The notes below the pieces were generated by a model. That model saw nothing but the letters and a program-made list of their open reading frames with translations, had not been told where the DNA came from and did not search any database. A stretch of 64,000 bases of DNA from Porticoccaceae bacterium (GTDB lineage Bacteria; Pseudomonadota; Gammaproteobacteria; Pseudomonadales; Porticoccaceae), in contig JAJFKC010000007.1 in assembly GCA_021773435.1 (NCBI GenBank), forward strand, positions 62,001 to 126,000. Direction: 5' to 3'. Position numbers and translations under genes: made by a program. This document shows positions 1 to 64,000 of the stretch, one piece after another (position 1 is the first letter of the stretch; every line of letters starts with the position of its first letter).

Positions 1-392
1 TGGACAATCAATGGTTTGGCTAATTGCCGGGCCACCTGAGCGTGAATAATAAAGCTCTCCTCCTGCCAGGCAAGAGTATCTGCGCTGTAATATTTATCAA
101 GCCCCGTTTCGCCAATGCCAATAACATGGTTTGAACTCGCCAGCGCCTTGAGCTCATTAGCATCCGGAATCGGTTGCGCTTCGGACTGTAAAGGATGGAC
201 GCCAACCGAGGTATAAACATTGGGAAACTGTCCGACCAGGTCTTGCAGAGATTGAGCTGATTTAAGTGTCGTAGCAACAGATAAAAAACGCGTGACGCCG
301 TGCTCACGGCAGGCATTTATAAGTGCTTCGATTGAGCCATTATAGGGTGATAAATCCAGATGATCGAGGTGACAATGGGAATCAACCAGCAA
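1..392 (-). CDS. tatD: TatD family metal-dependent hydrolase, 3' part cut by window edge
   Basis: This is the N-terminal ~130 residues of a TatD-type metal-dependent deoxyribonuclease; the rest lies beyond base 1. Reading the minus strand from 392 gives the N-terminal metal motif SHCHLD, then GVHP and GIGETGLDKYYS, in the order and spacing of the TatD TIM barrel. The start is a TTG at 390-392, which gives the family-typical beginning MLVDSHCHLD. An in-frame TGA lies two codons upstream, so nothing longer is possible, and I see no clear Shine-Dalgarno sequence. A triple 19-bp repeat lies immediately upstream and may have altered the original start region. tatD commonly follows pilZ-holB-tmk in gammaproteobacteria, which agrees with the neighbours here. 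The family is secure; whether it acts on DNA or on other phosphoesters cannot be read from this fragment. Confidence 0.9.
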   Translation of the reverse strand, partial: MLVDSHCHLDHLDLSPYNGSIEALINACREHGVTRFLSVATTLKSAQSLQDLVGQFPNVYTSVGVHPLQSEAQPIPDANELKALASSNHVIGIGETGLDKYYSADTLAWQEESFIIHAQVARQLAKPLIV

Positions 393-437
393 TGCTATTC
401 AACTATTTTGGGGTCAGGATTCGGGGACAGGTTAGAG

Positions 438-494
438 GTTCTGGATCAGATCAAAAGTTCTGTATCAGATCAAAAGTTCAGGGTCAGATCGAAA
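438..494. repeat. Tandem repeat, 3 x 19 bp, between tatD and pilZ
   Basis: Three consecutive 19-bp units at 438-456, 457-475 and 476-494, each built on gttctg-atcagatcaaaa. Copies 1 and 2 differ by one base; copy 3 has diverged at several. The repeat fills most of the gap between the tatD start and the pilZ stop. It is one of many short tandem duplications in this window and is not a CRISPR, since there are no spacers. Confidence 0.9.
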
Positions 495-529
495 CCAGGT
501 CATACCCAATTCACATCAGGCAAGATAGA

Positions 530-886
530 TTACAGGGTATAAGTTGGTCGATCACTCGACAGCAATCCCGCAAGATGCGTTTCTATTTTGTTCACCAGCA
601 TTTCACTATTATCCTCTGGAAACTCAATGCCAACGCCCTGCCTGCGATGCCCTGAACTACCTGCGGGACTAATCCAGACAATTTTGCCTGCCAATGGAAT
701 CTTTTCCGGCTCATCCATCAACTCCAGCAAGATGAAAACATCATCTCCCAAAGAAAACTGCTTTCGAGTCGGGATAAACAAACCACTGTTCTTTAAAAAT
801 GGCATGTAGCAGGAATACAGTTCTTCCAAATCATTTAGCGTCACGTTAAGTATTCCGCTTCGAATCCCATTACCGCTATTTTTCAC
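530..886 (-). CDS. pilZ: PilZ domain protein, type IV pilus biogenesis
   Basis: Product resembles the founding PilZ protein of Pseudomonas, needed for assembly of type IV pili in the cytoplasm/inner membrane platform. The segments YMPFLKNSGLFIPT, FILLELMDEPEKIPLAGKIVW and NKIETHLAGLLSSDRPTYTL follow the pilZ family closely. The canonical c-di-GMP motifs RxxxR and DxSxxG are not evident, as is known for this non-c-di-GMP-binding subgroup. I chose the GTG at 884-886 because AGGTGA lies five bases upstream and the resulting 118 residues match the usual PilZ length; a TTG at 902-904 would add six residues. It lies downstream of holB on the same strand with about 75 bp between, as in the common tmk-holB-pilZ-tatD order. 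Confidence 0.9.
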   Translation of the reverse strand: MKNSGNGIRSGILNVTLNDLEELYSCYMPFLKNSGLFIPTRKQFSLGDDVFILLELMDEPEKIPLAGKIVWISPAGSSGHRRQGVGIEFPEDNSEMLVNKIETHLAGLLSSDRPTYTL

Positions 887-962
887 TAATGTCACCTGAA
901 GCAAGGAGTATCCGCACGATCACGGAATGATAACACAACTACCCTGACTGGAGCTGCATAGG

Positions 963-1913
963 TCACGGCCCCACCTTTTGCCAGCCAAACAACAGTTCTT
1001 CAGTCAATAATTGAGGGTTTGGATTGGTCTTACTCTGCAACAACTTTCTGGCAAAAAGCAATTGATCCAGAAAAACAAAATGTGTTCGAGCAGGCTGTCC
1101 GTTTTCTTTACCAACATCTAATAACCTTTTACTGTGCCAGGTCAGCATCCATTCCACTAATTCGATGGCTGGGATGGCCTTGGATTGCTCCGCTGCCTGA
1201 ACCGGTGACAGAAGTCCGCCCGCCACGTCGGCCAGCATTTGTTTAACCTGGTTGATTTGCTCTAACGCGCCTTCTTTAGCAATACTCACCGCTCGTAATG
1301 GTCGTCGACCGGCTGTCTCCAATAGCGCCTCGTAATCTTCTACGCCATCGCCAACGTTATCACGCAACCATTCCAGTGACAGCGCCCCGTTTGGGATTGG
1401 AAATAAAAATAATTGACAACGGCTGCGGATAGTCGCTAATAATTCGTTTTGCTGATGATCCACCAAAATCAGCAATGTCGATTTACCTGGCTCCTCGAGT
1501 GTTTTTAGTAACGCGTTTGCTGCATTGTGAGTCATGGCACCCACGGGGCTGACCAGCACCACACGCCAGCCCCCCAGCAGCGCTGTTTGACTGGCGAACC
1601 CAGCCAAATTTCGTATTGCGTCGACAGATATTGCCTTACCTTTTTGTTCCGGCTCGACAAGTAAAAGGTCCGGATGGGAGCCAGCTTTAACCAATTGGCA
1701 ATCTTTACAGGACATGCACGCAAAGTCATCAATGGGAGCCTGACAAAGCATTCTGGCTGCAAGGGCCACAGAAAAATGGGTTTTACCCACATCCGTTGGG
1801 CCACTGATTAACACTGCGTGGGGTAATTTGTCAGCTGACATCAAGCTTTGAAAAACCTGCCACTGCTGGTTTTGCCACGGATAGGGAATGTAGGGCTGAG
1901 AAGGTTCGTTCAT
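963..1913 (-). CDS. holB: DNA polymerase III subunit delta'
   Basis: Clamp-loader subunit of the replicative polymerase, 316 residues. The N-terminal AAA+ domain has a Walker A-like GPTDVGKT at residues 38-45 and a zinc module with cysteines at about 57, 66, 69 and 72 (CMSCKDC). The arginine-finger SRC motif is present in RSRCQ. The C-terminal part is the helical collar region. Length and domain order match the family. It follows tmk on the minus strand with a 99-bp gap that contains an 11-bp triple repeat, an unusual spacer for these normally tightly packed genes. Start is the ATG at 1911-1913. Confidence 0.95.
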   Translation of the reverse strand: MNEPSQPYIPYPWQNQQWQVFQSLMSADKLPHAVLISGPTDVGKTHFSVALAARMLCQAPIDDFACMSCKDCQLVKAGSHPDLLLVEPEQKGKAISVDAIRNLAGFASQTALLGGWRVVLVSPVGAMTHNAANALLKTLEEPGKSTLLILVDHQQNELLATIRSRCQLFLFPIPNGALSLEWLRDNVGDGVEDYEALLETAGRRPLRAVSIAKEGALEQINQVKQMLADVAGGLLSPVQAAEQSKAIPAIELVEWMLTWHSKRLLDVGKENGQPARTHFVFLDQLLFARKLLQSKTNPNPQLLTEELLFGWQKVGP

Positions 1914-1947
1914 GGCCTTTGTCGGAATTCAGTCAAACTTTAGTCGA

Positions 1948-1980
1948 AGTACGGTCAAAGTACGGTCAAAGTACGGTCGA
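1948..1980. repeat. Tandem repeat, 3 x 11 bp, upstream of holB
   Basis: Three units of agtacggtcaa at 1948-1958, 1959-1969 and 1970-1980, the last with one change. Related, more diverged copies (agtcaaactt, tagtcgaag) precede them. The array occupies the 5' leader of holB between it and tmk. Confidence 0.9.
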
Positions 1981-2006
1981 AATATTATCAAAATAAAGTA
2001 TGGCCA

Positions 2007-2029
2007 AGCTGCTCAGACTAGCTGCTCAG
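2007..2029. repeat. 13-bp tandem duplication across the tmk stop codon
   Basis: agctgctcag occurs at 2007-2016 and again at 2020-2029, giving a 13-bp unit. The tmk stop (2013-2015 on the minus strand) lies in the downstream copy, so the last codons and the stop of tmk belong to the duplicated segment. Confidence 0.8.
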
Positions 2030-2642
2030 CAAATTTATCTAGCACGCGGTGAATGGCTCCCGCGACATCATCAGGGCTATGCGACGCATCAATTAAGCGA
2101 TAACGCTCAGGTTGTTCGGCAAGTTGTTGGTGATAGCCCTGGCGAACCCGTTCAAAAAAAGCCAATTCTTCCATTTCAAACCGGTCGGGGTCGCCTCGCT
2201 GGGCGACTCGGGAAAGCCCAATTTGAGGTTCGATATCTAGTAACAGGGTCAAATCTGGTTGTAATTCCTTATGCACAAGATTTGCCAGCGTTTGTATCAA
2301 CTCAGTGTCTACCCCGCGACCACCACCTTGATAGGCAAATGTCGCATCCGTAAAACGATCACACAGCACCCAGGTTCCCTTATTCAGCGCGGGAAGGATT
2401 TTCTCATACAGATGTTGTGCTCTGGCCGCAAACATCAATAACAACTCAGTCATTATATCTACTGAAGCACTGCGATGGTCGAGCAATAAGCCGCGAATTT
2501 CCTCACCTAGCTCCGTGCCACCCGGCTCTCTTGTGCTAATAAATTCAATACCTCGAGCGACCAGCCATTGTTCAATGCAGGCGATATTAGTGCTCTTACC
2601 AACACCCTCGGTGCCTTCAAGTGTAATAAACTTACCTTTCAT
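2013..2642 (-). CDS. tmk: Thymidylate kinase
   Basis: Phosphorylates dTMP to dTDP in the cytoplasm for DNA synthesis; 209 residues, the normal length. The P-loop GTEGVGKS is at residues 10-17, the substrate-contact segment TREPGGTELGE follows, and the DRF motif with the lid-type stretch DATFAYQGGGRG is in the middle. Start is the ATG at 2640-2642, giving MKGKFITLEG. It stands between mltG and holB, the usual gammaproteobacterial order. The final codons are part of a 13-bp tandem duplication. Confidence 0.96.
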   Translation of the reverse strand: MKGKFITLEGTEGVGKSTNIACIEQWLVARGIEFISTREPGGTELGEEIRGLLLDHRSASVDIMTELLLMFAARAQHLYEKILPALNKGTWVLCDRFTDATFAYQGGGRGVDTELIQTLANLVHKELQPDLTLLLDIEPQIGLSRVAQRGDPDRFEMEELAFFERVRQGYHQQLAEQPERYRLIDASHSPDDVAGAIHRVLDKFAEQLV

Positions 2643-2707
2643 TAAAAATTCGCATCAGCCTTGTTTGTCCACTTGTTTGACCGGTTATTCGCAGTTTGAA
2701 CCGCGTT

Positions 2708-3751
2708 TCATTTTGCTAACGGAGTAGATCGATAAGTTTTGGTCCGCTTATTCACCTGGTATTTACGCACCGCCTTGTTATGTTCATCTAAAGTAGCGGA
2801 AAAATAATGTCGGCCATCGCCTCTCGCGACAAAATATAACGCTTTCCCAGGCGCCGGATGCAAGGCAGCATGGAGGGCTTCGGCGCCGGAGTTTGCTATT
2901 GGCGTGGGCGGTAGCCCTCTATTCATGTAGGTATTATAAGGTGAAGGCCTGCGCAAATGCTGTCGAGTTAGATCGCCTCTAAACGCTGCGCCAAGGCCAT
3001 AAATAACGGTTGGATCGGTTTGCAAAAGCATCCCTTTTTCTAAACGCCGAACAAATACCCCCGCGATCTGGCTCCTCTCTTCCGCTGCTCCGGTTTCCTT
3101 TTCTATGATAGAGGCCATAACCAGTGCTTGGTAGGGGCTCTCATAGGGCAAATCTTTTTGCCGCGCTGGCCATGATTCCGCCAGCATATCGACCATGGCT
3201 TGATGAGCCCGATTTAATATCGACAAATCACTATCGCCCGATCGATACATGTAGGTATCGGGCGCAAACCAGCCTTCGGGATTAGCGTTTTCGATACTCA
3301 AACTATTTGCTATATCGGCGGCGCTATACTCTGTAATGGTCTGCTGCAGGTTACTCGTCTCTGCTAAAACCAGGCGCCATTGGGCCAAAGTCCAACCCTC
3401 TGGAAATGTCACGGTGTACTGTCGAACCGCACCTCGGGTTAATTTGTCGACCAGGCTGACCAGGGTTTCGCCCTTGCTCAACAAATAATCTCCCGCCTTG
3501 ATATCGTCAAACCCGGACAGGCGAGCATAAATTTTAAGCGGCAATGCTGAGGCAATGATGCCCTGGTCCACCAGGTGGCCTGCCAACAAATTAAGTCCCA
3601 TACCACCTTCCACTTTCAATTCATAACCATCTTCAGCTACCAACAATGGTTGTGATATAACCTCTTGATACCAGCTCAAGATTAACAGTGTGGCCACCAC
3701 AACCACGGCGATGACTGCGCTCAACGACATAATTATTATTTTGCGAAGCAT
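2708..3751 (-). CDS. mltG: Endolytic murein transglycosylase MltG
   Basis: Inner-membrane lytic transglycosylase that cuts nascent glycan strands and so terminates peptidoglycan chains. A single membrane helix spans residues ~7-27, leaving a periplasmic LysM-like and catalytic (YceG) domain. The catalytic glutamate is E217 in MASIIEKETG, followed by ERSQIAGVFVRRL as in characterised MltG. Length 347 is typical. The gene overlaps the end of pabC by 16 bp, so the two are translated from one message. Start is the ATG at 3749-3751. Confidence 0.95.
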   Translation of the reverse strand: MLRKIIIMSLSAVIAVVVVATLLILSWYQEVISQPLLVAEDGYELKVEGGMGLNLLAGHLVDQGIIASALPLKIYARLSGFDDIKAGDYLLSKGETLVSLVDKLTRGAVRQYTVTFPEGWTLAQWRLVLAETSNLQQTITEYSAADIANSLSIENANPEGWFAPDTYMYRSGDSDLSILNRAHQAMVDMLAESWPARQKDLPYESPYQALVMASIIEKETGAAEERSQIAGVFVRRLEKGMLLQTDPTVIYGLGAAFRGDLTRQHLRRPSPYNTYMNRGLPPTPIANSGAEALHAALHPAPGKALYFVARGDGRHYFSATLDEHNKAVRKYQVNKRTKTYRSTPLAK

Positions 3752-4590
3752 GAGTATTGCCTCGCAAGTTCAGCGCTGATAAGTGAGGTTTGATTCTCAA
3801 AGCGCGTAGGAGTCGGTTTATACATTGTGCCGCGGCCTTCAGATCCGACCACCTCCGCCACAGGCGTTATACCGTTTACCGCATTGCAAATAAAAACCTC
3901 ATCAGCGTCGCCTAATATACCGAGACTAATATCCGTAATTTTTGGTTTTATACCCAAAGCGGGCATAAGCTGCGCAACTAATAAGTCCCGCATCACGCCA
4001 GCTACTCCGCAACTATCCAGAGATGGCGTCAACCATTGATCCTGGTATAACAGGAAGATATTACTACTCAGGGCTTCGACTACCTGGCCGGATTGGTCTA
4101 GTAACAGGCCATCACAACTGGAGGGTAACTCCATTGCTGCTATCACCTGATCCAAACGGTTTAAATGCTTGACACCCGCCAGCGCTGGGTTATGGGGCAA
4201 GCGGTATTGACACAACTGTAGAGTGATATTCTCGACGCCTACAACAGGTTCGAAATATTGAACCAGGCAGCGCGGCTTTGATTCGCTGTCGGCGGGATGA
4301 TAACGATAACCTCGGGGAGCATCGCCTGCAGTCAATATCAGTTTGACCAAGCCCTCACCGGCAAATTTTGGCAGGATATCCCCTAGTTGCACCTTCAACG
4401 CTTCAACGTTGCAGGGAATAACTAGCCTTTTAGCACCGCTTGCCAGTCGCGTTAAATGTCGATCGAGCAGAGGCAGCGTTCCCTGCCAAAGACGCATTGT
4501 CTCAAAAAGACCGTGCCCATAAACAAAGCCACGATCATCAGCGAGAATATTCTGGCAGAGCTTACCGTCGAGATACGTATTACCCGTCAT
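3736..4590 (-). CDS. pabC: Aminodeoxychorismate lyase
   Basis: PLP-dependent lyase (fold type IV) converting 4-amino-4-deoxychorismate to p-aminobenzoate for folate. Visible family features are DRGFVYGHGLFETMR near the N terminus, the PLP lysine in GVKHLNRLDQV, and EALSSNIFLL in the cofactor-binding half. I start it at the ATG 4588-4590 (284 residues, MTGNTYLDGKL), the usual family N terminus. An in-frame GTG at 4663-4665 would add 25 residues that look like a hydrophobic tail rather than enzyme; neither start has a strong ribosome site. Normally fabF lies directly upstream; here there is only a terminator and 200 bp before acpP. Confidence 0.93.
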   Translation of the reverse strand: MTGNTYLDGKLCQNILADDRGFVYGHGLFETMRLWQGTLPLLDRHLTRLASGAKRLVIPCNVEALKVQLGDILPKFAGEGLVKLILTAGDAPRGYRYHPADSESKPRCLVQYFEPVVGVENITLQLCQYRLPHNPALAGVKHLNRLDQVIAAMELPSSCDGLLLDQSGQVVEALSSNIFLLYQDQWLTPSLDSCGVAGVMRDLLVAQLMPALGIKPKITDISLGILGDADEVFICNAVNGITPVAEVVGSEGRGTMYKPTPTRFENQTSLISAELARQYSCFAK

Positions 4591-4701
4591 AAGCGGGCAC
4601 TCGCTGGCTGATAGCAACCATACCAACAGAACACAAAAACAGGATTGATAATCGTAGCGCGGCACCTGACCAGGAAGGCAGGTAGGCTAATACAAGTAGG
4701 C

Positions 4702-4740
4702 CAAAAATAAAACAGCCCACCTGTTTAGATCAGGTGGCCT
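4702..4740 (-). terminator. Rho-independent terminator of acpP
   Basis: On the minus strand a 7-bp stem (CCACCTG/CAGGTGG, arms 4717-4723 and 4731-4737, loop of 7, extended by two pairs past a mismatch) is followed by gctgttttattttt. It lies just after acpP, exactly where fabF would begin in relatives. Confidence 0.75.
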
Positions 4741-4746
4741 GACATA

Positions 4747-4798
4747 GTGTGGGCTTAGCTTAGGTGTGCGGGCTTGTTGAGTGTGCGGGCTTAGCTCA
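4747..4798. repeat. Imperfect tandem repeat (16-18 bp, 3 copies) across the acpP stop
   Basis: Units at 4747-4762, 4763-4780 and 4781-4798 all carry gtgtg(c)gggctt followed by agct/gttg. The copy at 4781-4798 contains the acpP stop codon and last codons; the other two lie downstream of the gene. Confidence 0.75.
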
Positions 4799-5027
4799 AG
4801 TTGCTCTTAATGTAGTTAATGGCATCCTGAACAGAGGCTAGTTTTTCAGCTTCTTCATCGGGTATTTCAGTATCAAATTCTTCTTCGAGAGCCATGATCA
4901 GTTCTACGGTGTCGAGGGAATCAGCGCCCAAATCATCGACAAAAGAAGAATCTGGCTTCACATCTTCTTCTTTGACACCCAGTTGCTCGGCAACCATTTT
5001 TAAAACGCGTTCTTCAATGTTGCTCAT
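4791..5027 (-). CDS. acpP: Acyl carrier protein
   Basis: Small acidic carrier of fatty-acyl intermediates, 78 residues. The phosphopantetheine attachment serine is S37 in [13 protein letters not shown]. Sequence and length are canonical. It follows fabG on the minus strand after a 280-bp gap, room for its own promoter, which fits the high level needed for ACP. A terminator lies right after it, so it appears to end a transcription unit rather than read into fabF as in most relatives. Confidence 0.97.
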
Positions 5028-5307
5028 GGCAATCAGTTCTCCTTAAATAGAGGTTTTGTTCAAGTTGCTGTTTCTAATATGTAGTTAAACGGCCTAGCCC
5101 AATATCTCTTCAAATACTAAGTTCAATTCATCGTAATCAAGTTGAAACGTACTGCCTACCTAATTATCCAGGGGCTTTATTTCCCGATTCAAGCAGCTCA
5201 TTTATGATTTTATACCACTTCCCGATCAACCTGGTCGCGCATTTTACCTGAAAAACTTTAATACGTAACCGTTTTTATCACGGCCTCAAAAGCCACTCTT
5301 TAGTAAC

Positions 5308-6051
5308 TCAATTCATGTACATGCCACCATTCACCTCGATGGTCTCGCCGGTGATATAGGCACCCCCATCGTCAGCCAGGAAAGCTACTACAGTTGCGAT
5401 CTCTTCGGGCTGACCAAAGCGGGCCAAAGGTATATTAGCCAACATCGCATCACGATTGGCTTCATCCAGTTCTCGGGTCATATCGGTATCGATAAAGCCG
5501 GGCGCGACGGTATTCACGGTGATGTTCCTGGAGCCAATTTCTTTCGCCAGAGAACGACCAAAACCCGCCACCCCCGCTTTGGTGGCTGCGTAGTTGGTCT
5601 GCCCGGCATTACCCATTGAGCCCACCACCGAGCTAATATTGATAATCCGGCCCCAGCGAGCTTTAGTCATCCCTTTCACGCAGGCTTTGCATAATCTGAA
5701 AATGCCGGTCAGGTTAGTATCCAGTACGGCACCCCACTCATCATCTTTCATGCGCATTAATAAATTATCGCGGGTAATACCGGCATTGTTGACCAGTATC
5801 AGCGGCGCGCCATATTTATCATTGATCGCACTAATCACCGCCTTAATATCATCGCCATTGGCTACGTCTAAACGCATCCCGCAGCCGGTAATATTTTTCT
5901 CAGAAAAGCGCTGAGTAATACGTTCAGCGCCCTCCTCTGAGGTTGCGGTGCCTACCACTATCGCCCCGGCAGCCCCCAGAGTATCAGCTATTGCAGCGCC
6001 GATGCCTCTGCTCGCGCCGCTGACCAAAGCGACTTTTCCTTCTAAGCTCAT
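5308..6051 (-). CDS. fabG: 3-oxoacyl-[ACP] reductase
   Basis: NADPH-dependent short-chain dehydrogenase that reduces 3-ketoacyl-ACP in fatty-acid elongation. The cofactor motif GASRGIG is at residues 12-18, NNAG at 88-91, and the catalytic set S141, Y154, K158 (YAATK) is in place. Length 247 is typical. It is followed by acpP and preceded by fabD with a 67-bp gap, the classic fab order. Start is the ATG at 6049-6051. Confidence 0.96.
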   Translation of the reverse strand: MSLEGKVALVSGASRGIGAAIADTLGAAGAIVVGTATSEEGAERITQRFSEKNITGCGMRLDVANGDDIKAVISAINDKYGAPLILVNNAGITRDNLLMRMKDDEWGAVLDTNLTGIFRLCKACVKGMTKARWGRIINISSVVGSMGNAGQTNYAATKAGVAGFGRSLAKEIGSRNITVNTVAPGFIDTDMTRELDEANRDAMLANIPLARFGQPEEIATVVAFLADDGGAYITGETIEVNGGMYMN

Positions 6052-6118
6052 AGTTTTCTCTCTTCATGGTTTTTGCTTTCATTTGACTAGATTACTGCCC
6101 TCTATCAACAGCCGTTAC

Positions 6119-7072
6119 CTATGCTTGTACCGCAACGGCTTTGATAGCATCTTCAAGGCTGTCTGGCGTATCGCTTGATAATAGTTGCAAGCTTTTATCG
6201 ATGCGCCTATTCAAACCACATAAAACCTTGCCTGGGCCGCACTCGACGGTCGTATCCGCACCTTCACTTATCAGCATCTTCACGCAATCCACCCATCGAA
6301 CCGGACTATAGATTTGCTCAATCACTAAGGTGCGGATCAATTCTGGATCTTTTTCAATTTTGCCATGAACATTTTGTACAACAGGTATTTGCGGTTGATG
6401 AAAAGTAACAACAGCGAGGTCCACCGCTAACCGGTCTGCTGCGGGCTTCATTAATCTGGTATGAAATGGCGCACTTACCGCCAATGGTAAGGCGCGCTTT
6501 GCACCCGCTTCCTTACAAAGCTCAATGGCTCGATCCACTGCCGCGCTATTACCAGCAATCACCACCTGACCGGGCGCATTGAAATTGACCCCAGCTACCT
6601 CCTCATCCTGCGCTGCTTGCTCACAGCTATGACTTATCGCCGCGTCATCGAGGCCAATTATGGCCGCCATCGCGCCAAGACCACTTGGTACCGCTTCCTG
6701 CATATAGGCACCACGCAGCTGGACCAGTTTGACGGCATCGGCAAAATCGATAACACCGGCACATACCAGCGCAGACCATTCACCGAGGCTGTGGCCTGCC
6801 AATATAGACGGCTGGACGCCTTGCTTAGCTTCCCAGGCTCGCCACATCGCAACACTGGCGGTCAACAGAATGGGTTGGGTTTTTTCCGTTAGATTAATCT
6901 CTTCCTGGCTTCCGTGTTGGACCATGTCCCAAACGTCATAAGCAAGCACTTCGCTGGCCTGCTTAAAGGTCTTTTCAATGACCGGATTTTGCTGTGCAAG
7001 ATCAGCCAACATACCGATCTTCTGTGACCCCTGCCCCGGAAATACGAAGGCAAGCTTGTTATTTGCTGACAT
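6119..7072 (-). CDS. fabD: Malonyl-CoA:ACP transacylase
   Basis: Transfers malonyl groups from CoA to ACP. The N-terminal FPGQGSQ motif, the nucleophile elbow GHSLG at residues 93-97 (Ser95), and the downstream FHTRLM histidine segment are all present. Length 317 matches FabD. It lies between plsX and fabG; fabH, which sits between plsX and fabD in enterobacteria, is absent, as is known in Pseudomonas. Start is the ATG at 7070-7072. Confidence 0.96.
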   Translation of the reverse strand: MSANNKLAFVFPGQGSQKIGMLADLAQQNPVIEKTFKQASEVLAYDVWDMVQHGSQEEINLTEKTQPILLTASVAMWRAWEAKQGVQPSILAGHSLGEWSALVCAGVIDFADAVKLVQLRGAYMQEAVPSGLGAMAAIIGLDDAAISHSCEQAAQDEEVAGVNFNAPGQVVIAGNSAAVDRAIELCKEAGAKRALPLAVSAPFHTRLMKPAADRLAVDLAVVTFHQPQIPVVQNVHGKIEKDPELIRTLVIEQIYSPVRWVDCVKMLISEGADTTVECGPGKVLCGLNRRIDKSLQLLSSDTPDSLEDAIKAVAVQA

Positions 7073-7196
7073 AGATATCTCTATTGTTGTTAATGGTTTG
7101 CATTGCAGAGTTTAATATCACGAGGTTCAAAATTAGAGTTGAGCACCTTGTTCGTCCCACCGCGGAAGTAACAATCAATTCAGTCCAACGTTAGAC

Positions 7197-8219
7197 TCAG
7201 CGAGATTGTTTTTCAAGGTAGCCGGCAATGCGTTCAGGGATATTTGCTGCAGCCGATCGAGCCGCTCGCCCGAGAGCGCTTACATAAGCACGTTGGTCAG
7301 CACTACCGTGGCTTTTTATCACCACATTATTAAGCCCAAGTAAAATTGCACCGTTATAAGCAGCTGGGCTATAGGTATTTTTCAGCTCGCGGATAATCGA
7401 CTGCTCAGTGTCGTTGCCGAGCGCCGCACCTTTAGTTTCACTCGCTGTTGCAAAACCAGCCAACTCGCCCAAAATCATTCTGGCCGCACCCTCGCTGGCT
7501 TTTAATAGGATATTACCGATAAAGCCATCGCAAACGACAATATCGACCTCACCTTTAAGAAGTTCATCCGCTTCAATAAAACCGACGTAGTTTATTCGTG
7601 AATCGCCACTCAACAGCTGCGCAGATTCTTTAACCAGCTTGTTACCCTTGATCGATTCTTTACCGATATTGAGCAGGGCAACCGTCGGCACTACGATACC
7701 TTCGATCCCCTTTACCAGCGCTGTCGCCATTAACGCAAATTGCTGCAGTTGTGTTGCGGCACAATCAACATTAGCGCCCATATCCAGCACATAGCAGCCG
7801 CCATTTTTGGTCGGTAACGCGGTACAGATAGCTGGACGATCAACATCTTTATGGCTGCCTAACAAGGCTAAACCCATGGCCATCAGCGCCCCGGTGTTAC
7901 CACCGCTAATACAGGCATCAGCATCGCTCTCGGCAACCGCCTTAATTGCAAGCCACATGGATGAATCCCGCTTATGCCTTAGCGCGGAAGAGGCAGATTC
8001 ATCATCAGTGACAGATTGGCTGCTATATTTGACCCGGCATCGGTCGATACCGGCAGGATCGTGGCCGGGCAGGTGCTTGAGTAATTCGTCTTGCTGGCCG
8101 TACAGGGTTAATTCAACATCCGGGTTTTCTCTCAGGTATTGAATCGCTGCAGGGATAACGACCTTTGGCCCTTCATCCCCACCCATCGCATCTAAGGCAA
8201 GTTGCAGGCGGCTTTCCAA
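7197..8219 (-). CDS. plsX: Phosphate acyltransferase PlsX
   Basis: Makes acyl-phosphate from acyl-ACP for phospholipid synthesis. Typical segments are ALDAMGGDEGPK at the N terminus, ISGGNTGALMAMG, and VCDGFIGNILLKASEG. The start at 8217-8219 is a TTG giving MESRLQLALDAMGG, 340 residues; an ATG eleven codons later (MGGDEGPK) is possible but would clip the first beta strand. It lies about 20 bp after rpmF, so the two are almost certainly co-transcribed, as in most gammaproteobacteria. Confidence 0.95.
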   Translation of the reverse strand: MESRLQLALDAMGGDEGPKVVIPAAIQYLRENPDVELTLYGQQDELLKHLPGHDPAGIDRCRVKYSSQSVTDDESASSALRHKRDSSMWLAIKAVAESDADACISGGNTGALMAMGLALLGSHKDVDRPAICTALPTKNGGCYVLDMGANVDCAATQLQQFALMATALVKGIEGIVVPTVALLNIGKESIKGNKLVKESAQLLSGDSRINYVGFIEADELLKGEVDIVVCDGFIGNILLKASEGAARMILGELAGFATASETKGAALGNDTEQSIIRELKNTYSPAAYNGAILLGLNNVVIKSHGSADQRAYVSALGRAARSAAANIPERIAGYLEKQSR

Positions 8220-8239
8220 AAAGGCTTAGTCCAGATAGA

Positions 8240-8425
8240 TTAGTCGTCGTTATCACTCTCAACGACTTTCTGGCCGCGATAAAAGCCATCTGCGGTGACA
8301 TGATGGCGAAGATGTTTCTCGCCACTAACCTGATCGACAGACAGCGTAGCGCCCGAACCCAGGGCGTCGTGGGAGCGGCGCATGCCACGTCTTGATCGGG
8401 TTTTGCGGCTCTTTTGTACGGCCAT
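8240..8425 (-). CDS. rpmF: 50S ribosomal protein L32
   Basis: Sixty-one residues, very basic at the N terminus ([20 protein letters not shown]), as in L32. This copy lacks the paired zinc cysteines found in some L32 proteins, so it is of the zinc-free type. It sits between yceD and plsX in the standard order and shares their strand. A good ribosome site (agagga) precedes the ATG at 8423-8425. Confidence 0.95.
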
Positions 8426-8576
8426 GGTTTTCTCCTCTGGTCACTATCGCAAGTTTAGACTTAATTGCGATTCATTTACTTACTAAATGAACTTGGCTAA
8501 ATGAACGCGCTAAATATTTGTTTAATACCCTACTAATCTATAAATAAAAACAACCAAATCAATATCAGGAATGCGA

Positions 8577-9122
8577 CTAACTTTTAAGCTTCAATTCCTG
8601 CAATACATCGAATGGGCTGGGTTTTCTATCTACTTCTCCTACCATTTCGCCGGTAGAGAATGTTTCGTGGCCCTCACATTGATCTAGCGGGTGATAGCTG
8701 ACAATGGGCAAGGCTAGCAAAAGTTCTTCTTCAATAATCCTGTGTAAATCACTTTCACTGTCATCAAGCAGCCACGGCTCGTAACGCTTCGGCAGTGATT
8801 TAATCTGATCTTCATCAACAACAATAATCCAGGCCACCTCTGCTGAAACTTTCTGGGGCATTGCTTGCAGGCAACGCTGACAGACCACGCAAACCAGCGT
8901 TGTCACATTACCACGAACAACAGGATAACCTGACTCATCGGCGTAAAATTCGAGATTTGCCGCAACCGGCTCGTCAATAGAGACGACCAACTCTGCTAAC
9001 CGGCCTAACCTTTTTGACGGCACCACCCCCGTCAAAGTGGTGCCCTGCCCGACTAATTTCAGCGGTGTTACCGACTGGGGTAAGACAGGGCGTTGCTGCA
9101 TTGCAGACGAGGGTTCTGACAT
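8577..9122 (-). CDS. yceD: YceD family (DUF177) protein, large-ribosomal-subunit accumulation
   Basis: DUF177 protein of 181 residues, associated with 23S rRNA/large-subunit accumulation and almost always encoded upstream of rpmF, as here. A CxxC pair is seen in CVVCQRCLQ near the middle, and the acidic C-terminal half LLLALPIVSYHPLDQCEGHE is typical of the family. It begins at the ATG 9120-9122 and runs divergently from maf, with 66 bp between. Confidence 0.9.
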   Translation of the reverse strand: MSEPSSAMQQRPVLPQSVTPLKLVGQGTTLTGVVPSKRLGRLAELVVSIDEPVAANLEFYADESGYPVVRGNVTTLVCVVCQRCLQAMPQKVSAEVAWIIVVDEDQIKSLPKRYEPWLLDDSESDLHRIIEEELLLALPIVSYHPLDQCEGHETFSTGEMVGEVDRKPSPFDVLQELKLKS

Positions 9123-9188
9123 AGGCGCGCAATTCTAGGGATATGACCTTGATCTGTCAAAGAAAAATAGCCATCAGCGGAAGAAAAA

Positions 9189-9836
9189 TTGTCGTCGAAA
9201 ACAGCTAAACTGTTGACTCCAGATCCTAGTCTGCCCAACAGCCAACCTATGCAACTTGTGCTCGCTTCATCCTCACCTTATCGCAGGGCATTGATGGCTC
9301 GATTAAAAGTGCCTTTTAGCTGTCATACACCGAATATTGACGAAACTCCCCGACCCAATGAGATGCCAGCCGAAACAGCCCTGAGATTAGCTCGGGAAAA
9401 AGCTGCTGCGCTTAGTCAATCCCACCCCAACCACCTGATTATTGGTTCCGACCAGATCGCCTGTCACGACAACAGCCTGATCAATAAACCGGGCACCCAC
9501 GATGCCGCCGTGGCTCAGCTCTTAAATTTTTCTGGGCAGACTGTCGAATTTCTATCAGCTGTCTGCGTTCACAATAGTTTGCTGGATAGCTACAGCTGCG
9601 CAGTTATCGCTACCGAGGTTCATTTCCGCAACTTATCGAATACAGAAATCGATCAATATCTACTGGCCGAGCAACCCTATGACTGCGCGGGAAGTGTTAA
9701 AGCTGAGGGGCTCGGCATCGCCCTGTTTGACAAAATAAGCAGTGATGATCCGACAGCTATTATTGGTTTACCGATGATTAAGTTATGCCGGATGTTGCTG
9801 GAACAAGGTTACAATATTTTCGATAATATAGATTAA
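9189..9836 (+). CDS. Maf family nucleotide pyrophosphatase (YceF type)
   Basis: Maf/YceF-like enzyme that hydrolyses nucleoside triphosphates, probably modified ones, to monophosphates. The signature LVLASSSPYRRALM lies near the N terminus, then NIDETPRPNE, IIGSDQIA and a C-terminal IIGLPMIKLCRML. The TTG at 9189 has a fair ribosome site (GGAAG, five bases away) but adds 20 residues before the family start; the ATG at 9249 (MQLVLASSSP, 195 residues) matches homologues better and may be the true start. It is divergent from yceD, its usual neighbour. Confidence 0.92.
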   Translation: MSSKTAKLLTPDPSLPNSQPMQLVLASSSPYRRALMARLKVPFSCHTPNIDETPRPNEMPAETALRLAREKAAALSQSHPNHLIIGSDQIACHDNSLINKPGTHDAAVAQLLNFSGQTVEFLSAVCVHNSLLDSYSCAVIATEVHFRNLSNTEIDQYLLAEQPYDCAGSVKAEGLGIALFDKISSDDPTAIIGLPMIKLCRMLLEQGYNIFDNID

Positions 9837-9860
9837 CTATAATCATTATCCCATTGTTTT

Positions 9861-10502
9861 TTATATATATTTACGGATATCACCAAATGCGTCCAGATGG
9901 GCAATCGGATCATAAGTCATTAAACGCTCAAGGTCATGGGCACCGTAGCTAACCGCAACACGAGGCATACCGGAGCGTTGAGCCATTTCCATATCAAAAG
10001 TCGTATCGCCCACCATCAGCGCCTGGTGTGGCAACAGGCTTTGCTCCTCCAACAGCGATTGCAGCATTAAGGGATTCGGCTTTGATGCGGTCTCATCCGC
10101 ACACCGGCTGCTATTAAAGAAATCTGCCATGCCAAGTGCCGCCAGCACCCTGTCCAGTCCCGCCCGGCTTTTACCAGTCGCCACTGCCAGCACGAAGCCC
10201 TGATTTTTCAAATCCTCCAGAGTTTGCTCGACACCAGGATAAAGCGGCGATGGCTCAGCATCCTCACGGAGGAAATGCTGGACATAATTATCGCGCAAAT
10301 CTTTCAATTGTAGTGTTGAGCTGTTGGGAAACAGCTTTTCGAAGACATCATCCAAACCTAAGCCAATAATCTCCTGAGCCTGCTTCCGGCCCGGGGCCGA
10401 CATGCCGCTATCTGCCGCCGCCAGTTGCAAACACTGGACGATACGCGCCAGGGAATCACACAAGGTGCCATCCCAGTCAAAAATCAACATGGAGGGCGTC
10501 AC
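9861..10502 (-). CDS. HAD-family phosphatase (Gph-like)
   Basis: Haloacid-dehalogenase-type phosphatase of 213 residues. Motif I is FDWDGTLCDS near the N terminus, motif II VATGKSRAG, and motif IV MVGDTTFDMEMA. It is 2 bp from rluC on the same strand and translationally coupled to it. Such a HAD gene beside rluC is a conserved arrangement in Pseudomonas and relatives; the physiological substrate is not established and phosphoglycolate is only one possibility. The start is a GTG at 10500-10502. Confidence 0.88.
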   Translation of the reverse strand: MTPSMLIFDWDGTLCDSLARIVQCLQLAAADSGMSAPGRKQAQEIIGLGLDDVFEKLFPNSSTLQLKDLRDNYVQHFLREDAEPSPLYPGVEQTLEDLKNQGFVLAVATGKSRAGLDRVLAALGMADFFNSSRCADETASKPNPLMLQSLLEEQSLLPHQALMVGDTTFDMEMAQRSGMPRVAVSYGAHDLERLMTYDPIAHLDAFGDIRKYI

Positions 10503-10504
10503 AA

Positions 10505-11452
10505 TTAGGTTAACTGGCTGAGTAAATACTGCAAATCGTCTGGCAGCGGCGCCTGAGCCTTGACGATTTCCTCTCTCGCCGCCAAACGGAATTCCAGTTC
10601 ACAGGCATGCAGGAATAAACGTTTGAGCCCCTGAGTCTTTAATATCTGGTTAAAAACATCATCACCATACTTTGGATCGCCTGCCAAAGGGTGTCCAGCC
10701 AGCTGACAATGCACTCTAATCTGATGCGTTCGCCCAGTGTCGAGCGTTGCTTCGATCAGCGTGGCATTATCAAAGTACTCTACGATTTTAAAACGAGTTA
10801 AAGCACGCTTACCCGCTTTGTCTGCACGCACCATGCGCTCACCAGACTGAAGGGTATGTTTACGTAACGGCGCATTAACCTCACGAAGGTCCTTTGGCCA
10901 TTGCCCTTTTACCAACGCTAGATAGCGCTTGCCGATGGTGCGCTCACGCATTTGCGCCTGCAAATCTCGCAGCGATGCTCTATTTCGGGCAACTAATAAA
11001 CAACCAGAGGTATCCCGGTCAAGGCGATGGACTAGCTCCAGACGCAACTCCTCAGGGCGCATGGCCCGCAACGCCTCAATAACGCCCAGGTTGATGCCGC
11101 TACCACCATGCACAGCAATCCCGGCCGGTTTATTGAGCACCAGACAGGTTTTGTCCTCGAACAGGATGTTGTTGGCCAGCATCTTCCGCAGACTTCGCCC
11201 AGGCGCAACCGCCTCTCGCTCTGCCACTCTGATTGGTGGAACTCGGACCACATCATCTTCTAACAGACGGTATTCAGGCCGTATTCGCCCCTTATTAACC
11301 CGTACTTCACCCTTACGCAACAGACGATAAATGCGTGACCTGGGTACACCTTTTAGCAGGGCAAGCAGATAATTATCGATCCGCTGGCCCGCCTGATCTG
11401 CATTAATGGTCAGCTGCCGAACTTGCTGCATCACTTCGCTGCGCACTAGCAC
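10505..11452 (-). CDS. rluC: 23S rRNA pseudouridine synthase RluC
   Basis: Makes pseudouridines 955, 2504 and 2580 of 23S rRNA in the E. coli system. The N-terminal S4-like domain (DQAGQRIDNYLLALL) precedes the catalytic domain with the RluA-type motif ELVHRLDRDTSGCLL, whose aspartate is the catalytic residue, and GRTHQIRVHCQ. Length 315 is typical. A GTG at 11450-11452 opens the frame; an ATG seven codons later (MQQVRQL) is an equally good start. It is divergent from rne across a long spacer, the standard rluC/rne layout. Confidence 0.94.
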   Translation of the reverse strand: MLVRSEVMQQVRQLTINADQAGQRIDNYLLALLKGVPRSRIYRLLRKGEVRVNKGRIRPEYRLLEDDVVRVPPIRVAEREAVAPGRSLRKMLANNILFEDKTCLVLNKPAGIAVHGGSGINLGVIEALRAMRPEELRLELVHRLDRDTSGCLLVARNRASLRDLQAQMRERTIGKRYLALVKGQWPKDLREVNAPLRKHTLQSGERMVRADKAGKRALTRFKIVEYFDNATLIEATLDTGRTHQIRVHCQLAGHPLAGDPKYGDDVFNQILKTQGLKRLFLHACELEFRLAAREEIVKAQAPLPDDLQYLLSQLT

Positions 11453-11927
11453 CCTCGCTTCTATAAACCTGCTTATACAAAAACGCGATATTCTATCAAC
11501 TCGCTAAAATTTGTGCCCACGATTGAACGACTTAGTGATTTTTGTTATATTCCGCCAGTCGCCAAACAGGTCGACCATTGGAGTCAGTACCAAAGACTAT
11601 TTACACCAGTCAGCAGGATCGGTGTACTTATTGCAAAAGCTGCGGATGTACTGACAATATTGACAGAATTTTGTCGGCCAAGCGTTATAAGAAGTTTTGG
11701 CCTGACGGATAAACTTTTAGACAGACAAACCAGGATCAACCAAACAAAATGAAAATTCAGGTGTTTGCTAACGACAAAGCTATAAAGTTAATAGCTGACA
11801 CTTTTAGTCACTGCGTCAAATAGATGCGACAGCTGCATAGAAATTTGAGATTTTAGGATAAAAAGAAAGGTAATAATAAATTTAGCAAAGTTCAGACTAA
11901 GGCGACGCCAATCGGCGTAGAACGTGG

Positions 11928-11976
11928 TCGAATTAATTAGCTGCGATAATTCATCTACCGCAGCTAATTAATTCGA
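11928..11976 (+). promoter_or_regulatory. Perfect 18-bp hairpin in the rne upstream region
   Basis: tcgaattaattagctgcg at 11928-11945 is the exact reverse complement of 11959-11976, with a 13-nt loop. No T-tract follows on either strand, so it is not a simple terminator. It may be an RNA element of the rne leader or a protein-binding dyad. Confidence 0.75.
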
Positions 11977-11994
11977 GAAAAATACAGAAATTAT

Positions 11995-12043
11995 ATTGGG
12001 CAGAAGTTGTAATGGGTAATAACCATATTAAGCACAGCCCAGT
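11995..12043 (+). promoter_or_regulatory. Two-tier hairpin in the rne upstream region
   Basis: An outer 7-bp stem with one G-U pair (11995-12001 with 12037-12043) encloses an inner ATGG/CCAT stem (12012-12015 with 12023-12026). It lies 19 bases after the 18-bp hairpin. The arrangement recalls the structured RNase E autoregulatory leader of E. coli, but no homology can be shown by eye. Confidence 0.45.
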
Positions 12044-12438
12044 ATTTATCCCGGCAATTATATAATCTGGGATGGCATTACACAGTTGTCATGTCTAATA
12101 CGTCGCTAAGGCAGTCATTTAAAGTATCTTTGCTAATGACCATTATTAGTTCAATATCGGTTCAAGGTAAATTGCAATATTGAGAGTGTGGAAATTATTG
12201 AAACAGTTTATTAAGCAAGCAACGCGCTACTCAAGCAACTTAATAAACTCAATAGAAATAAGCACTCAAAAAATGCATACAAAATGAGGGCAGAAACCAA
12301 ACTAATCAGACAAGCAGCTCAGTATTTTAATTTGTTTTTGTCCGTTAGTTATTCCTGCTCTACTTGAACCAACTCCTATCTCGCCAGATTTCTGCAGCAT
12401 TGTCGCGACGTTTGTCCGATACATAATGCAGGATTCAC

Positions 12439-15400
12439 ATGAAAAGAATGCTAATCAACGCCACTCAGCCAGAAGAGCTTCGAGTCGCTTTAGTCGATGG
12501 TCAGAGACTCTATGACCTGGACATCGAAAACCGCACCAGAGAGCAAAAAAAGGCCAATATATACAAAGGCAAGATCACCCGCGTAGAGGCCAGCCTCGAA
12601 GCCGCTTTTGTTGATTATGGTGCCGAGCGCCACGGCTTTTTACCCCTCAAAGAAATTTCTCGCGAATACTTTGGCAAAAAACCCGCCGAAGGTCAGGGCC
12701 GTATCAAAATCAGAGAATTGGTTCGCGAGGGTCAGGAAATTATTGTTCAGGTAGAAAAAGAGGAGCGCGGCAATAAAGGCGCTGCACTGACCACCTTTAT
12801 AAGCCTGGCGGGCCGTTACATGGTGTTAATGCCAAACAACCCCAGGGCCGGAGGCATTTCCAGGCGCATAGAAGGCGATGAGCGCAATGAGTTACGCGAC
12901 GCCATGCGCCAACTGAATATTGCCGACGGTAGCGGCGTTATTGTCCGCACAGCTGGCATTGGTCGATCGACTGAAGAGTTACAATGGGATCTCGATTACC
13001 TCACTCAGCTCTGGCAAACCATTAAGACCGAAGCCGAGCTGGCAAAAGCCCCTCACTTTCTGTTTCAGGAAAGCAACGTCATTATTCGCGCAATTCGCGA
13101 CTATTTACGCCCCGATATCGGCGAAGTGATAGTTGATGGTAAAAATGTTTTTGAGCTAGCGTCTGCATTTATTCAGCAAGTTATGCCTAGTTATCATAGC
13201 CGAGTCCGTCACTACGAAGACTCCATTCCTCTCTTCAACCGTTATCAAATAGAAAATCAAATTGAGACAGCATTTCAGCGAGAGGTGAAGCTACCTTCCG
13301 GTGGATCAATCGTTATCGATATCACTGAAGCATTGGTGTCTATCGACATCAATTCCTCAAAGGCCACCAAAGGCAGTGATATTGAAGAGACTGCATATAA
13401 AACCAATCTCGAAGCGGCTGACGAGATAGCCAGGCAGTTACGTCTAAGAGATGTCGGCGGACTTATCGTCATTGACTTTATCGACATGCTGGCCAATAAA
13501 AACCAGCGTGAGGTAGAGAATCGCGTTCGCAAGGCGCTTGAAATTGACCGCGCCAGGGTACAGGTAGGACGTATTTCCCGCTTTGGCCTACTGGAAATGT
13601 CCCGCCAACGACTCAGGCCATCTCTGGAAGAAATGACCTCCAAAGTTTGCCCACGTTGTAGTGGTCAGGGCACGATCCGTGGCACCCGTTCTATTGCTCT
13701 AGCTATATTACGCCTGGTCGAAGAAGAGGCGCAGAAAGAAAGTAGCGCTGAAATTCGCGTCACCACTCCTGTTCCCGTCGCGACTTTTATACTCAATGAA
13801 AAGCGCAGCGAAATAACCGAGATTGAGCAACGCAATAACACCAAAGTTGTCGTGCTGCCAAATCCAGAAATGGAAACGCCGCACTACGATGTTCAACGTA
13901 TCCGTGCCCAGGATGATGCGTCCAGCGAATACAGCTACGAGCTTGTGGCAACGACACCCATCGAAGATAAACTGGAACTGATTCAGCCCAAACCCGTACC
14001 AGCCCCGCAACAACCTGCTGTCCAGAACTTACCACCCCAGGCGCCAGCGCCTGCACCAAAGTCGAGGCCTGAAACTAAAGCCTCACCAACTAAAACTGAA
14101 AATGCTGCCGAACCCGGTTTGCTGATTCGTCTATGGAAAGGACTGTTTGGCAGTGATAATCCGCCCGCACCCGAAATCCCTCAGCCGGCAAGACAAACGA
14201 ACAAAAAATCGAACGATCAACAAAAGCGCAATAATCAGTCGCGCCAACGAAATAATGATCGCAACCGGTCACAGCAAGCGCCCCGCCCTCGTAGCAATGA
14301 TAATCGGCGTGAAAATAATGCTGATAGTCGAGCTAACGAGCAAAGGGCAAATAGTCGTTCAAATGCCACAAAAAAAGAACCGTCAACGCGTCGCAATAAT
14401 GGCCAGCAACAAGAGGGTCGCTCTCACATTGAAAATGCCAACAAGCTACAAAAGCGCTCGGATGGACATAAGGCTGCGCCCAAGCGACAGCGTAAACGAC
14501 AGCCGGTGCCCAAAAGCTCCAGTGTTTCCCCCGCTGCAGAAAATGATCAAATCGAGAACGCTGCAGTAAACCCCACAGCAACGGTACAAGGGGAGACAAA
14601 CCAAGTTACAGGCATATCGCAAGCAACTACTCAACCACAAATTCCCACGGCCGATAGCCAGGCGATGGATACTGCCCAAGCAAGCAAACCTGCGGTTGGG
14701 GATGCCGAGGATATCGGGCCCTCTACGAATGACTCCAGTAAGCGTGCAGTATCAGAGCCGGCTATCTCTGCCAGCGAAATCGCGGATACGGGTAATGATG
14801 ATTCGTTCAAGCCTGAACAAACTACCGACGAGACGCCCGCTTCGAGTTTCGAATCATCTGTTTCCGAAGGCATGACTAAGAATATCAGTTCCGAAACACT
14901 CGAAGTACGTTCAACAGACGACAGACAGCGCGAGTCAGAATCCGAACCGACACCCACTCAACAAGATATGAGTATTGAGGCCTCAACAGAAGCCGCAACA
15001 GATCAAGCCAAAACGGACAAACCGGAAGCTGAAATTAAGACTAACCAAGAACCTGAAATCGAGGGGGTCTCAGAAGTCGAAGCTGCGTCCGAAATAATTC
15101 CGGCTGACGTAGAACCAGCTACGGAAGCAACTGTTCCGCTTTCTGCTGAAGGCTCTGGGGCCGCAGCTAATGTAGAAACCTCTGAACCAGTAGCCACTGA
15201 TGAATCGGAATCGCCCCTTACTAGCGAGACCCAAAGCCATAGCCTGGAACCCGTCAGGGCGACCAATGATCCGCGTTATAAAGCGAAACCGATGGATGAG
15301 CTAAAGGTCGAATCTCAATCCATTGATCTTGGGCTATCTCAACCCTTAAATACCAGCCAACCGGCACCTGTAGCCGATAACAATACCGATTACAATGCCG

Positions 15401-15501
15401 ATAATGACGTCAATACCAATGCCGAACAAACCCGGCCGAGCAACGACCCCCGACAATCTCGCCGTGATGAGGCTCCAGTTGCTGCTGAACTAGAAGAATA
15501 A
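12439..15501 (+). CDS. rne: Ribonuclease E
   Basis: Endoribonuclease E, core of the RNA degradosome, 1020 residues. The N-terminal catalytic half has the S1/5'-sensor region, the Mg-binding aspartates in [15 protein letters not shown] and [10 protein letters not shown], and the zinc link CPRCSGQGT at ~404-412. The C-terminal half is disordered: an amphipathic membrane-anchor segment [12 protein letters not shown] at ~560-570, an Arg/Asn/Gln-rich RNA-binding stretch (~590-690), then a long acidic Ser/Thr/Glu region. Two NDPR motifs near the end resemble those of Pseudomonas RNase E. The start is the ATG at 12439 after caggattc. The scaffold half carries many frames on the other strand that are composition artefacts. 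Confidence 0.97.
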
Positions 15502-15512
15502 AGGAAAAAATC

Positions 15513-15547
15513 ACGCCGTATTTACTTGTCTGGTGTAAATGTGGCGT
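15513..15547 (+). terminator. Hairpin after rne, overlapping the tRNA-Ser promoter
   Basis: A 13-bp stem with two G-U pairs (15513-15525 with 15535-15547, loop 15526-15534) begins 11 bases after the rne stop. No run of T follows, so termination may be weak or it may serve as a 3'-end stabiliser. Its loop contains the probable -35 box of the tRNA. Confidence 0.5.
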
Positions 15548-15553
15548 TATAAT
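15526..15553 (+). promoter_or_regulatory. Probable sigma-70 promoter of tRNA-Ser
   Basis: TTGTCT at 15526-15531 and a consensus TATAAT at 15548-15553 are separated by 16 bp, and the tRNA begins 11 bp after the -10 box. Confidence 0.65.
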
Positions 15554-15564
15554 TCCGCCTCTTC

Positions 15565-15652
15565 GGAGGGGTGGCAGAGTGGTCGAATGCACTGGTCTTG
15601 AAAACCAGCGTGTCGAGAGGCACCCAGGGTTCGAATCCCTGCCCCTCCGCCA
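15565..15652 (+). tRNA. tRNA-Ser(TGA)
   Basis: Complete class II cloverleaf of 88 nt: acceptor GGAGGGG pairs with CCCCTCC, discriminator G, encoded CCA. The anticodon stem CTGGT/ACCAG closes the loop CTTGAAA, with anticodon TGA at 15599-15601. The variable arm (gtgtcgagaggcac) is long, as expected for serine tRNA. The T arm carries GGTTCGAATCC. It reads UCA and, by wobble, other UCN codons. Confidence 0.97.
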
Positions 15653-15708
15653 TTTATGAAGGCGGCATCTATTCCCGACGACTGCCAACTAATAGATAAA
15701 ACCAGGCA

Positions 15709-17094
15709 TCACCGATAAACAAGTTCTCGCAATATTTCTAGTGTCAGTTCAGTACCCAACTGAAGATTCTCTAGCGATATACTTTCGTTATCGCCATGCA
15801 CACCTCCCGTCTCACTTTTCGTCATAATGAGCGGTGAAAATCCGTAGGCTGCAATACCCTGCTCACGAAAAAAATGGCTATCGGTAAAGCCGACATTTAA
15901 TTTCGGTAGTATCGGTGTCTCTGGATAGCGTGAGGTGAGGACTTTCTCCAGGGCTTGATATAAAAAGTTATCCGTCGATGAGCTGCCTGCCCCGAAGGAC
16001 AGCGTGGCCTCAACCGAAATCCCCTCTTCGATTAGTGCATTACTAACTATTGCCAAAATTTTATCGGGGTCTTCATCGGGTAATAATCGACAATCGACCT
16101 CGGCACTTGCCTGGGGTGGTACGACATTGATCTTGCTGCTACCTTTCAGCCGCGTCAAAGCACAGGTGTTAATGAGCAGCGCGTATAGGCGATGATCATA
16201 GGCTTGCAGTTCAGCCATCATCGCCTGCGATGCGGCGAGTTTATCAGGAACCAACAATCGTTTATTCCAGGGCTCTGGCGCATCTTTTGCGATGCGTCGT
16301 AAGTAGTCAGAGGCAGCGGGTACGGCTCGTCTCTGAAACGGTATTTGTTCCAACTTCGCTAGCGCGCGAACCAGCCGCCGGGGCGCACTATCTTCCCGAG
16401 GCACAGCACCATGGCCGGGCGTTCCCGACGCGGTGATCTTTAACCACAGGGGTAACTTCTGAGTGACCTCAATACCAAAACTCAACTTACCCTCACGCAG
16501 CGCGCCGTAACCACCCTCATTCAGCACAGCCCCGATGCCTTCAAACACATCGGGGCGATGCTCTACCAGCCAGCCAACGCCTTGCTTGCCGCCAGCCTCT
16601 TCATCGGACGTGGCCATAAAAACCACATCGCGGCTTAGGGGTTTACCGGCTTTGTGCAAGGCCAAAAACGCCTGCAAATGAAAGATGCCGGTAGATTTGT
16701 TATCCAGCGCACCGCGACCATGCACCCGTCCATCGACAAGTTTCGCCTCAAAGGGTGGGTATTGCCAACGTGATGCATCGGCGGGCACAACATCCATATG
16801 GTGTAAAAGCAATACGCCTGGCTCACCGCCACCTTCAAGTCGAGCCCAGATATTGGCCCGACCTGGTGCGGACTCAAGCATTTCGTACGTGATCCCCCTG
16901 GCTTCAAAAATATCGGCAAAAAAGCGCGCACCACGAATTTCCATGCCCGGAGGATTAGACGTATCTAGTTGAATATATTGCTGAACTAACTCTACCGTAG
17001 AAGGTTCGGCGTTCTGATTAGCACCGAGACCACCGATAATCGTAGACAACCCAAATATTGTCATCGTTATAAACATTCGCAAGGATTTGATCAT
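15709..17094 (-). CDS. M20 family zinc metallopeptidase, exported
   Basis: M20/M28-fold peptidase or deacylase with two metal ions. Metal ligands are visible in LLLHHMDVVPAD (His and Asp), HGRGALDNKS (bridging Asp), TSDEEAGGKQG (catalytic and ligand Glu) and the C-terminal FTDSHFFREQG. A dimerisation domain sits in the middle (PGHGAVPRED). The N terminus MIKSLRMFITMTIFGLSTIIGG is a signal peptide or membrane anchor, so the enzyme acts outside the cytoplasm. I use the ATG at 17092-17094 (461 residues); nine more codons are open upstream. The substrate is unknown. It stands alone between tRNA-Ser and the DUF1285 pair. Confidence 0.88.
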   Translation of the reverse strand: MIKSLRMFITMTIFGLSTIIGGLGANQNAEPSTVELVQQYIQLDTSNPPGMEIRGARFFADIFEARGITYEMLESAPGRANIWARLEGGGEPGVLLLHHMDVVPADASRWQYPPFEAKLVDGRVHGRGALDNKSTGIFHLQAFLALHKAGKPLSRDVVFMATSDEEAGGKQGVGWLVEHRPDVFEGIGAVLNEGGYGALREGKLSFGIEVTQKLPLWLKITASGTPGHGAVPREDSAPRRLVRALAKLEQIPFQRRAVPAASDYLRRIAKDAPEPWNKRLLVPDKLAASQAMMAELQAYDHRLYALLINTCALTRLKGSSKINVVPPQASAEVDCRLLPDEDPDKILAIVSNALIEEGISVEATLSFGAGSSSTDNFLYQALEKVLTSRYPETPILPKLNVGFTDSHFFREQGIAAYGFSPLIMTKSETGGVHGDNESISLENLQLGTELTLEILRELVYR

Positions 17095-17191
17095 TGGTAT
17101 TCTCAATAAACGTATTTTCAATAGTAAGCAGTCTCAATATAAGTGCTCTGAATAATTTTTTGACCAGAGTTTACCAGGCTCGGCAAGCGAT

Positions 17192-17755
17192 TCAGGACAG
17201 AGGAAAAAACGCGCCCATACTGATCACCCCATATACCGGTTTATCGTCAATCAGGCGTTCTTCCACCATATCCGCCAGCTGGTAATAGACAGCACGGCTG
17301 ATCAACCCTTCAAGACGATTACGCACCATCAAATAGGGCGAAGGCTCGCCACTTTCTGCATCAACCGTTACCCGAATCGGGTGCTCAGTGCTGGCTAACA
17401 CCGTGTCGTCAGTCAGCGTGGTGAACAATAGCGCCTGTTGCTGATCACGCGTTACAAGGCGGACATCGATGACATGAAGCGGCACATCGTCAACAGTCAG
17501 TTGCCACTTCTCCACGGGGGTGACTAAAAAATAATCGTTGCCCTCGCGCTTTAAAATACCGGCAAAAAGTTTCACCAGCGGCGCGCGAGTGATCGCCGTG
17601 CCTTCGTGATACCAGGTGCCATCCCGAGCAATGCGAATGTCAATAACGCCGCTCAAGTCGGGATTCCATGACTCAACCGGTGGCAGCCCGGAGCTACTTT
17701 GGCTGTGTTGATCAAGTAAATCAGCGTAAAGCTGATCGAGGGAATCTGCGCTCAT
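17192..17755 (-). CDS. DUF1285 domain protein
   Basis: A 187-residue protein of the DUF1285 family, recognised from DGTWYHEGTAITRAPLVKLFAGIL and the segment YFLVTPVEKWQL. Structures of this family show a PH-like beta fold, but no function is established. There is no signal peptide. It overlaps the upstream TetR-type regulator by 4 bp (17752-17755), so the two are translated together and probably share a role. Confidence 0.85.
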   Translation of the reverse strand: MSADSLDQLYADLLDQHSQSSSGLPPVESWNPDLSGVIDIRIARDGTWYHEGTAITRAPLVKLFAGILKREGNDYFLVTPVEKWQLTVDDVPLHVIDVRLVTRDQQQALLFTTLTDDTVLASTEHPIRVTVDAESGEPSPYLMVRNRLEGLISRAVYYQLADMVEERLIDDKPVYGVISMGAFFPLS

Positions 17756-18441
17756 TGAGTCGGCTTTTTGGTGCGCATTTGACCTTTATTACCCATCGTC
17801 ATGCCAATATCAGTAATAAACTTGAGCAGACCTTTTTTACTGTCAAGTTCATCGTCGAACTCACGGTTAAAACACACATCCACCGCACCTTGGGCTAAGG
17901 CCCAGCAGGCCAGGTAGTGGTAATGCGGTGGTACGTCTTCAAGAATGCCCCCACTAATCAACTTTTCAACCATGTCATTTATACTCTTGACGGAGCTTCG
18001 CCGAATATCCATTAACTGCTCCATTTGATCACTGACCGAAGCATCTGCCTCTAATCGAATTTCCAGCTGCTGAACCAGGCGATCTAAAGCAGGGTTGGCC
18101 AGACGCGACTCAAAATACGCTTTCACTACTGCACCCGGATTACCCTTGTCAGTCGCCTCAATGCCTACCCTCAAGCTCGCGGCAGTGGATCGTTGATAGT
18201 CGAGCATGATCCGCATCATTATCTGGGCTTTACTTTCAAAATGTTTATACACAGTGCCCTTGCCGATGCCGGCTTTGCTGGCTATTTCCGCCACAGTCAC
18301 TTTTTCAAGACCCCGGTCGATCAACAGGTTCAAAGCAGTATCGATAATTAACTGCTCGCGGTCTAGAAATCGCTGCTTTTTTTGCCGAATTTTTTCAGTG
18401 CTGGAAAGGGTCACAAACACTCCTGAAGTCGGGAGAATCAA
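17752..18441 (-). CDS. TetR family transcriptional regulator
   Basis: A 229-residue TetR-type repressor. The N-terminal helix-turn-helix is clear: IIDTALNLLIDRGLEKVTVAEIASKAGIGKGTVYKHFESKAQIM. The C-terminal ligand domain is unlike ones I can name. Its first residues are uncertain, since a GTG nine codons in (VTLSSTEK) is a possible start. It overlaps DUF1285 and is divergent from the potassium channel gene across 136 bp. In that space gatgagccg (from 18510) and cggccatc (to 18538) form an imperfect dyad that could be its operator. Confidence 0.88.
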   Translation of the reverse strand: MILPTSGVFVTLSSTEKIRQKKQRFLDREQLIIDTALNLLIDRGLEKVTVAEIASKAGIGKGTVYKHFESKAQIMMRIMLDYQRSTAASLRVGIEATDKGNPGAVVKAYFESRLANPALDRLVQQLEIRLEADASVSDQMEQLMDIRRSSVKSINDMVEKLISGGILEDVPPHYHYLACWALAQGAVDVCFNREFDDELDSKKGLLKFITDIGMTMGNKGQMRTKKPTQ

Positions 18442-18577
18442 TGCTGGAAAAAATGGCTTATCGAGTCATCCCTGCCGTTATCGTTATTGTAATATGATAG
18501 TCTAGTTGTGATGAGCCGGGAATTACCAATCGGCCATCATAGTCCAGAATAACTCTGGTGGCTCGGCCTATCCAGCG

Positions 18578-19366
18578 ATGAATATACAGAATTTTAGCAG
18601 CTATATTGGTGCCGCAGGAATCGCCGCTACCGAGCGTCCTGTCGCCCGACGCATTGGTATGGTATTCGAGGTACCACTGCTGATAGCCGCGCTGTGGATT
18701 TTGTTGTCATGGTGGTCGAGTCGGAATGAAACCCAAACTGAACAGCAGTTTTATGACCTGGTGTTGTGGGGGATTTTTGTTGCTGAAACGCTGGTTCTAT
18801 CAGTGGCCGTCCAGAATACCGCGTACTATTTGAAGACCAATTGGCTCAACCTGGTGATAATCGCGCTTGGTCTGCCCCTGCTATTTGGCTTACCGCTCTA
18901 TTTCGGCGCGTTTCGTCTGCTCCGGCTAGTCATCATCTTCGCCCTGTTTATGCATGTCGGCAGTCGGGTACGACAGATGCTGTCACGTAATGAACTCGGT
19001 GCGACCTTGCTGGCCACCGTCATTGTCATTATTTTATCGGGCATCATGATGGCCGCATTAGACCCGGCTATCGATAGCCCACGAGATGGCATCTGGTGGG
19101 CCTGGGTCACAGTGACCACTGTGGGCTATGGCGACGTAGTCCCGGAGAGTTCTGTGGGCAGAGCACTAGCTAGCGTAATCATCCTGTTTGGCATCGGACT
19201 GTTTGCGATGTTAACTGCCAGTTTTGCCGCCTTCTTTATTCGCCAGGATGAAGAAAAAATTATCAGCGCAGAAGAAGCACAGCTACATCGCCTGGATACT
19301 ATTGAGCAACACATCGCCCAGTTAGAAACTAAAATCGATCAACTAATCAAGCAAAAGAACGATTGA
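18578..19366 (+). CDS. Voltage-gated-type potassium channel
   Basis: Inner-membrane ion channel of 262 residues. Several hydrophobic helices in the first 150 residues resemble a voltage-sensor-like domain, including an Arg-rich segment FRLLRLVIIFALFMHVGSRVRQ. The pore loop carries the selectivity filter TVGYGD at 181-186, then an inner helix. The C terminus is a coiled coil (LHRLDTIEQHIAQLETKIDQLIKQ), a likely tetramerisation handle. No RCK/TrkA-N domain is present. The gene stands alone, transcribed towards tRNA-Pro. Confidence 0.9.
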   Translation: MNIQNFSSYIGAAGIAATERPVARRIGMVFEVPLLIAALWILLSWWSSRNETQTEQQFYDLVLWGIFVAETLVLSVAVQNTAYYLKTNWLNLVIIALGLPLLFGLPLYFGAFRLLRLVIIFALFMHVGSRVRQMLSRNELGATLLATVIVIILSGIMMAALDPAIDSPRDGIWWAWVTVTTVGYGDVVPESSVGRALASVIILFGIGLFAMLTASFAAFFIRQDEEKIISAEEAQLHRLDTIEQHIAQLETKIDQLIKQKND

Positions 19367-19444
19367 GGAAATTTGCTACAGGAAACAGGCAGCAATGCTC
19401 TTTAGCCTGACCAACAAGCCAGCATCGCCGCCTCAAGGCATTGA

Positions 19445-19450
19445 TATAAT
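19445..19450 (+). promoter_or_regulatory. Probable -10 box of tRNA-Pro
   Basis: A consensus TATAAT stands 40 bp before the tRNA and is followed by a C-rich discriminator (aaccccgc). A matching -35 box is poor. Confidence 0.45.
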
Positions 19451-19490
19451 AACCCCGCTTCGCAACATCTGGTACACATTATGACACTAA

Positions 19491-19567
19491 CGGAGTGTAG
19501 CTCAGCCTGGTAGAGCACTGTCTTCGGGAGGCAGGGGCCGGAGGTTCAAATCCTCTCACTCCGACCA
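19491..19567 (+). tRNA. tRNA-Pro(CGG)
   Basis: Complete 77-nt cloverleaf: acceptor CGGAGTG pairs with CACTCCG, discriminator A, encoded CCA. The anticodon stem CTGTC/GGCAG (one G-U pair) closes loop TTCGGGA, giving anticodon CGG at 19525-19527. The T arm is GGTTCAAATCC. It decodes CCG. Confidence 0.97.
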
Positions 19568-19569
19568 AA

Positions 19570-19609
19570 TAAGCGCCCGCTAAACGATAGCAATGGTAGC
19601 GAACGCTTA
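19570..19609. terminator. Hairpin between tRNA-Pro and the VWA gene
   Basis: TAAGCG/CGCTTA (19570-19575 with 19604-19609) encloses GCTA/TAGC (19579-19582 with 19597-19600) across a 3x3 internal loop. It lies at the convergence of the tRNA and the VWA gene and may serve both, though the T-tract is short on the minus strand and absent on the plus strand. Confidence 0.4.
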
Positions 19610-19625
19610 GTGGACTGTTCAGTAT

Positions 19626-20831
19626 TTATAGTTTCTCAGGCGTCTGAAACACATAGTCTTTCTGCTCACCCTGCTTGCGAATAGCGGCTCCCAGAGCATC
19701 GTTCATGGTAGTTGCGCTACTTGCTGGTGCAGCGGCCTTAGCGGCGGCCACATAGTCATCACGCTCCTTACTTTGGGCCATAATCTCACTTTTGATTGCT
19801 TCACGCTCACGGGCTTTATTTGCGACGTAGTTTGCTCGGCCGGGGGCATCAAGGGCACGCATCTCGCTCGGGAGTTGATCTTTATCCATCTTTTCAATAT
19901 CGACCTCGCCTTCTTCCATAGCGTCGACTAAATCCCAGCTGGTGTTTCTGTACATTTCAGAGATCTTGGATTTGGCGCGCTTCGCTAACAAGCCCAGAGA
20001 AATCGCATCACTTTTTTTATCCTGCATAATCTGTCGCTGAACTTTCTCTGCGCCATCTTTGCCGTAGGGAATATAGGTCTCATTCAGTTTGGTGTTTAAT
20101 TCTGCAATCTTTTTATCCTGGGGTGCCACGAAATGTGCAACCTGGTGGTTGTAATCAATACTCATATAACTGCCACCAGCGAGTAATGCGCCCTGCTCCC
20201 AACCGGAACGTACACCTTCTTCGTAAGTTCCGGCATGAATGGTGTTAACGGCAATATCCTTCCCCTGTGCGCTTGCTATTGCTTCCCGAAACGATATCGG
20301 CCCCTGAGTGAAAGGCTCGTTACCGGCGATAAAAATCGCTTTGATGTCATTATCAGAGTTGCTCCACGCTAGCTGTTTGACGGCTTTATCGATGGCGTAA
20401 CCACAGTATTCGTCGCCACCATTGGTGGTCAGGGAAAACAATGCTTCTGAGACCTGATCAAGCTCTGAGGTCAAACCGGTCACCTGCCTTGTGTAACCAC
20501 TGAAACCAGCAAGCCCGCTATTGCCGTATTCATAAACGGCTACTTCCAGCTGCGGTTTCACGCCATTTTTGGTGGATTCTGAAAATTCATTAACCACTTG
20601 CCAAAGCTGGTTGCGAGCCTGGTCAATCAAGCCGCTCATGCTACTACTAGTATCGAGCAAAATAGCCAGTTGTATTTTGGGTCGCTCCATACGTATGGCT
20701 GGCGTATCTTGGGCTGTTAACGCGATAGCTTTAGCGTTGGCACCTTGAAACATCGGGTAAAACCCGACGATTGCACCGGTGATGATAAAAATACTTAATA
20801 CAACGATTTTTGCAATGGGGTTACGTTTCAT
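19626..20831 (-). CDS. VWA domain protein, exported or membrane-anchored
   Basis: A 401-residue protein with an N-terminal membrane segment (IAKIVVLSIFIITGAIVGFYP) and a von Willebrand factor A domain with a metal-ion-dependent adhesion site, LLDTSSSMSG (DxSxS). The rest of the MIDAS includes TTNGGDEYCG. The C-terminal third is helical and charged. VWA domains bind protein partners through a metal. The gene is the third of a minus-strand set after a PspA-like gene and a membrane protein, which suggests an envelope-maintenance role. The precise function is not known. Confidence 0.85.
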   Translation of the reverse strand: MKRNPIAKIVVLSIFIITGAIVGFYPMFQGANAKAIALTAQDTPAIRMERPKIQLAILLDTSSSMSGLIDQARNQLWQVVNEFSESTKNGVKPQLEVAVYEYGNSGLAGFSGYTRQVTGLTSELDQVSEALFSLTTNGGDEYCGYAIDKAVKQLAWSNSDNDIKAIFIAGNEPFTQGPISFREAIASAQGKDIAVNTIHAGTYEEGVRSGWEQGALLAGGSYMSIDYNHQVAHFVAPQDKKIAELNTKLNETYIPYGKDGAEKVQRQIMQDKKSDAISLGLLAKRAKSKISEMYRNTSWDLVDAMEEGEVDIEKMDKDQLPSEMRALDAPGRANYVANKAREREAIKSEIMAQSKERDDYVAAAKAAAPASSATTMNDALGAAIRKQGEQKDYVFQTPEKL

Positions 20832-20900
20832 GTTGCTACCCTCCTGGGCGATTGTTGGTGGAATACATTGATTAATAAAAGTGTTATTCGGAAGTACAGG

Positions 20901-21488
20901 CTAATGGGGATTGGAAATTAATTTGCGTAATGCGGCTTCTGCAGTTACATGAGCCGTCTCAAAATCGTCATCATCAATAAGGAGGACCGAATCTGCCGAT
21001 AGCATGAGATCCCCTCTAGCTTTCAACCACTGGCGAGGAATCAGCACAAATAGCGCCTGAACAAGAAAGAAACACCAGAAAGTGAGGAATAAACTACCGG
21101 AGCTAAACCACGCCCAGATGGCGGCGATCAAAGAGAATCCGGTTAAACCAAGATCAGCCAGGGCAGACAAAACGCTGCTATAGAAGTACAGAGAGCGAAT
21201 CAGCCACAGAGCCACTATATGAATGGAAATGTAAATTAGCAGGGACGGCGCTAATAACCAGGCGCAAGCAGCGACAATTAACCAGGCGCTGATCACGGTT
21301 AGGCGCCCTACCCGCTCCTGGCTACGACTTAGCAGATACAGGACATAGGCAATTCCTAGCCCGGCAATTATCAAGCGAAACACACTGGCCCCCGCAAATA
21401 TGCTGGTCAGGATGACGAAGATGGCACTGCCTGTAATGCTGGCAAGCAGTGCGACAGCAATACCTTCAAACAGCCCGCGCTGCTTCAT
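20901..21488 (-). CDS. Multi-pass membrane protein of unknown function
   Basis: A 195-residue protein with about five hydrophobic helices between residues ~8 and ~150 and a short acidic C-terminal tail containing DDDDFETAH. I do not recognise a named family. It overlaps the PspA-like gene by 4 bp (21485-21488) and is followed by the VWA gene after 69 bp, so all three are probably one operon. A role in tethering or sensing together with PspA is an inference from position only. Confidence 0.75.
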   Translation of the reverse strand: MKQRGLFEGIAVALLASITGSAIFVILTSIFAGASVFRLIIAGLGIAYVLYLLSRSQERVGRLTVISAWLIVAACAWLLAPSLLIYISIHIVALWLIRSLYFYSSVLSALADLGLTGFSLIAAIWAWFSSGSLFLTFWCFFLVQALFVLIPRQWLKARGDLMLSADSVLLIDDDDFETAHVTAEAALRKLISNPH

Positions 21489-22045
21489 GACTGCACCCTC
21501 CGTTGCTTTTCACCGAGGAAAGCGACTTCGACATCATCGTCACTCACTGCATCCTGTGCAGCTGTGTAATCAGCGCCGTACTCTCTATCCTCACCAAACT
21601 GCCCTTTGCTTCGGGACTCAGCATCCTTGACCAATTCCAGCTTTTGCTGAACCGATGCCAGGCGCGCCTGATTTTCCTGCAAACGTTGTTTGAGTTGAGA
21701 GACAGCGGCAACCGAGCCCTCACATTTGTCGTCAACGAGTTTTTGAGTGAATTTTAATTCCAGTTTCTGTTTGATCAGGCCCCGAGCCAGGCCTTCTTCG
21801 TTTGAGTCAAAACAAATGTCCAGTTCATCATCAAGATGAGATAGGGATTCGTTTAAGTCCTGACTACGTCGGCTCAACTGCGCCTGCTCGTGTTGTAACA
21901 ATGCAAGACGACGTTCATCATTACTGATATCTACTTCCATCTCGCGTACCGCCTGTCTGAGCAGGGCCTCCGGCTCTTCGATTCGGTCAAGCATCGAATG
22001 CAAGTCAGCGCGAAATAAGCGGGTGATGCGATTAATTAATGCCAT
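21485..22045 (-). CDS. PspA/IM30 family protein
   Basis: Coiled-coil membrane-remodelling protein of the PspA/Vipp1 (ESCRT-III-like) superfamily, 186 residues from the ATG at 22043-22045. That start has gagg eight bases upstream; a further ATG five codons upstream is possible. The N terminus MALINRITRLFRADLHSMLDRIEEPEALLRQAVREME gives the membrane-binding amphipathic helix and the start of the hairpin, and a long heptad-rich coil follows. It is divergent from a two-component system; PspA proteins respond to envelope stress, so regulation by that system is plausible. Confidence 0.88.
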   Translation of the reverse strand: MALINRITRLFRADLHSMLDRIEEPEALLRQAVREMEVDISNDERRLALLQHEQAQLSRRSQDLNESLSHLDDELDICFDSNEEGLARGLIKQKLELKFTQKLVDDKCEGSVAAVSQLKQRLQENQARLASVQQKLELVKDAESRSKGQFGEDREYGADYTAAQDAVSDDDVEVAFLGEKQRRVQS

Positions 22046-22250
22046 GTTGACTAACCTCATTTGGTGAAAATACTGAGGAATAAGTCTAGGCAGTCACTTG
22101 CCAGCGCAATAGACAGGGTCTTGTAAAATCTCTATCTGATTATTTACATAAAATTTACGTTATCCGGCGGCGTGTAGCTGTTACCCTTTGTCGCTACCAA
22201 AACGCCGCTAAACAACACCACCCAGGTAATCGAACACAGCAATTAAGCCA

Positions 22251-22952
22251 ATGCCTCGAAAAGCCCAGATATTAATTGTCGAAGACGAAGTCGCGATCCG
22301 CACTGGCCTGCTTGATGCGCTGGTCTATCATGGCTATGAACCCGAGGCGGTGGCAGACGGCCAGAGCGGCCTCGATAAAGCCCTTAGCGGCAACTACGAC
22401 CTGGTTTTGCTGGATGTAATGCTGCCAAAGATGGATGGTTTTGAAGTCTGTGCGGGCATCCGTGCCGAAGATAAAGAACTGGCGATTATTATGCTTACCG
22501 CAAAGACCAGCGACGAAGATATTATTCAGGGTCTACAATTAGGCGCCGATGATTATGTCGCAAAGCCATTTTCTGTCGCTCAGTTGATGTTGCGTATTGA
22601 GGCGGTATTGCGGCGCTCGCGGATCGGTATTGAAGCGGCCCACGTAATAGAATTTGGTAAAGACGTACAGGTAGATACCCGGAACTTATCCGGCATGCGC
22701 GGTACCGAAACCCTGCTATTTACCCGGCGAGAAATCGATCTGCTGCAGTATCTAAGCGTCAACGGAGGCAGGCCCGTCCCCCGCGATGAATTGTTGACCA
22801 AGGTCTGGGGTTATGCCAAAAATCTTGAACTGGAAACTCGGACTGTAGATATCCACATCGCCAAGCTCCGCCGTAAAATAGAACTCGACCCAGCGAAGCC
22901 CCACTTTCTACTCACCGTGCGCGGCGCTGGCTATCGTCTAATGGTGGACTAA
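22251..22952 (+). CDS. OmpR-family response regulator
   Basis: A 233-residue two-component regulator. The receiver domain (1-120) has the acidic pair at E11-D12, phospho-acceptor D55 in LVLLDVMLP, and the K in DDYVAKPFS. The C-terminal winged helix of the OmpR/PhoB type follows (FTRREIDLLQYLSVNGG ... TVDIHIAKLRRKIE ... VRGAGYRL). Its stop codon directly abuts the ATG of the sensor kinase, so the pair is translationally coupled. It is divergent from the PspA/membrane/VWA set, its most likely target. Confidence 0.93.
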   Translation: MPRKAQILIVEDEVAIRTGLLDALVYHGYEPEAVADGQSGLDKALSGNYDLVLLDVMLPKMDGFEVCAGIRAEDKELAIIMLTAKTSDEDIIQGLQLGADDYVAKPFSVAQLMLRIEAVLRRSRIGIEAAHVIEFGKDVQVDTRNLSGMRGTETLLFTRREIDLLQYLSVNGGRPVPRDELLTKVWGYAKNLELETRTVDIHIAKLRRKIELDPAKPHFLLTVRGAGYRLMVD

Positions 22953-25247
22953 ATGCGTACCGCCAGGTTAGCTAGCTGGAGTAAAAATAAATTCGGTATC
23001 ATTATGGGGCTGTTTTTTATCGCCCTGGCCATACCGACTGCTATTCTGATATATCAGGCTTATAGCCAACTCAAATGGGAGGCATTTTATCAACATCGTG
23101 TTATGGCCGAAGAACTGGTTAATCGCATCGATGAAAAAATCAAAACGCTTATTGAAACGGAAAATAAACGGGCCTTTACGCAATACACCTTTCTTAATAT
23201 CACCGGTGATTCGAAGGTTAATTTTCTCCAGCGATCACCTTTGGCGCACTATCCGATCAGGTCGTCTATCCCCGGGCTCATCGGCCATTTCCAGATAGAT
23301 CACCTGGGTGGTTTCAGCACGCCGCTATTACCCAACCCAATACCCACAAAAATAAAACTTCAGCAGAATTACGGGCTGAGCGAGAAAGAGTTAGCCCTCC
23401 GAAAAAACATCAACGATCAAATCTATAACCTGCTCAGTGATAACCGTCTAGTTGAATCCACAGAGGGGATTAAACCTGGCTCGGCAGCCTTAAACGACAT
23501 CGTGAAGAACGACTCAGATAAAAATCGATCCCAAAAGAATGAATCCGAAGTGGCCGATAGCCTTGAGGAAAAAGTCCATGGCCTCTTGTCACCAGACCGA
23601 AAAGATAAGGCCCGTATTAGCAGCGAAGAATCAAGCAGTGACGAATCTTACCTGGACGAACAAGATGTCGATGCTGTAGGTGCCCAATCTGGTTTCGATA
23701 AGCTACAGCAGCAAAGAGACCAGCCGCGTGCGTCAAAGGGCTTGCAGGCAAGCAGGGCAAAGTTATTGGGTCGCGTATCCGATTTAAAGCTTGAGAACCG
23801 CTATCGAGAGAAACTGGCTCTGAACGAACGGGAAGCGCTGAAAAAATCTGCCACAGAAAACAAGCGAGCGCCTCAGGAAGCACCGGCAAAATCAAAACGG
23901 CCTCTGCGAAAAGAGCAAAATATCTTGCCGTCTCAAGTAGCGGTGCAGCCAAGGCCATCTCTGCTCACTCCCGAAAAAAGTAACGAGCAACATGCAGCCG
24001 GTAGTTTTTCGGATAGCTTTTTAGATGATCAACTGAAAGAAAATCGACAGCTCGTGGCAAGCCGCGCGCCGGTCGATATATTCGAAAGCGAAATCGGGGC
24101 TTTTCAACTTAGCCTGCTCGATACCGGCCATTTTGTACTGTATCGAAATGGCTGGCGGGATGGACAACGCTCTATACAGGGACTGCTGATAGAAGCCGAG
24201 CCATTTATAAACTCTGTAGTTGCAGAAAATTTTCTTCAAACCGCCCTGGTCAAAACTACCGAACTTACCACTGCTTATCGAGGCAATGTGCTGACCGTGC
24301 TCAGCAGCATTAACGCAGGCAGTTATTTGAGTAATGCAAGCGAACTGGAAGGCTCTTTGCTGCTACAACGACAACTGTCTGCACCGCTGGACCAGATGGA
24401 GCTGCTCTTTAGCGTTAACAACTTACCCGCAGGGCCAGGTGCCCAGGTCATCAACTGGCTGTCCATTGTGCTACTGCTCATTTTACCGCTTGGTATGTTG
24501 TTAATATATCGGCTCGGTTTAAAACAGATCAACCTGGTACGCCAACAACAGGACTTTGTCTCAGCCGTCAGCCATGAATTAAAAACACCACTCACTTCCA
24601 TTCGCATGTATGGCGAATTGCTTCGCGAAGGCTGGGCAAGCGAGGACAAGAAACGCACTTATTACGATTTTATCTATGATGAGAGTGAACGGCTGTCCCG
24701 ACTGATCAATAACGTGCTACAACTGGCGCGCATGACCCGTAGTGATCTAAAGCTTGAATTACTACCCTGCTCAATTGCTCAACTTGTCGATACACTTCGC
24801 TCAAAAATTAGCTCACAAATTGAGCATGCCGGATTTGAACTGGAGATTGTCTGTGATTCGGACATTCTCCAAAGGGTTGTTGACGTAGATGCCGATGCTT
24901 TTGTGCAAATCATTATCAATCTGGTCGATAACGCCATTAAGTTTTCGGCCAACGCTACGACGAAAAAAGTTGATATAAATTGCACGGCCTTGCGTGATGG
25001 ACGAATCCAGATTAGCGTACGAGATTACGGCCCGGGTATTGAAAAGAGCCAGATGCGCAAGATTTTTAAATTATTTTACCGATCTGAAAATGAATTAACT
25101 CGGGATACGGTGGGCACGGGTATTGGGCTTGCGCTGGTGAATCAGTTGGTGGCTTCAATGAATGGCCAGATTGATGTGGTCAACCAGAATCCCGGGGTTG
25201 AGTTTAGAATTACCTTTGCTACTGCGATCCAAACTTCGGCGTCATAG
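22953..25247 (+). CDS. Membrane sensor histidine kinase with long disordered extracytoplasmic insert
   Basis: A 764-residue kinase. A first membrane helix (~14-33) and a second (~502-521) bound a periplasmic region of about 470 residues, far longer than usual. Of this, residues ~170-370 are charged and low-complexity (many K, E, S, Q), probably disordered or coiled. The dimerisation/phosphoacceptor motif AVSHELKTPLTSIRMYGELL has His541; the HATPase shows N-box IINLVDNAIKFS, RDYGPGIE and TGIGLALV. It has no HAMP or PAS domain I can see. It begins directly at the response-regulator stop. The ligand is unknown; the linked PspA/VWA genes suggest envelope stress. Confidence 0.9.
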   Translation: MRTARLASWSKNKFGIIMGLFFIALAIPTAILIYQAYSQLKWEAFYQHRVMAEELVNRIDEKIKTLIETENKRAFTQYTFLNITGDSKVNFLQRSPLAHYPIRSSIPGLIGHFQIDHLGGFSTPLLPNPIPTKIKLQQNYGLSEKELALRKNINDQIYNLLSDNRLVESTEGIKPGSAALNDIVKNDSDKNRSQKNESEVADSLEEKVHGLLSPDRKDKARISSEESSSDESYLDEQDVDAVGAQSGFDKLQQQRDQPRASKGLQASRAKLLGRVSDLKLENRYREKLALNEREALKKSATENKRAPQEAPAKSKRPLRKEQNILPSQVAVQPRPSLLTPEKSNEQHAAGSFSDSFLDDQLKENRQLVASRAPVDIFESEIGAFQLSLLDTGHFVLYRNGWRDGQRSIQGLLIEAEPFINSVVAENFLQTALVKTTELTTAYRGNVLTVLSSINAGSYLSNASELEGSLLLQRQLSAPLDQMELLFSVNNLPAGPGAQVINWLSIVLLLILPLGMLLIYRLGLKQINLVRQQQDFVSAVSHELKTPLTSIRMYGELLREGWASEDKKRTYYDFIYDESERLSRLINNVLQLARMTRSDLKLELLPCSIAQLVDTLRSKISSQIEHAGFELEIVCDSDILQRVVDVDADAFVQIIINLVDNAIKFSANATTKKVDINCTALRDGRIQISVRDYGPGIEKSQMRKIFKLFYRSENELTRDTVGTGIGLALVNQLVASMNGQIDVVNQNPGVEFRITFATAIQTSAS

Positions 25248-25388
25248 CGCGACCAGGACAGGTTCACATCAAGAGCTTCACTCAACCAACCTCAGCCCAC
25301 CAGCATATTTCCACCAGCCAAAGGCACTAAAGCTTAAGCTCACTATCAAAGATAACCAGACTATCAAACCCAAAAGGAGAAAATCACC

Positions 25389-25994
25389 ATGAAACTATTT
25401 TACGCCCCCGGCGCTTGCTCAATGGCTGTCCACATTGCGATGAATGAAGTGGGTATCAATTACGCCCTGGAAAAGGTCGACCTTGGTGAAAAAACCACTG
25501 AATCCGGGGACAACTACCTGGATATTAACCCCAAAGGTTATGTGCCCTGCGTACAACTCGATAACGGCGAATACCTCACTGAAGTTGCCACATTGCTACA
25601 GTATATTGCCGACCATAATCCGGACAGTAATTTAATACCGCCGGTTGGTGATTCCGGTCGTTACCGCGTCCTGGAGATGATGAATTATATTTCTACTGAG
25701 CTACACAAAAATTTTGGCCCAATGTTTAATCCGGCTAGCAGTGACGAACAACGCCAGGCAGCTCAGGATATGGTCACCATGCGTCTGGGCCTGATTGATC
25801 AGCAATTAGCAAACGGTGCTTATATCACTGGCGAGCAATTCACCATTGCCGACGCCTATCTGACAACCGTACTTGGCTGGACACAGTTCGTTAACATGGA
25901 TTTATCACCCTGGCCAAATATTGGTGCTTATGTCGGCCGAATGATGGCGCGACCTGCCGTTCAGGCGACGATGAAAGCCGAGGGTCTGGCCTGA
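25389..25994 (+). CDS. Glutathione S-transferase
   Basis: A 201-residue soluble GST. The N-terminal thioredoxin-like domain begins KLFYAPGACSMAVHIAMNE, with the serine/cysteine region at the usual glutathione-contact site, as in bacterial beta-class GSTs, and contains the cis-proline segment GYVPCVQL. The C-terminal all-helical domain ends FTIADAYLTTVLGW. A strong AAAGGAG ribosome site precedes the ATG. The gene stands alone and is followed by a strong terminator. Its substrate is unknown. Confidence 0.92.
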   Translation: MKLFYAPGACSMAVHIAMNEVGINYALEKVDLGEKTTESGDNYLDINPKGYVPCVQLDNGEYLTEVATLLQYIADHNPDSNLIPPVGDSGRYRVLEMMNYISTELHKNFGPMFNPASSDEQRQAAQDMVTMRLGLIDQQLANGAYITGEQFTIADAYLTTVLGWTQFVNMDLSPWPNIGAYVGRMMARPAVQATMKAEGLA

Positions 25995-26028
25995 TCGTTG
26001 ATAAAATCTCGCTAAAATCATGGGCCGT

Positions 26029-26069
26029 AAAAAAACCCGAAGCCTGCTAAAAGGACTTCGGGGTTTTTA
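26029..26069. terminator. Bidirectional terminator after GST
   Basis: A-rich AAAAACCCGAAG and CTTCGGGGTTTTT form a stem with one bulged G around a 13-nt loop. T-tracts on both strands make it usable by GST (+) and by the monooxygenase gene (-). Confidence 0.8.
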
Positions 26070-26080
26070 GCGCTCGGCTT

Positions 26081-26110
26081 ATTGAAGCGAGACTAATTGA
26101 AGCGCGGCTA
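26081..26110. repeat. 15-bp tandem duplication across the monooxygenase stop
   Basis: attgaagcgagacta (26081-26095) and attgaagcgcggcta (26096-26110) are followed by a partial third copy (attcagctc). The stop codon of the minus-strand monooxygenase is 26108-26110, inside the array. Confidence 0.8.
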
Positions 26111-27595
26111 ATTCAGCTCATATTCGTAAAGCTTCGGATTATTCAGGTCATCTCTGAATTTATGAGCCGTCCAGGGCCAAGATACCGGCACACCGCTTGC
26201 ATCGAGATACCAACTGGCACAGCCAGTTAACCAGACGGTATCTTTCATGTTTTCAACCATATCGGTATTGAAGCGCTCGGTGGCTTCCTCCTTCGGTGAC
26301 AAGGTTTGAAACTTGCCATCTGCCCACATTTTCATAAACTTGGCAATGTGTTTGGATTGCGTTTCAGCCACCGACGCCAGTGAAATATTACCCACTGGGC
26401 TATTGGGGCCCATCACCATAAAGAAATTGGGGAAACCCGGCATAGAGACGGTGCGATAAGCACGGGGGCCACCTTTCCACATATCAGCCAGGTTCGGACC
26501 ATTCTCAACTTGCATCGTCATCGGTAGCATATGCTCTGCTGCGTGATAGCCCGTCGCCAAACAAATAACATCTAACTCATGCAACTTGCCATCTGAGGTG
26601 ACGATGCCATTGGCTTCAACACGATCGATACTTTCAGTGACTAGCTCAGCATTGGGCTTTTGTATAGCAGGATAAAACTCCGATGACATAACCAGACGCT
26701 TGCACATCGGTGTGTAGTCAGGCGTCAACTTTTTGCGTAATGCAAAATCTTTGACGGAATTCAAATTCCACTGGCAGACCCGGGCGATATTTCGCCGTGC
26801 CCAACCGTCGTGAATAACACCAACACCCATCACGCGCTCCATGATCGTGCGCAAGCTGTAATAGTAGAATTTAGAAAGCGGCGGAAATAGTTGCTGTAGT
26901 TTTTTGCCAAACGCCGTGTACTTACGATTGGGTACCGGCACGATCCACTGGGGCGTGCGCTGGAAGGAATAAACCTTTTTACAGATATCGGTCAGCGGCT
27001 TGATCATCTGAATGCCCGTTGATCCATTGCCAATTACCGCGACGTTTTTATCTTTCAGATCAAGGTCGTCATCCCAACGGGCCGTATGAAGAACTTTGCC
27101 AGCGAAATCGTCCAGGCCAGGAATATCGGGATACTTTGGCCGCACCAAAATGCCGCAGGATGCGATGAGGAAATCGGCTGAGTCGGTATCGCCATTTTCC
27201 AACTCAATGTGCCATTGACCATCACGGTATTCGGCGTGCTTGACGCCGCTGTTGAATTTAATGCGATCGTGAAACTTATATTTTTTAGTGATATCGATGT
27301 AGTACTGCTTAATTTCAGGGCCGCCACAAAAACGGTGGCTCCAGTTGGTGGCCGGCGAAAAGCTATACTGGTAATAGTAAGAGGGCACGTCGCAACGCAG
27401 CCCAGGATAATGGTTGTAATGCCAGGTACCGCCAAGATCTTCGGCTTTTTCGTAGGCTGTGAAGTCGGTAAAGCCCGCCTCCATCAAACGCACGCCCATG
27501 GCTACACCGGACAGGCCCATGCCAATGATGATAGTCCGAGGTTTTCTGCCCCCGACGTCCACCGAACTGATATTTTCGCTTTCAGAAACACCCAT
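26108..27595 (-). CDS. Type I Baeyer-Villiger / flavin monooxygenase
   Basis: FAD- and NADPH-dependent monooxygenase of 495 residues. The FAD Rossmann motif is IIGMGLSGVAMG (~23-34), the NADPH motif VIGNGSTG (~187-194), and the Baeyer-Villiger fingerprint FxGxxxHxxxWD is exact at 164-175 (FAGKVLHTARWD). Such enzymes insert oxygen next to ketones to give esters or lactones. The substrate cannot be read from sequence. It is followed downstream by the GST terminator, and its last codons lie in a tandem duplication. The TauD-type oxygenase is upstream on the same strand with a 176-bp gap. Confidence 0.92.
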   Translation of the reverse strand: MGVSESENISSVDVGGRKPRTIIIGMGLSGVAMGVRLMEAGFTDFTAYEKAEDLGGTWHYNHYPGLRCDVPSYYYQYSFSPATNWSHRFCGGPEIKQYYIDITKKYKFHDRIKFNSGVKHAEYRDGQWHIELENGDTDSADFLIASCGILVRPKYPDIPGLDDFAGKVLHTARWDDDLDLKDKNVAVIGNGSTGIQMIKPLTDICKKVYSFQRTPQWIVPVPNRKYTAFGKKLQQLFPPLSKFYYYSLRTIMERVMGVGVIHDGWARRNIARVCQWNLNSVKDFALRKKLTPDYTPMCKRLVMSSEFYPAIQKPNAELVTESIDRVEANGIVTSDGKLHELDVICLATGYHAAEHMLPMTMQVENGPNLADMWKGGPRAYRTVSMPGFPNFFMVMGPNSPVGNISLASVAETQSKHIAKFMKMWADGKFQTLSPKEEATERFNTDMVENMKDTVWLTGCASWYLDASGVPVSWPWTAHKFRDDLNNPKLYEYELN

Positions 27596-27771
27596 TTATG
27601 ACTCCACTCAATTGTTGACTACGCTGAAAAACCGTGCATTTTAGCCTAAGCTGGCTGCACTGCCTATAGGCCATTCGCTCGGACCGATCGCGTATAAAAT
27701 CACTTTAATAATAAGTGTTTACAAGGTCAGAAGGGCTTGACCTATATCAAGATAGCGGGACAGATTAGAGC

Positions 27772-28695
27772 CTAGAGCATCGTACTCAGTTGACGCATAA
27801 CTCGGCGTTGACCGGGGTCCCAGCTATCACGCCGATGCAAACTACCCAGGGTATCAAACATCACCGTATCGCCCACTTGCCAGTCGTGGCAGTAAATATT
27901 GTCCTCATGGAGAGAGTGCGTGGTTAGCTCTTCAATGAGGGCATCACTCTCCTGTTTCGGCATACCGACAATATGCTTGATTATTTGGGGGCTGACATAA
28001 AGTATTTCTCTGCCTGTGTCTGGGTGGGTGACAATCAGTGGGTGCTCAGCCTGAGGGATTTGTGGCTTTGCTATACCCAATTCGGCATTTCGCTTGCGCT
28101 TAGCAAGAAAATCGGCGCGAGTTTGTCTGGTGACTGCCGATCCCGGTTGTGCTTCGCACTTTGGCGTGTCTGTTGTTTGAGGATCTTCGCCAGAGATGTA
28201 TTGGGTAATGCTGTGAAAGGCTCGCAATGATCTAAGCTTTTCGACTTGTTCTGGAGGCAGCGTTTCAAGGGCTCGATATTGATTGCAAAAGCAGGTTCGC
28301 GGTGGGTCCTTCGGAATTTCCACCGCGTTGAGGAAACTTTCTTTACCGACGCGCGGCACATAAGAATAATCTGAATGCCAACCCAACTTATCAGAACCAC
28401 CCGTGCCCTGAGCAATCCCCTGTTCATTATAAATATTATTAACTCGCAATATTTCCGGTCGCGGGCCGTTGTCCTGAAACCATTCAGAACCCTGGACCAG
28501 ATCGCCAAAACCGGAGGCAAAATTGATCAAGGCATCGTCACTGGGTTGTGGATTACCGCGAAATACCAGGACGATATGCTCGCGAAGTGCAGACAATATG
28601 GTTTGTCGATCTGAATCCTCCAGGGTCGATCCTGGTGCCCAACCCTCAACGATTGCGCCCAGCGGCTGATCCAACGGAAATATTTGTAGTGACAT
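27772..28695 (-). CDS. TauD/TfdA family Fe(II)/2-oxoglutarate dioxygenase
   Basis: Non-haem iron oxygenase that couples 2-oxoglutarate decarboxylation to hydroxylation of a small substrate. The iron motif HxD is WHSDYSY and the distal histidine is in VMFDTLGSLHRRD; the 2-oxoglutarate arginine is in PGQRRVMRQL. I start it at the ATG 28693-28695 (307 residues), which has GGAGAGGAG seven bases upstream; the frame stays open for another 20 codons. Substrates in the family include taurine, sulfate esters and aryloxyacids; none can be assigned. Confidence 0.9.
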   Translation of the reverse strand: MSLQIFPLDQPLGAIVEGWAPGSTLEDSDRQTILSALREHIVLVFRGNPQPSDDALINFASGFGDLVQGSEWFQDNGPRPEILRVNNIYNEQGIAQGTGGSDKLGWHSDYSYVPRVGKESFLNAVEIPKDPPRTCFCNQYRALETLPPEQVEKLRSLRAFHSITQYISGEDPQTTDTPKCEAQPGSAVTRQTRADFLAKRKRNAELGIAKPQIPQAEHPLIVTHPDTGREILYVSPQIIKHIVGMPKQESDALIEELTTHSLHEDNIYCHDWQVGDTVMFDTLGSLHRRDSWDPGQRRVMRQLSTML

Positions 28696-28918
28696 AACTC
28701 GCTCCTCTCCATAAAGATCAAAAAAACTATAGTCCATGGCATATTGATTTGCCACCGGCTATACACGCTAACGAGTTTTGTGCTTGACTTAGTTATGTCG
28801 AAACTATGCAGAGCCTGGATGGTATGCAGACAAGCTTTCCCCACCAGGTATTACTGTCATAATACTTGGCGACTAACTGACATTCGACTTCAAACAGGCA
28901 GATAACTAACTGAACAAC

Positions 28919-28946
28919 TGTCACTCTGAATTTATTCTGAGTGACA
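28919..28946 (+). promoter_or_regulatory. 8-bp hairpin in the leader of the 28963 gene
   Basis: TGTCACTC (28919-28926) and GAGTGACA (28939-28946) form a perfect stem with a 12-nt loop, ending only 5 bases before the ribosome site (taggag) of the next gene. It could hide the ribosome site, stabilise the 5' end, or be an operator. Confidence 0.5.
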
Positions 28947-28962
28947 CCATTAGGAGACCAGC

Positions 28963-29310
28963 ATGGCATTTACCGGCGTTGACTATATCAACAATTTTGA
29001 TCTTTATTTTGATGGTGCAGACATGACCAACGCGAGCCTATATCTGTGCATTGGCGAGCCACTATCGCCCGGACATGCACATAGTATTGTTGACGCGATG
29101 CGCAAGGCCGGACTGTGGTCAACCGAGCCGGCCAAGACGGTGCCGGACGAGCAAAAACCCATGTATGCAGAACAGATGCAATTTATTGGTGCCGTAGAAG
29201 CCGCTCTCGATGGCAAGCCCTTTTATGCTGCGGCATACGATCACGATAAATTCAAATACACACCGTCTCGCTGGGAGGAATGGCAAGCTTTTCTCTCTGA
29301 GAACTACTAG
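28963..29310 (+). CDS. Conserved-looking small protein, unknown function
   Basis: A 115-residue soluble, acidic protein with no signal peptide, cysteine motif or membrane segment. It has a strong ribosome site (TAGGAG, six bases upstream of the ATG) and coding-like composition. I recognise no family. Tyr, Phe and Trp residues are frequent (DYINNFDLYFDGAD; SRWEEWQAFLSENY). It is a single gene, transcribed away from the dioxygenase and converging on the DUF2970 gene, with a hairpin in its leader. Confidence 0.7.
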   Translation: MAFTGVDYINNFDLYFDGADMTNASLYLCIGEPLSPGHAHSIVDAMRKAGLWSTEPAKTVPDEQKPMYAEQMQFIGAVEAALDGKPFYAAAYDHDKFKYTPSRWEEWQAFLSENY

Positions 29311-29338
29311 ACATGAAGGATAAATAACGGCTCAAAGA

Positions 29339-29656
29339 TTAGGTCACCTGAGACAACACCATTCGCACAACTGCGATCACAACCACAACAAATGTGGCCG
29401 CAAAAATTAGCCCCGCCATAATAAAGTGTATCGGCTTACCCCGGCTAAAATCCCGGGTTTGGTTTGCTTTTGACTGAACTCCAAGCGCTGCGGCAAGGGT
29501 ACTACCCAGCACCTCGAAAAAGGTCAGCGGTTTGTCGTTAGACTCCACACTGTCGTCTTCAGTAACTTGTGTAGTCGGGCTTTGTGTCTCCAGAAGATCG
29601 CTTGCTGCGTCAGGTGATTCGCCGACAGCTACCGAGCTCTCGTTGTCTTTGTCCAT
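29339..29656 (-). CDS. DUF2970 membrane protein
   Basis: A 105-residue protein. The C-terminal ~65 residues are a DUF2970 domain: FEVLGSTLAAALGVQSKANQTRDFSRGKPIHFIMAG, followed by one membrane helix (IFAATFVVVVIAVVRMVL). The N-terminal 40 residues are acidic and low-complexity. The function is unknown. I use the ATG at 29654-29656; a TTG four codons upstream is open. It follows the sulfide:quinone oxidoreductase on the same strand after 56 bp and may be co-transcribed. Confidence 0.8.
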   Translation of the reverse strand: MDKDNESSVAVGESPDAASDLLETQSPTTQVTEDDSVESNDKPLTFFEVLGSTLAAALGVQSKANQTRDFSRGKPIHFIMAGLIFAATFVVVVIAVVRMVLSQVT

Positions 29657-29712
29657 ATCCACTCTCAATTATACCTAGTTTTAGCTTCATATAAATACTA
29701 TATCTACTTGTT

Positions 29713-30957
29713 TTAATTATCTTTTATATTAGATAACTCCTCAGTTCCGGCCAGCCATTCCCGCCCCTTAAGCATAAGCTGCCAATAAATAAATGGCATC
29801 ATATGGCGCTTGAGGAACCAGGCACTACGACTGGGTTTAGTGTTATCGACAGGAAAACTCGGCAGCAATTTGCCACCATAACCAAATTCGGCTAGCACGA
29901 CTTTGCCGTGCTCTACTGTCAAGGGACAGGCGCCATAACCGTTATAGCCCGCTTCAAACGCCTCGCCATTGATCGCCGCAATAAGATTTTCGCAGACCAC
30001 TGGTACCTGCTTGCGCACCGCTGCAGCCGTCTTGGCGTTGGCCGCATTAATAACATCGCCAACACCAAAGATATTAGCGTAATCAGAACTGCGCAGTGTA
30101 TGAGGATCAACAGCCAGCCAGCCCGAGTCGTCAGCACAGGGGCTATTTCGAATAAATTCAGGCGCCACCTGCGGCGGCACAACATGAATAACGTCGAAGT
30201 CTAATTCCACTTTAGTTTCGCCCTGCTGAAAAACTGCTTTCTTGCCCGGCCCATCGATAGCCACTAAATTCGATTGCAGGTTCAAATCAATATTGTAGCG
30301 TTCTATATAACGAGTCAGTGGTGGTACAAACTCGGATACGCCAAATAGCCCCGGAGTCGCCGTATAGAAAGCTATTTCATAATCGCCTAGTCGCTGCTGT
30401 TTCTCCCAGCTATGGGCAGCCAGATACATGATTTTTTGCGGAGCACCGGCGCACTTGATCGGCATGGGCGGTTGGGTAAATAACACCTTGCCTGATTTGA
30501 GCGATTGCAAACACTTTCGCGTATATTCCGCGTATTGCAGGAGGTAATTGCTGCACACACCATTTTTACCAATGGTTTCTTCAAGACCCTCAATGCCTTG
30601 CCAGTTAAGCACCAGACCAGGGCACACCACCAGATAATCGTAGGTCAAGCTTTTAGTCGTATCGAGTACAACCGTGTTGCTCTCTGGATTCAGTTTTTCC
30701 GCGCGAGCTTTAATCCACTGAACATTATTTGGCATCACGTTTGCTTCACTTCGAACGGTATCTTCAGCGTTAAAAGCATCCGCTCCAACCAGAGTAAAAG
30801 CGGCCTGATAATAATGCTGATCAGCGGGTTCTATAATCGCGACGCTTAGCCCGCGCTGACGCTTTAGCAAGCTGGCTGCAACAGCAATACCTGCCGCACC
30901 ACCGCCAATGATTAAAATTTCATGGTGTTCAGCTTGCTCGCCTTTAGTCATAGTCAT
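29713..30957 (-). CDS. Sulfide:quinone oxidoreductase-like flavoprotein
   Basis: FAD enzyme of 414 residues resembling type II sulfide:quinone oxidoreductases, which oxidise H2S to persulfide and reduce quinone at the membrane. The FAD motif is ILIIGGGAAGIAVA (~14-27). Candidate redox cysteines are C135 (NGVCSNY) and C169 (IKCAGAPQK); the segment around the latter is typical of the type II group. The C-terminal FGVGDVINAANAKTAAAVRKQ is the second flavin motif. It is downstream of a Blh-type sulfur gene, so this looks like a sulfide-detoxification operon. GGAG stands upstream of the ATG. Confidence 0.87.
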   Translation of the reverse strand: MTMTKGEQAEHHEILIIGGGAAGIAVAASLLKRQRGLSVAIIEPADQHYYQAAFTLVGADAFNAEDTVRSEANVMPNNVQWIKARAEKLNPESNTVVLDTTKSLTYDYLVVCPGLVLNWQGIEGLEETIGKNGVCSNYLLQYAEYTRKCLQSLKSGKVLFTQPPMPIKCAGAPQKIMYLAAHSWEKQQRLGDYEIAFYTATPGLFGVSEFVPPLTRYIERYNIDLNLQSNLVAIDGPGKKAVFQQGETKVELDFDVIHVVPPQVAPEFIRNSPCADDSGWLAVDPHTLRSSDYANIFGVGDVINAANAKTAAAVRKQVPVVCENLIAAINGEAFEAGYNGYGACPLTVEHGKVVLAEFGYGGKLLPSFPVDNTKPSRSAWFLKRHMMPFIYWQLMLKGREWLAGTEELSNIKDN

Positions 30958-31019
30958 TACTGGTCTCCAGTGTCATCCATTTGGATCAGTTATTACATAG
31001 TACAAAACAACTATGCTAT

Positions 31020-31061
31020 CCATAGTTAAAGCGCCATAGCTAAAGCGCCATAGTTAAAACG
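31020..31061. repeat. Tandem repeat, 3 x 14 bp, between blh and the SQR gene
   Basis: Units ccatagttaaagcg, ccatagctaaagcg and ccatagttaaaacg at 31020-31033, 31034-31047 and 31048-31061. They lie in the spacer of the putative operon. Confidence 0.9.
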
Positions 31062-31097
31062 CTGAGGCCCGCGAGCATCGGAAGTTACCAATCACGG

Positions 31098-31433
31098 CTA
31101 TTTAGTCGACTCAGCCCACAGGATGCTTGATCGCCGCCCAGTCCGGCAGTAAGCCAATACCACTTTGCTGTTGGTCAGCACCTGCTTAAAGCGCTCTAAC
31201 TGAGTATGAGCTGCCTCTGGGTTGGCCATCGGCAAGTATTCAAATCTAATACCTTCAACCTGTGCAGCTGCCGCAATGATCGTCGAGCTAGTTTGATCAG
31301 CCTCGTCATCAGGCCGGTTACACACAATCGTGGTCACCCCCAGCGTAACTGCTCGCTCAATATCGGCGATTTCAAGTTGCCCTGCTGCATACATTCCTGG
31401 TGCTAACTGCGTGATTTCTGTTTCATTACTCAT
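31098..31433 (-). CDS. Blh/DUF442 (TIGR01244-type) phosphatase-fold protein
   Basis: A 111-residue protein with the dual-specificity-phosphatase-like fold found in the N-terminal part of Blh and in stand-alone DUF442 proteins. The P-loop is CRTGRRS with Cys96 and Arg101; VTTIVCNRPDDEA is the family's other conserved patch. In Xylella and Agrobacterium the related blh genes are controlled by BigR and act in sulfide/persulfide metabolism. Here it precedes the SQR-like gene on the same strand, and an AT-rich palindrome lies 86 bp upstream, consistent with that system. Confidence 0.85.
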   Translation of the reverse strand: MSNETEITQLAPGMYAAGQLEIADIERAVTLGVTTIVCNRPDDEADQTSSTIIAAAAQVEGIRFEYLPMANPEAAHTQLERFKQVLTNSKVVLAYCRTGRRSSILWAESTK

Positions 31434-31518
31434 TTAGTTGCTCCTCTTAAAGTCTATGTCAAATTTGGCGAGATCTGTTGGGTGCCGATTCGTACTCTAC
31501 GGAGGTATCATTATCGAT

Positions 31519-31548
31519 CATATATATTATATTGTTATAATATATATG
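31519..31548. promoter_or_regulatory. AT-rich perfect palindrome, candidate BigR/SqrR-type operator
   Basis: catatatattata (31519-31531) and its exact reverse complement (31536-31548) flank TTGT. It sits between the divergent blh (start 31433) and 31644 genes. ArsR-family sulfide regulators such as BigR bind AT-rich inverted repeats of this kind upstream of blh/sqr operons. No ArsR-type gene is in the window. Confidence 0.6.
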
Positions 31549-31643
31549 AATTGAATAGTCTGCATTAAATAAACATAATCACATCTTTAATCGACATGAG
31601 CTTAACAAGCGAAGGTCCGAAACAGTAACTACTCAGGATTGCT

Positions 31644-32060
31644 ATGAGTGACGCCAAATCAACCCGTCAGAATTTGAATCAATTTTTAGGGGATTACTGC
31701 AGAGCCTTTCGACCACACAATATGCCCGCGATGGCCGACTTCTTTAATGTGCCCGTAACCATGATAAGCGGCGGTCGGGCCAATACATTAAGTACCGAAG
31801 AGCAATTGACCAATAGTCTGCAGATCGTTATGAATGGCCTGGTTACACAGGGCTTCGATCATTCGGAAATTGATGAAGTGCATATTCACCCACTCAGCGC
31901 TAAAACCGCACTACTAAGCGCAATATTCTCCAGATTAAAAACCGACGGCAGCTTATTACAAAAAATCGGCGCAACCTACACCGTGATAGATTCAGGCGAG
32001 GGATACAAAATTGCGACGCTCGTCGCGCACGACACCGATGGCCTCGTAAAAGAGGCGTGA
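31644..32060 (+). CDS. NTF2-like/SnoaL-like protein
   Basis: A 138-residue soluble protein with the look of the NTF2-like cone fold: an N-terminal helix with FLGDYCRAFRPHNMPAMADFFNVPVTMI, then GGRANTLSTEEQL and alternating strands. Similar unnamed proteins occur widely in gammaproteobacteria; some NTF2-like proteins bind small ligands or act as isomerases. No catalytic residue can be assigned. It is divergent from the Blh gene and shares the palindromic intergenic region with it, so it could belong to the same regulon. Confidence 0.65.
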   Translation: MSDAKSTRQNLNQFLGDYCRAFRPHNMPAMADFFNVPVTMISGGRANTLSTEEQLTNSLQIVMNGLVTQGFDHSEIDEVHIHPLSAKTALLSAIFSRLKTDGSLLQKIGATYTVIDSGEGYKIATLVAHDTDGLVKEA

Positions 32061-32068
32061 GCCTGGAC

Positions 32069-32656
32069 CTATCTTGAAACTTTAAATAACATTTCAAGTA
32101 AACCATTTGAAAGCAAAGTCGCTTTGGCCACAGCTATACCCGATAAAAGATCATTTAATTCCGTCTGCGGGCGGGGGAAGCAAAGGGCCTGCGGGGGCCT
32201 GCCTGGCCGCGCTTTAAGTTGGTCAATCTTCACGATTGAATACTGCTGATTGGGCAACTGACTATTTGCCTTCAAAGTATTAAAGCCGTGAATACGAGTC
32301 GCTGCCGTCAAACTAGGATGGAGTGCCTGTGTGAAGGCGCGTACGGCTCGGTTATCTAAATAATTCAACACATCCCAGAGCAAGCAGATATCGAACCGAG
32401 TTTGAGCCGGACAATTAATGGCCGTGACAAATTTATCGTGTAATTCTGTATCACTACGCTCATCGCTTTCTTCAGTCAACAAACTATCAGCCAAAAAATC
32501 TTCGCTATATAAATCAGCAAAGTAAAGACGGCATTTAAATTGAGCAAAGAAATCGACAGTTTCGGGCGAAGCCGGGCCGACATCGAGAACCGTCAGTCTA
32601 TGGTTTTCATCGACATCGGCAAATAACGAATGCAGTAGGCTCGCACGTAGGTCCAA
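32069..32656 (-). CDS. Methyltransferase-like protein
   Basis: A 195-residue protein with features of a class I SAM-dependent methyltransferase: LTVLDVGPASPETVDFF in the position of the SAM-binding motif, YFADLY for the acidic second strand, and FDICLLWDVLNYLDNRAVRAF in motif-IV position. The glycine-rich motif is weak (DVGPASP rather than DxGxGxG), so activity is uncertain. It lies 10 bp after the bactofilin gene on the same strand, suggesting an operon; a link to cell-shape functions is inference only. Confidence 0.6.
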   Translation of the reverse strand: MDLRASLLHSLFADVDENHRLTVLDVGPASPETVDFFAQFKCRLYFADLYSEDFLADSLLTEESDERSDTELHDKFVTAINCPAQTRFDICLLWDVLNYLDNRAVRAFTQALHPSLTAATRIHGFNTLKANSQLPNQQYSIVKIDQLKARPGRPPQALCFPRPQTELNDLLSGIAVAKATLLSNGLLEMLFKVSR

Positions 32657-32666
32657 TAGAGTTGGA

Positions 32667-33194
32667 TCAAGCCCCTGAGGATGCGGACGGCGTGATAGAT
32701 TCCAATGCTTCCCTCACTTCAGCGCTCGAACTCGCTGAGCGGATGCCACTTGGTTGGCTACTCATTGTCGCGCTTTCGGAAGGATCCATATCAATGCTAC
32801 CTTTGAATTTGGCACCGTCTTCAAGCGTGACGCGGGGAGCGACGATATTGCCCTTAACTTTACCCGTTCTGGAAATAACCACCTTTTCATCACCGGAAAT
32901 ATCGCCGTTCACTTCACCATCTACCTTGATGGTTTTAGCGGTAACATCAGCATTGATCCGACCAGATTGACCGATGATTACTTCATTGTTGGCAAAAGCT
33001 ATAGTGCCCTCAATAACGCCTTCAATGATGAGATTTTCGTCGCCCGACACGTCACCTTTAATCTTGATAGATGATCCGATTACAGCATTCCCTTTTGCTG
33101 AGGGTCGGGGCGAGACAGTTTCCTGCGTCGCGGCAGGCACTTCATCAAAACTGGAGGGGTCTTCAGATTTACTTGTTCGTTGTTTTTCAAACAT
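32667..33194 (-). CDS. Bactofilin (polymer-forming cytoskeletal protein)
   Basis: A 175-residue bactofilin. The central beta-helix (~38-135) has the repeating hydrophobic pattern of DUF583: GSSIKIKGDVSGDENLIIEG, IEGTIAFANNEVIIG, GRINADVTAKTIKVDGEVNGD, and similar turns. The flanking N- and C-terminal tails are Ser/Pro-rich and disordered. Bactofilins polymerise without nucleotide at the membrane and guide cell shape or local wall synthesis. It is co-directional with the methyltransferase-like gene. Confidence 0.93.
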   Translation of the reverse strand: MFEKQRTSKSEDPSSFDEVPAATQETVSPRPSAKGNAVIGSSIKIKGDVSGDENLIIEGVIEGTIAFANNEVIIGQSGRINADVTAKTIKVDGEVNGDISGDEKVVISRTGKVKGNIVAPRVTLEDGAKFKGSIDMDPSESATMSSQPSGIRSASSSAEVREALESITPSASSGA

Positions 33195-33387
33195 AATGTC
33201 ATCCTGTTAACTGGTTTTAACGATACTCTTAATTATCCCAATCAGAGCATTTACCACGATGAATATATTTAATGTTGCATAGATAAGCCGCGCAGTAATT
33301 ATAGTGTAGTCGCTTATTCCCATAACAGGCGAGAAACGCGTCACTATATCGACCAATGACAAGCCATCATCAAAATTAATTTACACG

Positions 33388-33939
33388 CTAAAAACCCGTC
33401 ACGCCTTTATCCAGCTGCACACCAAAACTGTTCAAAGCCATGGACACCATATTGTACTGACCCACAGTAAATACCACATCCATCAACTGCCGTTGGTCAT
33501 ACTGTTCGCTGAGTTCGGCCCAGGTAGCATCGCTGATCAGTGCATCGCTGTGCAGTTCATCAACGGCTCGTAATAACGAGGCATCAAATGCACTCCAGCC
33601 CTTGGCGTCCGGACCTTCTTTAATTCGAGCCATTTCTTCCTCTGTTAGTCCGGCCTCACGACCGAAAATCACATGCTGACCCCATTCGTATTCTGCCTGA
33701 CATAACCAGCCGATGCGCAGGATCAATATTTCCCGCTCCCGTGGCGCCAGGGTCGAGGTATCGCCCATGATGTGGTACGCCCACACCATAAACTTCTGAG
33801 CGGCATCCCAATGCCTAGAAAGCGTGCCCATAACATTATATGTTGGTCCGGTTTCATGAATCGGTGCCAGTACTTTGCGTTGCTCCTCCGACCACTCGCC
33901 AGCGGCCATGGGCGTAATTCTTGGTTTGGATAATTTCAT
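33388..33939 (-). CDS. Carboxymuconolactone decarboxylase family (AhpD-like) protein
   Basis: An all-helical protein of 183 residues from the ATG at 33937-33939, which has a GGGGAT ribosome site; an upstream open extension contains a low-complexity repeat and is unlikely to be translated. The motif LRIGWLCQAEYEWGQHVIFGREAGL carries the family's E-x-x-C/H arrangement (one Cys, Glu, His) on paired helices. Members act as decarboxylases, alkylhydroperoxidase-type reductants or unknown enzymes. With a single Cys in the motif it is not a classical AhpD with CxxC. Confidence 0.83.
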   Translation of the reverse strand: MKLSKPRITPMAAGEWSEEQRKVLAPIHETGPTYNVMGTLSRHWDAAQKFMVWAYHIMGDTSTLAPREREILILRIGWLCQAEYEWGQHVIFGREAGLTEEEMARIKEGPDAKGWSAFDASLLRAVDELHSDALISDATWAELSEQYDQRQLMDVVFTVGQYNMVSMALNSFGVQLDKGVTGF

Positions 33940-33953
33940 TGAATATCCCCTTG

Positions 33954-33987
33954 TTGTTTGTTGTAGGTGGTTGTTTGTTGTAGGTGG
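33954..33987. repeat. Tandem repeat, 2 x 17 bp, upstream of the AhpD-like gene
   Basis: ttgtttgttgtaggtgg occurs at 33954-33970 and 33971-33987, followed by a partial third copy (ttgttta). It lies directly before the ribosome site of the minus-strand gene. Confidence 0.9.
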
Positions 33988-34234
33988 TTGTTTATCTGCG
34001 TCAGGCAAATAGCATGACATTGACCAGTCAATACAGGGCGAGACATGACAGAGTATCAGCATCGGAAGATGGCAAACAAGGCTTTCCCGATATCCGAAAA
34101 TTAATTGCGATTGCCCATCTCAATCACTAACAATTGCAGGATTGGTTGGCCCCACCTATCATGTCGTCTTTTTTTCTTCGGCTCATTTTTTCGGATCCGG
34201 TTTTTAACATTATTCATTTTAAGGACACTTGGCA

Positions 34235-34876
34235 ATGACAATAAAAGCAGTACTTTGGGATTTCGGAGGGGTCATTACCTCTTCACCTTTTGAAGCCTTC
34301 AGCCGTTATGAGCAGGAGCAGGGCTTACCCAAAGATTTTATCAGGGGTATTAATGCCACTGACCCAGATACTAATGCCTGGGCGCAGTTTGAGTCGAGCC
34401 AGGTATCGCTAGACGAATTCGATCAGTTATTTCTCGCTGAATCTACCGCAGCGGGTCACCCGGTACCGGGCAGCGAAGTGGTGAAATTATTAGCGGGCAA
34501 TGTGCGACCAAAAATGGTTGAAGTACTCAAGCGCTGTAAGCAGGATTATAAAATTTCCTGTCTAACGAATAATGTCCGTTCTGGTACGGGCGCTGGCATG
34601 TCTCGGTCACCAGAAAATGCCGCTGCGGTCGAAGCCGCCATGGGGCTGTTTGACCATGTGCTTCAATCCAGCAAAGAAGGTATGAGAAAGCCACAGCCTG
34701 AATTCTATCTTCTTGCCTGCGAGCGTATGGAGGTCAAACCTTCAGAAGTCGTTTATCTGGATGATCTAGGCATCAATTTAAAGCCCGCTAAAAAGCTGGG
34801 TATGACGACGATTAAAGTCCTGTCTGAAACGCAGGCGATTGAGGATCTTTCGACGACGCTAAAGATTAATTTTTAG
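34235..34876 (+). CDS. HAD-IA family hydrolase
   Basis: A 213-residue HAD hydrolase like the N-terminal phosphatase domain of epoxide hydrolase and ACAD10. Motif I is VLWDFGGVITSSPFE, in which the second Asp of DxD is replaced by Gly, as is usual in that subgroup. Motif II is CLTNN, with a Lys in SSKEGMRKPQPEFY and the acidic motif YLDDLGINLKPAKKLGM. I use the ATG at 34235 (MTIKAVLWDF), with aaggac upstream; a TTG six bases earlier is possible. The substrate is unknown. It converges on the ferredoxin-like gene. Confidence 0.87.
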   Translation: MTIKAVLWDFGGVITSSPFEAFSRYEQEQGLPKDFIRGINATDPDTNAWAQFESSQVSLDEFDQLFLAESTAAGHPVPGSEVVKLLAGNVRPKMVEVLKRCKQDYKISCLTNNVRSGTGAGMSRSPENAAAVEAAMGLFDHVLQSSKEGMRKPQPEFYLLACERMEVKPSEVVYLDDLGINLKPAKKLGMTTIKVLSETQAIEDLSTTLKINF

Positions 34877-34914
34877 CTGACATAAACGATGAGGCCTGTC
34901 CTTAGCCAAATTAA

Positions 34915-35241
34915 TCAATCGTCATATTTTGGCGATATCCGCAAATGCTGAACTTTGACACCATTTTTTAGATGGCTTTCGAATATTTCATCGAGGTCTT
35001 CTTTCGATTTATAGCGGTACCAGGTCTCGTTGGGATAGACCACCATCACAGGCCCCAGCGCGCAGCGGTCAAGACAACCGGCATTGTTAACCCGTACCCC
35101 CTGCCGCCCAGCCAGACCCTCTTCTTTCACCTTCTTTTTCAGATAAGCACGCAATTCTGTCGCATCGTGATCCTGACAGCAGGCGCGGCCATCCTCGCGA
35201 AGATTGGTACACATAAACACATGTTGTTGGTAGTACGGCAT
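34915..35241 (-). CDS. Thioredoxin-like [2Fe-2S] ferredoxin
   Basis: A 108-residue protein with the thioredoxin-like 2Fe-2S fold (Azotobacter FeFd/NuoE type). Cluster cysteines are probably those in MCTNLREDGRACCQ and NNAGCLDRCALGP. The end YKSKEDLDEIFESHL is typical of the short stand-alone members. It would carry electrons in the cytoplasm; the partner is unknown. It is divergent from the enoyl-CoA hydratase, with a perfect 12-bp inverted repeat between them. Confidence 0.9.
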   Translation of the reverse strand: MPYYQQHVFMCTNLREDGRACCQDHDATELRAYLKKKVKEEGLAGRQGVRVNNAGCLDRCALGPVMVVYPNETWYRYKSKEDLDEIFESHLKNGVKVQHLRISPKYDD

Positions 35242-35288
35242 GGGCCTTCCCTAAAAATCAAAGCTCGCATTGTAATGAACGGAACCCG

Positions 35289-35318
35289 GGTGTATCCAGT
35301 CGATTAACTGGATACACC
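35289..35318. promoter_or_regulatory. Perfect 12-bp inverted repeat between divergent genes
   Basis: ggtgtatccagt (35289-35300) and its reverse complement (35307-35318) flank cgatta. No T-tract follows on either side, so it looks more like an operator for the ferredoxin or hydratase promoters than a terminator. Confidence 0.6.
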
Positions 35319-35373
35319 TCCAATCAGCAGTTACCATAACAGTCACAACAGGACATATATCGAGGCCACAGCC

Positions 35374-36162
35374 GTGAGTTACAAAGCCATAAAGTTCGAG
35401 CGCGAAGGCGCTATTGCCCGCATCACTCTGAATAGACCCGAAGCGGCTAACGCATTAAATTTTGATATGGGCGAGGAGTTAAATGAAGTAGCCAGTATTT
35501 GTCGAGATGACACGGGTATACGCGCGGTGGTTCTCGATGCTGAAGGTACCATGTTCTGTGCCGGTGGTGATGTAATGGCTTTCGCGACCGCAGGCAAAGA
35601 ACTCCCAGCCGCGCTGCGCAAATTGCTCGATACCTTCCATCCAGCGGTGGTCACGCTTTCGACCATGAATGCACCAGTGATAGCGAGCGTGCAAGGGGTG
35701 GCAGCGGGAGCGGGCTTATCATTACTGTCATCCTGCAGTTTTGTTATCGCTAGTGACAAGGCCAGTTTTATGATGGCTTATACCGGCATCGGCATGTCTC
35801 CCGATGGCAGCGCTACATACTTTTTACCACGCCAAATTGGCCTGCGACGAACCGAGGAGATGATGGTCACCAATCGACGCTTAAACGCTAAAGAAGCAGC
35901 AGACTGGGGGCTTGTCAATCAGGTTGTTACCGCTGACAAACTGGTCGCGACCAGCCAACAACTGGCCGAACAACTCGCCCAGGGCCCCACTCTGGCCTAC
36001 GGCACAACTCGGCGTCTGCTGCTCGAAAGCTTTGATAACAGTTTTGCCCAGCAACTGGATGCCGAAGAATCAGCTATTCTCGCGATGGCCAAAACCAGAG
36101 ATGGGCTCGATGGGGTGGCGGCTTTCAAAGACAAACGCAAACCGGACTTCAATGGCACCTAA
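35374..36162 (+). CDS. Enoyl-CoA hydratase/isomerase family protein
   Basis: Crotonase-fold protein of 262 residues. The N-terminal segment ITLNRPEAANALNFDMGEEL and the oxyanion-hole regions FCAGGDVMAF and GVAAGAGLSLLSSCSFVIAS are clear. One of the two catalytic glutamates of true hydratases appears replaced (SFMMAYTGIGMSPDGSATYFLPR), so it may be an isomerase or act on an unusual acyl-CoA. The start is a GTG with cgagg upstream. It converges on a thioesterase-family gene; the two may act in one acyl-CoA pathway. Confidence 0.9.
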   Translation: MSYKAIKFEREGAIARITLNRPEAANALNFDMGEELNEVASICRDDTGIRAVVLDAEGTMFCAGGDVMAFATAGKELPAALRKLLDTFHPAVVTLSTMNAPVIASVQGVAAGAGLSLLSSCSFVIASDKASFMMAYTGIGMSPDGSATYFLPRQIGLRRTEEMMVTNRRLNAKEAADWGLVNQVVTADKLVATSQQLAEQLAQGPTLAYGTTRRLLLESFDNSFAQQLDAEESAILAMAKTRDGLDGVAAFKDKRKPDFNGT

Positions 36163-36168
36163 TTAATA

Positions 36169-36204
36169 CTCAAGGAGCAATGTGGCCTCAAGGAGCAATG
36201 TGGC
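36169..36204. repeat. 18-bp tandem duplication across the thioesterase stop
   Basis: ctcaaggagcaatgtggc at 36169-36186 and 36187-36204 are identical. The stop codon of the minus-strand gene (36188-36190) lies in the second copy, so the C-terminal codons have been duplicated downstream of the gene. Confidence 0.9.
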
Positions 36205-37006
36205 GTCGCTGGACCAAATTAGACTGACTGACGCGGCCAATCGCACCTTGTTCGTCATAGAGTAACGTATCGACCATGGCGAGCCCAGTGGTCTGGGGGT
36301 AGGCAGTAGCATCGACACACAGCCACTCGCTCACTGGCATTCGATAAAGATTAATGGTCAGGTCGGCATTGATGAAACCGACCTCATCGCTGAGCCGGAC
36401 CTGAGAGAAGCCGTTAGCAAAATCTGCTAATACGGCAACGTTCAAAAGCGGCGAGTTTTCGCGGCCCTCGACAACATTGATCGGCAGTTTTACCCAGCTA
36501 CAACCATGACCAATACCAATATTTAGAAACACCGGTTTCAGTAGAATAAGGGCCCGTAGGCCCGTTATCGCGCCGCCTTTTATCATGCGCTCAACTCCAC
36601 TCAGGCCAACGATCTCCGTCTGGCTGAATGCTCTTTCAATCTCCTCTGGAAGCGTTACATCATTCTGGGCGTATTCGGGTATTTCAACGGCATTCTTCTG
36701 CAGAATTAGTCCGCTGGCACGACCGACTTCAAGGTCTTCGTTATATAACGACACGTCAAATATTTTTATCCGCTTGCCATCACGAATAGTTTTACACAGC
36801 ACTCTGAGCGGCGCCATCGGAACCGGTCGAAACAGGTCTACCGTCAGCCTGCTTAATTGCATATCGTCAGATGAAAAACGATCTTCCATCGTCGCCACCA
36901 TCAGTGCTGAGGACGCACCTCCATGAATGGTCTTTGAGCTCCAGACACTGGCGGCAATCTCATTGGGAATAAAACAATCGCCATCGCGAACGAAAAGTGC
37001 GGGCAT
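36188..37006 (-). CDS. Acyl-CoA thioesterase-like, double hotdog protein
   Basis: A 272-residue protein resembling TesB-like double-hotdog thioesterases: an N-terminal half with WSSKTIHGGASSALMVATMED and LSRLTVDLFRPVPMAPLRV, and a C-terminal half with WVKLPINVVEGRE and FINADLTINLYRMPVSEWLCVDA and the closing LLYDEQGAIGRVSQS. The latter two are hallmark strands of the family. Probable role is hydrolysis of acyl-CoA in the cytoplasm. The last codons belong to an 18-bp tandem duplication. It shares direction with arfB downstream of its start region. Confidence 0.82.
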   Translation of the reverse strand: MPALFVRDGDCFIPNEIAASVWSSKTIHGGASSALMVATMEDRFSSDDMQLSRLTVDLFRPVPMAPLRVLCKTIRDGKRIKIFDVSLYNEDLEVGRASGLILQKNAVEIPEYAQNDVTLPEEIERAFSQTEIVGLSGVERMIKGGAITGLRALILLKPVFLNIGIGHGCSWVKLPINVVEGRENSPLLNVAVLADFANGFSQVRLSDEVGFINADLTINLYRMPVSEWLCVDATAYPQTTGLAMVDTLLYDEQGAIGRVSQSNLVQRRHIAP

Positions 37007-37054
37007 AGGTGCTACTTCCTGCTAAAAGCTGAGATCATGGAGAGAGGGATCCGG

Positions 37055-37471
37055 TTAGTCAATTCGCACCCGACCGCGCAAGGCCTTGTTTCGACCGTGT
37101 TTGGTCTTGCGATCCATACGCTTCGTTTGTGAATTCTTGCTTGGCCGTGTGGCTTTTCTTATTTTAGATGTCGTCGTGCTGGACAAAATCAGCGCCTGCA
37201 GACGCGCTCTAGCGTCCTGTCGATTCATTTCCTGAGTGCGATATTTCTGGGCCTTGATAACAATGACACCGATACTGCTTATGCGTTGGTCATTGCAGGT
37301 AAGCAAGCGCGCCTTGTAGTCATCGGGCAACGACGAGGCTTTAATATCAAAGCGCAAATGAATAGCGCTGGAAACTTTATTGACGTTCTGGCCACCCGCG
37401 CCCTGCGCACGAATGGCATTTATTTCGATTTCGCTATCGGGGATGACGATATGATTTCGTATGTTTAGCAC
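37055..37471 (-). CDS. arfB: Alternative ribosome-rescue factor ArfB
   Basis: Peptidyl-tRNA hydrolase that frees ribosomes stalled on broken mRNAs, 138 residues. The catalytic GGQ lies in RAQGAGGQNVNKV near residues 26-28, and the basic C-terminal tail (KATRPSKNSQTKRMDRKTKHGRNKALRGR) that enters the empty mRNA channel is present. The start is a GTG at 37469-37471 (MLNIRNHIVIPDSEI), giving the family length. Confidence 0.94.
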   Translation of the reverse strand: MLNIRNHIVIPDSEIEINAIRAQGAGGQNVNKVSSAIHLRFDIKASSLPDDYKARLLTCNDQRISSIGVIVIKAQKYRTQEMNRQDARARLQALILSSTTTSKIRKATRPSKNSQTKRMDRKTKHGRNKALRGRVRID

Positions 37472-37538
37472 GACAGGCTCGGTAGTTTAGATTCGCTACT
37501 TAGACACTTAACTCGGATATATCACCGGGAAAACGCTG

Positions 37539-39113
37539 CTAATTTACGGCGACTTTAGTACCAAAAATAAGATCAACGTGTTCTTTGGGTAGCGATTTGC
37601 TGGCCAGCGACACAACCACCGTCACTAAAATGGAAACGCCTTCACCAATGGTTGTACAGGCAAAGGGGTTACCCGCCTGACTCGCCAGCTCAAACAGCAG
37701 CTGCTCGATAAAACCGCCATCCGCAGCGCCTGCTGGTAACCAGGTATTGCGCAGTGCGATAAACGCGACAGCCCCAGCACCGAAGCCCCAGATAGCGCCC
37801 TGTTTTGTCACACCGCGCCAGAACACGCCGATAATCATCGGTCCAGCCAGCGCGGCCATCATGCCACCCAGGCCGACCCAAACCATCAGGGCAATATTCT
37901 GCCCGATGGAAAACCAGGCCAGCACGGCGGCACCAACCAGAACAAAAATGATTGACCAGCGGCTAATGCGTAATACGTTGTGATCCACCTCGGCCTCGCT
38001 GGCATCTGGATGCAGGATGCTAGACAGGGTGCGACGATAGATATCGTTAGCGAAGACCTGAGAGGTCGAGATCACCAGACCATCGGCTGTTGACATGATG
38101 GCCGATAAAATCGCGATACCAAGAAAGGCCGCCAGCCACACAGGAAATAATTCAATAAACAGTGCGGGAATCGCCTGATTCGGCCCGCCGGGTTGATCCA
38201 GCAGACTATCCCCGAGCACGGCCCGCGCCAGAATACCGCCAAAAATCATCGATGCCAGGACGATGCCCATCAACAAACACAGCACCAGAAATTTAGTTCT
38301 GCCGACACCTTCCTTTAAAGCCCAAACTTTATTACCGATATGGGGCAACATACCCAGAGTCAGGTGAGCAAGAAATATCGCCGCGAAGTCCCAGTGAGAA
38401 TCGAACAGGCCCGAGCCTTCGTAGTGCACCATTACCGTCTTGGCATCCAGAGTTTCCAGACGCTCCATAAGCCCGGGAAAACCGCCCTCGACACCAAAGC
38501 CGATACTAAAAAGTATGACGATCATCAAGGCCAGGCCCAGCATCATGGCCCCCTGCACACCGTCGGTAATAATATCGGCATGAGCGCCACCCAGGACCAC
38601 GTAAACCAGTAACACCACCGTGGTTACCGCCAGCGCCCAGACCGGACTCAGGCCCAGCATCTGCTCAAACATGACCAGGCCCGCGAGCAATTGGGCCGCC
38701 AGATAGAACATCAGCACCATGGAAAACAAGGCAACAATGACCCGCATGGCTTCAGACTGATAACGGTCACCCATAAATTCTGGAATGGAGCGATTACTAA
38801 AATTATTACCTGCTTTCTGTACCTGCTTAAAGCACAACCACACACCTAAATATACGGCGAAAGGGTAAACCAGGGCATAACCCAGGGCCGGAAAACCAAA
38901 ACGATAACCGAGACCGGGGATGCCCAGAAACGTCGCACCCGAAGCCGTGGTCGCCGTCATCGCAAAGGCCAGAAACCACATGCCGTATTCCCCGCGGGCG
39001 GTTGAGAAGTCGTCGCTGGTTTTCACGTGGCGCATGCCCAGATAGCCAAAGCCAATCATGGCTCCAACATATAAAAACAAAAACACCCAGGACCAAATAC
39101 GCAGCTCGTCCAT
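37539..39113 (-). CDS. Sodium:solute symporter (SSS family)
   Basis: Inner-membrane cotransporter of 524 residues with 13 or so hydrophobic helices and the LeuT fold. Family segments include ARGEYGMWFLAFAMTATTASGATFLGIPG (helix 1 sodium site region), SIPEFMGDRYQS, and ILSAIMSTADGLVISTSQVFANDIYRR, which contains the conserved AxxSTADG sodium-site motif. It resembles pantothenate/acetate/proline-type carriers, but the substrate is not determinable. It may import the compound handled by the nearby cyclase and LLM enzymes; that is inference from position. Confidence 0.9.
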   Translation of the reverse strand: MDELRIWSWVFLFLYVGAMIGFGYLGMRHVKTSDDFSTARGEYGMWFLAFAMTATTASGATFLGIPGLGYRFGFPALGYALVYPFAVYLGVWLCFKQVQKAGNNFSNRSIPEFMGDRYQSEAMRVIVALFSMVLMFYLAAQLLAGLVMFEQMLGLSPVWALAVTTVVLLVYVVLGGAHADIITDGVQGAMMLGLALMIVILFSIGFGVEGGFPGLMERLETLDAKTVMVHYEGSGLFDSHWDFAAIFLAHLTLGMLPHIGNKVWALKEGVGRTKFLVLCLLMGIVLASMIFGGILARAVLGDSLLDQPGGPNQAIPALFIELFPVWLAAFLGIAILSAIMSTADGLVISTSQVFANDIYRRTLSSILHPDASEAEVDHNVLRISRWSIIFVLVGAAVLAWFSIGQNIALMVWVGLGGMMAALAGPMIIGVFWRGVTKQGAIWGFGAGAVAFIALRNTWLPAGAADGGFIEQLLFELASQAGNPFACTTIGEGVSILVTVVVSLASKSLPKEHVDLIFGTKVAVN

Positions 39114-39137
39114 TAATTATTCCTCTGCGCTTATCAA

Positions 39138-39178
39138 TTTAAGACTATTAATTTATGGCTATTAATTTAAAACTGCTT
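39138..39178. repeat. Imperfect 14-bp tandem repeat upstream of the symporter
   Basis: tttaagactattaa (39138-39151), tttatggctattaa (39152-39165) and a partial third copy tttaaaactgctt (39166-39178). It lies in the leader of the minus-strand symporter gene. Confidence 0.75.
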
Positions 39179-39290
39179 GGCTTACAAAAGCTGCACCCAA
39201 AAATTGTACGAGATCCCGCAACCCAGATATTTATATCCGGCTTTTTTATAAACGACAGCTAATGAAATCAAACGAATTAAGCGAAACGCG

Positions 39291-40235
39291 CTAATAAATC
39301 GCGATTGGATCGATTACCGCCTGCACCGTGCCACGAATACGTGTCGGCCCCAACACAAAGAAAAACTCATAGGCTTTGTCACGCACCAGCGGCCCGGTCT
39401 GCATGGTCTCGAGCATATAAATACCGTTTTGCACCATGAGTATCAGATGGCCACCAAATATATTGTCTTTATTTTGCGGCGGCACCACATCGACACCCCA
39501 GGTATCAGCACCCACGGCGACAACGTTTTTATCGGCCAGATACTGGGCAACCTGTTCGGACATGCCCGGTTCTGTGCTACCCCATTGCTTCGGATCTTTG
39601 TCTAGCATGGCGTCGGTCCAGCCGGTATGGAAGAGCACCACATCACCCTCACGAATGTCCGTACCCTGAGCCTTTTGCGCGGCTTTAACATCAGCAACCG
39701 AGAAATATTCACCACCCTTCAGGTATTCGACACCCGCCTGGGCGGCCATATCCAGCACCACGCCACGAGCAACCATGGGTGGTACTTTCTCGATACCCAT
39801 TTTCGTCACACCTTCAGTGCGCACAAAATCGACCCCTTTATTGCAGTTGTAAAACACCCCGTGCTGTCCCGGATGGCCGAGGCCATCCAGCTGAGAACCG
39901 ATGCCGAACCACATCTGAACGACTTCATCGTTGTAATTAAAACCATTGGCAAACGGCGAGCGGCCCCACTCCTGACCAGGCTGGACGATTTGCAGATTCA
40001 AACTGCGCGGGCCAAAGGCTGGAGTATTTTTGTCGATGATGATACCCAAATGTTGGGTTTTACCCTGTTTAATCAGGCTAGATGCTTTCAGCACGCTTGC
40101 GGCAGTAATCAAATTAGCTGAGCCGATCTCGTCCTCAGCGCCCCATTTGCTGGTTTTACACTCTTCCGCCTGAACCGATATCGCCAATACACTGCAAACC
40201 AGTCCCGATAACATCAGCTTACCCAGATACATCAT
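39291..40235 (-). CDS. Cyclase family protein, exported
   Basis: A 314-residue member of the cyclase/kynurenine-formamidase-like family (metal-dependent amide or lactone hydrolases). It has a signal peptide (MYLGKLMLSGLVCSVLAISVQAEE), so it is periplasmic. The metal-site region SQLDGLGHPGQHGVFYNC replaces the classical HxGTHxDxPxH in the way typical of the larger subfamily, and GDVVLFHTGWTD and GADTWGVDVVPPQ are conserved patches. The substrate is unknown. It stands between the symporter and LLM genes, all on the minus strand. Confidence 0.87.
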   Translation of the reverse strand: MMYLGKLMLSGLVCSVLAISVQAEECKTSKWGAEDEIGSANLITAASVLKASSLIKQGKTQHLGIIIDKNTPAFGPRSLNLQIVQPGQEWGRSPFANGFNYNDEVVQMWFGIGSQLDGLGHPGQHGVFYNCNKGVDFVRTEGVTKMGIEKVPPMVARGVVLDMAAQAGVEYLKGGEYFSVADVKAAQKAQGTDIREGDVVLFHTGWTDAMLDKDPKQWGSTEPGMSEQVAQYLADKNVVAVGADTWGVDVVPPQNKDNIFGGHLILMVQNGIYMLETMQTGPLVRDKAYEFFFVLGPTRIRGTVQAVIDPIAIY

Positions 40236-40345
40236 TTTGTTTATCCCCTATCCTATCTTTTTTAATAGCTCGACATTGTAACCTGCCGTCCATTGAAGAC
40301 AACTCTCCAGTCTGAAAGCGACTCATTAAGAGGCTTATCCCCATG

Positions 40346-40373
40346 CACAAAAAAGGCCTCATCAGAGGCCTTT
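40346..40373 (-). terminator. Rho-independent terminator after the first LLM gene
   Basis: AAAGGCCTC (40352-40360) and GAGGCCTTT (40365-40373) form a perfect 9-bp stem with loop ATCA; on the minus strand a T-run follows directly. Confidence 0.85.
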
Positions 40374-40412
40374 CCGGTAACGCTGTTTTAACTAACAGCA
40401 GCGATCGCTCTA

Positions 40413-41504
40413 TCAGGCTACGGCTTTGGGCGCTTCCACTTCCGGCAGCTTCTTCAACTGAGGCAGCACTTCTTTACTGAACAGGTGATAGCTTTTTTCC
40501 GCCACATCAAAGGGCATATCCGCATAGGTAAAAACACCGCTAAACCCACCATTACCAACTTTATTGCGGATATTGAGGATTTTCTCGTAGCACTGTTCAG
40601 GTGTGCCCCAAACCTGTAGGTCCATAAACATATCGGCGATCGCATCACGGCCAACGTCGTTGATCACATCTGACATATTGCCGTAATATTCGTAACCCTT
40701 ACGGCTTTTAAAGTAGTCCTTATTCATTTCGTAATGATCGATCACGCTCTGCCAGTAGCCGGTAATGTATTTCTCAGCAGCGGCTTTAGCGACGGCCTCA
40801 TCTTCGTGGCAGTAGGTCCAGCATGCGGCTATGGGGGCCGGCGGATTGATTCCATGAACCTTGTTAAACAGATCGCGATAGTTACCGATATCCACCGCAA
40901 CTTCATCCCACGGTTTGTGGGGAACCAGTAGTAAACCCAGCCCCAGCTCGGCCATCATTAGGATAGAATCAGGCGACATAGAGGCGGCGTAGCTACGGCC
41001 CTTAAAACTCTTGAATGGCGCTGGACGGATGGGCGCTTTGGGTTGCTTGATGTGTTCACCATCCATCTCGCAATAGCCCTGCTCCAGACCTTCGCAAATC
41101 ATTTTGGTTGACTCGGCAAAGGTCTCCTTGGCAACACTCTGGTTAAGTCTGAACGTATCGAATTCGACCCGGGCCAGGCCGCGACCAAAGCCCATAATGA
41201 CCCGACCATTAGACAGGTTATCGAGCATCGAAATCTCCTCTGCAACACGGACAGGATCATGCCAGGGCAGGATAATCGCCATGGAACCCAACTCAACCTT
41301 TTCAGTTTTAGCCGCAACATAAGTCAGCCACTGGGTTACATCTGGGCACATGGTGTAGCCAGTGAAGTGATGTTCGACACCCCAGATAGAGTCATAGCCG
41401 AGGTCTTCTGCCTGTTCGGCCATTTTGATTTCGTGCTGATAAACATCGAAATCGTTAAGGTTGTTCCAGGGATTTTGAAATATACAGGACAGACCTACTT
41501 TCAT
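40413..41504 (-). CDS. LLM-class flavin-dependent oxidoreductase (copy 1)
   Basis: Luciferase-like monooxygenase fold (TIM barrel, F420 or FMN), 363 residues from the ATG at 41502-41504 with GGAG upstream; the frame is open for 14 more codons. Typical segments are DLGYDSIWGVEHHFTGYTMCPDVTQWLTYVAAKTEKVELGSMAIILPWHDPVRVAEEISMLDNLSNGRVIMGFGRGLA in outline. The C-terminal WGTPEQCYEKI is the family's end signature. It is a paralogue of the neighbouring 41795-42892 gene. Bacterial members oxidise aldehydes, alkanes, sulfonates or aromatic acids; the substrate here is unknown. Confidence 0.88.
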   Translation of the reverse strand: MKVGLSCIFQNPWNNLNDFDVYQHEIKMAEQAEDLGYDSIWGVEHHFTGYTMCPDVTQWLTYVAAKTEKVELGSMAIILPWHDPVRVAEEISMLDNLSNGRVIMGFGRGLARVEFDTFRLNQSVAKETFAESTKMICEGLEQGYCEMDGEHIKQPKAPIRPAPFKSFKGRSYAASMSPDSILMMAELGLGLLLVPHKPWDEVAVDIGNYRDLFNKVHGINPPAPIAACWTYCHEDEAVAKAAAEKYITGYWQSVIDHYEMNKDYFKSRKGYEYYGNMSDVINDVGRDAIADMFMDLQVWGTPEQCYEKILNIRNKVGNGGFSGVFTYADMPFDVAEKSYHLFSKEVLPQLKKLPEVEAPKAVA

Positions 41505-41694
41505 ACTGATTCTCCATTTAACCCTGCAGAAAGTGCAGGAAGGCATGACTATTCGCTAGTCAAAAAGGCCGAGAACAGTACCGATAATTACTTATTGTGT
41601 AAAGCGCCTGCGTTATCTTCCAGCCATGGAGGAATCCTGAGTATTACCACCTGAGTCTTCCAGCCAGGTATGCTGCGGCGAACTCCGAACATTT

Positions 41695-41727
41695 AAAAAG
41701 CGGTACTGCAATCCGTCCCAGTACCGC
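41695..41727 (-). terminator. Rho-independent terminator after the second LLM gene
   Basis: GCGGTACTG/CAGTACCGC (41700-41708 with 41719-41727, loop of 10) is followed on the minus strand by TTTTTAAA. It separates the two LLM genes into different transcription units. Confidence 0.85.
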
Positions 41728-41739
41728 CATTATTTGAAA

Positions 41740-41760
41740 GCCTTTATTTTAGCTAAAGGC
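41740..41760. terminator. Second hairpin after the second LLM gene
   Basis: GCCTTTA/TAAAGGC (41740-41746 with 41754-41760, loop of 7) with CTTTT on the plus side and TTTC on the minus side; probably a supporting terminator. Confidence 0.6.
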
Positions 41761-41794
41761 CTTTTATCAGCTCAGCGTCTTACCAGCTTAACAA

Positions 41795-42892
41795 CTATGC
41801 AGCCATATAATCAGGCGCCTCCCATGTTTGTACCGTTGGAATCACTTCATTGGCAAACAAGGTCAGGCTGTCTTTGGCGTAGTCATAGGGCATACCGGCG
41901 TAACTGAAGCTAGCATTAATATCCATCGCGCCAATAATATCCTGAATACCCATAATTTTTTCCATGCACTGCTCGGGGGTACCCCAAATCTGTAGGTCGG
42001 TGAATCCTTTACCCATGGCTTCATCACCAGCTTCCCGCGCATATTTTGCTGATTCATGATAAAAATCGTAAGCACCACCGCCTTTTTTGGCGAAGTGATC
42101 GCCGGTCATTTCATAGTGGGCCATCGCTGACTTCCAGTAATCCGACATATATTTATAAGCCATATCTTCGGCTTTTTTCGGATCTTTATCACAAATCACA
42201 AACAGGTTGGCACTAGTGGGAGGCGCCTGCTTACCCCACTCTTTCTCATAGTGACCGCGCCAGATATTGATCTCTTTCGCCCGTGTTTCCCAGGGTCCAA
42301 TGGCAAAGGTCATGATTGAGCCACCCAGTTTGGCCGCGTGGGGTGCGGTATCGGGGGACATGGAAACAATCATCGTTCTATCTTTAAAGGACTTGAAGGG
42401 GCGCGGGCGAATCTCGCGACGCTCCTGCTTAAAGAACTTGCCATTACCTTCCATAAAGCCGGTTTCCAGGGCTTCAATAATCATTGCCGCTGATTCGTTC
42501 ATGCGGTCACGGGACTCGCCCATATCAATGCCAAAGCCATCGTATTCAATTTGCGCCAGGCCACGACCCAGGCCCATTAACACACGTCCCTTTGAGAGGT
42601 TGTCCAACATTGCGATACTAGTGGCGATACGGATCGGATCTTTATGCCAGGGCAAAATAATCGCCGCGGTACCGACGTTAATACGGCTGGTTTGACCGGC
42701 GATAAAAGCCAGGAACTGGGGGATGTCCGGGCTCAGGGTGTAATCGGTAAAGTGATGCTCTACCGCCCAGATGGAATCAAGCCCCAGCGGCTCGCTCATC
42801 AGCGCAATTTCAACCTCATTCTGGTACATGTCATAGTCCGACTGAGGCAAATTCGGGTGATTCTGAAACAACATTAATTGACCGACTTTCAT
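41795..42892 (-). CDS. LLM-class flavin-dependent oxidoreductase (copy 2)
   Basis: A 365-residue LLM protein, paralogous along its whole length to the 40413-41504 gene: LGLDSIWAVEHHFTDYTLSPDIPQFL, LPWHKDPIRIATSIAMLDNLSKGRVLMGLGRGLAQ, and WGTPEQCMEKI match region by region. A strong AAGGAG ribosome site precedes the ATG at 42890-42892. Both proteins keep the HHF motif, the usual flavin-site histidine. The two have diverged enough to suggest different substrates or a heteromeric enzyme, as in bacterial luciferase. Confidence 0.88.
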   Translation of the reverse strand: MKVGQLMLFQNHPNLPQSDYDMYQNEVEIALMSEPLGLDSIWAVEHHFTDYTLSPDIPQFLAFIAGQTSRINVGTAAIILPWHKDPIRIATSIAMLDNLSKGRVLMGLGRGLAQIEYDGFGIDMGESRDRMNESAAMIIEALETGFMEGNGKFFKQERREIRPRPFKSFKDRTMIVSMSPDTAPHAAKLGGSIMTFAIGPWETRAKEINIWRGHYEKEWGKQAPPTSANLFVICDKDPKKAEDMAYKYMSDYWKSAMAHYEMTGDHFAKKGGGAYDFYHESAKYAREAGDEAMGKGFTDLQIWGTPEQCMEKIMGIQDIIGAMDINASFSYAGMPYDYAKDSLTLFANEVIPTVQTWEAPDYMAA

Positions 42893-43040
42893 GGGAAAAG
42901 CTCCTTACCAGGTGGGTTATGTACAAAATTTTTGAACGACCCTATTGAACCTAGAGCAAAGAAGCTCACATATGACCTATGACAACAGATCTTGAGTTTT
43001 CTGAACTGAATTAGCATCAGAAATCTCTCGGTTTTTTTGA

Positions 43041-44324
43041 CTAGCTTTTGCTCAATAGCACTTGCCACTCACTGGTCAACGAAGCCTGGAAATCAGGATG
43101 GGCAATGCCGATCAAAGCTTCAGCACGTTTTTCAAGGGACAAGTTCGACAGCCGCGCCACACCGAATTCGGTAACTACGTAATCCGTATCATCTCGCATT
43201 ACAGTTACCGGCCCGTCTCTTAATAAAGGCACTATCTTAGAAATACTGCCTTTGCGAGCGGTGGAATGCAGCGCAATAATGCTGCGCCCCCCTTTCGATG
43301 TCCGTGCACCTCGGAGGAAATCCACCAGGCCACCGACACCACCAATTTGTTTGCCCTTGATGGTTTCGCTATTTATCTGCCCGAACAGGTCTATCTCCAG
43401 CGTCGTGTTAATGCCCACCAGACGGTCAATACTCGCCAGTACACCGCCGTTATGGGTGTAATTAACGGGCTTCAAGCGTATATCTGGACAAGTAGCACAC
43501 CAACGATAAAACTCCGTAGTCCCGGCGGCGATACCCGTAACAATTTTACCGGTATCGATGTTCTTTTTACTGCCATTAACCACACCCGCTTCGACCAGAG
43601 GCATAACCGCTTCGGTAAGTAAACCGGTGTGAATCCCCAAATCCTTTTTATTGCTGAGACTCTCCAAAATCGATACGGGCAAGGTGCCGATGCCTAATTG
43701 CAGGCAGTCGCCATCTTCCACCAGGTCAGAAATAAAGCTGGCAATTGTTATATCTGTCTGGGAAGCCGGTGCAACGCTATACTCAATCAATGGCGCATCA
43801 CTGGTCACGCAATAGGCGATATTAGCTACGGGAATTTTCAGACCATCCTCAATATAAGGCATCGAAGGGTTAATCTCTGCGATGATCAAATCAGCGTTGC
43901 CCAACATAATCTGAGAATAATCTGCGTGCAGCCCAGCACTGCAATAACCCCTGGCATCCGGCTCCGACAATTTCAGCAGCGCGATATTGATATCATATTC
44001 TTCGTCAATGGCGCGAAAGCGTGCTGAGTGGAAAGCGGGCACAAATTCGACTTTACCCTGAGCGTAATAATCCCGGTAGCCACCGACAAAAAACCCTGTG
44101 TTTAGCAGCGCCCCTGAAGAGAACTGGTTAGGGTTCAGCTGGGTCATGGTGGGCAGGGAGTCATCGATAATGCGTAGGCGCGATGTCAGAGCCGCCTGTT
44201 CAATCACATTAATCAGGGCGTCAGGTTGACCGGCCCCACCGGAGACAAAAACGTTTAGGCCATCGACAAAGTGCTCTTGAACTCGCTCTACCGTCAGGGT
44301 TGCGGGAAATTGTTGTGTTGTCAT
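43041..44324 (-). CDS. Acetyl-CoA hydrolase/CoA-transferase family protein
   Basis: A 427-residue class I CoA-transferase-fold enzyme of the acetyl-CoA hydrolase / 4-hydroxybutyrate CoA-transferase group. Family segments are LNVFVSGGAGQPDALI, DLVEDGDCLQLGIGTLPVSILESL, IGGVGGLVDFLRGARTSKGGRSIIALHSTA and YVVTEFGVARLSNLSLEKRAEALIGIAHPDF. It would move CoA between short acyl groups, for example from acetyl-CoA to a hydroxy acid. The ATG at 44322-44324 follows GAGGTGG. The gene starts next to the intergenic region that also drives the porin on the other strand. Confidence 0.9.
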   Translation of the reverse strand: MTTQQFPATLTVERVQEHFVDGLNVFVSGGAGQPDALINVIEQAALTSRLRIIDDSLPTMTQLNPNQFSSGALLNTGFFVGGYRDYYAQGKVEFVPAFHSARFRAIDEEYDINIALLKLSEPDARGYCSAGLHADYSQIMLGNADLIIAEINPSMPYIEDGLKIPVANIAYCVTSDAPLIEYSVAPASQTDITIASFISDLVEDGDCLQLGIGTLPVSILESLSNKKDLGIHTGLLTEAVMPLVEAGVVNGSKKNIDTGKIVTGIAAGTTEFYRWCATCPDIRLKPVNYTHNGGVLASIDRLVGINTTLEIDLFGQINSETIKGKQIGGVGGLVDFLRGARTSKGGRSIIALHSTARKGSISKIVPLLRDGPVTVMRDDTDYVVTEFGVARLSNLSLEKRAEALIGIAHPDFQASLTSEWQVLLSKS

Positions 44325-44737
44325 GCGTACTTACCACCTCTTTTACTCAAGTCGCTTGTTTAAATTAAGTTGTTAGATCAACGTTTCGATAGGGGGCCAC
44401 TGTCTTCTATAAGGGGTCACTACTGGGAACTCCACTGGAAACACATAGCGCCTATCTGAGTCGATGCAAAAAACTGGGCCGATACAAAAACCTGATCAAT
44501 ACAAAACAGGCTGGCAATTTATCACAGCGCTGACCTCCCTCACCACCACGGTTCGACCTCTTGGTCTAGAAAACCCGAAAATCATCGTTCTGTCTTGCCT
44601 ACCCAGCCTACCTGCCCAACTTACCTACCCAAAAACAGGCGCAACCCGCCCCGCCATGACGCAAAAACATCCAAAACTGCGCCCAAGCACCTATCTTCAA
44701 AACGTTTAAAGCCCCTATAAGCAGCTTTATAAAGACC
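44325..44737. other. Non-coding stretch between the CoA-transferase and the porin leader
   Basis: No convincing gene. Around 44464-44515 there is a diverged repeat of the type cgatgcaaaaaactg / cgatacaaaaacctg / caatacaaaacagg. An 81-codon open frame at 44464-44709 has no ribosome site or recognisable features. The CoA-transferase promoter must lie here. Confidence 0.6.
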
Positions 44738-44753
44738 TGGCACGCACTTTGCT
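44738..44753 (+). promoter_or_regulatory. Sigma-54 promoter of the porin/nas-type operon
   Basis: TGGCACGCACTTTGCT matches the sigma-54 consensus TGGCACG-N4-TTGCW at every fixed position. GG (44739-44740) and GC (44751-44752) have the required spacing. Transcription is expected to start at about 44764. No integration-host-factor or enhancer site was identified by eye. Confidence 0.85.
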
Positions 44754-44771
44754 CAACTAACATCGCAAGCT

Positions 44772-44800
44772 TTGACAAGGCGTTTAAACATTCTTGTCAA
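44772..44800 (+). promoter_or_regulatory. Leader hairpin P1 (8-bp stem)
   Basis: TTGACAAG (44772-44779) and CTTGTCAA (44793-44800) form a perfect stem with a 13-nt loop. It is in the place of the first hairpin of an ANTAR target, but the loop is not the canonical hexamer; inner pairing around gtttaaac may reshape it. Confidence 0.6.
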
Positions 44801-44801
44801 T

Positions 44802-44817
44802 TGGGCAGCGCAGCCCA
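44802..44817 (+). promoter_or_regulatory. ANTAR-type antiterminator hairpin (P2) with AGCGCA hexaloop
   Basis: TGGGC (44802-44806) and GCCCA (44813-44817) close the six-base loop AGCGCA (44807-44812). A at loop position 1 and G at position 4 are the invariant bases of ANTAR-protein targets. Its 3' arm shares four bases with the 5' arm of the terminator, so the two folds exclude each other. Confidence 0.75.
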
Positions 44818-44858
44818 CAGATCATGTCCTCCCCTTCAATGATCTGTGGGTTTTTTTT
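44814..44858 (+). terminator. Intrinsic terminator in the leader, upstream of the porin gene
   Basis: A perfect 12-bp stem (cccacagatcat at 44814-44825 with 44839-44850, loop of 13) is followed by eight T (44851-44858). It lies between the sigma-54 promoter and the porin start at 44952, with no gene ending before it on this strand. It is therefore an attenuator, or the end of a ~95-nt small RNA. Confidence 0.9.
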
Positions 44859-44951
44859 GCCTGACAATCGCTAGCCATTAAGTACGCCGACAAAGGCCAA
44901 GGCAGCGATTGAAGATTTATTGCAGTAATATTTAACACGAGGAGAGTTGGA

Positions 44952-46178
44952 ATGTTTATGAACGTTAAAAAAGCCATCCCAGTGGCCGTGAGCCTGGCCG
45001 CACTAGGTCTATCGGTATCTGCCCATACGGTGGCTGAACCTCTGGCAGAGGGTATCAGCAAAGCTCTCGATGAGAGCGATATTGGCCTGGAGCTACGCTA
45101 TCGTTATGAGTTTGTCGACCAGGACGGTGCGCCAGAAGATGCCGATGCATCGACCCTGCGTACCCGAGTCAATGTTAAATCTGGAAGCATAGGCGGATTC
45201 CAGGGCTTTATCGAGGTAGACAATGTCAGCTATGTAGGTAGCGACAACTTCAACAATACTGAAAACGGAGCAAGCGATTACCCGGTGGTCGCAGACCCAG
45301 ACTACACAGAGGTCAACCAGGCTTTTGTCAGCTATGCCTTTGACGACAAGAACAAAGCCACTGTGGGTCGACAACGGATCAATCACAGCGGACAACGTTT
45401 TCTCGGTGGTGTCGGCTGGCGTCAGAATGAACAAACCTTTGATGCCGCCAGAATGCAGCTGGCACCTGTTGAGGGCTTAACTGTCGACTACAGTTATATT
45501 TGGGGTGTTAATCGTATTTTTGGCCCAGAGGGCGCCGATGCAGATTTCGAGGGCGATAGCCATGCATTAATCGCCAGCTACCAGATTGCCGAGGGACATA
45601 GCATTTCTGCTTTTTCTTACCTCCTTGATCTGGAAGAAGCTCCCGCGCTATCCAGCAGCACCTACGGCCTCGAATATCAGGGCGCCTTCAAGGTAAGCGA
45701 AGGTATCGGCCTTGGTCTTAACCTGGCTTATGCGGAACAAAGCGATTATCAGGACAGCGCCCTGGATTATGACGCTGGCTATTATTTCGGCGAACTGAGC
45801 GCCAAATTCCAGGCGGTGAGTGTTGCCATCGGTTACGAAGTGCTGGAAAGCGACAACGGCGTCGGCTTTAAAACGCCTCTCGCGACATTACATAAATTCC
45901 AGGGTTTTGCCGACAAGTTTTTGGTGACTCCTGCGGGCGGTATCGAAGATAGTTATTTGAAAATTGTCACCAAAGTGGCTGGCGTCAAACTGATCGCCTT
46001 CTACCATGACTTTGAAGCCGAGACTGGCGGTATGGACTACGGCAGTGAATTTGATTTTATAGCAGCTTATAAATTCAACCAAAACTACAGCGTGCTGTTT
46101 AAATACGCAGCTTATGATGCTGATGACTTTGCCACCGATACCGATAAGGCCTGGCTAATGCTAAGCGCCGCTTTTTAA
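44952..46178 (+). CDS. Outer-membrane porin, alginate-export-like family
   Basis: A 408-residue outer-membrane beta-barrel. A signal peptide (MNVKKAIPVAVSLAALGLSVSAHTVAE) is followed by alternating strands with aromatic girdles, such as LELRYRYEFVDQDGAPE, TLRTRVNVKSG, VGRQRINHSGQRFLG and LHKFQGFADKFL, the last a typical segment of the alginate_exp family. The protein ends in Phe (WLMLSAAF), as outer-membrane proteins do. GAGGAG precedes the ATG. It is the first gene behind the sigma-54 promoter and attenuator and precedes NasT/NasS, so it probably passes the transporter's anion across the outer membrane rather than alginate. Confidence 0.88.
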   Translation: MFMNVKKAIPVAVSLAALGLSVSAHTVAEPLAEGISKALDESDIGLELRYRYEFVDQDGAPEDADASTLRTRVNVKSGSIGGFQGFIEVDNVSYVGSDNFNNTENGASDYPVVADPDYTEVNQAFVSYAFDDKNKATVGRQRINHSGQRFLGGVGWRQNEQTFDAARMQLAPVEGLTVDYSYIWGVNRIFGPEGADADFEGDSHALIASYQIAEGHSISAFSYLLDLEEAPALSSSTYGLEYQGAFKVSEGIGLGLNLAYAEQSDYQDSALDYDAGYYFGELSAKFQAVSVAIGYEVLESDNGVGFKTPLATLHKFQGFADKFLVTPAGGIEDSYLKIVTKVAGVKLIAFYHDFEAETGGMDYGSEFDFIAAYKFNQNYSVLFKYAAYDADDFATDTDKAWLMLSAAF

Positions 46179-46216
46179 GCATCACATGTTAAGCACGACT
46201 TGTTAAACACCACGTG
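46175..46216. repeat. Imperfect tandem repeat, 3 x 14 bp, across the porin stop
   Basis: ttaagcatcacatg (46175-46188), ttaagcacgacttg (46189-46202) and ttaaacaccacgtg (46203-46216). The porin stop TAA (46176-46178) lies in the first copy. Confidence 0.8.
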
Positions 46217-46219
46217 CGC

Positions 46220-46253
46220 CCTTAACAAGCTAAAGATCGCTTGCTTGTTAAGG
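46220..46253 (+). promoter_or_regulatory. Perfect 11-bp hairpin between porin and nasT
   Basis: ccttaacaagc (46220-46230) and gcttgttaagg (46243-46253) flank a 12-nt loop. No T-tract follows. Likely roles are 3'-end protection of the porin message or partial attenuation, making porin expression exceed that of the regulator genes. Confidence 0.65.
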
Positions 46254-46344
46254 CCATCCTGAATCAAGCGCTCTTTAATTACAGCCTATCCAAACATCGG
46301 GAATGGTAGCCTGTTGGATTTTTAGGTTTTATCGGTAAGCCCTA

Positions 46345-46950
46345 TTGCAACAGTCTGACAATAAAGATATCCGTGTGATGCTAGTTGACGACCACCCTCA
46401 GCGTGGTGCGATGGTCGAACAAGCATTAAATGCCAATGGCTTTGAGGTGGTATCGATGCTCACCACCGCGTCTGGTCTACTGTTCCAGATCCAGCAACAC
46501 AAACCCCATGTAGTGATAATTGATATTGAATCACCGGATAGAGACATACTGGAAAGCCTGTCAGTAATTAACCAACATAACCCGACACCCGTAGTGATGT
46601 TTTCCAACGAAGACGACCCCGCATTTATTCACCAGGCTATTCATGCTGGCGTCACAGCCTACATGATCGAGGATATTAACCCCGACAAAGTAAAACCAGT
46701 CATTGATGCCGCTATCGCCCAGTTCGAAATGTTCCAGGCTTTGCGTCGACAGCTCGATGACACTCAGCGCGAACTAAATGATCGCGACGCTATCGACAAC
46801 GCCAAACGTTTATTGATGAAGCATCAAAAAATATCGGAACCCGATGCCTACAAAAACCTTCGCACCCTGGCCATGAACAATAGCCAGTCTATCGCCACTG
46901 TCGCTCAAAATGTCATTGCCATTTTAGACAAAGCTAAACCAGAGAAATAA
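46345..46950 (+). CDS. nasT: NasT-like ANTAR-domain antiterminator
   Basis: A 201-residue response-regulator-like RNA-binding protein. The receiver domain has the acidic pair in VMLVDDHPQ (D15-D16) and probable acceptor D60 (VVIIDIES). After a coiled coil (FEMFQALRRQLDDTQRELNDRDAIDNAKRLL in outline) comes the ANTAR three-helix domain (~135-195: KHQKISEPDAYKNLRTLAM). NasT binds hexaloop hairpins in leader RNA and stops terminators forming; NasS holds it inactive when nitrate is absent. A matching leader lies upstream of the porin. The start is a TTG (46345) with a modest ggtaag. NasS begins 4 bp after its stop. Confidence 0.9.
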   Translation: MQQSDNKDIRVMLVDDHPQRGAMVEQALNANGFEVVSMLTTASGLLFQIQQHKPHVVIIDIESPDRDILESLSVINQHNPTPVVMFSNEDDPAFIHQAIHAGVTAYMIEDINPDKVKPVIDAAIAQFEMFQALRRQLDDTQRELNDRDAIDNAKRLLMKHQKISEPDAYKNLRTLAMNNSQSIATVAQNVIAILDKAKPEK

Positions 46951-46954
46951 ACTG

Positions 46955-48364
46955 ATGAACCCGAGTGACCCAGACTCCTCAGAACCAGGCTCCTCAAAAC
47001 AGGAGTCTTCTATAACAAGCTCTTCTATAACAAGCTCTTCTAAAACAGGCTGTCCTGAACACAGCCCTTCTAAAGCTGAGCTTCCTGAACAAAGGATGTC
47101 TGAACAAGGCCTTTCCCGACAAAGCATTTCTCGACAAGCTCAGCTAGACCAAAATCCCCCTGAAAAAATTCACCTGGATATCGGTTTTATGCGCTTAACC
47201 GACAGTGCGCCGCTGATCATCGCCCAGGAACAGCATTTCTTTGAACGTTTTGGTTTGCAGGTCAAACTCTGCCGCGAAGTCTCCTGGGCAAATATTCGCG
47301 ACAAAGTCGCTATCGGTGCGCTTGATGCTGCACAAATGCTGGCCCCGATACCGCTGCTGAGCACACCGGGACAGCAAGCTAACAATAACGCTTTTATTAC
47401 CGGGCTGATGCTTAGCCTAAACGGCAATGCCATCACGCTGGCGACCGGTACCATCACGCTGGCGACCGGTATATGTGAGCAACTCGATTTACCGACTGAT
47501 GATTCACCTTGTGATCGCCCAGAGCCAATACTCGCTGCTCAGCGTCTCAAACAATTGATAAGCGTCCAGCCCAAACAACTCACTCTCGCTACTGTCTATC
47601 CTCACTCCATGCATACCTTCCAATTGCGCCATTGGCTTGAATCAGGCGGTATTTGTCCGGATAAGGACGTACAAATCATCGTGCTACCGCCCGAACAAAT
47701 GGTGGAAAATTTAGCCCGAGGCGCCATAGATGGCTTCTGCGTAGGCGAACCATGGAATACCGCTGCTGTGCAGGCCGGCATTGGTTGCACTTTAGTCTCT
47801 GGCTATCAAATCTGGAATAATGCGCAAATCTGGAATAATGCGCCGGAAAAAGCTCTGGTAGTGAGCGAGCACTGGCATCGACAACACCCCGGCTCCCACT
47901 TGCGTCTGCGTATGGCCGTTATGGAAGCGGCAGCCTGGCTATCTGAGCCGCAAAATCGCCTGGCTGCGACTGACATTCTGGCCAGCAAAGAATATCTGGA
48001 TCTCCCCGAACACCTCATTAAACCGGCCTTGCTAGGAAATTTTCAGTACAGCAAGCAATGTGAGCCTGTGAGTAACCCAGACTTTATAGTCTTCCACCGT
48101 TACCACGCGGGCTTCCCATGGCGCTCAAGAGGCGAATGCCTGTTAAGACAAAGTTACGCCTTACTGGACAAAACTGCCGAGGATAACGAAATTAGCACTT
48201 TGGTAAAAAATGTCTATCGTACCGATCTCTATCGTCAGGCCGCATCTTTGCTTGATTACGCTTATCCCAATCAGGACGCCAAATCTGAAGGTCACCACAG
48301 TAGCGCTTACACCTTTGAGGAAGGTATCGAGCTGGGGGCTGATTTAATTCTAAGTGCTGAATAA
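46955..48364 (+). CDS. nasS: NasS-like nitrate/nitrite sensor protein
   Basis: A 469-residue soluble relative of the periplasmic NrtA/CmpA binding proteins, without a signal peptide, as expected for the cytoplasmic NasS that sequesters NasT. The binding-protein core starts at ~72: IGFMRLTDSAPLIIAQEQHFFERFGLQV, SWANIRDKVAIGALDAAQMLAPIP, LNGNAITLA, FCVGEPWNTAAVQAGIG. Residues 3-67 are an unusual array of 13 five-residue units (SSITS, SSITS, MSEQG, LSRQS, ISRQA). Two more in-frame tandem duplications sit in the core (21 bp at 47430 and 18 bp at 47807). It is coupled to nasT. Confidence 0.9.
   Translation: MNPSDPDSSEPGSSKQESSITSSSITSSSKTGCPEHSPSKAELPEQRMSEQGLSRQSISRQAQLDQNPPEKIHLDIGFMRLTDSAPLIIAQEQHFFERFGLQVKLCREVSWANIRDKVAIGALDAAQMLAPIPLLSTPGQQANNNAFITGLMLSLNGNAITLATGTITLATGICEQLDLPTDDSPCDRPEPILAAQRLKQLISVQPKQLTLATVYPHSMHTFQLRHWLESGGICPDKDVQIIVLPPEQMVENLARGAIDGFCVGEPWNTAAVQAGIGCTLVSGYQIWNNAQIWNNAPEKALVVSEHWHRQHPGSHLRLRMAVMEAAAWLSEPQNRLAATDILASKEYLDLPEHLIKPALLGNFQYSKQCEPVSNPDFIVFHRYHAGFPWRSRGECLLRQSYALLDKTAEDNEISTLVKNVYRTDLYRQAASLLDYAYPNQDAKSEGHHSSAYTFEEGIELGADLILSAE
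46961..47155 (+). repeat. 15-bp-period repeat encoding the NasS N-terminal extension
   Basis: Thirteen 15-bp units, each five codons, with Ser or Pro usually second and Gln, Thr, Pro or His usually fourth. Two units are identical at DNA level (tcttctataacaagc) and others have diverged. Confidence 0.85.
47430..47471 (+). repeat. 21-bp in-frame tandem duplication in nasS
   Basis: The unit at 47430-47450 is repeated exactly at 47451-47471, duplicating the peptide ITLATG-T/I within a conserved core strand (NAITLATGTITLATGI). Confidence 0.9.
47807..47842 (+). repeat. 18-bp in-frame tandem duplication in nasS
   Basis: caaatctggaataatgcg at 47807-47824 is repeated exactly at 47825-47842, duplicating QIWNNA. 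In NrtA the corresponding site reads once ([10 protein letters not shown]). Confidence 0.9.
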
Positions 48365-48628
48365 ACTAAATTTAAACCGGATATTTATTTCATTGCGTTT
48401 TATTTTTTCGATCATATTCGCACCTTTATCACCCACGCTTCTATCATCCATACCTTGGCATCAACGCCCGCTAATAGTGCAAATAGTTCAACAGATCCGA
48501 ACAAAGGCCTTATTGCAGCACCAAAACCATCCCTCTCATTCGCTATTTGCCGCCTAAATTTACACCGCCTTCACCATTAATCACGATTCTCACACGCTAT
48601 TGCGCAATTATCGATAGGAATTTATTTC

Positions 48629-48644
48629 TGGCATATAAATTGTA
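48629..48644 (+). promoter_or_regulatory. Sigma-54-like element upstream of nrtA
   Basis: TGGCATATAAATTGTA has the -24 GG and the correct 12-base spacing, but GT replaces the -12 GC. It is a weak match; its value is that it sits the same distance before a hexaloop hairpin as the strong site before the porin. Confidence 0.35.
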
Positions 48645-48688
48645 TTACTAAGTATCGTACCAGCAACTGCACCGCCCCATCTTTAGCT

Positions 48689-48707
48689 TCATGGCAACGA
48701 GGCCTGA
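48689..48707 (+). promoter_or_regulatory. Candidate second ANTAR-type hairpin, AACGAG hexaloop
   Basis: TCA-(T)-GGC and GCC-TGA close the six-base loop AACGAG (48696-48701) with one bulged T. A1 and G4 match the ANTAR rule. Its 3' GCC also serves as the 5' foot of the terminator-like hairpin that follows. Confidence 0.5.
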
Positions 48708-48755
48708 CAATCACAACCAATTGATGCTTGTGAACGTTGGGCTTTTTTATTTTTT
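48702..48755 (+). terminator. Terminator-like hairpin upstream of nrtA
   Basis: Stem segments GCC/GGC, CAA/TTG and TCACAA/TTGTGA, separated by 3-nt bulges, enclose an 11-nt loop and are followed by T6-A-T6. It ends 127 bp before the nrtA start, with no stop codon just upstream to explain it. Confidence 0.5.
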
Positions 48756-48881
48756 ACGAGCGCATATTTTTAATACCGTATTTTGTGGAACAGATATTTT
48801 ACAAAAATTTATACAGCATTATGTTGCAACACTTTCCAAAAATTTTATGACAACAGCATCATCACAGAGGAAGCTTTATCC

Positions 48882-50315
48882 ATGAGTAGCAAAGCAAAAA
48901 TATTGATTTCTCCAACATTATCCCATTGTCGAAAAATGGCTTCTTCAATTGTGTTCACCGGCGCAATAGCGATAGCCTTTGCAGGCTCCTTGCTGTCCTT
49001 CACTGCCTGGTCAGCCAGCGATATTGGTGAGCCAGAAAAAGAGGATCTCAAATTCGGCTTTATCAAACTCACCGACATGGCGCCCCTGGCTATTGCCTAT
49101 GAAAAAGGTTATTTCGAAGACGAGGGGCTTTACGTAACACTAGAAGCCCAGGCCAACTGGAAAGTTCTGCTCGACGGCGTAATCGATGGTCAACTTGACG
49201 GAGCTCATATGCTTGCCGGGCAGCCCCTGGCCGCGACTATCGGCTTTGGCACCAAGGCCCATATCATTACGCCATTCAGCATGGATTTAAATGGTAATGC
49301 CATCACCGTATCCAACAGTATTTGGGAACAAATGAAGCCCTATGTTCCCCTTCAGGCTGATGGCAAACCGGTTCACCCTATTAAAGCCGATTACCTGAAA
49401 CCGGTGGTTGATAAATACCGGGACGAAGGCAAGCCTTTTAAAATGGGGATGGTCTTCCCGGTATCGACCCATAACTACGAATTGCGTTACTGGCTGGCAG
49501 CGGGCGGAATCAACCCCGGTTACTACGCCCCATCGAGAGGTGATATCAGTGGCCAGCTCAATGCCGAGGTGCTGCTCTCGGTAACACCACCACCGCAAAT
49601 GCCCGCCACCATGGAGGCGGGTACTATTTTTGGTTACTGCGTCGGCGAGCCATGGAACCAACAGGCTGTCTTTAAAGGCATCGGGGTGCCAGTCATAACA
49701 GATTACGAAATCTGGAAAGATAACCCCGAGAAAGTCTTCGGTATCACCAAAGAGTTTGCAGAAAAATATCCCAACACCACGACTCGCATGGTCAAAGCCC
49801 TGATTCGCGCTGCGGCATGGCTCGACGCTAACGACAACGCTAACCGTCCGGAAGCAGTAAAAATACTCTCGCAATCCAATTATGTGGGCGCAGATTACGA
49901 AGTAATCGCCAATAGCATGACCGGTACCTTTGAATACGAGAAAGGCGATAAACGTGCGGTGCCCGACTTCAATGTGTTTTTCCGCTACAACGCCACCTAT
50001 CCCTACTACAGTGATGCCATCTGGTATCTCACGCAAATGCGTCGCTGGGGCCAAATCGACGAATTCAAACCCGATAGCTGGTACATCGATGTAGCCAAAT
50101 CGGTCTACCGTCCGGATCTTTATTCGACCGCAGCCAAAGCCTTGATAGCCGATGGCGCACTGAAGGCATCAGATTTCCCTGACCTTGATAAAGAAAGCGG
50201 CTTTCGTCCACCCCAGGACACCTTTATCGACAACATTGCCTATGACGGCTCTAAACCCAACGCCTATATCGATATGTTCCCTATCGGGCTGAAAGCGAAA
50301 GAGGCCGCTAATTAA
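48882..50315 (+). CDS. NrtA/CmpA-type ABC transporter substrate-binding protein
   Basis: Periplasmic binding protein of the nitrate/nitrite/cyanate/bicarbonate family, 477 residues. I start it at the ATG 48882 (SD agagga), which puts a signal segment at once: [27 protein letters not shown]. The core begins [26 protein letters not shown], then [30 protein letters not shown] and [21 protein letters not shown]. It is homologous to NasS over the whole core. Nitrate is the most likely ligand because of NasTS; bicarbonate or cyanate remain possible. It follows a 517-bp gap with a candidate leader. Confidence 0.9.
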
Positions 50316-50341
50316 GCGAAATTTTTCCAGGTTCTCTATGG

Positions 50342-51661
50342 ATGCCATACCAGGCGGTGTCGCATCCGACTGCACAAACACAGGGTATGGATTTATTTAG
50401 GCGACCCCCACCTCGCTTAAGCATTACTGATATTGAAATGACTAACACTGACATGACTGGCACAAACATGACCGACATAAGCGTAAACGATTTAAATAAC
50501 CCAGCTGCCGCTCTAGATAAAACCGCAAAAACGAAGGAGAAAAAAGCCGTGACTCCCCAAAGTTCCGGGACGGATTCAATTGTAAAGGCACCTTTAGACA
50601 TACCCCCAGCATCAAAAACCACGCCAAAAAATAGCACACCTATTTATGTTCGTATAAACAAAGTGCTGGATCTTATTGGCTTCACCTGGTTTATACCCCT
50701 AATTAAATTATGTGGTGGTGAAAGCCCGAAAACTCAATTTAGAGATTTACTCACCGCCATCGGCGCACCGGTGGTGTTTTTTATAATCTTCCTGATGTTC
50801 TGGAGCTGGGGCGCCGCCCAGATTGAAACCAGTCTTGGCGTTATTCCGGGGCCTGCTCAGGTTTATAAAGAAGCTCAGGGCTTGATGGAGGAACATACTG
50901 CCGAACGGCAGAAAGAAATCGCCTTCCAGGAGCGTCAGGAAAAACGTAATGTAGCTAAGCTAGAAAAGAATCCAGACGCCGTTATCAAAACCCGAACCTA
51001 CACGGGTAAGGCAACCTATATAGATCAAATTTTTACCAGCCTGTTTACCGTGTTTACTGGCTTTATCATTGCAACCCTGGTCGCCGTACCTCTGGGTATT
51101 ATCTGCGGGATGAGCCCTATTTTTAATACCGCGATAAATCCTATTATTCAAATATTTAAACCGGTATCACCTCTGGCATGGCTACCTATTGTGACCATGA
51201 TTGTGAGTGCCTTATATGTAACAAGCGACGATTCCTGGTTTGATAAATCATTTCTGACCTCAGCCATCACCGTAACCCTCTGCTCGCTTTGGCCAACACT
51301 GATCAATACCTCGGTGGGTGTATCGTCCATTGATAAAGACCTGGTCAATGTCGGCAAGGTACTCAAACTGAGCAAGATGACCCAGGTCACTAAAATCATT
51401 TTACCCTCCTCCTTACCCCTGATATTTACAGGTTTGCGGCTATCCCTGGGCGTTGGCTGGATGGTCTTGATCGCGGCTGAAATGCTCGCGCAAAATCCGG
51501 GCCTCGGTAAATTCGTTTGGGATGAATTTCAAAACGGCAGCTCCCATTCTTTAGGCCGCATCATGGTGGCGGTATTCACCATCGGCTTGATCGGCTTCGC
51601 CCTCGACCGAATTATGATGACTTTACAAAAACTATTTTCTTTTGGTGATACCAATATCTAG
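50342..51661 (+). CDS. NrtB-type ABC transporter permease
   Basis: Inner-membrane permease of the NrtB/CmpB/TauC family. Membrane helices begin near residue 135 (VVFFIIFLMFWSW). A cytoplasmic or loop stretch with charged residues (~165-215) precedes the BPD_transp_1 core; the coupling EAA-like loop is VGKVLKLSKMTQVTKIILPSSLPLIFTGLRLSLG. The first ~105 residues are low-complexity and include a 15-bp repeat. Two starts compete: the ATG at 50342 (439 residues) directly after nrtA, and a GTG at 50549 (370 residues) with a perfect AAGGAG nine bases upstream, which better fits the family length. Confidence 0.88.
   Translation: MPYQAVSHPTAQTQGMDLFRRPPPRLSITDIEMTNTDMTGTNMTDISVNDLNNPAAALDKTAKTKEKKAVTPQSSGTDSIVKAPLDIPPASKTTPKNSTPIYVRINKVLDLIGFTWFIPLIKLCGGESPKTQFRDLLTAIGAPVVFFIIFLMFWSWGAAQIETSLGVIPGPAQVYKEAQGLMEEHTAERQKEIAFQERQEKRNVAKLEKNPDAVIKTRTYTGKATYIDQIFTSLFTVFTGFIIATLVAVPLGIICGMSPIFNTAINPIIQIFKPVSPLAWLPIVTMIVSALYVTSDDSWFDKSFLTSAITVTLCSLWPTLINTSVGVSSIDKDLVNVGKVLKLSKMTQVTKIILPSSLPLIFTGLRLSLGVGWMVLIAAEMLAQNPGLGKFVWDEFQNGSSHSLGRIMVAVFTIGLIGFALDRIMMTLQKLFSFGDTNI
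50438..50497 (+). repeat. 15-bp-period repeat in the nrtB N-terminal extension
   Basis: Four five-codon units (MTNTD, MTGTN, MTDIS, VNDLN), each starting atgac or similar. The period is the same as in the NasS extension three genes upstream. Confidence 0.7.
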
Positions 51662-51673
51662 GAGTTCATGATC

Positions 51674-53335
51674 ATGGCATTACTTGCCCTTAAAAATGTT
51701 GGCAAATCCTATGGTCAAGGCGCTGACAAAACCGCCGTGCTCAAAGATATTAATCTGGAAATAAACGAAGGCGAGTTCGTCGCCATCGTCGGTTTTTCCG
51801 GCAGCGGTAAAAGCACATTAATTTCGGCTATTGCGGGGTTGATAGACGCTGACGAAGGTTTAATCACAAAAGACGGAAAAGCCATCAGCGGCCCCAGTGC
51901 TGACCGCGGTGTGGTGTTTCAGAATTACTCACTGATGCCCTGGCTCACCGTGCAGGGTAACGTCGCACTCTCGGTTGACCAGATATTTTCTGACCGACCA
52001 AAAAATGAGCGGGGAGAGCGTGTCCTAAAATACGTTGCTATGGTGGGCTTAAGCCCAGCCCTGCACAAACGACCGGCCGAGCTGTCCGGCGGAATGCGTC
52101 AACGGGTCAATGTCGCCCGAGCCCTGGCAGCCAGCCCCGACATCCTCCTGCTCGATGAACCCCTCAGCGCACTGGACGCCCTCACCCGCGCCAACCTTCA
52201 GGACGAAATACTGCAAATATGGGAGCACGAAAAGAAAACCGTTATCCTTATCACCAATGATGTTGACGAAGGCCTGATTATGGCCGATCGCATTATTCCG
52301 CTAAAACCTGGGCCTAACGCCACCTTCGGGCCAGAGTTTAAAATTGATCTGCCGCGACCACGTGATCGTAGCGCCATGAATCACGACCCCGCCTTCAAAG
52401 CACTTCGCGCTGAGGTAACCCAGTATCTCATGGATATCGGCATCCAGGACAGCAGTAATGAGGCGACAGTTAAACTACCCCCGGTAAGACCCAATACCAG
52501 TATCGACTGGAAACTCGATACCACAGCTCTGAAGCCAGAAACCGGTGGTTTTATTAACGAACGTTATCTCGAGTTCACTGGCCTGGATAAAATTTATCCG
52601 ACACCTAAAGGGCCAATTGCCGTTGTCGAAGACTTTAATTTAAAAGTCAGGCAAGGCGAGTTCATCTCCCTTATCGGTCACTCTGGCTGTGGTAAATCTA
52701 CCGTACTGTCCATGTGCGCCGGACTTAACGAAATCAGTAATGGCGGGATTATTCTCGACAATAAAGAAGTTGATGCCGCCGGGCCAGATAGAGCCGTGGT
52801 GTTTCAAGCGCCTAGCCTTTTCCCCTGGCTCACCGCTATCGAAAACGTGGCGCTGGGAGTAGAAAGTGTCTACCCACACGCACAGAAAAGCGAGCGTGCC
52901 GATATCGTCGAATACTATTTAACCCGGGTCGGCCTCGGTAACGCTCTGCACAAAAAAGCGGCTGATCTTTCCAACGGCATGCGCCAAAGGGTCGGTATTG
53001 CTCGGGCTTTTGCCCTGTCTCCCAAGCTACTCTTGCTCGACGAACCCTTTGGCATGCTCGATTCACTCACCCGCTGGGAATTGCAGGAAGTACTCATGGA
53101 AGTATGGGAGCGCACCAAACTGACGGCGGTAATGGTCACTCATGATGTAGATGAGGCCATTCTATTGGCCGACCGCGTCGTGATGATGACCAATGGGCCT
53201 CAGGCAACCGTGGGCAAAATTATCGATATTGATCTACCCCGCCCGCGCACTCGCAAGGCCTTACTTGAGCATCCTGATTACTATGATTATCGAGAGAGTT
53301 TGATTTCTTTTCTGGCTGAATGTGATCAGCATTGA
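51674..53335 (+). CDS. Fused NrtC/NrtD-type ABC transporter ATPase (two nucleotide-binding domains)
   Basis: Two ABC ATPase domains in one chain of 553 residues. Domain 1: Walker [12 protein letters not shown]-loop [11 protein letters not shown], signature LSGGMRQR, Walker [13 protein letters not shown]. Domain 2: [41 protein letters not shown]. The H-loop histidine is present in domain 2 (VTHDVDE, about residue 490) but is Asn in domain 1 (ITNDVDE, about 195), so the two sites may not be equal. The NrtC solute-binding C-terminal domain is missing. The ATG at 51674 has AGGAG nine bases upstream; another ATG lies two codons earlier. Confidence 0.92.
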
Positions 53336-53353
53336 ACTCGGGTTGAATTCGGG
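53332..53353. repeat. 11-bp tandem duplication across the nrtCD stop
   Basis: ttgaactcggg (53332-53342) and ttgaattcggg (53343-53353). The stop TGA (53333-53335) lies in the first copy. Confidence 0.7.
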
Positions 53354-53395
53354 CTTGGTGTTAGCGACCTCTCGGCCAGGTTAACTACTTAACCC

Positions 53396-54019
53396 TTATT
53401 GGTTCGCCGTTTCGAAATCTTTAAGCGAAGCCATCACAACATCGAGGTCACACAACAGGCCGTCCTGTACGGAGTAAATCCACCCGTGAACCGACAGGGG
53501 CTGGCCGCTGCGCCAGGCATTTTGGACCACCGTGCTACTGCATACGTTTAACACTTGTTCAACGACATTCTTCTCACAAAGGCGATCAAGCTTGTCACCC
53601 TCATTCGCACAGGCATCAATCTCAGTGCGATAATAACGATAGACATCGCGAATGTGGCGCAGCCAATTATCGATCAAACCGTGTTCCTTATTTTCCATGG
53701 CAGCCTGCACGCCACCACAGCCGTAATGTCCGCAGACGATAATGTGCTTAACCTTTAGGACTTCGACGGCGTATTGCACCACCGACAGGCAATTTAAATC
53801 GGTATGAACCACAACATTGGCGATATTGCGATGAACGAACACTTCGCCCGGTGGTAAATCGATAATCTGATTGGCTGGCACCCGACTATCGGAACAACCA
53901 ATCCACAAATAATCCGGTGATTGTTGCCGGGAGAGCTTACTAAAAAATTCCGGGTTATCACTGGCTACGCGCTTGGCCCAACGCTTATTACTATCTAGCA
54001 GGCTTTCTAATTCATTCAT
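53396..54019 (-). CDS. can: Beta-carbonic anhydrase
   Basis: Zinc enzyme interconverting CO2 and bicarbonate, 207 residues. Zinc ligands are Cys42 and Asp44 in WIGCSDSRVPANQ, and the His/Cys of CGHYGCGGVQAAM; R46 completes the Asp-Arg dyad. This is the Can (YadF) type. It is encoded convergently with the NrtABC-like operon, 60 bp apart, so it is not co-transcribed. Its closeness is worth noting only because CmpABCD relatives of this transporter import bicarbonate. Confidence 0.95.
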   Translation of the reverse strand: MNELESLLDSNKRWAKRVASDNPEFFSKLSRQQSPDYLWIGCSDSRVPANQIIDLPPGEVFVHRNIANVVVHTDLNCLSVVQYAVEVLKVKHIIVCGHYGCGGVQAAMENKEHGLIDNWLRHIRDVYRYYRTEIDACANEGDKLDRLCEKNVVEQVLNVCSSTVVQNAWRSGQPLSVHGWIYSVQDGLLCDLDVVMASLKDFETANQ

Positions 54020-54154
54020 TTATAACGCTCACTAATATCTATAACCACAACACAGGTCGAAGCGATCAACTAACTAACCAGGGCAAATATTACAGGTTTA
54101 TGGTGCTCGTGGCTTTGTGCAGAAAGCGGGATATTTTACGTTTCTGCTCTACCA

Positions 54155-55552
54155 TCAGATTTGCAAATGTTTGCCAACTACCTCATCAAGCATCCGCTGT
54201 GCTGGACTCTCCCAGCGCCAGGTCACATGACTGCCCTGATACCACGCTATGCGGCATTTATCCCAGTGACGCCATAACTCAGCAACGTGATCCGCAGGCA
54301 CCATGCGATCGGCAATTCCTGCAAAGATATAACGTTTATCGATTTCAATTCGAGGCTTCATTGCCAATGGCGAGATAACGGTAAACAGACGTTCTATCTC
54401 TTTTAATCCAAGGCCTCGTTCAGCCAGCCCTGCGCTAAACCTCGGCTCCGAAAGTTTAACGATCATCGGTGCTAATTGACTCGCCGGGATACCCGCCACT
54501 GCACAGGCCAGATTGGATTCCAGACTGCTTAGCAACGCAGTGGTATAACCACCCAACGATATACCATAGAGACCCACATTCGGCTCGCCCTGCTCTCTCA
54601 CCCAGGCCAACATTTGTCTGAGATCCCAGGCGGCCTGAGACAGGCCAAACAGGGTGTTCGTCAGATGGCCGCCAATTAAGCCGACCCCATTCATTTTGCC
54701 AATGCGACGCGGTCCGTGCAGAGGCAAAACCGGCAATATCACATTCAAGCCGTGGTCACGGTGAAACTTGGCCGCCTGCATACCCACCAGATTGAAGACG
54801 TCATCACCCATACCACCACCGTGAATACACGTCATCCAGGGCCGTGGCGGGCCGGGATGTCGCAATATGATTCCATGGGCCGTGCGATTATTTTTTTTAC
54901 CCTGCCAGCGCTCAAACCCAGGAAACTCAATGGGTGCCTGGTAGCCGCTGTTGAAACTCATTTTCTGGTAACCAAGTCCGCGAAAGGACGCTGGCCTGAA
55001 GATAATATCTTCAGGCACTACTGGATCACGGTGCCAGTCAGTCGGTGCGTCAAGAAAGCCTTCTTTATCCAGCAAAGCGATGGCCTCATGGCTCTCCTCG
55101 GCGATTTTATCGATTAATGCCGCGTCGGAAGATCGCAGCATTAAGCGGATCACCGCGCCGAGGGCCACCTCGTCAAGAGCAGCTTTAGCGGCTACTGCAA
55201 GGGGCCTGGTATTCTCGGGAATGTCGGCCTGCGGTGGGTATATATCGAAACCTCTTCCCGCAACTAATAATGAAGCAAAGGATAAGGACAATACGCATAT
55301 AAATGACCAGAAATCGATGCTCGCAACCAGACAAACGGCACTTACTATCCCCACCAAAGCTCCCATCGCGACCACTTGTGGTGTCCGAAAATCGCCTCTT
55401 AGAAGCAGTGCCGACACTCCGCCACCGAGCAACAGGGATCCCGGTAAAATACTGTATATCGACAGAATAGAATCCGTATACGCGATTAACCAAACCATAC
55501 CGGCGACAATAGGTATGCCCGGCAGCAGGCGAATTAACTTAGCAGAATTCAT
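54155..55552 (-). CDS. Membrane-anchored alpha/beta hydrolase (paralogue A)
   Basis: A 465-residue protein. Three or four membrane helices occupy the first ~95 residues, followed by an alpha/beta-hydrolase domain. The nucleophile elbow is GISLGGYTTALLSSLE, and CIHGGGMGDD resembles an oxyanion-hole HG segment. The C-terminal YQGSHVTWRWESP supplies the likely catalytic histidine. It shares most of its hydrolase domain with the divergently encoded 55790-56995 protein, which lacks the membrane part. The substrate is unknown; the Xaa-Pro-dipeptidyl-like and acyl-esterase families are remote possibilities. Confidence 0.8.
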   Translation of the reverse strand: MNSAKLIRLLPGIPIVAGMVWLIAYTDSILSIYSILPGSLLLGGGVSALLLRGDFRTPQVVAMGALVGIVSAVCLVASIDFWSFICVLSLSFASLLVAGRGFDIYPPQADIPENTRPLAVAAKAALDEVALGAVIRLMLRSSDAALIDKIAEESHEAIALLDKEGFLDAPTDWHRDPVVPEDIIFRPASFRGLGYQKMSFNSGYQAPIEFPGFERWQGKKNNRTAHGIILRHPGPPRPWMTCIHGGGMGDDVFNLVGMQAAKFHRDHGLNVILPVLPLHGPRRIGKMNGVGLIGGHLTNTLFGLSQAAWDLRQMLAWVREQGEPNVGLYGISLGGYTTALLSSLESNLACAVAGIPASQLAPMIVKLSEPRFSAGLAERGLGLKEIERLFTVISPLAMKPRIEIDKRYIFAGIADRMVPADHVAELWRHWDKCRIAWYQGSHVTWRWESPAQRMLDEVVGKHLQI

Positions 55553-55789
55553 AGCTCAACATCCCAGGTCAGTCCGTGAAAATTTGGGCGGCAAAATTGA
55601 CATCTAATATGACCCCGGACAACACAGCCAGCAAAGCATCAAGGGCAGTCAAGTAGATCAGACATTTATATGAGCATAACTTGTTTTACTTCAAAGGTTG
55701 GTGCCGTCTGGACATAATATTTCTTTCAATATCGCCATTGGCAAAGGTATTATGTCAAGGTGTTGAATTAAATTAGCGATGAGATTCCT

Positions 55790-56995
55790 ATGAAACTAGC
55801 CTCATTTTTACCCAAACCTCGCGATCTCCCTGATGTCCAGATCCCTACCTGGATTCCCGGCTCCGAGACCATAAATGACATATTGGACTGGCCTGAGAAC
55901 GCGCCTCGACCAAAGGTGACCTTGGGTTCAATGGCCATGGTCGGTGTCGATGAAGCCCTGATGGTGGGCTTAGGCCTGGCCTCGAGACTACGTTTTCCAA
56001 CACCGGGGTTCCGTAAGCGTTGTGCCGACGAAATGGAGGACGCCCTCGAATTTTTTGAAGCAAAAGGCTGGCTGGATAACCCTAGAGGCTACCATCAAAC
56101 GCCGCCAGAGATGGATAAGGTAAAATTCAAAAAAGAAACCTCGCGGGGCGTCCACTACGAACATATGACTTTCGATAGCGGTTATGTTCCCCATATGGGC
56201 GAATCAGGACGCAATCGGTGGCTGAGTTACACAGCCAATCATACCGCCCATTGCTGGGTATTGCGCCATTCTGGGCCTCAACGCCCCTGGTTGATCAATA
56301 TCCACGGCTACCGGATGGGCGTGCCCTATATGGATTTGCCCTTCTTCCACGCCAAAGCCTTGCACGAAAACAAAGGTCTTAATGTCCTCCAGTACGTCAT
56401 TCCACTGCACGGACCTCGAAAAATAGGGCCTACTAGTGGCGACGGTGTGCTTTCTCCAGGTTATGTAAACCTCATTCATACTGAAGCCCAGGCGATGTTT
56501 GAATTGCGGCGAATTATTGCCTGGCTTCGCAAGGAAGGAGCGCCAGAGATTGGTGTTCATGGCATTTCTCTCGGCGGTTATACCACCGCCATGTTGTCGG
56601 GCCTGGAAGGCAATCTCGCTTGCGCCATTGCCGGTGTTCCCGCGGTTAATTTGGTGCGCGCCGCGCGGCGTCTGGGCAGCAGAAACCTGCTCTACTTTCT
56701 CGATAACATCGGTATGCCCTGGGACGACATAGAAAGAATGACCCGTGTCATCTCACCCACTGCCCTGAAACCGAAGGTCGCCGCCAAACGGCGCTACATC
56801 TATGCTGGACTCCTCGATCGACTAGCCAGACCAGAAGATCCTCTCGACTTATGGGAGCATTGGGGACGACCAAAAATAGAGTGGTATCATGGCAACCACG
56901 TCACTTTTCCATGGGAAAAAACTGTCAACACCTTTATTGATGAAGCCCTCGACGAATCGTTTACCGGATTGAAACCGCTGAAATCAAAACACTAA
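55790..56995 (+). CDS. Soluble alpha/beta hydrolase (paralogue B)
   Basis: A 401-residue alpha/beta hydrolase without membrane segments. Matching blocks with the divergent paralogue are HMTFDSGYVPH, HCWVLRHSGPQRPWLINIHGYRMG, VIPLHGPRKIGPTSGDG, GVHGISLGGYTTAMLSGLEGNLACAIAGVPAVN and WYHGNHVTFPWE. The nucleophile is the serine of GISLGG and the likely catalytic histidine lies in GNHVT. It precedes the PHA-synthase-like fusion gene by 450 bp on the same strand. A role in lipid or polyester turnover is an inference from position. Confidence 0.82.
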   Translation: MKLASFLPKPRDLPDVQIPTWIPGSETINDILDWPENAPRPKVTLGSMAMVGVDEALMVGLGLASRLRFPTPGFRKRCADEMEDALEFFEAKGWLDNPRGYHQTPPEMDKVKFKKETSRGVHYEHMTFDSGYVPHMGESGRNRWLSYTANHTAHCWVLRHSGPQRPWLINIHGYRMGVPYMDLPFFHAKALHENKGLNVLQYVIPLHGPRKIGPTSGDGVLSPGYVNLIHTEAQAMFELRRIIAWLRKEGAPEIGVHGISLGGYTTAMLSGLEGNLACAIAGVPAVNLVRAARRLGSRNLLYFLDNIGMPWDDIERMTRVISPTALKPKVAAKRRYIYAGLLDRLARPEDPLDLWEHWGRPKIEWYHGNHVTFPWEKTVNTFIDEALDESFTGLKPLKSKH

Positions 56996-57073
56996 ATATT
57001 AAGTACCCATATCCTCTAAATGACCTGCAAACATGCATTGCGAAAACTGATAGGCGCGTTACTTAAACTTAAA

Positions 57074-57108
57074 ATAGGTGTGTTACTTAAAACGAGTAAC
57101 GCACCTAT
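57074..57108. terminator. Hairpin after the alpha/beta hydrolase
   Basis: A 14-bp stem with one G-U pair (57074-57087 with 57095-57108, loop of 7). The rest of 56996-57445 shows no gene and no other structure I can support. The T-tract is weak on both strands, so termination is probable rather than certain. Confidence 0.5.
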
Positions 57109-57445
57109 CCCGCGTCCCTACCATATTCCATAGACTGCACATTACCTGCTTGCGCCAACACCGATCAATGCAATTGACTTAAATAATCCAGCTTGTTAAC
57201 AGTACTTCGCTCGTTTTGCATCGCCCAGGTTTTCAATGTTGTCGCTGGCAACATAAACTAGATCAACTCATTTAGAATCGTCCGGTCGGAACTACGCGAC
57301 CAGCCATCGATGGCTGATAACCGCAACAAAGCAACACCCATCAATTAATATAACTACAATTCATTATTGCGATAAGAGTTACGCATGATTAAATCACGTG
57401 ACTAAACACCAAAAACTTTACTGTAGATGTTAAGAGGTTGTAGTA

Positions 57446-60400
57446 ATGAAAAAGAACGGATCTGGATCTGAGCTATTAGGCGCAACTTCACGTATCAGCA
57501 TGGCCTTAAAAAACGCCTCGGTGATCGCCCGTTTCGGGCGGCTCGAGCCACGTACCGGTGCGGTCTATTACGTAGCCAACGAAAGTCCTGATTACCGTTT
57601 ACGCTGCTACGAAACAAAAAAATCTACTACTAAGCGGACACCTATCATCCTGGTCCCACCGCTGATGATCTCCGCCGATGTCTTCGACGTAGCGGCCGAC
57701 AACAGCGCCGTCACGTACCTAACCGAGCAGGGGTTTTCGGTCTGGCTGGTCGATTTTGGTTCCCCAGAGCACCAGGAAGGTGGCCTGGAAAAGGACTTGA
57801 CCGACCATGTTCTCGCCGTAAATGATGCCATCGACTTTGTCTATGCCGAAACGCGCGTACCTGTGCACCTGGCAGGATACTGCCAGGGCGGTATATTTTG
57901 TTATCTCGCTACAGCCTTTCGTAACTCAGAGAATGTTGCGTCAATAGTCACCTTCGGTGCCCCAGTTAATATTTACAAAAACTTTCTACCCGGTGTGCCC
58001 GATGAGGTGACCACCAAAGTTTTTGAAGCCATTGGCAGTGTCTTTCCAAAAAGCCTCACTCCCTCTGTAATCCCTGCAAACGTCACAAAAAATCTGTTTA
58101 AACTGATGAGCCCAACCAAGGAGGTTAAACGTTGGTTTGACTTTATGGGTTCCTTACATGATCGCGACGCCCTGCTACAAACCGAAGAGGGCAGAAGCTT
58201 TCTAGGTGGCGAAGGATTTGTCGCCTGGCCTGGCCCGGCTTTACACCAGTTTTTGCGCCAGATGCTGGTTGGCAACCGACTGGTTGCTGGCGGTTGTGTC
58301 ATCGAAGGCCGGGCCATTTCTCTGGTAGAGATAACCTGTCCCATCCTGGCCGTTATCGGCAGTCATGACGAAATCGCCCGCGCAGCTGCAGTGCGTGGCA
58401 TCGCCGATGCCGTGCCAAATGCCGAGCTGTATGAACTACCGGTTATTGGTGGTCATATGGCGATTGTGGTCGGTTCCCGTGCTCTGAAGAACACCTGGCC
58501 AACGGTTTCCCAGTGGGTAAGCTGGCGGGAAGGCAAAGGCGAACAACCCGAAACCATTAGTCCATTGGGGGAAAATGTTGAAGTCGGCAAGATCGCTGAC
58601 AGCCGCAATGACGCCTTGCCAATTGCCATGCTCAAGAGTGCCTTTGGAATGGGCAAAGGTTTTGTTGAAACCACTGCCGATATATTCGGAATTACCACCG
58701 ACTCGCTCCAGGCCATTACCAAAAATTTTAGCTCTCATATTTCCACCCTAAATCGCCTGGAGAATCTGAATAGTGAAAGCGAAGTCGGCTTCGCACTGGC
58801 GCTAAGCGAGCAAGCCCAAAAAGCACCAACAGACACCTACTTCCTTTACGATGGTCGCGCCCACTCCTATAGTGATGCCAGCAAAAGAGTCGACAATATT
58901 GTCCGCGGTTTAATTTCCCTGGGCATTCGTACCGGTGACCATGTTGGTATTCTTATGCACGCCCGGCCCACCTCGCTGGCCACTGTCATGGCTGTGAACC
59001 GCCTTGGTGCTATTGCCGTGTTGCTGCGTAACGAGCGCACCAGCCGTCAACTGAACATAGAACTCAAGTTAGGCAGCGTTCAGCACCTGATTGCCGACCC
59101 GGAAAATGCCCCCGCTGCGGTAGAAGGTTATTCAGGCCAGGTATATGTCCTCGGTGGCTTTGGTCGCTCACAACGAGCACTGCCAGCAAACGTGATCGAT
59201 ATGGAGGAAATTGATCCCGCACGCATACCGCTGCCGGATTGGTATAGACCTTCACCAGGCAAAGCCGATGACCTTGCTTACATTCTCTTTGCTGGCCACG
59301 ATGTCGATACCCATTGCAACCGTATATCTAACCACCGTTGGGCATTATCGGCACTGGGCACCGCATCCTCAGCAGCCATGATGTCATCAGACACCGTGTA
59401 CTGCTGGACACCCCTGCACGATCCCTCCGGTTTACTGGTCTCGGTCAGCGCCTCTTTAGTGGCTGGCGCACGGGCAGCGGTAGCCCGGGAGTTCGACGCT
59501 GACACCTTCTGGAAAGAAATACGCAGCTATGGCGCACAAATCGTCTGCTATTCCGGCTGTATGCTGCGCGAACTGGTTGACGCCCCCGTACACAAACTGG
59601 AAAAAGGTAATCCGCTGCGCATCTTCGTCGGCCTCGGGATGCCTGAGCCTTTAAGCCAACGCGTTCTAGAACGATTTAAATCGACTCGGGTAATGGAGAT
59701 ATATGCTTCAACCGACAGCAACGCTTATCTCGCCAATGTCACCTGCAAAAAAGTGGGGCCGGTGGTTCAACCCATTCCCGGGAGCAGCGATGTGACGCTG
59801 GTGCATTGGGACTATGAAAAAGATCAGGCCTTTTACGATGCCGCAGGCTATCTATGCCCAGCTCCCGCTGGCACTGTGGGTATGATGCTGTGCCAGGCCG
59901 ACACGGGAATCGGCTATCAGGATAACCGAACTATTTTTAGCGCCTTTGAAAAGGGCGATTGCTGGCAGGTGACCGGAGATCTATTTGTCGTCGATGATGA
60001 TGAGTACCGTTTTGTTGACAAGGTCGGTAACCTGATCCGCGCTAAAGAAGAAAGACTACCGACCCTGCCGATCGAGAATGTCGTTTGGCAGCTGGACAGC
60101 GTCAGTGCCGCTGCAGCTTATGGTCTTGCCATTGAAGGCTGTGACTTTGAAGTACCGGCGGTGGCAGTGCTGTTAAGGAAGAAATCCAAATTTAGCCCTG
60201 GAGAACTCGCAAAACTGGTGACCCAGCAACTCGATAAAAAGAGCCGTCCGGTAGTAATCAGGATAATGAGGGAACTGCCAATGACTTTAGGCGAACAGGT
60301 GCAAAAGCAGACACTTCGTAACCAGGACATGCCAAAATCAGCTCTACAAAAGGGTCAGTCATACTGGTTAAATGAAAAAACCGGCAAATACGAGCCACTT

Positions 60401-60799
60401 AATCAGACTTCTTACAAAAAACTGGCGAAAAGTCTGATCGGTAAAACAGCGCCGGTTAAAGCTGTCAAAAAAGTCAAAAAAGTAGCTACTAGTACCGCCA
60501 AGCCATCAAGCAAAAGCAAAACGGTCCCCAGTAAAAAGGCGGCACCGAAAAGAAAAATTAAAGTGGCAAAAAAACCGATGGGCAATAATGGCGCCAATGG
60601 AAACGATAAGAGAAAGCCTCTTCGCGTTAAAAAAGTTAAAGGCCCTGCCAGTATTCAGGATAAACCAGCGGTCCGCGAAAAGGTTGTTGCAATATCAAAA
60701 TCAACAAACCTGGGCGCACCTGGCGAATCGCCTGTACCACCCACACGGGAAGAATCGGCTATCCCAACTAACCTCGTTAATTTGAGCGATGCTAGCTGA
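57446..60799 (+). CDS. PHA-synthase-like / acyl-CoA-synthetase-like fusion with lysine-rich tail
   Basis: A 1117-residue fusion. Residues ~60-370 are a PhaC-like alpha/beta hydrolase with the PHA-synthase box GYCQGG (nucleophile Cys146) and a terminal histidine in IGGHMAIVVGS. Residues ~455-970 resemble AMP-binding acyl-CoA synthetases (DTYFLYDGRAHSYSDASKRVDN; VTGDLFVVDDDEYRFVDKVGN). The nucleotide motif expected as TSGTTGxPK is degenerate (LFAGHDVDTHCNR), and the catalytic Lys of GKxxK is Glu950 (LGEQVQK), so adenylation is doubtful. Residues ~985-1070 are a Lys/Ala/Pro-rich tail like that of PhaF phasins. Phasin and PhaD genes follow, supporting a polyester-granule role. Confidence 0.85.
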   Translation: MKKNGSGSELLGATSRISMALKNASVIARFGRLEPRTGAVYYVANESPDYRLRCYETKKSTTKRTPIILVPPLMISADVFDVAADNSAVTYLTEQGFSVWLVDFGSPEHQEGGLEKDLTDHVLAVNDAIDFVYAETRVPVHLAGYCQGGIFCYLATAFRNSENVASIVTFGAPVNIYKNFLPGVPDEVTTKVFEAIGSVFPKSLTPSVIPANVTKNLFKLMSPTKEVKRWFDFMGSLHDRDALLQTEEGRSFLGGEGFVAWPGPALHQFLRQMLVGNRLVAGGCVIEGRAISLVEITCPILAVIGSHDEIARAAAVRGIADAVPNAELYELPVIGGHMAIVVGSRALKNTWPTVSQWVSWREGKGEQPETISPLGENVEVGKIADSRNDALPIAMLKSAFGMGKGFVETTADIFGITTDSLQAITKNFSSHISTLNRLENLNSESEVGFALALSEQAQKAPTDTYFLYDGRAHSYSDASKRVDNIVRGLISLGIRTGDHVGILMHARPTSLATVMAVNRLGAIAVLLRNERTSRQLNIELKLGSVQHLIADPENAPAAVEGYSGQVYVLGGFGRSQRALPANVIDMEEIDPARIPLPDWYRPSPGKADDLAYILFAGHDVDTHCNRISNHRWALSALGTASSAAMMSSDTVYCWTPLHDPSGLLVSVSASLVAGARAAVAREFDADTFWKEIRSYGAQIVCYSGCMLRELVDAPVHKLEKGNPLRIFVGLGMPEPLSQRVLERFKSTRVMEIYASTDSNAYLANVTCKKVGPVVQPIPGSSDVTLVHWDYEKDQAFYDAAGYLCPAPAGTVGMMLCQADTGIGYQDNRTIFSAFEKGDCWQVTGDLFVVDDDEYRFVDKVGNLIRAKEERLPTLPIENVVWQLDSVSAAAAYGLAIEGCDFEVPAVAVLLRKKSKFSPGELAKLVTQQLDKKSRPVVIRIMRELPMTLGEQVQKQTLRNQDMPKSALQKGQSYWLNEKTGKYEPLNQTSYKKLAKSLIGKTAPVKAVKKVKKVATSTAKPSSKSKTVPSKKAAPKRKIKVAKKPMGNNGANGNDKRKPLRVKKVKGPASIQDKPAVREKVVAISKSTNLGAPGESPVPPTREESAIPTNLVNLSDAS

Positions 60800-60875
60800 T
60801 ACTTTATCCAGGGTAGAATTAGAGATATTAATAAATACGTATTACCTCTGAAATAAAAGCCGTGCCGTAGGCATT

Positions 60876-60908
60876 AAAAAGGATCACCTTTATCATGCGA
60901 TCCTTTTT
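60876..60908. terminator. Bidirectional terminator between the fusion gene and the phasin
   Basis: AAAAAGGATC (60876-60885) and GATCCTTTTT (60899-60908) form a perfect 10-bp stem with a 13-nt loop and T-tracts on both strands. It serves the two convergent genes. Confidence 0.88.
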
Positions 60909-61017
60909 TAATTTTGTGCAGCAAGAATTTTCCCCGTGTATTGCTTACAGCAACTAAGAACGGGGCTATATAACTAAACGACTATTCTTGCTTGCCTAAT
61001 CTGTAGTAGCTCAGACT

Positions 61018-61602
61018 TTATGCCGCAACCTTTTTAGCCCTTGTTTTTTTAGCCCTTGTTTTTTTAGCCGTTGTTTTCTTGGCAGCCACCTTTTTTGTTG
61101 CAGGCTTACGCTTGACAACTTTCTTTTTCACCACAGGTTTTTTCTCTGGCGTCGTATCAACGTATTCTTCAATCAGCTCAGTTAAATTTTCAACCTGTTG
61201 TGAAAGTGTCTGCAAGGCATTGACAGTAGGTACCACACCGAGGCGCTTGAGGGTTTTGGCAACCCGGGAATCAAACACGTCTTCAATTTTTTCTGATGGG
61301 TTGGGAATTTTATCAAGTAAGGTAGTCACTGTTTTCAGGGCGGAGTCACTACTTTCGTCAACAAAACTTTTATAACGATCTTCAAATTTCTCGCCAGACT
61401 CAACCAGCTTATTAAATAGCTCACCACTTTCTTCGCGCGCTTTAGAAAAGGCACCCAGACCGGCCAACCATATATCTCGATTTCGCTCCAGGGCTTTTTC
61501 CGTTAGCTCCTGGCTTTTATCAACGGTTTTATTAACCAGCGCATCGTTTTTATCCAGAATCTTCCTCACTCTCTCGTTTTTTAACACTTTTGCAGTAGCC
61601 AT
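61018..61602 (-). CDS. PhaF/PhaI-type phasin, granule-associated protein
   Basis: A 194-residue phasin. The N-terminal ~130 residues are amphipathic helix and coil (TEKALERNRDIWLAGLGAFSKAREESGELFNKLVE is the diagnostic region, in outline), ending with a leucine-type coiled coil (VNALQTLSQQVENLTELIEEYV). The C-terminal 45 residues are a histone-like tail of AKKT/RAKK repeats, as in Pseudomonas PhaF, which binds both PHA granules and DNA. The tail repeats on a 15-bp period. It converges on the fusion gene and is divergent from the PhaD-like regulator. Confidence 0.9.
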   Translation of the reverse strand: MATAKVLKNERVRKILDKNDALVNKTVDKSQELTEKALERNRDIWLAGLGAFSKAREESGELFNKLVESGEKFEDRYKSFVDESSDSALKTVTTLLDKIPNPSEKIEDVFDSRVAKTLKRLGVVPTVNALQTLSQQVENLTELIEEYVDTTPEKKPVVKKKVVKRKPATKKVAAKKTTAKKTRAKKTRAKKVAA

Positions 61603-61773
61603 GATAACCTCGCTTCAAATTTGTTTTTTGATAAAACTATGCAGCAAACTGCATAGTTTTTCTCTGCAAAGCTCAATGACTTTGCAGCATGGTAAGCAAG
61701 ATACTCAGTTTATTTAGAGTAAAATAACTAAAACTCCACTAAACACAGAAAACTTTCCAACAAAGGGAGGTTT

Positions 61774-61818
61774 TCACCAGGCAAGTGTTACCAGGCAATC
61801 CATTACCAGGCCATCACG
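61774..61818. repeat. Imperfect 14-16-bp tandem repeat upstream of the PhaD-like gene
   Basis: tcaccaggcaagtg (61774-61787), ttaccaggcaatcca (61788-61802) and ttaccaggccatcacg (61803-61818). It ends one base before the TTG start of the regulator. Confidence 0.8.
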
Positions 61819-61819
61819 T

Positions 61820-62461
61820 TTGAGCAAATTCAGCACCAAACAGCGAATTCTCGACACCACCCTGGTGTTATTTAACACACTCGGTACGCCAGCAGTATCG
61901 ACCAATCACGTCGCTCTCGAACTGGACATCAGCCCTGGCAACCTTTATTACCACTATAAAAACAAGGATCAGTTGATAGAACAGCTATTTATTCAATATG
62001 AGCAAGAACTAAGCCCGCTGCTGAAGCAAACATTCTCAGAACAACCGACCATTGAGGATATCTGGTTCTTTCTGCATCTTGGTTTTGAGTTAGCCTTACA
62101 GTACCGATTTATCTATCAGGATACGGATTACATCATCTCAAAATGCCCATCACTGGTCCCAAAATTTCGACGTATTTTGCAGAAGTTAAACACTGCCTTG
62201 CTCGCCCTGCTCAAGCAACTTTCCCTGTGCGGGACACTAGCCGTCGACTCAGAAACCTTATTGAAAGATCTCAGCTTAACGATGCTATTGATCTGCACTC
62301 AATGGATCAGTTTCAAACAACACTTTAGTGCCACATCCAAAACAGGCCTCACCGGCGATGATTTGAGCCAGGGCGTTTATCAAGTGCTCTCGCTATTACT
62401 ACCTTATCTTGACCCGCCTCATCAGGCGCATTTAAATGCCCTGAGGGAAGAATACAGGTGA
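61820..62461 (+). CDS. PhaD-like TetR family regulator
   Basis: A 213-residue TetR regulator. The N-terminal HTH is KQRILDTTLVLFNTLGTPAVSTNHVALELDISPGNLYYHYKNKDQLIEQLF; the phrase SPGNLYYHYKNK is typical of the PhaD group that controls phasin genes. The start is a TTG at 61820, and a tandem repeat fills the position where a ribosome site would be. It is divergent from the phasin gene, its most likely target, as in Pseudomonas pha clusters where PhaD activates phaF/phaI. Confidence 0.87.
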   Translation: MSKFSTKQRILDTTLVLFNTLGTPAVSTNHVALELDISPGNLYYHYKNKDQLIEQLFIQYEQELSPLLKQTFSEQPTIEDIWFFLHLGFELALQYRFIYQDTDYIISKCPSLVPKFRRILQKLNTALLALLKQLSLCGTLAVDSETLLKDLSLTMLLICTQWISFKQHFSATSKTGLTGDDLSQGVYQVLSLLLPYLDPPHQAHLNALREEYR

Positions 62462-62502
62462 ATCAACTTTCGAGTTCGGCCTGATCCAGGCTTCAAGCCG
62501 AC

Positions 62503-64000
62503 TCACCAGAATAGTTTGATCAGCAAGAGACCGTTGATGATAAGACTGATGGTGGTTAAGCCTCGCCAAAACGCCAGTGGATCACGAACCAACAACGGCT
62601 CACTGCCCACCCCTAGAAATGCTTCGTTGGGATTGGCAAGATCGTGAATAAACTCTGAAAGCTCGCCGTAGCGTCTTTGGGCATTTTTGTGCACAGCTTT
62701 TTCCAGCGCACCATCAATCCAGACAGGCAACTCGGGTAGGCGCTGGCGAGCCGGGATATAGTTGACCCTCTGAATAGACCCTTCGTCATACTTATCACCA
62801 TAGGGCAGTTTACCGGTGAGCATTTCGTAGACAATAACGCCTACCGAAAATATATCCGAGCGTGTAGAGCAGGGGTAACCCTGTAGGTATTCTGGGGCGG
62901 TATAATTTTTTGTGCCGAGTAATGTCAGGCGATCCAGAGGCGTGGTAATTTCTTCTATCCCGGCAATCTTGGTCGAACCAAAATCGATAATCTTAACGGT
63001 GCCCTCGCTGTCAATCATAATGTTTTCAGGCTTCAAATCCTGATGAATCATTTCCTTGTTATGGAAGGCCATTATTCCACGGGAGATTTGTCCAACGATT
63101 TCTCTGACCGCGTTTAGATCGGGCTCCGGATTATCATTCATCCAGCCTCGCAGGGTCTGACCATCGATGTATTCAGATACGTAATACAAAAAATTCCGTG
63201 GTCTCTCCTGATCGACAACGCGTAATACATGGTTGTTGTCCAGGCGACCGCCCACCCATTCTTCGTGCATAAACATATCGAGAAACACCGGATCATCTTC
63301 ATAGTTCACCGAAGGGGTTTTCAATACCACCTGCTTGCCGCTGTCTTCATCCAGGGCCAGATAAACCTGGGTGCGGGTACTGGAATGCAACTCCCTCAAT
63401 ATTTTATAACCGTCAAGTATCATGCCTGCCGACAATTCAGGGGGGAACGGCAATTCGGTGAGCTTCTTGTAAAGACCTTCCTCGCCCACACCGGGTATCT
63501 GCTCAATACGAATTATCTGGCAGGTAACATTGTCGGGACTACCATTTTTGAGGGCGACGGTCGCTATCTCTTTCGCTGCCCTGTCCAGATTGTCAGGGTA
63601 GCGAGCGATGAAGTCTTTGATTTGTGTGGTCGGCAAATACTCATGTACCCCGTCGGTAGTCAAAACAAATAGATCACCCACTTGCACCGGTATTTTTTTA
63701 TAGTCGATGTCCATACGCAGGTCGATGCCAACCGCACGGGTTAAATAGTTTTTATCCTCTGATGCCCAAATACAGTGATCCTGAGTCAGCAACTCCAGAT
63801 CATTGTTAGATAATTGATAGATCCGAGTGTCACCAATATGGAACAGATGGGCCGTGGAAGATTTAATCACCATGGCACTAAGGGTCGTAGCCATACCTTT
63901 CTGGCCATGGGGGTCTTGCTGCCCGTGGCTGTATAGCCAGCGATTAGTGGCGAGCAATACTTTTTCGATAGAGGTCTTAACCGTCCAGGAATCCGGCGTG
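62503..64000 (-). CDS. PP2C phosphatase / Ser-Thr protein kinase fusion, 5' end beyond window
   Basis: The open frame runs through base 64000 without a stop, so the N terminus is outside. The visible part starts in a PP2C phosphatase domain (GMATTLSAMVI, HIGDTRIYQL, LTTDGVHEYL, GSPDNVTCQII). A eukaryotic-like kinase domain follows with the Lys in QVVLKTPS, catalytic loop HQDLKPEN and DFGSTK. One membrane helix closes the protein (TTISLIINGLLLIKLFW). The two opposing activities in one chain suggest a signalling switch. In Pseudomonas a protein of this type is encoded beside nitrate-assimilation genes; whether that holds here lies outside the window. Confidence 0.9.
   Translation of the reverse strand, partial: TPDSWTVKTSIEKVLLATNRWLYSHGQQDPHGQKGMATTLSAMVIKSSTAHLFHIGDTRIYQLSNNDLELLTQDHCIWASEDKNYLTRAVGIDLRMDIDYKKIPVQVGDLFVLTTDGVHEYLPTTQIKDFIARYPDNLDRAAKEIATVALKNGSPDNVTCQIIRIEQIPGVGEEGLYKKLTELPFPPELSAGMILDGYKILRELHSSTRTQVYLALDEDSGKQVVLKTPSVNYEDDPVFLDMFMHEEWVGGRLDNNHVLRVVDQERPRNFLYYVSEYIDGQTLRGWMNDNPEPDLNAVREIVGQISRGIMAFHNKEMIHQDLKPENIMIDSEGTVKIIDFGSTKIAGIEEITTPLDRLTLLGTKNYTAPEYLQGYPCSTRSDIFSVGVIVYEMLTGKLPYGDKYDEGSIQRVNYIPARQRLPELPVWIDGALEKAVHKNAQRRYGELSEFIHDLANPNEAFLGVGSEPLLVRDPLAFWRGLTTISLIINGLLLIKLFW

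Follow-up and report, generated by a model that had tools for sequence, protein, structure and literature searches.

The leader preceding an outer-membrane porin gene of a Porticoccaceae bacterium very probably carries a NasS-NasT antitermination switch, in a variant form with a single hexaloop, that would act on the genes porin-nasT-nasS, and a second attenuator of this kind stands before nrtABD. This reading derives from comparative sequence analysis; the binding of NasT, the nitrate signal, NtrC-type activation and nitrate as the substrate of the porin are proposed by homology. Both leaders are contained in a window of 64 kb, the whole stretch of DNA that we analysed, and their elements, as well as the genes from the porin to nrtD/C, all lie on its + strand.

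As proposed in the initial annotation, the porin gene is preceded by a sigma-54-driven attenuator of the NasT-type ANTAR class, a claim now backed by conservation, covariation, and co-occurrence and co-loss with NasT (see below). The -24/-12 promoter TGGCACGCACTTTGCT (44738-44753; predicted +1 at ~44764) was correctly described as perfect: it is an exact consensus, and a consensus scan of the 64 kb retrieved an exact match to TGGCACGNNNNTTGCW at this position only. The looser consensus TGGCAYRNNNNTTGYW has two exact matches in the 64 kb, compared with 0.27 expected, at 44738 and 48629, and both precede an attenuator. A sigma-54-like site occupies the equivalent place in nearly all the leaders from relatives. 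A search for NtrC activator sites gave none above chance and none convincing.

The sequence and the folding of the leader also bear out the hairpins and the 12-bp terminator with eight T annotated earlier, and the porin start at 44952 is downstream of all of them. The 5' hairpin, in the P1 position (44772-44800), consists of TTGACAAG-N13-CTTGTCAA, with 8-9 bp and a 13-nt loop that is not an A1/G4 hexaloop (-8.3 kcal/mol, z about -2.6). It is followed by the P2 antiterminator hairpin TGGGC[AGCGCA]GCCCA (44802-44817), whose hexaloop does contain A1 and G4, and by an intrinsic terminator (44814-44858) with arms CCCACAGATCAT (44814-44825) and ATGATCTGTGGG (44839-44850) and the T8 at 44851-44858; the terminator folds with -22.1 kcal/mol (z -5.8), a value that none of the shuffles equals. 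The overlap claimed between the 3' arm of P2 and the 5' arm of the terminator exists, although it spans 4-5 nt rather than precisely four bases. Folded alone, the 5' part of the leader forms P1 and P2, and forcing P2 in the fold costs ~9 kcal/mol, with loss of the base of the terminator and the upper 8 bp still pairable; the antiterminator would thus need help to win, which fits a protein-dependent switch. When we scanned for hexaloops overlapping a terminator, the window gave two strong hits, at 44807 and 48696, and five shuffled windows together gave a single weaker one. The architecture of the porin leader is not due to chance. Rfam contains no family for this leader RNA.

The porin gene (44952-46178; Alginate_exp, PF13372) is followed by nasT (46345-46950), which is the next gene and not, as annotated before, two genes downstream; it encodes a receiver plus ANTAR protein, the sole ANTAR protein of the genome. 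Then come nasS (46955-48364), for an NrtA-like ligand sensor (NMT1_2), and a second sigma-54/ANTAR attenuator (48629-48749) that was absent from the initial annotation. It comprises a promoter TGGCATATAAATTGTA (48629-48644; predicted +1 at ~48655), found in the same place in relatives, an antiterminator hairpin GGC[AACGAG]GCC (48693-48704; match to RNA model R1, E 4e-4), and a terminator with a T-run (48701-48749) that overlaps this hairpin. The downstream gene nrtA (48882-50315), for a nitrate-type binding protein, is better started at the ATG at 48882 than at the TTG at 48783, because the coding region then begins 3' of the second leader. It is followed by the permease gene nrtB (50342-51661), whose best NCBIfam model is TIGR01183, below the cut-off, and by nrtD/C (51668-53335), for a tandem ATPase that scores above the cut-off of TIGR01184 (604 bits). 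The porin switch had been supposed to govern the operon; this holds for porin-nasT-nasS but not for nrtABD, whose own promoter and attenuator indicate that the porin-leader switch is not the sole controller of the whole operon. A covariance search, as recommended initially, with an RNA model built from 59 leaders and run on the genome recovered precisely these two places (E 9e-6 for the porin leader and 4e-4 for the nrtA leader); a third match (G000:C15) was partial, with E 0.15, and was discarded.

We compared 60 NasT loci from Porticoccaceae, SAR92, Microbulbifer and Halieaceae; most of these relatives are metagenome-assembled genomes, and the locus sets of our separate surveys overlap in part. 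The majority of the loci contain, in this order, a sigma-54 site, hexaloop, terminator, porin, nasT and nasS, and in most of them the importer is likewise preceded by a sigma-54 site, a hexaloop and a terminator. Since our first scan required A1 and G4, we rechose the leaders by their best terminator alone. Even so, an overlapping hexaloop hairpin was present in all 43 distinct porin leaders, with A1 and G4 in 42 of them, and in 31 out of 37 nrtA leaders (A1/G4 in 28). The overlap of hexaloop and terminator, whose absence from related genomes would have spoken against the initial proposal, is therefore kept in 43/43 distinct porin leaders. Across 59 leaders, the terminator is 91.7% paired and shows compensatory changes at 8 of 10 pairs, with 155 double-change cells versus 52 in shuffles and a covariation of 0.676 versus 0.253. 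The P2 stem covaries too, with part of its pairing being a product of the scan selection.

The deduced proteins agree with the proposed roles. With numbering transferred by alignment, the EutV RNA-contact positions K154, E165 and M177 are invariant in NasT from 12 relatives, and R147 and Y169 vary, with Y or H at 169. The closest matches of both NasS and NrtA are binding proteins of the nitrate/bicarbonate type. NasS matches NrtA/NrtC/CmpA chains in the PDB, and its N-terminus, read directly, shows no hydrophobic stretch; the locus thus has the hallmarks of a NasS-NasT pair, a receiver plus ANTAR NasT beside an NrtA-like NasS with no apparent export signal. A PDB sequence search with the porin gave no match. 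Its predicted structure is an 18-stranded barrel (AlphaFold2, mean pLDDT 81.7), and the nearest solved folds in a comparison of predicted structure are the Occ/OprD channels, followed by AlgE. Judged by its operon context, the porin probably serves as a channel through which scarce nitrate enters, and outer-membrane permeability would be placed under anion control. No viral copies of NasT were found.

We considered whether the leader could be a plain terminator, or the 3' end of an sRNA, with a chance hexaloop and with the porin expressed from another promoter. The terminator is indeed strong on its own, and one relative (G004, locus L126) retains it in the absence of hexaloop and nasT: there, the nasTS-nrtABD block is gone between the porin and the carbonic anhydrase, and the porin leader has lost both the hexaloop and any recognisable promoter, so that the porin may be silent or otherwise driven. 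Against this explanation stand the near-invariant A1/G4 hexaloop hairpin described above and its perfect co-occurrence with nasT. In a survey of the family's porin loci, the attenuator and an adjacent nasT were both present at 28, both absent from 26 and never found one without the other; many loci of the latter group encode other porins of the family and do not count as 26 independent losses, and the sharper case is that of porins with a sigma-54 promoter and no attenuator, which occur in G016, G021, G070, G085, G119 and G121. Genome searches detected no ANTAR genes in these genomes or in G004, all of which kept the porin and lack the switch, and did detect one in three sister control genomes. 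The whole attenuator is therefore lost in genomes without ANTAR genes, and we regard a plain terminator as very improbable. Only slightly less improbable is a switch that senses another small anion, such as cyanate or bicarbonate, instead of nitrate. A carbonic anhydrase gene (53396-54019) adjoins nrtD, and NrtA- and CmpA-type proteins are related; however, NrtA ranks solved nitrate-transport proteins above the bicarbonate-binding protein CmpA, and the ATPase passes the nitrate model. In addition, nirBD and a gene for a nitrate-reductase-like molybdoenzyme lie 20 kb downstream (L162 2237-2252 and 2357-10532), in a region that also contains a PhzF-like gene and one for an Fe-S protein, and in Microbulbifer the gene behind the second attenuator is narK instead of nrtABD. 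In these species the inner-membrane carrier has been swapped while the switch was kept, as was the porin in most of them, so the targets remain nitrate importers.

A more substantial alternative is that the leader is a canonical dual-hexaloop target whose P1 is merely hard to recognise, for instance because NasT reads a loop of other size or sequence. The initial annotation had found the lack of the canonical hexaloop in P1 odd; the hexaloop is certainly absent, but this is no quirk of one leader and is fixed in the clade. With canonical criteria (A1/G4 hexaloop, stem of at least 4, linker of at most 30), P1 was found in 0 of 90 distinct clade leaders, compared with 1.9 in shuffles, whereas the same code detected it in 14 of 42 leaders from other Gammaproteobacteria (1.5 in shuffles), or in 21 of them when either A or G was accepted as the first base. 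In favour of a hidden P1, leaders with enough space often retain a 5' hairpin with a different loop (mean z -1.8 in porin leaders); this hairpin covaries in a SAR92 subset and may therefore have a structural function, and HTCC2207 has ATGTC[TTTGAT]GACAT, with G4 only. Nevertheless, loop size and sequence differ among relatives, and the distance from the predicted start to P2 is below 14 nt in 7 leaders and at most 17 nt in 16, with some at 4-17 nt; three short leaders have a possible 3-bp GAC[ATTGCA]GTC at their extreme 5' end. The absence of room for P1 is firm only for the Microbulbifer-type leaders, which have 4-5 nt and a promoter match below the average. P1 is likewise lacking in several further families of the order, indicating that the trait extends beyond the clade. 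On balance we judge a hidden P1 unlikely, and lean, from the leader sequences, towards a single P2 hexaloop being sufficient for ANTAR antitermination in vivo, in which case the two-hexaloop requirement of EutV would not be general.

Under the single-hexaloop switch that we favour, sigma-54 polymerase would start near 44764, as deduced from the -24/-12 site, probably under nitrogen limitation. With no NasT bound, the terminator at 44814-44858 would form and the RNA would end after ~95 nt. Binding of nitrate or nitrite to NasS would release NasT, and its ANTAR domain would hold the P2 hexaloop (44802-44817), leaving the base of the terminator unpaired and allowing read-through into porin-nasT-nasS. 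The similar promoter and attenuator at 48629-48749 would gate nrtABD, and NasT would in this way control an outer-membrane channel, its own synthesis and an inner-membrane importer. Because the leader has only one hexaloop, NasT would have to act at P2 without recruitment by a P1 hexaloop. Sigma-54 would represent the nitrogen-limitation gate and NasS-NasT the nitrate gate, by homology with Paracoccus denitrificans, in which the NasS-NasT complex dissociates with nitrate or nitrite and NasT binds the nasA leader (PMC3795266). Since nasTS lie behind their own attenuator, the first NasT is expected to come from leakage, followed by amplification by nitrate. The nirBD operon has a sigma-54 site upstream and no attenuator, and we found no third target of the switch before nirB, including in the RNA-model search of the genome; with two switches and a single ANTAR protein, NasT would probably control uptake and its own synthesis, and not reduction.

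The P. denitrificans nasA system likewise combines a receiver-ANTAR NasT, a NasS sensor and leader hairpins before nitrate genes, of which hairpin I is needed for induction (PMC3795266, PMC5424462). There, however, nasTS lies apart from the nasA leader, on its upstream side, and nitrate reduction is what the system targets (PMC3795266, PMC5424462), whereas at the present locus a porin comes first among the targets, nasTS follow the switch that they work and the importer comes second. In Klebsiella, the nitrate-assimilation operon behind the nasF leader (cited in PMC3369931 and PMC5424462) likewise couples Ntr control of initiation to nitrate-responsive antitermination, although its NasR is a one-component NIT-ANTAR protein and nasF is reported to be dual-hexaloop.

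In published work the ANTAR target has two A1/G4 hexaloops, and deletion of P1 abolishes induction (PMC3369931); the proposed model is that P1 recruits the ANTAR dimer, which then contacts P2, with both hexaloops regarded as obligatory in vivo (PMC8934654). The Porticoccaceae leader shares with EutV/eutP (PMC3369931, PMC8934654) the A1/G4 hexaloop, the 3' arm of P2 lying over the terminator and the RNA-contact residues, but it has the P2 hexaloop only and a sigma-54-type promoter. Of the features expected of an ANTAR antiterminator (Ramesh 2012), we thus found the overlap of P2 hexaloop and terminator and a cognate ANTAR protein, and no P1 hexaloop; as the second hexaloop was sought and is lacking, we consider the switch a variant that would work like a dual-hexaloop ANTAR target and not a standard member. 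Given that EutV needs both hexaloops in vivo (PMC3369931), a leader with one might give only a weak response or depend on an additional partner. Single-hexaloop sites have been anticipated where the polymerase time limit is absent, with a call for bioinformatic work on them (PMC8934654). The present leaders are natural transcription-coupled attenuators without a P1 hexaloop, and their -24/-12 promoters indicate the 5' end of the RNA, which makes the idea of a recruitment hairpin directly testable. The type of switch was already known, and the loss of one of two supposedly indispensable hexaloops appears to be the new aspect. The loci also tie an outer-membrane channel, a candidate nitrate channel, to the nitrate regulon of common marine bacteria (SAR92, Porticoccus); we found no paper making this link in the open-access literature, and novelty is claimed within that literature.

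Some further features were observed in and around these loci. An inverted repeat with no T-run (CTTAACAAGC...GCTTGTTAAG, 46213-46257) separates the porin from nasT and is perhaps an mRNA-stabilising or processing element that sets the porin above nasTS. The loop of the porin-leader terminator (44826-44838) is C-rich, CCUCCCC-like, as also in near relatives (L003, L004, L005, L007, L009 and L012), and resembles some sRNA loops; it is absent from the nrtA leader and not retained elsewhere in the family. An anti-Shine-Dalgarno role for it was rejected, because it is unconserved beyond near relatives and no pairing with the porin ribosome site appears in the fold. A narK-like gene, with 55% to the Microbulbifer narK, is divergent from the nirBD region. 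In family f197 of the order (L167, L169-L171, L173, L175, L177, L178, L188-L191 and L195), a dual-hairpin leader is flanked by nirBD and a nasA-like gene; its P1 loop reads GACGAN or AAAGTT, and the linker, at 26-30 nt, is unusually long. Finally, in one subclade (L045, L051, L053, L060, L063, L068 and L069) the porin leader starts with a segment (GACATTGC...) complementary to its own genome's nrtA leader, which was not seen in the window; the complementarity is perfect over 7-10 nt, with matching changes in some, and could reflect trans pairing or an inverted DNA site.
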